IMG/VR virus record: IMGVR_UViG_3300045994_000309
Location: 1-23,733 of that record
DNA from: a virus
DNA length: 23,733 bases
Strand: one strand, 5' to 3'
The number at the start of each line of letters is the position of its first letter. The first letter of the stretch is position 1. The notes beneath the pieces are model-generated. The model worked only from the letters and a program-made list of their open reading frames with translations. It had not been told where the DNA came from and did no database searches. Positions 1 through 23,733 of the stretch are shown here, one piece after another. The position numbers and the translations under genes are program-made.

Positions 1-57
1 GGTAAACGGGCTCGCAGAATTTCGGTAGATTCTCAGCGCCCTTAAGTGTCATTAAAC

Positions 58-579
58 ATGAGAGTTACAGAGAAGGCCGACAAGACGCCGCTACTCGTGA
101 CGAGGGTCAGGCTGGCCGGCGTGTTTGGGAAAGAGCCACGCACGATTGCCCGCTGGCTGGAAGACGGCCTCCCGGTGGCGCAACCGGGCCGTCCTGGAAA
201 GGCGGCGCTTTTCGATGTGGGTGTGTGCGTCCAATGGGTGATCCAGCGGGAAGTGGCGGCAGTTGTCGGCGACGGGGAGGGGTTGTCACCCCAGCATCAG
301 CGCGCCCTGTTAGATCGGAAGCGGACTGAAGAACTTGAGTTGCGGATCCAGGTGAAGCGCGGGGCGTTGGTGCCGGCGGAGGACGTGGCACGGGATTTCG
401 CCGACTGTGCCACCTCAGTCAAGGCCCGACTCAGGCGGGTGCCGTCGTCGGTGGCGGATCGGGTGGTGGCGATAGCGAGCCAGGGGCCGCACGCGATCAA
501 GGCGTTGTTGCTCGGCGAGATTGACGAGGCGCTCCGAGAGCTGTCGACACAGGCCGACGTGGACAAAGGCGCGGCATGA
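58..579 (+). CDS. terS: terminase small subunit, Nu1-like
   Basis: This is the DNA-recognition subunit of the packaging motor. It binds phage DNA and hands it to the large terminase encoded next. The N-terminal part (about residues 18-65) reads as a Nu1-type winged HTH: an LAGVFGKEPRTIARW helix pair is followed by GLPVAQPGRPGKAALFD, the usual 'wing' before a W-containing helix. The middle (LLDRKRTEELELRIQVKRG, then LVPAEDV) is the charged helix and conserved turn seen in many Nu1/gp3-type subunits. I chose ATG 58. An in-frame GTG at 46 would add four residues, and neither has a clear SD. The 3' end overlaps terL by 4 nt (ATGA), which suggests translational coupling. A Nu1 plus GpA pair usually means cos-type packaging, but no cos site can be identified in the short upstream flank. 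Confidence 0.85.
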   Translation: MRVTEKADKTPLLVTRVRLAGVFGKEPRTIARWLEDGLPVAQPGRPGKAALFDVGVCVQWVIQREVAAVVGDGEGLSPQHQRALLDRKRTEELELRIQVKRGALVPAEDVARDFADCATSVKARLRRVPSSVADRVVAIASQGPHAIKALLLGEIDEALRELSTQADVDKGAA

Positions 580-2435
580 CCGGCCTTCAGCAGGCGTTCT
601 ATCATGCGCTGACGCCGCCGCCGAATCTCAGCGTCAGCGAATGGGCCGACCAGTTTCGGGTGCTCTCACCAGAGGCCTGCTCGGAACCTGGGCAATGGAA
701 CACGAATCGCGCCCCACATCTCCGGGCCATTATGGACGCGATCACCGATCCGAGCATTCAGGAGATCGTGTTCATGAAGTCCTCGCAGGTCGGCGGGACG
801 GAAGTGCTCCTGAACGCCATTGGCTACACCATTGATCTGAATCCTGGGCCGGTTCTCCTTATCCAACCCACGCTGGAAATGGGCGAGGCCTTTTCGAAGG
901 ATAGGCTTGAACCCATGCTCCGCGACACGCCTGTGTTGAGGGAGAAGGTCTCCCAGAATCGCAAGGACGCCTCCAGCACGATTCGGCATAAGACGTTTGG
1001 GGGCGGGCATGTGACCATTGCCGGCTCAAACAGCGCGGCGGGCCTGGCCTCACGGCCGGTGCGGGATGTCTATGCGGATGAAGTGGACCGCTGGGAAGCC
1101 AATGTCGGCGACGAAGGCGATCCCTTAGCCTTGGCGTGGAAGCGCGCGACGACGTTCTGGAACCGGAAATTGATTGTCGTGTCGACGCCTGGAGTGAAAG
1201 GGATCTCCAGAATAGAAGCCAAGTACACCGAGAGCGATCAGCGCCAGTGCTTCGTGGCCTGTCCGCACTGCGCGACGCGGCATGTCCTGAAATGGGCGAA
1301 CGTGAAATGGACGCCGAATGATCCAGAATCGGCGCACTTAGTCTGCCCGGAGTGCGGCTGCGAGATTGACGAAGTGCAGCGGCACGCGATGCTGCAGGAT
1401 CCGGAGTGGCGCCCGACGGCGGAGTTCCACGGGACCGCGGGGTTCCATATCTGGGAGTGTTACAGTCCCTGGCGCCGGTTGGCCGACATCGTGGCGGACT
1501 TCCTCGAAGCGAAGAAGGCTCCGGACACGCTCCAAGTCTTCGTGAATACCTCGCTCGGGGAAACCTGGGAAGAGACGGCGGAACAGGCGGACACCTCGGC
1601 CCTCATCGCGCGTCGAGAGCCGTATCCGGCGACGGTCCCGGCGGGCGCGTGTTGCCTGACGAGTAGCGTGGACGTCCAGGATGATCGGCTGGAGGCGCTA
1701 GTCGTCGGTTGGGGCCCGGGCGAGGAAAGCTGGATCATCGACACGCGCGCATTCCCTGGTGATCCGCAGCGGCCTGAACCCTGGCGCGATCTTGACGAAC
1801 TCCTGGCGACGACGTTCCAACATGAGTCCGGCGCCTTTCTGGAAATTAAGGCGACGTGCATCGACACTGCCGGGCACCGGACACAGTTCGCGTATGACTA
1901 CGTCTTGAAACACCAGCACCAGCGCGTCTATGGCATCATCGGGCGCGCCGGATCGGATGAGCCGATCGTCTCCGCGCCGATGCAGAAACACAGCGGGAAA
2001 GACCCACGCAGGATTCCTATGTTCAAGGTGGGCGTCGATACCTGCAAGGCCTTGATTTATAGCCGGTTGAAAATCACCGCAAACGGCACCGGGTACATTC
2101 ATCTCCCGTTGCCTCATCAGACCAAAGCCGGGGAACATCGCGCCGGCGTGGACGAAGAGTTCATCGCCCAGTTAACGGCAGAAAAGCTTGTGACGAAACA
2201 CAAGAACGGAATCCCGGCCCGGTTCTGGCAGCAGATGCGACCTCGCAATGAGGCGCTGGATTTGATGGTTTACAACATCGCGGCCCTTCGACTCCTCCGA
2301 CCAGATTTAGCGGCGATGGCGGCGCTGCTCAATCCGAGCGCGGCTCCGAGGCCTGTGCCGGCTTTTGTCCCCGCACCGCGCACGCCGTGGATTCAGCGGT
2401 CGCCGCGCGGGAACTGGTTGCACGGGAGACGCTGA
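576..2435 (+). CDS. terL: terminase large subunit, lambda GpA family
   Basis: This is the ATPase and nuclease of the packaging motor, which acts at the portal vertex. At 619 residues it matches the GpA family (about 600-650). A deviant Walker A (KSSQVGGTE, residues 68-76) follows EIVFM. A Walker B (VYADEVD, about 165-171) and a motif III-like VVSTPG (201-206) complete the ATPase. A zinc-ribbon-like cluster CPHC...CPECGC (residues 229-262) is typical of GpA proteins. The C-terminal half has SVDVQDD and CIDTAGH segments that fit the acidic RNase H-like nuclease core. The ATG overlaps the terS stop. The stop (TGA) overlaps the start of the next small ORF by one base. I see no truncation or missing motif. 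Confidence 0.95.
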   Translation: MTGLQQAFYHALTPPPNLSVSEWADQFRVLSPEACSEPGQWNTNRAPHLRAIMDAITDPSIQEIVFMKSSQVGGTEVLLNAIGYTIDLNPGPVLLIQPTLEMGEAFSKDRLEPMLRDTPVLREKVSQNRKDASSTIRHKTFGGGHVTIAGSNSAAGLASRPVRDVYADEVDRWEANVGDEGDPLALAWKRATTFWNRKLIVVSTPGVKGISRIEAKYTESDQRQCFVACPHCATRHVLKWANVKWTPNDPESAHLVCPECGCEIDEVQRHAMLQDPEWRPTAEFHGTAGFHIWECYSPWRRLADIVADFLEAKKAPDTLQVFVNTSLGETWEETAEQADTSALIARREPYPATVPAGACCLTSSVDVQDDRLEALVVGWGPGEESWIIDTRAFPGDPQRPEPWRDLDELLATTFQHESGAFLEIKATCIDTAGHRTQFAYDYVLKHQHQRVYGIIGRAGSDEPIVSAPMQKHSGKDPRRIPMFKVGVDTCKALIYSRLKITANGTGYIHLPLPHQTKAGEHRAGVDEEFIAQLTAEKLVTKHKNGIPARFWQQMRPRNEALDLMVYNIAALRLLRPDLAAMAALLNPSAAPRPVPAFVPAPRTPWIQRSPRGNWLHGRR

Positions 2436-2617
2436 TGGCTGAGCGCAGCATCCCTATTCCTCCGGCGATTTGGGCGCGCATCGTGGCCTGGCTGGCGCAG
2501 GGCGGGACTGGCCGTATTACGCTCGATGCCCATCACGGCAAGGTGCAGGACGCCTGGATCAACGAGCGGATTCGCGCCGGCGATGTCTCGCCGATTGACA
2601 GTCACGCCAAAGTATGA
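2435..2617 (+). CDS. small conserved-looking phage protein of unknown function
   Basis: This 60-residue ORF starts at ATG 2435, in a TGATG overlap with terL and with GGGAG about 6 nt upstream. Together these make it likely to be translated. The protein begins with an amphipathic stretch (IPPAIWARIVAWLAQGGTG) and continues with alternating residues (RITLDAHHGKVQDAWINERI) that suggest a short beta-hairpin and helix. Small proteins with this helix-GGTG-strand pattern often sit between terL and the gpW/portal genes. I know no established role. Its stop lies inside the promoter-like region that precedes the gpW leader. Confidence 0.65.
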   Translation: MAERSIPIPPAIWARIVAWLAQGGTGRITLDAHHGKVQDAWINERIRAGDVSPIDSHAKV

Positions 2618-2618
2618 T

Positions 2619-2629
2619 TGTGCTACACT
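2619..2629 (+). promoter_or_regulatory. candidate extended -10 promoter before gpW leader
   Basis: TGTGCTACACT is a good extended -10 match (TGn followed by TACACT). A perfect TTGACA lies at 2595-2600, but 23 nt from TACACT, too far for a classical pair. A second -10-like TATGAT (2613-2618) is too close to it (12 nt). Initiation near 2636 would give a transcript that runs into the terminator-like hairpin ending at 2761. It is visible only as a sequence match. Confidence 0.35.
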
Positions 2630-2657
2630 GACGTTCGTTGCCGGCCTCTGCCTGCCC

Positions 2658-2704
2658 CTGATCGCGTGACGCCTTCGCGCGTTACTTCCTCAAGGCGCGA
2701 TCAG
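2658..2704 (+). other. perfect 9-bp inverted repeat in the gpW leader (RNA stem-loop)
   Basis: CTGATCGCG at 2658-2666 is the exact reverse complement of CGCGATCAG at 2696-2704. The 29-nt loop carries a second complementary pair (CGCCTT at 2670-2675 with AAGGCG at 2692-2697), so two overlapping pairings are possible. It lies in the 142-nt gap between two genes, in an otherwise packed operon, and precedes the terminator-like hairpin. With the upstream promoter-like site it could form a small RNA or a 5' leader of about 125 nt. Confidence 0.5.
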
Positions 2705-2714
2705 CCCACCAGTC

Positions 2715-2761
2715 ACGCCCCGTTTTCGGCCTTTGCGCCGAAGGTGAGGGCGTTTCTTTTT
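2715..2761 (+). terminator. intrinsic-terminator-like hairpin overlapping the gpW ribosome site
   Basis: ACGCCC (2715-2720) pairs with GGGCGT (2748-2753), and TTCGGC (2725-2730) pairs with GCCGAA (2737-2742). The loop is CTTTGC, with small internal bulges, and the tract TTTCTTTTT ends at 2761. This has the form of a rho-independent terminator. The 3' side (AAGGTGAGGG, 2741-2750) is also the best SD for the TTG start at 2760, so the same RNA could hide the SD instead of, or as well as, stopping transcription. Confidence 0.6.
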
Positions 2762-2966
2762 GCCTTGGTCAGCCGTAGATATTGAAACGCTGAAAGCGGC
2801 CATCCTTGATCGCAAGGGTGCGCGCCAGATCACATTTGCCGATCAATCCGTGACCTTCGATTCCATCGACGACATGCGCAAGCTCCTCGCCGATATGCAG
2901 GCGGACGTGAATACCGCCTCGAATCGCTCGAGCACGCGGTACGCCGCGACCAGGAAAGGCGTGTAG
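2760..2966 (+). CDS. head-tail joining protein, gpW-like
   Basis: This 68-residue protein resembles lambda gpW, the small protein that plugs the portal after packaging and forms the surface for gpFII and the tail. Visible support is the helix-hairpin-helix pattern: DIETLKAAILDRKGA, a short strand pair QITFADQSVTFDS, then IDDMRKLLADMQADV. This is the fold order and size of gpW, and it sits just before the portal gene as in lambda. The start is inferred as TTG 2760 because GAGGG lies 9 nt upstream and no ATG or GTG exists before the conserved helix. The start overlaps the U-tract of the terminator-like hairpin, so expression may depend on how that RNA folds. Confidence 0.75.
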   Translation: MPWSAVDIETLKAAILDRKGARQITFADQSVTFDSIDDMRKLLADMQADVNTASNRSSTRYAATRKGV

Positions 2967-4817
2967 ATGTCCACGCATTGGCTCGATCGCGTCACGGCGC
3001 CGATTGCTCCCCGCTGGACCCTCCGCCGCGCGCGCGCGCGCATGACCGGAGAACTCCTGCAGCGGCATTATGAGGCGGCCAGCGTCGGGCGCCGCACGAT
3101 GGGCTGGAATCGCTCCAGCACCGATGCGAATAGCGCCGCCGGTCCCGGACTTGCGAAACTCCGTGACGCCGCGCGCGATCTCGTCAGGAACAATCCATAC
3201 GCGGAGTCGGCGCTCTCGACGATTGTGGATCATGCGGTGGGCTGGGGCATCGTGCCAAAACCGTTGCCGCGCTCACAAGAGGCCCTCGATTCATGGAAGC
3301 GTTGGGCAGAGAGTACGGACTGCGATGCGGACGGCCGCCATGATTTCGCCGGCCTGCAGAAACTCGTGATGCGGACGATCGTGGAATCCGGCGAAGTCTT
3401 AGTCCGCCGGCGCTTCCGCTTGCCGCAAGACGGACTCTCGATTCCGATCCAGCTTCAAATCCTCGAACCCGACTTTCTCGATACGAGTAAGGATTTTCTG
3501 ACGCTCGCCAACGGCGGCCGGATCATCCAGGGCGTTGAATTCGATGCCATTGGCCGCAGCGTCGCTTACTGGCTGTTCCGTGAACATCCCGGATCGAATC
3601 TCGCCGGAATGCCCGCCTCGACGCGCGTCCCGGCCGACGGCGTCCGGCATATCTTCCGAAGTCAGCGTCCTGGTCAGGTGCGTGCCGCCTCCTGGTTCGC
3701 GCCGGTCCTTCTGCGCTTCAAAGACTTCGACGAATTCGAAGACGCCACACTGATGAAACAGAAGATCGCCGCCTGTCTGGCGGTGATCACGAGTGATGTG
3801 GATGGATCGGCGCCGGCCTTGGGCACAGTCGATCCGTCGCGTCCAGACATCGACAGCCTTGAGCCGGGGGCCATCATCAATGCCGCGCCGGGACGCACGA
3901 TCGAAGTGGTGCAGCCGCCGACCGTGCGGGAGTATGCCGATTATTGTGCCACGACGCTGCGTAGCATCGCGAGCGGCATCGGGGTGACGTACGAAGATTT
4001 GACGGGGAACTACGAAACCCTGTCGTTCTCGGCCGCGCGGATGTCGCGCATCCGTCACCAGGTGCGTGTGGATGATTGGCGCTGGCGTCTTCTGATTCCA
4101 CAGTTCTGCGATCCCGTGTGGCAATGGGTCGGCCAAGCGGCGGCGATAGCGAATACCCCAGGACTCCGCACGCAGCCGACGGCGGAATGGACCGCGCCGC
4201 CGATGCCGATGATCGAGCCTGATAAGGAAGGGCTTGCCTATCAGCGCAACATTCGATCCGGCATCATGACGCTGTCGGAAGCGATTCGCGAGCGCGGCTA
4301 TGACCCTGACGACATGCTCGGCGAGCTCGCTGCCGACTTCAAGAAACTCGACGGTCTTGGTCTGGTGCTTGACAGCGATCCTCGCAAGATGACGCAAGCC
4401 GGACAGGCGCAAAGCTTAACGCCGGCGGCTGCGGCACCCATCGACGCCGCAACTGCCAGCTCACGCGTGCTTGATTTCGCCTACGACGTGATTCGCGCGG
4501 AAGCGGCGCGCCCCATTGCGATCGATGCGCATATCGACCGCGGCGCGATTCAAGTCACCACGCCAGAGGTTAGGGTCGCCGGCCCTCAGATCACCTTTGC
4601 GAAAGATTCCATTCACACCGAAACGCCGGTCACGATCGCACCGGGAGCTGTTCGCGTGGATGTGCCGCTCTTGGCAGAATCGGTACACGTCGCCGCAGGA
4701 CGGAAAGTCATCGAGCGCGACAAAGACAATCGGATCACCGCGGTTCGCCATGAAGGCATCCCCGCCAACATTCATCTCGTCAGCGACGCGAAGGAACCTG
4801 CGACACGTGGCGCATAA
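2967..4817 (+). CDS. portal protein, lambda family
   Basis: This 616-residue protein forms the dodecameric ring through which DNA enters and leaves the capsid. Lambda-family portal signatures are visible in order: NPYAESALSTIVDHAVGWGI near residues 75-95, the GVEFDAIGRSVAYW strand pair, LEPGAIINAAPGRTIEVVQP, and GIGVTYEDLTGNYETLSFSA followed by ARMSRIRHQ. The ATG at 2967 has AGGAAAGG 7 nt upstream. The last 125 or so residues (about 491-616) are not standard portal core. They are rich in alternating Val/Ile-x-Val/Thr and Pro segments (IQVTTPEVRVAGPQITF, TETPVTIAPGAVRVDVP) and end in RKVIERDKDNRITAVRHEG, a module I associate with the C-termini of some phage head proteins. The end overlaps the next gene by 11 nt. 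Confidence 0.92.
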   Translation: MSTHWLDRVTAPIAPRWTLRRARARMTGELLQRHYEAASVGRRTMGWNRSSTDANSAAGPGLAKLRDAARDLVRNNPYAESALSTIVDHAVGWGIVPKPLPRSQEALDSWKRWAESTDCDADGRHDFAGLQKLVMRTIVESGEVLVRRRFRLPQDGLSIPIQLQILEPDFLDTSKDFLTLANGGRIIQGVEFDAIGRSVAYWLFREHPGSNLAGMPASTRVPADGVRHIFRSQRPGQVRAASWFAPVLLRFKDFDEFEDATLMKQKIAACLAVITSDVDGSAPALGTVDPSRPDIDSLEPGAIINAAPGRTIEVVQPPTVREYADYCATTLRSIASGIGVTYEDLTGNYETLSFSAARMSRIRHQVRVDDWRWRLLIPQFCDPVWQWVGQAAAIANTPGLRTQPTAEWTAPPMPMIEPDKEGLAYQRNIRSGIMTLSEAIRERGYDPDDMLGELAADFKKLDGLGLVLDSDPRKMTQAGQAQSLTPAAAAPIDAATASSRVLDFAYDVIRAEAARPIAIDAHIDRGAIQVTTPEVRVAGPQITFAKDSIHTETPVTIAPGAVRVDVPLLAESVHVAAGRKVIERDKDNRITAVRHEGIPANIHLVSDAKEPATRGA

Positions 4818-5211
4818 CTTTAAATTAGCGACGGCTGCGGTAGATGTGGCGGCCAATGCGGTGACGACCCTGTTGAATGGCGGCAAGCTGCGGATCTATA
4901 GCGGGGCACAACCTGCGAATGCCAACGCCACTGCTGGCTTCAACACGTTATTGGCGGAACTGACCTTTGGTGCGCCCGCCTTCGATCCTGCGGTGGCGGG
5001 CATGGCGACGGCCCGTCCCCTCACAGCGGACGGCTCGGCCAAAGCAACCGGGACGGCTATCTGGTTTCGTGCGCTCAAGAGCGATGACACGCCGATCTTC
5101 GATGGGTCCGTCGATACTTCTGGCGCGGATCTCAATCTGACCACCGCGGCGATTCTTCAGAATGCGATCGTCTCGATTAGCAGCCTAACGTATAGCCATC
5201 CAAAATCATGA
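4807..5211 (+). CDS. conserved phage structural protein (LRIYSG/QPAN type)
   Basis: This is a 134-residue protein if it starts at GTG 4807, where AAGGA lies 11 nt upstream and the gene overlaps the portal stop. The open frame extends further upstream inside the portal gene, but the recognisable family starts with FKLATAAVDVAANAVTTLL. The pattern NGGKLRIYSGAQPANANA, then LLAELTFGAPAF, then ATGTAIWFRALKSDDTPIFD and SVDTSGADLNL is familiar from many proteobacterial phages and prophages. There it is annotated as hypothetical or virion-associated. The beta-rich, Thr/Ala-rich composition suggests a virion surface component. I have no firm function. Confidence 0.7.
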   Translation: MAHNFKLATAAVDVAANAVTTLLNGGKLRIYSGAQPANANATAGFNTLLAELTFGAPAFDPAVAGMATARPLTADGSAKATGTAIWFRALKSDDTPIFDGSVDTSGADLNLTTAAILQNAIVSISSLTYSHPKS

Positions 5212-5489
5212 ATTCAAGTGGGGGGAACGGAAGCGACATGCTGTCCAAAACACTATCAGCGCCTCGAGGTGCACCACTGCCGCAGTCAGAGGCCGTGCTC
5301 CAGAATCAGCTTCTCACCATGCTGACCGATCTGCCGGTCGGCACGGCGATCGGCGTGGCCTGCTCGTTCCTGCTGCATTGCTCCTATAACCACCATGTCG
5401 AATTTCGTCGTGTGATGAACGAGAAGGTGATCCGAGAAGGGTTCCGCGGCATGTCGCTGCTGGAAATGTTCAAGCGAGAGAGTCAATAA
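5208..5489 (+). CDS. hypothetical phage protein
   Basis: I do not recognise this 93-residue protein. ATG 5208 overlaps the previous stop. ATG 5238 is an alternative start, with GGGGGAA about 10 nt upstream and GGAAG 4 nt upstream, and would give 83 residues. A moderately hydrophobic segment (LPVGTAIGVACSFLLHCSY, about residues 42-60) is followed by a basic, helical C-terminal half ending EMFKRESQ. One short membrane or buried helix is possible but not convincing. It lies between two beta-rich virion-type proteins in one transcription unit. Confidence 0.55.
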   Translation: MNSSGGNGSDMLSKTLSAPRGAPLPQSEAVLQNQLLTMLTDLPVGTAIGVACSFLLHCSYNHHVEFRRVMNEKVIREGFRGMSLLEMFKRESQ

Positions 5490-5501
5490 GGAGTTTCTAT
5501 T

Positions 5502-5948
5502 ATGGCCAAAGGTACAGCGTACGCGAACAGTCTTTTACTACTCGTGTTCAACGCGACACTGTTCGCCAACGTCGCGGTCAACGCCACATCGTCGCCCATC
5601 ACGAGCATCTTCGCGGCGTTGCACACGTCCGATCCCGGCTCGGCAGGGGATCAGACGACGAACGAGATGACAACCGGTGCGTATGCGAGCTATGCGCGCG
5701 TGGCGGTGACGCGCGCTTCTGGCGCCGGCGGCTGGACGGTGACCACCAACAGCGTCAGTCCATACGCGGCGATCACCTTCCCGGCTGGCACTGGCGGATC
5801 AGGCGCCACGGCGACCCACTTCAGCTTAGGCACGCTGACATCAGGGGCTGGCGTGCGGCTCTACAGCGGCACGGTAACGCCGAACATCGTGTGTGGCAAC
5901 GGGATAACGCCAAGCCTCAGCACCGCGAGCACTGTTTCTGAAACATGA
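5502..5948 (+). CDS. phage tail-fibre-associated protein family
   Basis: This 148-residue protein has a textbook SD (AAGGAG, 8 nt before ATG 5502). It belongs to a family common in phages and prophages and often labelled tail fibre protein. Features are AKGTAYANSLLLLVFNATLF, ITSIFAALHTSDPG, a YASYARVAV strand, GGWTVTTNSVSPYAAITFP, then ATHFSLGTLTSGAGVRLYSG and a C-terminal GNGITPSLSTAS. The series of short beta-strands and Gly/Thr loops fits a beta-sandwich surface protein. Its exact place in the virion is not established. The HNH endonuclease gene follows after 57 nt of AT-rich DNA. Confidence 0.75.
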   Translation: MAKGTAYANSLLLLVFNATLFANVAVNATSSPITSIFAALHTSDPGSAGDQTTNEMTTGAYASYARVAVTRASGAGGWTVTTNSVSPYAAITFPAGTGGSGATATHFSLGTLTSGAGVRLYSGTVTPNIVCGNGITPSLSTASTVSET

Positions 5949-5968
5949 GTTCTAGTAACAGAAACTAG
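5934..5968 (+). repeat. overlapping short inverted repeats after the 5502 gene
   Basis: GTTTCTG (5934-5940) is repeated inverted as CAGAAAC (5959-5965). Overlapping this, CTAGT (5952-5956) and ACTAG (5964-5968) flank AACAGAA. The two pairings exclude each other. No strong U-tract follows, so this is at best a weak terminator or a boundary scar of the HNH insertion. Confidence 0.35.
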
Positions 5969-5981
5969 GATTTATGCTGTA

Positions 5982-6005
5982 GTATCATCCTGAAAGGGGT
6001 GATAC
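5982..6005 (+). promoter_or_regulatory. SD-sequestering hairpin of the HNH gene
   Basis: GTATCATCC (5982-5990) pairs over nine positions (one G-T wobble) with GGGTGATAC (5997-6005), around a TGAAAG loop. The 3' arm and loop contain the SD AAAGGGG (5993-5999), and the stem ends exactly at the ATG at 6006. Folding would hide the ribosome site. Phage homing endonuclease genes such as T4 I-TevI are known to be controlled by hairpins of this kind. Confidence 0.6.
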
Positions 6006-6938
6006 ATGGGACGACACACAGGCGTAACAGATGAGCAGATCGTGATGATGTATGCAGAGCTTGGGAGTGGGCCAAAGACCGCACAGCAGTTCGGGTTAAG
6101 CACGCCGACTGTCTATGCAGCGTTGAAGCGACAAGACGTTTTACGAACGGGTAATGTGCGCGCATCAGACGAGGCGATCATCGAAGCCTACCAACGGCTT
6201 AACAGCGGCATTGCGATCACGAAAGAACTCAACGTCTGCGATCGGACCGTGTATGAGGTGCTCGCGAAGCACGGCATCGAAACAACTGGCCTCCAGAAAT
6301 ATCGTGACCGTGTTCGCAAACTGACTACTAAGCAAGTGGATGCGATCGTTACGAGATACATCGCCGGAGAGTCCGCGAATGTGCTCGGTGAGGCGCATGG
6401 ATGCTCGGCCACCACGATATTGCTGGCACTCAGATCCAGGCGCGTGGGCATTCGAACGCAGGCGCGTTTGTCTGCTCAGGAAAAACAGCAGGTGCTCGCG
6501 CTCTATACGTCTGGCAAGACGATGATCGATATTGCTGAATTGCTTAGCAGGACATCAGCCACCGTTGCGAGATTTCTCCACTCTCAACATCCTGAGCGAG
6601 TGCGCCCGAGTCACGGGTTTGGTCCTGATAGCAAAACGTGGAAGGGTGGCCGGATGGAGCACGGCGGGTACGCCTATGTGCTGCTGCCTCCAGACGATCC
6701 GTTCGCTTCGACTATGCGCATGAAGTCCGGCTATGTACTGGAACACCGCATCGTCAAAGCGCGAGCCCTTGGCCGCCCGTTGTTACCAACTGAAACCGTG
6801 CATCACATCGACGGCAACAAGATGCACAACGCGCCGGACAATCTTCAACTTCGCCGCGGCAAGCACGGCAAAGGCACGGCTCTATGCTGTGCCGACTGCG
6901 GCTCAAGAAATATCGTCACTGTTTTACTGGAGACCTAA
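6006..6938 (+). CDS. HNH endonuclease with four tandem HTH repeats (free-standing homing type)
   Basis: This 310-residue nuclease probably cuts DNA site-specifically. The nuclease core is C-terminal: EHR (246-248), then VHHIDGNKMHNAPDNLQL (265-282), matching the HNH_3 pattern with H266/H267, N271, H274, N275 and N279. Upstream lie four similar helical units (about residues 7-45, 53-91, 106-147 and 155-192). Each has the form 'sequence-helix, xxIAxxLxxSxxTVxxxL', as in HTH DNA-binding repeats. A short Cys cluster (CCADC) follows the HNH core but has too few ligands for a clear zinc site. It sits alone between structural genes with a lower-GC 5' flank, as expected for a mobile free-standing endonuclease. 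The next gene starts one base after its stop. Confidence 0.88.
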   Translation: MGRHTGVTDEQIVMMYAELGSGPKTAQQFGLSTPTVYAALKRQDVLRTGNVRASDEAIIEAYQRLNSGIAITKELNVCDRTVYEVLAKHGIETTGLQKYRDRVRKLTTKQVDAIVTRYIAGESANVLGEAHGCSATTILLALRSRRVGIRTQARLSAQEKQQVLALYTSGKTMIDIAELLSRTSATVARFLHSQHPERVRPSHGFGPDSKTWKGGRMEHGGYAYVLLPPDDPFASTMRMKSGYVLEHRIVKARALGRPLLPTETVHHIDGNKMHNAPDNLQLRRGKHGKGTALCCADCGSRNIVTVLLET

Positions 6939-6939
6939 C

Positions 6940-7209
6940 ATGTTAGTTACAGGCAAGGATGCGGACGGCATCGAACGCACGATCAACGTCCCCTCGAAAG
7001 TCGTCACAGCCGTGGGTATTTCGGTCAACACCCATCATGGCCCAGAGGTCAATACCTATCTTGAGGGTGTGATGGCGGCCGAAGTGTTGCGGTGTAACGC
7101 GGAAGGCATCAGCACAGAGGATAAACATTCTAAGGTGATCAAAGCGCGGATGCTGGCGGCCAAGCAGCGCGCCATGATTACGTTAGGGTTGGAGGAGAAG
7201 ACTCGATGA
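6940..7209 (+). CDS. hypothetical protein
   Basis: I do not recognise this 89-residue protein. It starts at ATG 6940, one base after the HNH stop; the same frame stays open upstream inside the HNH gene, but that part is only a shadow. The N-terminal half looks beta-rich (TGKDADGIERTINVPSKVVT). The C-terminal half is helical and basic (KVIKARMLAAKQRAMITLG). No SD is obvious, so coupling to the HNH gene is likely. Its stop overlaps the next start (ATGA). Confidence 0.6.
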   Translation: MLVTGKDADGIERTINVPSKVVTAVGISVNTHHGPEVNTYLEGVMAAEVLRCNAEGISTEDKHSKVIKARMLAAKQRAMITLGLEEKTR

Positions 7210-7457
7210 GGCGAGTCCTACTCATCGCACTCTCTTGCGCGCTGTTCTCTGTCTCCGTCTCGGCGCAAACCACGGTCACGCTGGCGTGGAATCAGAATTC
7301 TGAAACGGACATCGCGGGCTACACCGCGTATGAAGGGACGGCGGCTCCGTATGTAGCCAAGCTGTCGATTTCACAGCGCGGTCAGCACATCGTACGTGCT
7401 GAGCTTCGTGATGGGGTGGGGAATATGGGTGCGCAGTCGCAGACAGTGACACGGTGA
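7206..7457 (+). CDS. small secreted protein with Fn3-like fragment
   Basis: This 83-residue protein starts at ATG 7206 behind a strong SD (GGAGGAG, 8 nt). It opens with a clear Sec signal peptide: MRR, then a hydrophobic core (VLLIALSCALFSVSV) and a likely cleavage after SAQ (about residue 21). The mature part begins TTVTLAWNQNSETDIAGY, the classic first strands of a fibronectin type III domain. It then ends after about 60 residues (HIVRAELRDGVGNMGAQS), shorter than a full Fn3 domain of about 90. It may be a compact or degraded Ig-like domain exported to the periplasm or cell surface. A secreted protein in the middle of a late virion operon is unusual. Confidence 0.7.
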   Translation: MRRVLLIALSCALFSVSVSAQTTVTLAWNQNSETDIAGYTAYEGTAAPYVAKLSISQRGQHIVRAELRDGVGNMGAQSQTVTR

Positions 7458-7672
7458 ATTGCCCGGATTGCGACCGAATGCTGACGCGCTTGGCGGCGAT
7501 GCTGCTCCAGTGGCGCAAGATGTCCCATCGCACGCACACTGAGCTGAAGCACGCGGGCAACTGGGAAGTCTGCGAACTGGAGCCTTGCAAGGAACGCGCA
7601 TACATTTTCCACTATGCCGGGAGCGGGGAGCCGCCAGCTAATGCCCTTGACGCAATTCGCCGAACGGCTTAA
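7454..7672 (+). CDS. small Cys-containing (zinc-ribbon-like) hypothetical protein
   Basis: This 72-residue ORF starts at GTG 7454 and overlaps the previous stop by 4 nt, as in a coupled operon. It has two pairs of cysteines, CPDC at residues 3-6 and CELEPC at 40-45, spaced as in a small zinc-binding fold. A basic helix (LLQWRKMSHRTHTELKH) lies between them. The SD is weak and the 3' end overlaps the next gene. No family was recognised. Confidence 0.5.
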   Translation: MNCPDCDRMLTRLAAMLLQWRKMSHRTHTELKHAGNWEVCELEPCKERAYIFHYAGSGEPPANALDAIRRTA

Positions 7673-8288
7673 CGGGCGATCTGAGCAGGTGGAGGCCGGG
7701 TATGCCGTCGAAGCCAACGGTCTGGTCGTTCTGCGCACGCTCACCAAGGCAGAGTGGGAGGACATCGGCGATGCCTTAGCCCGTCGCATCGGGAAGTACC
7801 AGTGGGCGATTGGCGATTGGCTGGTGTACGGCGAATGTTGGGGACCCTACGGCGAAAAGTGGGATCAAGTGAGCTCACTGTCCGGTCTGATGCCGAAACT
7901 TCTGAACGAATACTACCGTTGCGCGAAAGCGTATCCGCTTGCCCAGCGGGTGCTTGGCGCATCGTGGTCACGGCATCATGAAGTGCTGATCCTTGAGGCT
8001 GACGTCCGTCTGCCGTTTATCAAGCGAGCCATGAATGAGTACTGGAATCATTTACGGTGGCGTGCGGAGATGATCAAGGCGGCTGGTGTGCGTAATCGAG
8101 GGGAGCTTGAGGCACTGCGCGATGTCGCGCCAGGTCAGCGCGTGAAGGGTCGTGCGGCGAAGGGCAATTTCGCAGAGAATAGTAGTGGTCGCTTGATCCG
8201 TGGCATCAAGTGTCCGTTCTGTGAGCACATCATCCCGAAGGCGATGATTCGTACCTATAAGGCTGAACCAACGGAGGAGACTGCATGA
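7641..8288 (+). CDS. LmbU-like putative transcriptional regulator
   Basis: This 215-residue protein starts at ATG 7641, with GGGGAG 10 nt upstream. An in-frame ATG at 7614 would add nine residues but has no SD. The central part (LTKAEWEDIGDALARRI, WAIGDWLVYGE, a YGEKW helix, then a YRCAKAYPLAQRV helix and SWSRHHEVLIL) follows the W..GDWL.YGE...S..HH.E pattern I know from LmbU-type regulators and related HTH proteins of actinobacteria. I infer a DNA-binding or regulatory role. The basic linker (GQRVKGRAAKG) and C-terminal CPFCEH fit nucleic-acid contact, but only two cysteines are present. It lies in the accessory insert, coupled to the next gene. Confidence 0.55.
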   Translation: MPLTQFAERLNGRSEQVEAGYAVEANGLVVLRTLTKAEWEDIGDALARRIGKYQWAIGDWLVYGECWGPYGEKWDQVSSLSGLMPKLLNEYYRCAKAYPLAQRVLGASWSRHHEVLILEADVRLPFIKRAMNEYWNHLRWRAEMIKAAGVRNRGELEALRDVAPGQRVKGRAAKGNFAENSSGRLIRGIKCPFCEHIIPKAMIRTYKAEPTEETA

Positions 8289-8722
8289 AATACGCATTTC
8301 TCGTGACCATCGACGAAGCCGACAGCCGCGCCGACGTGATCAAAACCATTCGGGGCGCGAACAGCATCCTGGATCTCGTGGAAGGGCGAGATCCCGAACC
8401 TTCCGATCCCAGCATCTTTAACCGCTGGGTCTTGAAGCCGTCATTGCTCCCAGCGGGGACGCCGGAGATTCCCGCATGTGGTTGGGTGGCGTTGAACACG
8501 AACACGCCCGCCGTGGTGCGGAATGAATACAGCCAGAACTCGACGTTTTGGCGCACCTATACGTCCACATTTGACCGAGGGACCATGCAGGCGCGCATTC
8601 GCCAGTTCTCGATGGAGAGTGGAGCGACGGATGGGTGGGTGATCATTCCCGGTGATTCATTGAACGTCGCGGCGGCGGGACAGGCTGGGGACTTGCTCTC
8701 GAAATTCCGACCAATCATCTAA
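8285..8722 (+). CDS. hypothetical protein
   Basis: This 145-residue protein is expressed from ATG 8285 with an excellent SD (GGAGGAG, about 5 nt) and is overlapped by its neighbours by a few bases. I do not recognise it. It begins MKYAFLVTIDEADSRADVIK and contains Trp/Asn-rich strands (ACGWVALNTNTPAVVRNEY, then WRTYTSTFDRGTMQARIRQF). It has no signal peptide or membrane helix. Its place directly before the jelly-roll-like protein suggests a structural or fibre-assembly partner, but that rests on context alone. Confidence 0.6.
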   Translation: MKYAFLVTIDEADSRADVIKTIRGANSILDLVEGRDPEPSDPSIFNRWVLKPSLLPAGTPEIPACGWVALNTNTPAVVRNEYSQNSTFWRTYTSTFDRGTMQARIRQFSMESGATDGWVIIPGDSLNVAAAGQAGDLLSKFRPII

Positions 8723-9906
8723 TGGCCCGATTTATTACGTGCGGCTTTGAACTGAACTCATTGACCACGGGTATGGAGGCGTGCGGATTTCAAAGTGTTG
8801 GAGGGCCACCTAGTATTTCCTCGGCGGTGAAACGCACTGGCACCTATGCATTTAAAATCACCGTGAACGGTAACACTGCGTCGGGTTTTTGGGCATCCGG
8901 GGCAACGCTGTCGGGCAACACGTTTTTTCGTTGCTATCTCTACATTGATACCGTCCTCAACGGATCGCACGCGGTTGCCGCTTCGAACGGTGTGCGCTTG
9001 TATCTCAACGCCGACAATACGCTCGACATTTACAACGAGAGTGACAATACGCTCGTTCAGGCGGGTATCGCCACGCTCGTCGCGGCGTCGTGGGAGAACT
9101 GCATCGAAATTTCGGCGCATGGCACTTCTGGAGCCGCGGTGGTGCGTGTCAATGGCGTGCAAGTATATTCCGGCACGGTTATAGCGCTTCAATCATCTCC
9201 GAATATTGGCAGCTCTAGTGGTGGTGAGTCCGCTACCTCGGGGGTACTGTACTTTGACGACATTGGCTTCAACGACGCCACAGGCACTAAACAGAACACA
9301 TGGTGCGGCGAAGGGTCTGTTTGTTATTTGCGTCCAAACGGTGAAGGCGATACGGACACCGGCACGCCAGTTCGCGCTGGAGCGGACAGCGGGGCGATGT
9401 GGAGCCAACTCGACGAAGAGACGCCCAACGATGCGACCGATTACGTGAACCTTCAGGCGGCTGGCGATGAAGTGTTGGTCGACGTGGATTCGCCCTACCC
9501 CAAAGGCATGAGTCCAACAGATTCAGTGACGCTCGTCGAAGTGCATGGGCGTATATCGGCAGCGTCTGCGACGGCAAGCAACTGGTTCCCGCGGATCATG
9601 TCGCAATCTGGCGGGTCCAAGTTGGCTGGGTCTACCGTGGCCTGGGCCTCGGCCTCCTGGTTCACGAACGACGACACGGCTGGCTCACAGCAGGCAAAGC
9701 TCGTCTCCTATACCGATCCCCAAGCTGGCGGATCGTGGACGCCCGCGTTGCTTGAGCAGATGCAGATCGCCGCAGACACGTCAGACGGCAACCCAGACAC
9801 CTATGTCTCCGCATTGTGGGCCATCGTGGAGTACGTTCCAGCGGCCCCAGATAACATCTACCGGCGCATGACGCCGACGCACCGAATGGACGCGGCGTCT
9901 TTTTAG
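8722..9906 (+). CDS. two-domain LamG/jelly-roll-like virion surface protein
   Basis: This is a 394-residue beta-rich protein. Residues 1-195 look like a concanavalin/LamG-type sandwich: a MARFITCGFELNSLTTGMEA start, GTYAFKITVNG, FFRCYLYIDTVLNGS, GVRLYLNADNTLDIY, then WENCIEISAHGTSGAAVVRV and GVLYFDDIGF. Such domains bind sugars or extend fibres. Residues 196-394 form a second beta-rich domain ending in LWAIVEYVP, a form also common in phage virion proteins. A likely role is host-surface binding or an extended tail/head fibre. ATG 8722 overlaps the previous stop. The last codons form a terminator-like hairpin. Confidence 0.65.
   Translation: MARFITCGFELNSLTTGMEACGFQSVGGPPSISSAVKRTGTYAFKITVNGNTASGFWASGATLSGNTFFRCYLYIDTVLNGSHAVAASNGVRLYLNADNTLDIYNESDNTLVQAGIATLVAASWENCIEISAHGTSGAAVVRVNGVQVYSGTVIALQSSPNIGSSSGGESATSGVLYFDDIGFNDATGTKQNTWCGEGSVCYLRPNGEGDTDTGTPVRAGADSGAMWSQLDEETPNDATDYVNLQAAGDEVLVDVDSPYPKGMSPTDSVTLVEVHGRISAASATASNWFPRIMSQSGGSKLAGSTVAWASASWFTNDDTAGSQQAKLVSYTDPQAGGSWTPALLEQMQIAADTSDGNPDTYVSALWAIVEYVPAAPDNIYRRMTPTHRMDAASF
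9870..9904 (+). terminator. terminator-like hairpin in the 3' end of the 8722 gene
   Basis: GACGCCG (9870-9876) is the exact inverse of CGGCGTC (9893-9899), followed by TTTTT (9900-9904). The stop codon TAG lies at the end of the T-tract. An alternative hairpin, CGGCG (9862-9866) with CGCCG (9872-9876), would use the same 5' arm. This allows read-through if it forms first. Downstream genes continue in the same direction with their own SDs. Confidence 0.5.
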
Positions 9907-9916
9907 AGGGCAGACC

Positions 9917-10747
9917 ATGCTGAATTTTGCGCTTTCCACCGATAAGCTCTCCCTTACCACGGATACGGCATCCGGCACGATCAAGGTGCATGTGTCGTAC
10001 GTGAACGATCTCGCCGATGCGATGACGGGCGGGAAGCAGAACACGTCAATTTCCGGGGCGGCGACCACAGACATTAAGGACGCGCCCGCGTCCGGCGTGG
10101 ACAATGTGAAGTTCATTTCGATTCGGAACACGCACGCAACGATTTCGGAGACGGTGACCGTCCAGTTCAATGCGAACGGGACGCTCTACGAACTGTTCAA
10201 ATGCCTGTTGATTGCAAGTGAAGAACTTGTGATGCGCGAGGGTATCTGGTTCCACTACGACTCGAACGGCGGCGTCTACGGACAATCGCTTCCTGTCGCC
10301 TCCGATACGGTTGTGGGCGGGATTCAGATCGCATCACAGGCGGATCTAGAGGCGGCAACCGATCTGTTGAAAGCCGTGACGCCGGGTCGCATGGACGGTC
10401 ATCCTGGCGTGGCGAAGGCTGTCATGTTCACGACTGGCACGGCCACTCCTGTTGCGTCTACGCCACCTACGTATAACTGCACACTGACTGATACCGGCGT
10501 CGGGCAACTGACGGTGAACTTTACGGTGGCTTTTTCGGCGACGACCGCCTACACGGTGCAGGTAAACATCGAAGTCATTAGCACGACGCTGACGGCCGCC
10601 GCAAACGTCATGCAGGGCTATATGCGGTTCGGCGGGCAAGCTGCTGCGGGTTCGTGCCAGGTGAACTGTTGCGACCGCACCGCGACCACCAACGTCATCC
10701 GTGACCCTATTTCATGGCACATCGCCGCTTACGGCGACCACGCATAA
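9917..10747 (+). CDS. tail fibre protein
   Basis: This 276-residue protein has an SD (GAGGG, 6 nt). Residues 1-115 form a beta-rich N-terminal domain with FISIRNTHATISETVTVQF and ELFKCLLIASEELVMREG, a decoration- or baseplate-binding type of fold. Residues 127-160 hold the hallmark tail-fibre repeat: ASDTVVGGIQIASQADLEAA followed by TDLLKAVTPGRM. The C-terminal part (QLTVNFTVAFSATTAYTVQV to DPISWHIAAYGDHA) matches the receptor-binding or trimerising tip found at many fibre ends. The next gene encodes a fibre-assembly-like protein, which supports the call. Confidence 0.8.
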   Translation: MLNFALSTDKLSLTTDTASGTIKVHVSYVNDLADAMTGGKQNTSISGAATTDIKDAPASGVDNVKFISIRNTHATISETVTVQFNANGTLYELFKCLLIASEELVMREGIWFHYDSNGGVYGQSLPVASDTVVGGIQIASQADLEAATDLLKAVTPGRMDGHPGVAKAVMFTTGTATPVASTPPTYNCTLTDTGVGQLTVNFTVAFSATTAYTVQVNIEVISTTLTAAANVMQGYMRFGGQAAAGSCQVNCCDRTATTNVIRDPISWHIAAYGDHA

Positions 10748-10759
10748 AGGAGAGGTTCG

Positions 10760-11332
10760 ATGCCGCCTAAACTTCCGCAGATTGAACCAGATGCCGCAAG
10801 TCTGGCGAACCATGTCTTCATTGCGGTCACGCTGAAAGATCCAAACCCCGCGACCGGCTGGCGGATGCCTGGAACGGTATACGAACACGCAGCACCGCTG
10901 GTGATTATGGGGTGGCCGATCCGTCGCCGGGGAAGTGATGGGAGGTCCGAAGACTTCCAACCGACGCCGGAGCGCATCGAGGCGCGAATCGCCAAAGAAC
11001 AATTACAAGCGGCGAGTTGGCGCGTGGTGCAATATGGCGAGATCCCTAAAGATCGCACCTACCGGGATGCGCTCGCGGATGTTGGCGGCATGTTGGCCCA
11101 TCACCTCCCCACGGTGAAGAAGATCGCGCTCCAGCATCTGCGCGAGGATCGCGCCCCATTGATGGCAGACCTTGATGTGCAATGGATGCGTGCGACGGGA
11201 CAGGGGAAGAAGCAAGACGCCGACGCGATTGAAGCGCAGCGGCAGACGTTGCGCGACAAACCGGCGACCGTGGCTGCGGCGCTTGAGGCGGCGGGAACGA
11301 TCGACGAGATTCTGGCGATCGTAACATTATAA
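10760..11332 (+). CDS. probable tail fibre assembly protein
   Basis: This 190-residue soluble protein has a strong SD (AAGGAG, 7 nt). Its C-terminal half carries KKIALQHLREDRAPLMADLD, then VQWMRATGQGKKQDADAIEA and a DKPATVAAALEAAGTIDEI end. This matches the pattern of fibre-assembly or chaperone proteins in which 'L...R.PLL..LD..wmra.e.gd...I...kq.LRd' precedes a short helix. The position just after a tail-fibre gene fits. The N-terminal half (ANHVFIAVTLKDPNPATGWR) is less familiar. I infer a chaperone role, not a virion part. Confidence 0.6.
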   Translation: MPPKLPQIEPDAASLANHVFIAVTLKDPNPATGWRMPGTVYEHAAPLVIMGWPIRRRGSDGRSEDFQPTPERIEARIAKEQLQAASWRVVQYGEIPKDRTYRDALADVGGMLAHHLPTVKKIALQHLREDRAPLMADLDVQWMRATGQGKKQDADAIEAQRQTLRDKPATVAAALEAAGTIDEILAIVTL

Positions 11333-11336
11333 AATT

Positions 11337-13379
11337 ATGGCAACGCGGTTCAGTTTATTCGACGAGGAATTCGAGAAGAAGGCGATATTTGATCCGGAGA
11401 TCAATAGCAAGGGGATCTTCGATCCGACCTTTTCTTCTAGCCTAGGTTCCTCTATTGGCGTTGGCGTCGCTGCCGGGTTAGCAACGGCCGCGGCCATCGG
11501 TCTTGCGACCGCCTTATCTCTCGCGAGCGCGGTCGGCGGATCAACAGCAACAGCAGTCGGCCAGAGCACGGTTGTTTCAGTCGGTTCATCGAGTGGATCG
11601 GCGACAGTTCTCGGCAGTGCCGCTGAGCAGGGCGCGGCAGTTGGTTCGTCTACAGCGACCGCGGTCGGATCTGCAATAGCGGTCAGTGTCGGTGCCTCGT
11701 CAGGATCTGCGTCGGTCACGGCGGTCGGTGCGTCTGCAGCGGAGGGCGCGGGAACATCGACTGGCGGATCAACCGTCACGGGTGTCGGTCAGAGTGCGGT
11801 TGTTGCGCGCGGATTGTCGGACGGATCGGCGGTAGCACTCGGCCAAGCCGCTCCACAGGGTCTAGCGGTTGGATCGGCGACAGCGACCGCCGTCGGATCA
11901 ACGGTAGCGGTCGGCATCGGCGCCTCTTCTGGATCAGCCTCGGCTACAGCGGAGGGTTCGGCCTCTGCTGTCAGCGCCGGAGTCTCGGCAGGCTCCACGA
12001 CGGTCGCAGCCGTTGGTGCGGGCTCGGCCTCCGCCGCCGGATCTTCGACTGGCACTTCTTCTGTTGCGGGTGTTGGGTTTAGCGCGGCGTCCGCAGTCGG
12101 GTCATCGGCTGGGAATTCCACCGCACAAGCGGCAGCCGCTCCACAGGGCGCGGCGGCCGGATCATCGACAGCGACAGCAACCGGGTCAGCGATAGCAGTC
12201 AGCGTCGGCGCCTCTTCAGGGTCTGGTTCAGTCACCGCGGTCGGCGCGGTTGCAGCGGAGGCTGTAGGAGCGTCGACTGGCGGATCGACCGTCACGGCCG
12301 TCGGGCAGAGTCTCGCGATTGCGGTCGGCAGTTCCGGAGGCGCGTCATCGGCGCAAGCCGCGGCGGCTCCACAGGGGAGCGCCGTTGGCACGTCTACAGT
12401 ATCAGCGGTTGGGTCCAGCACGGCTATCGGCGTGGGGGCATCCTCTGGGGCTTCCGCAGTCGCAGGAATTGGCGAATGGATCGGCGAAGGAGTCGGCGCC
12501 TCTCAAGGTGCATCAACCGTTAGCGCGGTCGGGCAAAGTGCAGCGGCGACGCTTGGAGTAGCGGCGGGCGGATCAACAGCAAGCGCCACAGGACAGAGCC
12601 TAGCCGTCGCCATCGGGTCGGCGACTGGTGACTCCACGGCATCGGCGGTCAATGCGGCGACGAACAACGGGTTAGCGGTCGGCGCTTCCTCAGCCGCCGC
12701 GGTTGGCGCGGCCTCTACCGTAGCTGTTGGCGCGTCGACTGGTTTAGCGACTGCGGCGGCCGTGGTGGCTGCACAGGGCACCGCAGTTGGTAGTTCAACC
12801 GTCGCCGCGATCGGCGCCAGTAGCGCGGTCGCTGTCGGATCTGTTACTGGAACCTCTACCGTAGTCGGCGTCAGCGGAGCCATCAACGTGGGTGCTGCTC
12901 CGGGTTCATCGACCGCGACGGCGATCGGTGCGGCCTCTTCTCGCGGTATTGGTGCGGCGTCTGGTGCGGCAACGGTGGCCGCGGTTGGTCTGGGGTCGGC
13001 CCGCGGCGCCGCAGTGGGCTCAGCGACAGTCATAGCGATTGGAAGCGCCAGTTCTGTCGGTGTTGGTGCGGCGGCTGGCAAAGCTGTCGCCATTGGGATC
13101 AATGCCGCAGCCTATCCCGTTCCGAAACCACGCCGCGAGGTGAGTGAAGGCGCTGGCGTCTTCCTGCCGCCTCAGCACCTGCGTATCAATGGGATCGCCA
13201 CGTTGGTCTGTGCGCCATCGCGTTGTGATGGCACGGGCTGGATCAAGCGGCCGCGGATCTTTGGAGAGGGTCAACTCATCGCTCCGGCCTCACAACTAGA
13301 GGGTGTGGGCCAGCACGACGACACGATTCTAGTAGAGGATCGCGAGCTCCTCATTCTCGATGCCACGGAGGCCGTATGA
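11337..13379 (+). CDS. large Gly/Ala/Ser/Val-rich repeat protein (fibre or adhesin-like)
   Basis: This 680-residue protein has three parts. Residues 1-35 are unique and carry a duplicated FDP motif (AIFDPE, GIFDPT). Residues about 36-592 are almost only Gly, Ala, Ser, Thr and Val in alternating strands, organised in 20-residue and 16-residue units. The unique C-terminal end (about 593-680) has KPRREVSEGAG, two cysteines (625 and 630) and DDTILVEDRELLILD. The repeats suggest a beta-solenoid or stacked beta-hairpin rod; the form recalls YadA-like adhesin heads but lacks their exact NSxAIG motif. No signal peptide is present, so it is probably a virion fibre. The SD is weak and the gene lies 4 nt after the previous one. 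Continuous reading frames opposite the repeat are composition artefacts. Confidence 0.75.
   Translation: MATRFSLFDEEFEKKAIFDPEINSKGIFDPTFSSSLGSSIGVGVAAGLATAAAIGLATALSLASAVGGSTATAVGQSTVVSVGSSSGSATVLGSAAEQGAAVGSSTATAVGSAIAVSVGASSGSASVTAVGASAAEGAGTSTGGSTVTGVGQSAVVARGLSDGSAVALGQAAPQGLAVGSATATAVGSTVAVGIGASSGSASATAEGSASAVSAGVSAGSTTVAAVGAGSASAAGSSTGTSSVAGVGFSAASAVGSSAGNSTAQAAAAPQGAAAGSSTATATGSAIAVSVGASSGSGSVTAVGAVAAEAVGASTGGSTVTAVGQSLAIAVGSSGGASSAQAAAAPQGSAVGTSTVSAVGSSTAIGVGASSGASAVAGIGEWIGEGVGASQGASTVSAVGQSAAATLGVAAGGSTASATGQSLAVAIGSATGDSTASAVNAATNNGLAVGASSAAAVGAASTVAVGASTGLATAAAVVAAQGTAVGSSTVAAIGASSAVAVGSVTGTSTVVGVSGAINVGAAPGSSTATAIGAASSRGIGAASGAATVAAVGLGSARGAAVGSATVIAIGSASSVGVGAAAGKAVAIGINAAAYPVPKPRREVSEGAGVFLPPQHLRINGIATLVCAPSRCDGTGWIKRPRIFGEGQLIAPASQLEGVGQHDDTILVEDRELLILDATEAV
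11442..13112 (+). repeat. tandem degenerate 60/48-nt coding repeat
   Basis: Units begin with Gly-x-Ser/Ala and have the form GASSGSASVTAVGASAAEGA (20 residues) or GSSTATAVGSAIAVSV (16 residues). The short unit follows a marker, (A)PQG-x-AV or (A)xxG-x-AV. The marker Gly falls at residues 99, 175, 271, 347, 445 and 481. The spacings 76, 96, 76, 98 and 36 equal 16 plus 20 times 3, 4, 3, 4 (plus two residues) and 1. Near-identical segments suggest expansion by recombination. Confidence 0.8.
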
Positions 13380-13609
13380 TCAATCCAAGTCAATTACAGA
13401 ATATGGCCATCTTCCCGGAGGCCCTACTCGATCGACACCTTGAGGTCAGCGAAGAGACAGGAGACTCAGTGGAACACGGAGAACTTCCCACAGATCCACC
13501 GAAAGACAACAAGGGATTCGTTCCGGGTGGACAGCGGCCGGTGAGCGAATCCACTGAGGGCGTCAGTATGACGAGGAACGATGGCCAGAAAGCGCAGCAC
13601 GATGGATAA
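13376..13609 (+). CDS. small acidic hypothetical protein
   Basis: This 77-residue protein starts at ATG 13376, in an ATGA overlap with the repeat-protein stop and with GGAGG close upstream (3 nt, a tight spacing). It is hydrophilic, Glu/Pro/Ser-rich and probably disordered (SEETGDSVEHGELPTDPPKD), with no recognised domain. Its position after the fibre-like protein may mean it is a small accessory or linker. It overlaps the start of the HTH gene by 29 nt in another frame. Confidence that it is a real gene is moderate, supported mainly by operon packing. Confidence 0.5.
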   Translation: MINPSQLQNMAIFPEALLDRHLEVSEETGDSVEHGELPTDPPKDNKGFVPGGQRPVSESTEGVSMTRNDGQKAQHDG

Positions 13610-13841
13610 GTCACACGATCTTCAGACGCGGACTGTGGTTGCTGGGTCGCTTTCTGGGCCCAGTGCATCCGACCAGATCGGGATGGTGTCACCGTCTCGG
13701 CTGGCGTCGTTTTGGGGCGTGCATCCGAACACGATCTATCGAGACATTCGCAAAGGCGCGCTGCGGGCCTTTCGCCTGCCTAGTGGCCAACTCCGGATCA
13801 GTAGGAAAGACGCACGCCAGTACGGGCGCCCGACTGAATAG
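13581..13841 (+). CDS. small HTH (excisionase-type) DNA-binding protein
   Basis: This 86-residue protein has an unstructured N-terminus followed by a MerR/excisionase-like winged HTH: PSRLASFWGVHPNTIYRDIR, then KGALRAFRLPSGQLRISRKD and ARQYGRP. The 'aSfwgVhpnTIyrdirkGaLrAfrlpsgqlRIsrkDa' pattern is that of HTH_17 proteins. These act as excisionases, terminase-like binders or transcription regulators. ATG 13581 has GAGG 4 nt upstream; an internal ATG at 13602 has no SD. It is the last gene before the capsid transcript start region, so it may regulate head-gene expression. That is inference from position. Confidence 0.75.
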   Translation: MARKRSTMDKSHDLQTRTVVAGSLSGPSASDQIGMVSPSRLASFWGVHPNTIYRDIRKGALRAFRLPSGQLRISRKDARQYGRPTE

Positions 13842-13933
13842 CGTGTGGCGTGGGTTTAACCAACCGCAACTAATCCCACCATCTCTCACTAATCCGTAGG
13901 TAAGTCTCTTCTCATCCTCCTCTATATCTGCGA

Positions 13934-13954
13934 CCGTGCCTACACATGGCACGG
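13934..13954 (+). promoter_or_regulatory. perfect hairpin with the capsid-fusion start codon in its loop
   Basis: CCGTGCC (13934-13940) pairs perfectly with GGCACGG (13948-13954) around TACACAT. The first two bases of the ATG at 13946 lie in the loop and its G in the stem. No SD is visible in the pyrimidine-rich leader just upstream (13900-13933). The nearest purine stretch, AGGTAAG, lies more than 40 nt away. This should make initiation at 13946 weak. Confidence 0.6.
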
Positions 13955-15967
13955 CCCTCTCCGCAGACGATTGACGTTCCGCCCCTGAGTCTCCGCGCCG
14001 AAGTCTCATCCTTTAACGAAGAACAGCGCACCGTGGATCTTATTTTCTCCACCGGCGCGCCCGTCGAACGCTTCGATTGGATGAGCGGCAAACGCTACCT
14101 CGAAGTCCTGTCGATGGAGCCGAAGGCGATCAGGCTGGAGCGCATGAATTCCGGCGCCCCGTTATTGGACAGTCACAGCGCATGGTCCGTGACTGATCAA
14201 CTCGGTGCCGTCGTGCCAGGAACTGCGCGGATCGAAAAAGGCCACGCGCTTGCCACGGTGAAATTCAGCGCACGCGCGGCGGTCGCCGGGGTGCTGCAAG
14301 ATGTGAAAGACCAAATTATCCGCAGCGTGAGCGTTGGTTACAGAGTTCGCGCGTTTGTCGAAGACACGTCGAAAGACGGCGTGATTCCGACGCGCACGGC
14401 GACCGACTGGGAACCCTACGAAATCTCTCTCGTCTCTATGCCCGCAGATAACGGCGCCAAGATTCGCCGGGCCGATGTCGAAACGAATTCCTGCATTTTG
14501 ATTTCTCGTGATCTTCCGAAGGAGACCGTCATGGCCGAAACGCCTGGTGAGAATGTGCGTCAAGACAAGTCCGAATTCGTGGTGGAACAGGATCCGCTGA
14601 AGCCGGAGTCCACCACGCAGCGCCTGGCGCTGGCCGATGACAAAAAGAAAGAACCGAACGACCGGGATCGGGGTGTCATTGCCGAGCGCGAGCGCGTGCA
14701 GGGCATTAACAATGCCTGTCGGGCGGCGCGCCTCCCGAACGCCTTCGGGGACGACCTTATTCAGAGCGGCATGAGCTTGGTCGACGCGCAGACGCGGGTC
14801 TTCAAGGAGCTCCAGAGCCGCGAAGCGGACGGCCCCCGTCCTGGCGGCGTGGCATTAGCCTCGGTCAGCGACAACATGGTGCATGTGCGCGCCGGCATCG
14901 AGAACGCCATCCTCCATCGCATTTCGCCGACCCTCTTCAAGTTGGAAGACGTCGGCCGGGACTATCGCGGGATGACGCTCATCGGCATCGCGGATTCGTA
15001 TCTGAAAGCTCAAGGCGTTCGGACGACGAGACTCTCCAAGTCCGAAATTGCTGGGATGGCGCTCGGCCTGAATCAGCGGGGTGGGTATCACACCACGTCT
15101 GATTTTGCCGACCTGCTCGAAGGGATCGTGAGCCAGACGCTGCGCAAAGCCTATGACGAGGCCCCACAGACCTACACGGTCATCTCGCGCCAGATGACGG
15201 CGCCTGATTTCAAGAACATCACCATGCTGCAATTCGGCGAAGCGCCGGCGCTGGTGGAAGTGAAAGAGCACGGCGAGTACACCAGGGGCACCATCGGGCT
15301 CGGCAAGGAAGCGTTCGCGCTCAAGACTTACGGCCGCATTTTCGCCATCACCCGCGCCGCGTTGGTGAACGACGATGTCGATGCGTTCTCGCAAGTGCCG
15401 CTCAAGTTCGGACGGTCGGCGCGCACGCTGGAATCGGATCTCGTCTGGGCGCAGATCACTGGGAACGCGCAGATGGGCGACAACGAAAATCTGTTCTCGG
15501 CGGCGCACGCCAATCTCGAAACCGATGGCGATCGCATCTCGATTGACTCCCTCAGCCGGGCACGCAGGGCCATCCGGCTGCAGACGAGCACCGATGGCAC
15601 GACGATGATGAACCTGACGCCGAAGTATCTGCTCGTGCCGCCCTCGCTGGAAACGGTCGCGCAGCAGTTCGTCGGACAGATCACGCCGTCCTCGGCCGCC
15701 AATGCCAATCCGTTCTCCGGTCTGCTGACGGTCATTGCTGAGCCGAGGCTTGAGGATGACAGCGCGCTCGCCTGGTATCTGGCAGTCTCGCCCGACCAGA
15801 CGGACATCGTCGTTTACGCCTACCTGGAAGGCCAGACGGGACCAACGATCGAGCAGCGGGTGGGCTTCGACGTGGACGGCCTCGAAATCAAGTGTCGGCA
15901 CGACTTCGCCGCGAAGGTGGTCGACTGGCGCGGCCTGCACAAGGATCCGGGCGAAGAGGATAGCTAA
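13946..15967 (+). CDS. prohead protease / major capsid protein fusion
   Basis: This 673-residue polyprotein has two functions. Residues about 15-175 are an HK97/U35-type prohead protease: LRAEVSSFNEEQRTVDLIFS at the start, LLDSHSAW with catalytic-type H77, IIRSVSVGYRV with serine 127/129, and EPYEISLVSMPAD. Residues about 196-673 are the scaffold-like linker (ERERVQGINNACRAA to KELQSRE) and a gpT/HK97-type major capsid protein with FKNITMLQFGEAPAL, GKEAFALKTYGRIFAITR and YLEGQTGPTIEQRVGFDVDG near the end. Fused protease-capsid genes are known in some phages and Mu-like elements. The 13946 ATG has no SD and sits in a hairpin. A strong internal start at 14531 exists. Confidence 0.88.
   Translation: MARPSPQTIDVPPLSLRAEVSSFNEEQRTVDLIFSTGAPVERFDWMSGKRYLEVLSMEPKAIRLERMNSGAPLLDSHSAWSVTDQLGAVVPGTARIEKGHALATVKFSARAAVAGVLQDVKDQIIRSVSVGYRVRAFVEDTSKDGVIPTRTATDWEPYEISLVSMPADNGAKIRRADVETNSCILISRDLPKETVMAETPGENVRQDKSEFVVEQDPLKPESTTQRLALADDKKKEPNDRDRGVIAERERVQGINNACRAARLPNAFGDDLIQSGMSLVDAQTRVFKELQSREADGPRPGGVALASVSDNMVHVRAGIENAILHRISPTLFKLEDVGRDYRGMTLIGIADSYLKAQGVRTTRLSKSEIAGMALGLNQRGGYHTTSDFADLLEGIVSQTLRKAYDEAPQTYTVISRQMTAPDFKNITMLQFGEAPALVEVKEHGEYTRGTIGLGKEAFALKTYGRIFAITRAALVNDDVDAFSQVPLKFGRSARTLESDLVWAQITGNAQMGDNENLFSAAHANLETDGDRISIDSLSRARRAIRLQTSTDGTTMMNLTPKYLLVPPSLETVAQQFVGQITPSSAANANPFSGLLTVIAEPRLEDDSALAWYLAVSPDQTDIVVYAYLEGQTGPTIEQRVGFDVDGLEIKCRHDFAAKVVDWRGLHKDPGEEDS
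14518..14533 (+). promoter_or_regulatory. strong internal ribosome site in the fusion gene
   Basis: GAAGGAG (14518-14524) lies 6 nt before an in-frame ATG (14531, codon 196), followed by GCC. This is the spacing and strength of the best SDs elsewhere in the window, such as the ones for 5502 and 16001. It stands exactly at the junction between the protease domain and the capsid part. Confidence 0.65.
14531..15967 (+). CDS. major capsid protein from internal start (nested product)
   Basis: This product shares the reading frame and stop of the 13946 fusion gene. Starting at codon 196 it would give a 478-residue protein (MAETPGENVRQDKSEF onwards). That includes the charged scaffold-like delta segment (about residues 240-290 of the fusion) and the whole capsid fold. 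Its length fits a stand-alone capsid protein with delta domain. Hundreds of capsid copies but few protease copies are needed per head, and an internal start would give this ratio. Nested in-frame head genes are known from lambda (C and Nu3). Whether it is used is inferred from the SD alone. Confidence 0.5.
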   Translation: MAETPGENVRQDKSEFVVEQDPLKPESTTQRLALADDKKKEPNDRDRGVIAERERVQGINNACRAARLPNAFGDDLIQSGMSLVDAQTRVFKELQSREADGPRPGGVALASVSDNMVHVRAGIENAILHRISPTLFKLEDVGRDYRGMTLIGIADSYLKAQGVRTTRLSKSEIAGMALGLNQRGGYHTTSDFADLLEGIVSQTLRKAYDEAPQTYTVISRQMTAPDFKNITMLQFGEAPALVEVKEHGEYTRGTIGLGKEAFALKTYGRIFAITRAALVNDDVDAFSQVPLKFGRSARTLESDLVWAQITGNAQMGDNENLFSAAHANLETDGDRISIDSLSRARRAIRLQTSTDGTTMMNLTPKYLLVPPSLETVAQQFVGQITPSSAANANPFSGLLTVIAEPRLEDDSALAWYLAVSPDQTDIVVYAYLEGQTGPTIEQRVGFDVDGLEIKCRHDFAAKVVDWRGLHKDPGEEDS

Positions 15968-16000
15968 ACACCGCGCTGCGGCGCTGAAGGAGATTCGGTT

Positions 16001-16339
16001 ATGAAAACTTACGTGCAACCGGGCGAGAGCATCGAGTTCACGGCCCCGGATGACATCACCAGCGGTACGCCGGTGCTGATCGGGAACGTGCTGGGCGTGG
16101 CGACGAAAGATGCCGTGCAGGGCGAGCGCATCAACTTTCTGATGCGTGGCGTGGTCAGTTACACCAAGACCGGATCGCAGGCCTGGGCGGAAGGCCAGCT
16201 CGTGTACTGGGATGGCAGCGTCTTCACGACCGGGGGCGGCTTCCTGGCGGGGTTTGCGACCAAGGCCGTCGCCGGTGGGGCGGGCGATACGACCGGGGAA
16301 CTGTATCTGGACGGTATCCCGAAGGACGACACGACCTAG
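16001..16339 (+). CDS. capsid decoration (cement) protein, DUF2190-like
   Basis: This 112-residue protein has a strong SD (GAAGGAGA, ending about 8 nt before ATG 16001). It binds the outside of the mature capsid and stabilises it. The sequence follows the DUF2190 pattern: YVQPGESIEFTAPDDITSGT, PVLIGNVLGVATKDAVQGE, then a GVVSYTKTGSQAWAEGQLVY strand set and WDGSVFTTGG, ending in ELYLDGIP. Its place right after the capsid gene is standard. A short CCGC-GCT-GCGG hairpin lies just before the SD. Confidence 0.85.
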   Translation: MKTYVQPGESIEFTAPDDITSGTPVLIGNVLGVATKDAVQGERINFLMRGVVSYTKTGSQAWAEGQLVYWDGSVFTTGGGFLAGFATKAVAGGAGDTTGELYLDGIPKDDTT

Positions 16340-16359
16340 CGGTCGCACAGAGTAGTCGC

Positions 16360-16740
16360 ATGGATCTGTCGTCGGTGCGCAGTTTGGCGCTGGATGCCGT
16401 GTTCAGCGCGCATGGGGTGCCAGCGACGGTGACGCGGCCGGATGAAAATCCGATCACGACGCGGGTGCTCTGGGTGCCGGACAACACGGGCTGGGGTGCC
16501 ACCGACGAGACGCATCTGGAGATTCTGAAGGTCGTGAGTCGCCGGGTCATGGCGCTTCGCCTTTCTGAAGTGTCCGCCGCTCCGGTCGGCACGATCGTGA
16601 CGGCACCAGCGGCAGCTGGACAAGACGACCTAACCTGGCGCGTGGATGAAATCGGCCACCAGGAGCCCGAGTTGATTCGCGTGTTTGTGCAGCCGATGCG
16701 GGACAGTAGCCATCTTGAGGCATGGGGAAAATCCTCATGA
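16360..16740 (+). CDS. head-tail connector, gpFII-like
   Basis: This 126-residue protein has the size and position of lambda gpFII, which joins the gpW-capped head to the tail. Visible elements are an N-terminal helix (SSVRSLALDAVFSAHGVPAT), strands ITTRVLWVP and LEILKVVSRRVMALRLSEV, GTIVTAPAAAGQDDLTWRVD and IRVFVQPM at the end. This is the strand order of the FII/Phage_attach type. The similarity is moderate. A tail-terminator role cannot be excluded, since no separate gpU gene is present. The SD at ATG 16360 is not clear. Confidence 0.55.
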   Translation: MDLSSVRSLALDAVFSAHGVPATVTRPDENPITTRVLWVPDNTGWGATDETHLEILKVVSRRVMALRLSEVSAAPVGTIVTAPAAAGQDDLTWRVDEIGHQEPELIRVFVQPMRDSSHLEAWGKSS

Positions 16741-16765
16741 CGGCACGCTGAATAAAGGAGACGAT

Positions 16766-16888
16766 ATGGGCAAACTCTCAAAGCTAGCGGCTAAGAAGGC
16801 GGCGCCATTCAAGAACCTGGTGGGGAAGAAGGCGGCGCCATTCAAGTCCGGTGATGGGCGACGTCCGCCAACGCTCAAGAAACCCTGA
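16766..16888 (+). CDS. 40-residue basic peptide with internal duplication
   Basis: This 40-residue peptide has one of the best SDs in the window (AAAGGAG, 5 nt before ATG 16766), so it is likely to be translated. It has 12 Lys and 2 Arg and almost no acidic residues. It contains the exact repeat KKAAPFK twice (KKAAPFKNLVG then KKAAPFKSGDG). The frame is open further upstream but only as a shadow of the FII-like gene. It lies where lambda has a gap between FII and Z. It may bind DNA or act as a small virion or capsid-interior peptide; I do not know the family. Confidence 0.6.
   Translation: MGKLSKLAAKKAAPFKNLVGKKAAPFKSGDGRRPPTLKKP
16793..16846 (+). repeat. perfect 21-nt direct repeat in the small basic gene
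   Basis: The 21-nt stretch at 16793-16813 is repeated exactly at 16826-16846, with an offset of 33 nt (11 codons). Both copies encode KKAAPFK. The identity at silent positions points to a recent duplication or to selection on the RNA or DNA level. Confidence 0.9.
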
Positions 16889-16890
16889 GC

Positions 16891-17439
16891 ATGGACATTC
16901 AGCTCACGTTTGACGATCGCAAGGTGACCGCGAACATCCAGCGGTTGAAGGCGCAGGCGCCCATTGCAATTGCCCGCGCGTTGAACAAGTCCATCGCCAG
17001 CGGGCGCGTGGTCATGGCGCGAGAAATCAGCCGGGACTTAGGCGTGGCCGTCGCACCCGTTCGTGACAAATTGAAGATTTGGGAGGCGAATTCGGAGCGC
17101 CTGTCCACGCAACTGAGCATCAGCGGTCAGCGATTGCCGCTCACGGAGTTCAAGGCCACTGGGCCGGAACCCTCTCGCGGGAAGGGTCGCGGCATCAGTT
17201 ACCGCATGCAGGGCCAGCGCAAAAGGCTGGAACACGCTTTTTTCGCGACGATGAAGAGCCAGCATCACGGCGTGTTTCGTCGGATGGGATCGAAGCGGCT
17301 GAAGATTCTCGAACTCTTCGGGCCGTCGTTCCCGCACCTCTTCATCAAGTTTCGTCCGTTGACGGTGGCGCGTTGCGCGGAGCAGTTGCGGAAGAATCTC
17401 GTGTCGGAGTTTCGCTTTGTGATGTCGAAAACGGCCTAA
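16891..17439 (+). CDS. minor tail protein Z, lambda gpZ-like
   Basis: This 182-residue protein is a head-proximal tail completion protein. The N-terminal part (DIQLTFDDRKVTANIQRLKA, then AIARALNKSIASGRVVMAREI) is the standard GPZ start. The middle (VRDKLKIWEAN, then LPLTEFKATGPEPSRGKGRG, VSYRM-like ISYRMQGQRKRL) and GVFRRMGSKRLKILELFGPS complete the pattern. Lambda Z helps connect tail to head and DNA. The gene starts 2 nt after the small basic peptide. Lambda U, the tail terminator next to Z, is not visible; a 77-nt gap follows. Confidence 0.85.
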   Translation: MDIQLTFDDRKVTANIQRLKAQAPIAIARALNKSIASGRVVMAREISRDLGVAVAPVRDKLKIWEANSERLSTQLSISGQRLPLTEFKATGPEPSRGKGRGISYRMQGQRKRLEHAFFATMKSQHHGVFRRMGSKRLKILELFGPSFPHLFIKFRPLTVARCAEQLRKNLVSEFRFVMSKTA

Positions 17440-17516
17440 GCGCCGCCGATCAGTAACTGAATCGTCGAGCTGCGTAGCCTGCGGGCATGGCGCTCCTAGT
17501 GGAGGAGTACCGCCCA

Positions 17517-18134
17517 ATGGCTGACAACAATTCCGAACCCTATGAAATCATCGCCGCGCCATTCACGGTCTGGTGGGGAGAGATCGGCGTCGACTTCCCC
17601 TTGATCGATGCCACCCCTGATACAAACGATTGGAACCTCGTCGGGAGTTCCGGGGATCTGAACTACGAAGATGGCGCCGGCGTGACGGTCGGCCATAACC
17701 AGTCCATCACGAAGTGGCGCGCGCTTGGAGACTGCGGCGTGAGGAAGGCGTTCCGCACGGAAGAAGATCAGACCGTGAAGCTCACGCTCGTGGACATGAC
17801 GCTTGAGCAGTACGCTCACGCGCTCAACATGAACACGGTCGACACGGTCCCGGCGGGCGGGGAAGCCGGCTACAAAAAGATCGGGTTGTCGCGTGGATTC
17901 TCGATCAAGACCGTACAGCTCCTGGTGCGCGGACCCTCGCCGGAAATGCCGGATGGCGTCGCCCAGTACGAGATCCCGCGCTGCATGCAGACCGGCAGTC
18001 CTGAAGTCGTCTACAAGAAAGGCACGCCGGCCGGCTTGGCCCTGGAATGGACAGCACTGGTCGATGCGGACGCTCAGGATGAATCGGAGAGATTTGGGCG
18101 TCTTTTGATTCAGACGGACGCTGCCGTCAGTTAG
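17517..18134 (+). CDS. major tail tube protein
   Basis: This 205-residue protein starts at ATG 17517, with GGAGGAG 9 nt upstream. An in-frame ATG at 17487 would add ten residues but its codons contain that SD. The fold is beta-rich with IIAAPFTVWWGEIG, WNLVGSSGDLNYEDGAGVTV, a strand EEDQTVKLTLVDMTLEQYAH and PAGLALEWTALVDADAQ near the end. This matches tail tube proteins that polymerise around the tape measure, with the usual position between gpZ and the G/GT chaperones. The call rests on fold pattern and synteny; I see no extra Ig domain. Confidence 0.75.
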   Translation: MADNNSEPYEIIAAPFTVWWGEIGVDFPLIDATPDTNDWNLVGSSGDLNYEDGAGVTVGHNQSITKWRALGDCGVRKAFRTEEDQTVKLTLVDMTLEQYAHALNMNTVDTVPAGGEAGYKKIGLSRGFSIKTVQLLVRGPSPEMPDGVAQYEIPRCMQTGSPEVVYKKGTPAGLALEWTALVDADAQDESERFGRLLIQTDAAVS

Positions 18135-18138
18135 ACCA

Positions 18139-18369
18139 ATGGCACCGGCGGTTGAACTACTGACTCGCATTGGCCACCTTCGCAAGGAGGTGGCCGTGCA
18201 TAAATCAGCGATTCGCCGGAACAAAGAAGCCTTACATCTGAAAGCGGCGCAACTCGCGGAGCTCGAAACGGAATGCCGGCGCCGCGGTATTGCCTTAATT
18301 CTCATCCACCCGCAACCAGGCGAAGGAGATTCCACTTCATGGCCGCACGTTCCATTGCCCCACTCCTAA
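18139..18369 (+). CDS. small coiled-coil protein
   Basis: This 76-residue ORF lies between tube protein and gpG-like chaperone and overlaps the latter by 31 nt. Residues 7-50 form one long charged helix (LLTRIGHLRKEVAVHKSAIR, then AAQLAELETECRRRG) with a coiled-coil pattern. ATG 18139 has no clear SD. An in-frame GTG at 18196 has a perfect AAGGAGG 5 nt upstream and would give 57 residues, so the real start is uncertain. The function is unknown; a small chaperone or assembly factor is plausible from position. Confidence 0.5.
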   Translation: MAPAVELLTRIGHLRKEVAVHKSAIRRNKEALHLKAAQLAELETECRRRGIALILIHPQPGEGDSTSWPHVPLPHS

Positions 18370-18824
18370 ATCTCACCACGCTCGTCGACAAGCCGTCGGT
18401 GAAGATCGACGGCGTCAAGTACGCCTTATCGGTGCCGGATGCCTTGTCGTTGATGGACTGTCATCGATTGTCCGTCGTGATGGCGCGCATTGACGCGCTC
18501 TCCCCCAAGTTGAGCACCGGGACGCTCGCCCATGACGAGGAAGCCGATCTGTCTGAGGCCTTTGCGGGAGTGTGTCGCGTCGTGCTGGCGGCGCCTGATC
18601 CAGTGCAAGCGAAACTCACCGCCATTCAGCGTCTCTATATCTACCAGGCTTTTCTGCAGCTTCCACAGAGCACGCTCCGGCTCGTGGGAGCGATGGCGAC
18701 GGGAGCGACGAGCCGGCCGACTGGGGCGAAGTCCTCCCGCGGCTCACGCGGTTCTACAGCGGCATCAGCCCGGACGAGTGGCTTGAACGCATCCCATCCG
18801 GCATCCTCCGCGCGTACATCGTGA
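18339..18824 (+). CDS. tail assembly chaperone gpG-like
   Basis: This 161-residue product starts at ATG 18339, with GAAGGAG 10 nt upstream. Residues about 1-120 form the chaperone domain (PLLNLTTLVDKPSVKIDGVK, YALSVPDALSLMDCHRLSVV, a GVCRVVLAAPD segment and AIQRLYIYQAFLQL). It would coat the tape measure before tube polymerisation. From about residue 120 the frame 0 reading becomes Ser/Thr/Arg-rich (TSRPTGAKSSRGSRG) and loses any fold, while the -1 frame becomes clearly coding. This is what a shared N-terminal G and a frameshifted GT product look like. Confidence 0.75.
   Translation: MAARSIAPLLNLTTLVDKPSVKIDGVKYALSVPDALSLMDCHRLSVVMARIDALSPKLSTGTLAHDEEADLSEAFAGVCRVVLAAPDPVQAKLTAIQRLYIYQAFLQLPQSTLRLVGAMATGATSRPTGAKSSRGSRGSTAASARTSGLNASHPASSARTS
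18686..18708 (+). other. candidate -1 frameshift region with repeated GGGAGCGA
   Basis: GGGAGCGA occurs at 18686-18693 and again at 18701-18708. In the G frame each is read G GGA GCG, which allows P-site re-pairing (GGA to GGG) but not A-site re-pairing. A T TTT CTG lies upstream at 18650-18656 and has the same limit. No canonical X XXY YYZ heptamer occurs in the overlap 18599-18821. Confidence 0.35.
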
Positions 18825-19030
18825 TGCTGCCGCGTCTGTCTGCAGAGGAATCGATCCGGGCGACTAATCAGATCGCCGTGGGCACTGGCAATCTAGAGAA
18901 GGACGCGAGACGCCAATTGGTGGCGACCTGGAGCCAGCAATCACAGTCCAATCGGCGGCCGGTGAAAGCCTCAGTGCAACAGCTCGGTGCTATTGGGATC
19001 GGGGTTCGGGTAGCGAGGAAGCCTATATAG
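18686..19030 (+). CDS. gpT-like extension of the -1 frameshift product gpGT
   Basis: The -1 frame is open from 18599 to the TAG at 19028-19030. It has a hydrophilic linker (SDGDGSDEPA) and then a folded domain DWGEVLPRLTRFYSGISPDE, WLERIPSGILRAYIVMLPRL and SAEESIRATNQIAVGTG. This is the recognisable T-domain of such chaperones. It lacks its own SD or early start; the ATG at 18821 would cut off half the domain. The full product would join 18339 to about 18690-18708 with this part (roughly 230 residues). The exact slip point is unknown, so the start given is approximate. Confidence 0.65.
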   Translation, partial: GSDGDGSDEPADWGEVLPRLTRFYSGISPDEWLERIPSGILRAYIVMLPRLSAEESIRATNQIAVGTGNLEKDARRQLVATWSQQSQSNRRPVKASVQQLGAIGIGVRVARKPI

Positions 19031-22000
19031 ATGCCCCCATCAGGCACGCTCGGTGAAGCCGTTCTCTCGATTCGCACGGACATGGTTCAGTTCGACGCGG
19101 GGCTGAACAGCGTCTCGAAGAAGCAGGACGCGCTCAAGGCGTCGTTTAAGGATACTGGGGACGCCGCCAAGGGCTTCGGGCGAGAGGTGACGGGCCTCGA
19201 GGGCCATCTCTCCGCCCTCACGATCGCGATGGGCGCCGCCGCTGGCACCCTACTAGCCCACGGCCTGGAAAAGCTCGCTGAGGGCGCCCTAAAGGCGCTG
19301 GAAGCCGTCCCGAATCTCGTCAACTCCACCATTAAGCTCGGATCGGAACTCCTAACGACCTCGCTAAAGACAGGGATCTCCGTCGATGGGTTGTCGAAAT
19401 TGCGGTATGTGGCGGCCCAGACGGGCACCGATCTAGGCGGGCTAACGAGTGCGATCTTTAAGATGGAGGCAAATCTCGGATCAGGCACCAAGAAAGTCAG
19501 TGATGCCCTCGATCACATCGGTCTGTCGATGAAGGATCTAAAGAGTGCGAAGCCCGAGGAAGCCTTCATTCAAATTCTCGAACGTCTTCATGATATGCCG
19601 GGCGCCTCCGAGCGGGCGGCCGCTGGTGTGGCGATTTTTGGCAAAGGGTTCCGAGAGATCGCCCAACTCGCGCAGGAAGATGTCCGAGGGCTGATCGAGG
19701 AAGCGCAGAAACTCGGCATCGTCATGACGACCGAGACGGCAGCCTCAGCCAAGGCCGCCGAAGACGCCATGAAGGCCTTCGATTTTCAACTCGAAGCGGC
19801 GGGGAACCGCATCGGCGCCGCCTTCCTCCCGGCCGTTATCGGGATCAGTTCGGATCTCTCGGTCGGATTCAAAGCCGCGATCGATTCCGTCAATAGTGGC
19901 CTGAGCGATATGGGCGGGAGCGGGGGCTTTCTCTCTACGGTCGTCGCGGCGATGGGGACTGGCGACGGGGCCATCGTCGCACAGACGGAATTGTATTACA
20001 TCCTGCGCGATGCGGTCATTTCGCTCGTGCGGGGCGGCCTCGAGCCCATGATCACCGCGACCGGCTTCGTCATGCAGGAATACAACGCGGCGATCGTCGT
20101 CTTCGGAGATGTCGCGCAAATCATCGACGGCGTCGCGCTCGCGTTTGAAGGTGCTGCCCTCGGAGTGGCGAAGTTGCTCAATATCGCCTCGTTCGGGAAG
20201 GCGTTCAATGAGGACATCGTTCGCATCAAGGGCAACATCGACGCGCTGATCGATCGGATCGCAGAGCGTGGGGTGGCGATCCAGCAGAGCAAGAAAGCCG
20301 AAGACGACTGGGCGCAGTGGTCGATCAAAACCAACGCAGCCATCGAGGTCGGCCTGAAGAAAGTCGGCGAGAGTCACATTGATGTCGCGGCGATCATTAA
20401 ACGGGTGGCGGACATGTCCCGCGCCGCGACCGGCCAGATCGGGGCGGGCTTTGAAGAGGCAGATGCAAAAGGGGAGGCGGCGCTCAAGAAACTCGAAGCC
20501 GAGTCGGAGCGTTTCAATAAGAGTTTCGCCGATTTACGCTATCCACAACTCTCGCTTGCCATGCCTGCCCTCGGCGACATCGGCCAGGGCTTTGATGAGC
20601 TCGCCCAAGGGGCGAAGAACATCACCTATGAATTGTCCTCAGCCGGGATCGCAACGGATCTTTTCGGGAATGCAATCGCGGTTGATTTACAACCGCACGT
20701 CAAGGGCATGCTCCCGGATCTTGAAGAGGCTACGAAGAAAACCCGCACGCTCGGCGATGTCTTCAGCGATATTCCCGGCGTGCTCGCGAAAGCGTTCACG
20801 GGCGGCGGCGGGCTGAAGGGCGGCCTCAAGGCGATCGGCTCCGATCTTGGTTCAACGCTGATGAGCAGCATGTTCGGGCAGCCTGGCAAAGATGGTGCGG
20901 CCGGGACTGGCCTCCTGAAAAACATGACGGGCTCGATGGGGAACATGATCGGCAAGATGGTCCCGATCATTGGCTCGATGATCGGCCCGGCGATTCAGGG
21001 GCTGATGAAACTCTTCGGGGATCACGCTGGCAAAGACATTAAGAAGATGGGCAAGCAATGGGGCGTGGATCTCTCTGAGGGGCTCACCGAGCAAATCAAG
21101 AAGGACGCGGCAAAGTTCGGCGGCGAACTCCCAGCGATGCTGCTGAATCTCGACAAGGTCATCGGCGAAGCCGGCGGCGTGGCAGCCTTCGGCTTCGACA
21201 AGGCGACGCAGAAAGCGCACGACCTGTTTTCGATGATTCAGACCGGGAAGTTGACCGTCCAGCAGGCCGGCGGGACGTTTGACAAAGTGTTCAGCGAGAT
21301 CGCGGCCGCCGGGACCGATTCGTACGGCCGCATCAATGACAAGGTTAAGGAACTTATCGCGCTGAATAAACAGTTTGGAACGGAGTCGAAGGCGGTTGCT
21401 GCGTTTCTGCAGGGGCAGGGGCAGAACCTTATCGGCGGCGTGGTGGAGGTTGTGGGCGCTGCGACGCCGTACGTCGAACTGAAAAAGGCCGTCACTGATG
21501 CCCAGGCGGCGGTGGATGCGCTGAATAAGGACGGCAAGCAAGGCTCGGAGGAATGGCAAACCGCCAGCAAGGCGCTCGCGAAGGCGCTGGCCGAACAGAC
21601 AAAAGCCGGAGTCGATGCGGGGGGCGAACTGGCTGACCTCGGAACGCAAGCACTGGCTGCCTTCAGTGTGGCCGTCGCCGCCGGCGTGCCCTGGGCTGAC
21701 GCGCTCAAGCAGATCAGCCCGGCACTGACGACGCTCCAGGATGATTACAAGGCACTGGGGCTGAGCGTGGATGACGTCGGCCTGAAAACATTGCTCACAC
21801 AGAACGCAATGGCGACGGCCGCGCCACAACTCATGTCTGGTCTGAGCGGCTTAACCTCAGAGATTACGGCCCTGAACAATCTGAGCGCGATGACGCCGGA
21901 GACGTTCGCCGCGATCGAGCGAACGGGCGCGCGCATGTATACGCAGCTGCAGGCCGAAGCGACCAAGGCCGGCGGCACGAATCGCGATGCGCTCCTGCCG

Positions 22001-22849
22001 ATTCAACAGTACCTCCATCAGGCCGAAGATGCGGCGAAGCAATACGGCTTTGCACTCGATGAAGGCACGCAGGCCATGATCGACCAGAGCAAGGAAGCCG
22101 GCGTCTGGCAAGAGGAAGGCCAGTCGGCGAATGACATCATGATCAGCGGTTTCAGCGCGATTATCTTGGCGCTCGGTGGAGAGATTCCAAAGGCGTGGCA
22201 GCACATGGCCGACGAGGCAAAGAAAGCGGCTGATAAGGCTGCCCAAGCCGCCGAAGACGAAGCCGCGCGCGCACAAGCGGCGCTCGATGGGATCGAAGCA
22301 CCCGACCTGAACGTCCACGTCAACTATGACACGAGCGGCTTCCCGGAGGGCGGTGGGTTCACAGGCGGGTTCAACAGTCAACCAGAAGGCTCGGCCCGCG
22401 GCTCGTTCGTCCGTCCCTGGGGCTTGCAGTATCTCGGCGCTGGCGGCTTGGCGGCACTGCTCGCCACGGGTGCCTTTATCCCGCGCGGCACAGACGTCAT
22501 CCCTGCCATGTTGACGCCTGGCGAGGGCGTGGTGAACACGCTGGGTATGGGCAATCTTGGTGTCGAGGGGTTGCGCGCGCTGAATCATGGGGAATCGCTC
22601 ACGAGCATTCAGTCCAACCATGACGCGATCGACGCGGAGCAATTAGCGGCGGCCGTTCAGGCTGGCATGGTGGGCAATACGGCACCGACGCTCGTCTTTC
22701 AGGCCGGTGCGTTCGCCTTCAGCGGCCCGATGTTGGCGGAGCAGGCCTATCTCGAAGAGCACGCGGTGAAACCGATCATGGATGGGATCCGCCGGAAGCA
22801 CCTCGCCGAATTCGGACGCTTGATCAATCGGGCGAGGCCGAACGCATGA
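19031..22849 (+). CDS. tail tape measure protein
   Basis: This 1272-residue protein sets tail length and goes through the tube during DNA ejection. It starts one base after the gpT-like stop, with GAGGAA 10 nt upstream. It is largely helical with alternating charged and Ala-rich stretches. Hydrophobic segments occur at about residues 62-90 (ALTIAMGAAAGTLLAHGL) and 636-662 (MIGKMVPIIGSMIGPAIQGL), as usual for membrane-penetrating tape measures. The C-terminal RGTDVIPAMLTPGEGVVNTL (about residue 1151) is a common tape-measure signature. No lysozyme or peptidase motif is obvious. With about 0.15 nm per residue it predicts a tail near 190 nm. Confidence 0.93.
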   Translation: MPPSGTLGEAVLSIRTDMVQFDAGLNSVSKKQDALKASFKDTGDAAKGFGREVTGLEGHLSALTIAMGAAAGTLLAHGLEKLAEGALKALEAVPNLVNSTIKLGSELLTTSLKTGISVDGLSKLRYVAAQTGTDLGGLTSAIFKMEANLGSGTKKVSDALDHIGLSMKDLKSAKPEEAFIQILERLHDMPGASERAAAGVAIFGKGFREIAQLAQEDVRGLIEEAQKLGIVMTTETAASAKAAEDAMKAFDFQLEAAGNRIGAAFLPAVIGISSDLSVGFKAAIDSVNSGLSDMGGSGGFLSTVVAAMGTGDGAIVAQTELYYILRDAVISLVRGGLEPMITATGFVMQEYNAAIVVFGDVAQIIDGVALAFEGAALGVAKLLNIASFGKAFNEDIVRIKGNIDALIDRIAERGVAIQQSKKAEDDWAQWSIKTNAAIEVGLKKVGESHIDVAAIIKRVADMSRAATGQIGAGFEEADAKGEAALKKLEAESERFNKSFADLRYPQLSLAMPALGDIGQGFDELAQGAKNITYELSSAGIATDLFGNAIAVDLQPHVKGMLPDLEEATKKTRTLGDVFSDIPGVLAKAFTGGGGLKGGLKAIGSDLGSTLMSSMFGQPGKDGAAGTGLLKNMTGSMGNMIGKMVPIIGSMIGPAIQGLMKLFGDHAGKDIKKMGKQWGVDLSEGLTEQIKKDAAKFGGELPAMLLNLDKVIGEAGGVAAFGFDKATQKAHDLFSMIQTGKLTVQQAGGTFDKVFSEIAAAGTDSYGRINDKVKELIALNKQFGTESKAVAAFLQGQGQNLIGGVVEVVGAATPYVELKKAVTDAQAAVDALNKDGKQGSEEWQTASKALAKALAEQTKAGVDAGGELADLGTQALAAFSVAVAAGVPWADALKQISPALTTLQDDYKALGLSVDDVGLKTLLTQNAMATAAPQLMSGLSGLTSEITALNNLSAMTPETFAAIERTGARMYTQLQAEATKAGGTNRDALLPIQQYLHQAEDAAKQYGFALDEGTQAMIDQSKEAGVWQEEGQSANDIMISGFSAIILALGGEIPKAWQHMADEAKKAADKAAQAAEDEAARAQAALDGIEAPDLNVHVNYDTSGFPEGGGFTGGFNSQPEGSARGSFVRPWGLQYLGAGGLAALLATGAFIPRGTDVIPAMLTPGEGVVNTLGMGNLGVEGLRALNHGESLTSIQSNHDAIDAEQLAAAVQAGMVGNTAPTLVFQAGAFAFSGPMLAEQAYLEEHAVKPIMDGIRRKHLAEFGRLINRARPNA

Positions 22850-23634
22850 GCGGCCAGACCAGGACGCTCTATCTCCGACCAGACAAGAACTGGTCATTCG
22901 GGGCCACCGTGAGCGGTTCCGCATCGGACACCGATCATGATCTTCAGTGGCTAGTGGATGGCCGTCCAGGCTTTCCGCTTCGGTTGCAGACTGGCACCGC
23001 CACGCTTGAACTCGCAAAAGCAGCTGGCCTGGTGACGCTCGTGGCCATCGGCCATCATCTACTGGACGCGGAGCTCACAGTGACGGTCGGCGGTGACGTG
23101 GCGGGCGAGATTGAGATTCCCGCGTATGGCCTAAACGGCGTGCCGTTCAACGCATGGGGGCTTGTTGCGGACGACGAATCAGAGCCGATCGTCGAAACGC
23201 TCACGATCGACATTGCGGGGAATAGCACTGACATCCTCATCGGCGAATTGATGGCCGGTGACTATGACGTGCTCGATCCGTCATTCCGACTCGATGACCT
23301 GCAATTCGAGATCGAGAGATTTTTTAATACGCCGAGTGGAAACGTCCTGTCTGGTATTCCTCCCTATAGCGAACGTGCGGAAGCGCGCCCGCTCAGCGGA
23401 TCGCTCTATGCGACGGTGGCTCAGTTGGCCGAGATCCTTGACTGGTGGCGCAGCGAAGATGCCTTTGCGTATCCGGTACCGTCGTTCCTGGTTACGAATG
23501 ATGAAGATCCGACTTCTGGCCGCTTTGTGCGCTTCGCGAATAAACCGACCTGGAAGGAAATCGAAGTGGCCGGACCCGATCCGTACTACATCGTGCAACT
23601 GGACTTTCTGGAATATCCGCGGACGCGGTGGTGA
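22846..23634 (+). CDS. putative distal tail / minor tail protein
   Basis: This 262-residue protein starts at ATG 22846, overlapping the tape-measure stop (ATGA), with GAGG about 8 nt upstream. It is beta-rich: LYLRPDKNWSFGATVSGSAS, LQWLVDGRPGFPLRLQTGTA, a TLTIDIAGNSTDILIGELMA strand pair and YYIVQLDFLEYP at the end. It stands where lambda has gpM, the first protein of the tail tip. I infer a tail-tip or distal tail role from position and fold type. It is longer than gpM (about 109 residues), and I cannot name its family. Confidence 0.6.
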   Translation: MSGQTRTLYLRPDKNWSFGATVSGSASDTDHDLQWLVDGRPGFPLRLQTGTATLELAKAAGLVTLVAIGHHLLDAELTVTVGGDVAGEIEIPAYGLNGVPFNAWGLVADDESEPIVETLTIDIAGNSTDILIGELMAGDYDVLDPSFRLDDLQFEIERFFNTPSGNVLSGIPPYSERAEARPLSGSLYATVAQLAEILDWWRSEDAFAYPVPSFLVTNDEDPTSGRFVRFANKPTWKEIEVAGPDPYYIVQLDFLEYPRTRW

Positions 23635-23733
23635 AACGGTGGGGTGGTTCTGTTGCCCTGTGTGTTCTTCTCCTTGCTTTGTGCGAGTCGGCGCAGATGC
23701 CGATTGTTTCTGGGAATGCTGACGATATGGCAC
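23631..23733 (+). CDS. 5' part of a secreted protein, cut by the window edge
   Basis: GTG 23631 overlaps the previous stop in a GTGA junction. The frame stays open to the last base. The visible 34 residues have a basic start (MKRWGG), a hydrophobic core (SVALCVLLLALC) and a likely signal peptidase site after ESAQ. The lipobox-like LALC lacks a small residue at -1, so a lipoprotein is less likely. It resembles the signal peptide of the 7206 protein, which also ends in SAQ. The function cannot be told. Confidence 0.5.
   Translation, partial: MKRWGGSVALCVLLLALCESAQMPIVSGNADDMA

Follow-up and report, generated by a model that had tools for sequence, protein, structure and literature searches.

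An in-frame internal start codon conserved at the protease-capsid junction of a family of fused phage head genes

Phages with HK97-type capsids need hundreds of capsid subunits and far fewer proteases, and it had been unclear how this demand is met when the two are encoded by one fused gene. The question is raised by the window, i.e., the whole 23,733-nt stretch of viral DNA that was analyzed (IMG/VR record IMGVR_UViG_3300045994_000309), in which a prohead protease and a capsid protein share a reading frame with a second candidate start codon at their junction.

The fused gene and its two start codons

The features of the locus, including its Shine-Dalgarno (SD) sequences, are the following.

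13946 to 13948, plus strand: first start ATG, without an SD (dG, -1.7; local fold, -20.0)
13946 to 15967, plus strand: protease-scaffold-capsid fusion gene (673 aa, 2,022 nt; NCBIfam NF045541)
13946 to 14467, plus strand: S78-type prohead protease domain, residues 1 to 174 (PF04586 at residues 111 to 174; TIGR01543, partial)
14516 to 14653, plus strand: disordered linker with the internal start, residues 191 to 236 including M196 (AlphaFold2 pLDDT < 50)
14518 to 14524, plus strand: internal SD, GAAGGAG, seen in the sequence (dG, -8.8) and enriched family-wide
14531 to 14533, plus strand: internal start ATG, codon 196, in frame; a start codon is found at the junction in 100 of 100 relatives
14531 to 15967, plus strand: nested reading frame for a scaffold-capsid precursor (478 aa, beginning MAETPGENVR), a second product predicted from the frame and comparative evidence
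14660 to 14827, plus strand: three helices, delta/scaffold-like region, residues 239 to 294 (AlphaFold2 model)
14828 to 14866, plus strand: low-confidence hinge, residues 295 to 307 (AlphaFold2)
14873 to 15946, plus strand: HK97-fold capsid domain, residues 310 to 667 (PF25209, Foldseek)
15986 to 15992, plus strand: SD of the cement gene, GAAGGAG, preceding the ATG at 16001 (dG, -8.8)
16001 to 16339, plus strand: cement/decoration protein gene (PF09956)

The fusion gene is the only long ORF at this locus. Its protein met the membership cutoff of NF045541, the prohead protease/major capsid protein fusion family (714.7 bits versus a cutoff of 525), and it has the architecture of that family, with an N-terminal S78-type protease (PF04586) and a C-terminal HK97-type capsid protein (PF25209) in one ORF. 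Membership in NF045540, the ClpP-like protease/MCP fusion, was not met (322.6 versus a cutoff of 475 bits), and the match to that model begins at residue 215, past the protease. Within the protease domain, H77 and S129 are invariant across the family, S129 being the candidate catalytic serine. A second contig (L002) is identical to the window over 2,255 nt.

In an AlphaFold2 model of the 673-aa protein (mean pLDDT, 79), the protease is beta rich, and its final strand is predicted at residues 181 to 188. The S78 Pfam match stops at residue 174, and the PF25209 capsid match spans residues 379 to 665 (2.7e-50); Foldseek matched the modeled capsid domain to the HK97 and Mu capsids. We found no solved structure close to the family of this protein, the profile search having returned Mu-type capsids only, and Pseudoalteromonas TW1 was rejected as a solved fusion because it encodes the coat protein in a gene apart from the protease. 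A scaffold role for the helices at residues 239 to 294 is inferred by analogy to the HK97 delta domain. The hinge at residues 295 to 307 would be the most likely zone of a maturation cut, cleavage itself being inferred and not shown, and the mature capsid protein probably begins near residue 300, again by inference.

The sequence-only reading had claimed that GAAGGAG lies 6 nt before an in-frame ATG at codon 196, that the first start has no SD, and that the internal start falls where the protease ends and the capsid part begins. Each of these points held, the first two in the sequence and in the dG values and the third in the domain layout, as M196 lies in the disordered linker that follows the S78 match. 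The spacer is ACCGTC, and the internal SD has the same motif and the same dG as that of the next head gene, encoding the cement protein. The predicted mRNA fold (-35 to +35) is -14.3 at the internal start versus -20.0 at the first start, and no alternative ATG, GTG, or TTG occurs upstream of 13946 as far as the nearest in-frame stop. Taken alone, the SD of the window is not significant, with 14.5% of synonymous shuffles being equally strong, and the claim therefore rests on the family. An internal promoter for a separate capsid mRNA was considered and rejected, as no sigma-70-like site was found in 13300 to 16500 (other promoter types were not covered).

The portal gene (2967 to 4817) and the capsid gene, normally neighbors, are ~9 kb apart in the window, and a 680-aa ORF between them (11337 to 13379) has no Pfam or NCBIfam match. 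Just upstream of the capsid gene, a small ORF (13581 to 13841) appears, by eye only, to encode an excisionase-type helix-turn-helix-like protein (LASFWGVHPNTIYRDIRKGALRAFRLPSGQLRISRKDARQYGR), which is unusual within a head-gene module.

Selection for initiation at the junction across the family

Relatives were gathered without the junction as bait, yielding a sample of 100 nonredundant PF25209-type fusions, together with 23 in which this type of protease is joined to a PF05065-type capsid. The 100 were selected for few shared 4-mers; the shuffles assume their independence, and some relatedness remains. An in-frame ATG is present in the protease-capsid linker of 98 of the 100 PF25209-type relatives, and the other two carry, at the same place, a TTG after AAGGAGG (SD, -11.4) and a GTG after AAAAGGAG (SD, -8.7). 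The methionine is thus replaced only by other start codons, indicating that it is the start-codon function, not the residue, that has been kept.

An SD with a dG of ≤ -5 precedes 83 of the 98 junction ATGs, versus 56 ± 3.6 in synonymous shuffles (maximum, 65 in 200 shuffles) and 27 ± 4.5 when the order of the linker codons was shuffled (maximum, 39). Such an SD was reached by 17% of the other in-frame ATGs in the same genes (P value = 8e-29) and by out-of-frame ATGs in 22 and 1 of 100. The excess was also seen when the ATG was picked blind to its SD (z = -6.2) and when SDs were scored by exact match (60 observed versus 35.6 expected; maximum, 47 in 500 shuffles). The signal has its only peak where the spacing to the ATG is right (z = -6 to -7), with SD-like sequence depleted on either side; in the null for this profile, offsets -39 and -15 were ignored, having been spoiled by a no-duplex sentinel. 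The mRNA near the junction ATG is less folded than synonymous versions of it (z = 8.4).

The SD cores are spread over all three codon phases (46/15/21), for example, AAG-GAG (KE) in the window and CAA-GGA-GCT (QGA), among others, in other relatives, and therefore no shared peptide motif can explain them. A protein-motif explanation of the junction signal was rejected on the codon-phase and synonymous tests. Internal SD strength also covaries with the SD strength of the next gene (rho = 0.37, P value = 4.5e-4; Fisher P value = 3.5e-4), and in AT-rich phages without SDs (L012, L020, L026, and L030), the ATG is kept while the SD is absent at both the internal start and the next gene. Approximately 15% of relatives lack a clear SD; some of these belong to generally SD-less phages and some do not (for example, L154 and L157). 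In one phage without classical SDs (L169), nearly the same leader, GAAAGAC-CC-CC, precedes the ATG of the nested frame and that of the next gene, which suggests a phage-specific ribosome-binding motif.

These data show that a start signal is present, where it is placed, and that initiation at the junction is under selection throughout the family. The gene thereby satisfies one criterion for an in-frame nested gene of the lambda C/Nu3 type, namely, a selected internal start codon that has an SD to itself; that two proteins with a common C terminus are made is inferred. Homologues lacking both the SD and the methionine would have refuted the sequence-only reading; it passed this check, as none of the 100 nonredundant relatives lacks a junction start codon and the SD is enriched beyond what the peptide accounts for.

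In nine nonredundant relatives (ten loci; L040 duplicates L039), a stop codon lies at the junction. The capsid gene starts 3 to 99 nt past this stop with an SD of -6.2 to -12 in eight of the nine, and the ninth (L084) has weak start candidates only (-5 to -6); FP_Epona and Dulem virus 34 are annotated with a separate capsid gene. The protease tree requires five changes between fused and split states, at least four of them forced by well-supported branches, and the split genes L039 and L043 fall in the window's own group, where one state change occurs. Fused and split forms thus interconvert, a switch that would demand least if the start of the capsid part functions in either arrangement.

A separate observation concerns the capsid genes at L023:3705, L039:3640, L043:3641, and L084:2467, which open with a hydrophobic, signal-peptide-like stretch before the scaffold region (examples among the split relatives are MQTHTLMPFLVAMFVAVAAMP and MSRSFLAAAFLSALVALTFFSAPEAFA). 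Such a beginning is odd for a capsid protein and might conceivably serve as a membrane anchor for prohead assembly.

The junction start in other fusion types

All 23 PF05065-type fusions, which have the same protease type, carry an in-frame junction ATG, and 16 of the 23 have an SD of ≤ -5. Such “class II” loci (L102, L073, L100, L113, and others) make up about one-fifth of the relatives, and the two that were scored fell below the NF045541 cutoff.

Among PAJU2-type fusions, the junction ATG is present in 27 of 27, and an SD of ≤ -7 is present in 21, versus 10.4 expected (maximum, 16 of 300; z = -5.3). Pseudomonas phage PAJU2 resembles the window in fusing a prohead protease to an HK97-type capsid protein, with an ATG at codon 197 after AGGAGGG (dG, -10.8), but its capsid belongs to another family and it has been described as a self-cleaving polyprotein (PMC8306868). 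Nocturne116 and GE1 have weaker junction signals (-5.6 and -6.0).

Gene l5 of Lactococcus phage c2 is likewise a protease-capsid ORF with a junction ATG, at codon 131 after AAAGGAG (-8.7). In the record of the c2-like phage eb1, the capsid coding sequence is annotated from the internal ATG, and Pfam PF06673 (c2/eb1 major capsid) also begins there, so that the earlier statement that no described case was known for this fusion family needs tempering. Codon 206, which lies downstream of the internal start, is noted as the first of the mature c2 capsid protein. The c2 and eb1 genes differ from the window in belonging to another capsid family and in having the two starts annotated in separate records, and we found no statement that both products are made from this gene. 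A c2-type protease-capsid gene in Lactococcus phage CHPC1183 (L296:783-1974) lacks the N-terminal part and has a frameshift before the capsid part; the genome was deposited as that of a complete phage, and the broken gene is either a sequencing error or a variant.

The “tripartite capsid gene” of Salmonella phage Gifsy-2 (NF045540) is a protease-middle-capsid composite with ATG221 near the junction after GAGGAG (dG, -8.8). It differs from the window in its ClpP-like protease and in a conserved peptide, EEFxxMP, that covers the site, and the nucleotide test therefore has little power there. The ClpP fusions of E. coli phages have a suggestive SD (-6) and a peptide too conserved to test. In the Paracoccus ClpP fusion Psul1, GAAGGAG is followed by a 6-nt spacing and an ATG (dG, -8.8), and Psul1-like fusions have the junction ATG in 7 of 7 cases with SDs of -5.3 to -8.8, which are too few for statistics. 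The junction start thus recurs in PAJU2-type and c2-type fusions; for ClpP-type fusions, the evidence is suggestive.

Two products from one frame and the alternatives

It is very likely that genes of this family yield two products through internal initiation at the junction, as had been proposed for the window (673 and 478 residues). The support is comparative, without data from proteins, ribosome profiling, or toeprinting in any of the phages; use of the start in the window phage, the making of both products, their ratio, their coassembly, and trimming are all inferred. In the proposed mechanism, initiation at 13946 would produce the 673-aa protease-scaffold-capsid chain, and independent initiation at 14531 after GAAGGAG would produce a 478-aa scaffold-capsid chain with the same C terminus. 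The shorter chain would most likely be the bulk prohead building block, and the longer chain would coassemble through the shared capsid part, placing a substoichiometric protease inside the prohead, which would then trim the scaffold region.

HK97 gp5 is a scaffold-plus-capsid precursor with the same layout as the predicted 478-aa product. In such a precursor, the protease removes a helical N-terminal region before maturation; for the window protein, helices (residues 239 to 294) and a flexible segment (295 to 307) are predicted, and removal of the region is only inferred, with the mature start of c2 at codon 206 as a parallel. The claim that the 478-residue product is the capsid protein held in part: it begins with a disordered stretch and HK97-delta-like helices and is probably a precursor that is trimmed. 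A proteomic search of virions for MAETPGENVR would therefore probably find nothing, even were the reading right.

The further claim of a scarce fusion and an abundant capsid protein is an inference. The two predicted starts of the window (SD, -8.8 for the internal versus -1.7 for the first) make it likely that this phage produces more of the short form than of the long one. Family-wide, only 59% of genes have an internal SD stronger than that of the best first-start candidate, so the ratio either differs between phages or is set by other means. Coupling to the upstream gene, the start codon, or RNA structure may also contribute to dosage.

The alternative with the most in its favor is fusion-only translation, in which each capsid subunit would enter the prohead with its own protease and self-cleave near the junction, the conserved methionine and the KE/QE-rich peptide being the protease cleavage site. 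Self-cleavage has been proposed for PAJU2 and Nocturne116 (PMC8306868), and proteolysis can release a capsid protein from a fusion; Gifsy-2 has a composite protease-middle-capsid gene (according to the paper title), and the mature c2 capsid protein is consistent with processing. However, the signal lies at the nucleotide level, exceeding synonymous shuffles, occurring in three codon phases, and tolerating only GTG or TTG in place of the methionine. Fusion-only translation also gives no reason for the mRNA to be open or for the internal SD to covary with that of the next gene, and the cut in c2 lies a long way past the internal start. We consider this explanation very unlikely.

The internal start could instead be an unused relic of a recent fusion between protease and capsid genes. 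In its favor, some relatives have separate genes, and in most of these an SD at the corresponding place precedes the start of the capsid gene. However, fused relatives that are 30 to 40% identical keep the signal although their linker peptides cannot be aligned, a relic would decay, and selection against synonymous change is still visible; this explanation is also very unlikely. A programmed pause that aids folding is all but excluded, for although the SD-like site lies exactly between the domains, a pause needs no start codon, yet one always follows, mostly at 5 to 9 nt, and elsewhere in the vicinity SD-like sequence is depleted.

Internal initiation with dual products remains our preferred reading. 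A bolder form of it, toward which we lean only slightly, holds that all kinds of protease-capsid fusions (S78 with two capsid families, PAJU2-type, c2-type, and ClpP-type) are dual-product genes, that evolution tolerated fusion time after time only because free capsid precursor kept coming from an internal start, and that the fusion protein, as the minor product, serves as a built-in carrier of the protease into the prohead. If this is true, major capsid proteins in hundreds of phages are annotated with the wrong N terminus. The conserved internal start offers a testable mechanism for dosage and alters the annotated capsid sequence in a curated family, suggesting that the construct to express is the 478-aa and not the 673-aa form and indicating which N terminus to seek. 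Recurrence in several fusion types, together with repeated switching between fused and split states, would show how gene fusion can leave separate control of dosage intact.

Both the definition and the name of NF045541 treat it as a single fusion protein, and its description, as returned by the search tool, includes neither an internal start nor a second product. We found no statement of a second product for such fusion genes in the literature searched; most subscription papers, including that on Gifsy-2, were outside its scope, and the novelty claim is therefore limited likewise. The lambda C/Nu3 genes, the precedent named in the sequence-only reading, are retained as the closest known kind, and herpesvirus UL26/UL26.5 is similar. 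Like the proposed window gene, both systems give two products with a common C terminus from one frame. Their long product carries the maturation protease, and the short product is the abundant assembly partner. The lambda C protease is ClpP/S49-like, whereas that of the window is S78-like. In lambda and the herpesviruses, the nested frame encodes a scaffold, which departs from the particle, whereas in the window it would comprise both the scaffold and the major capsid protein itself.
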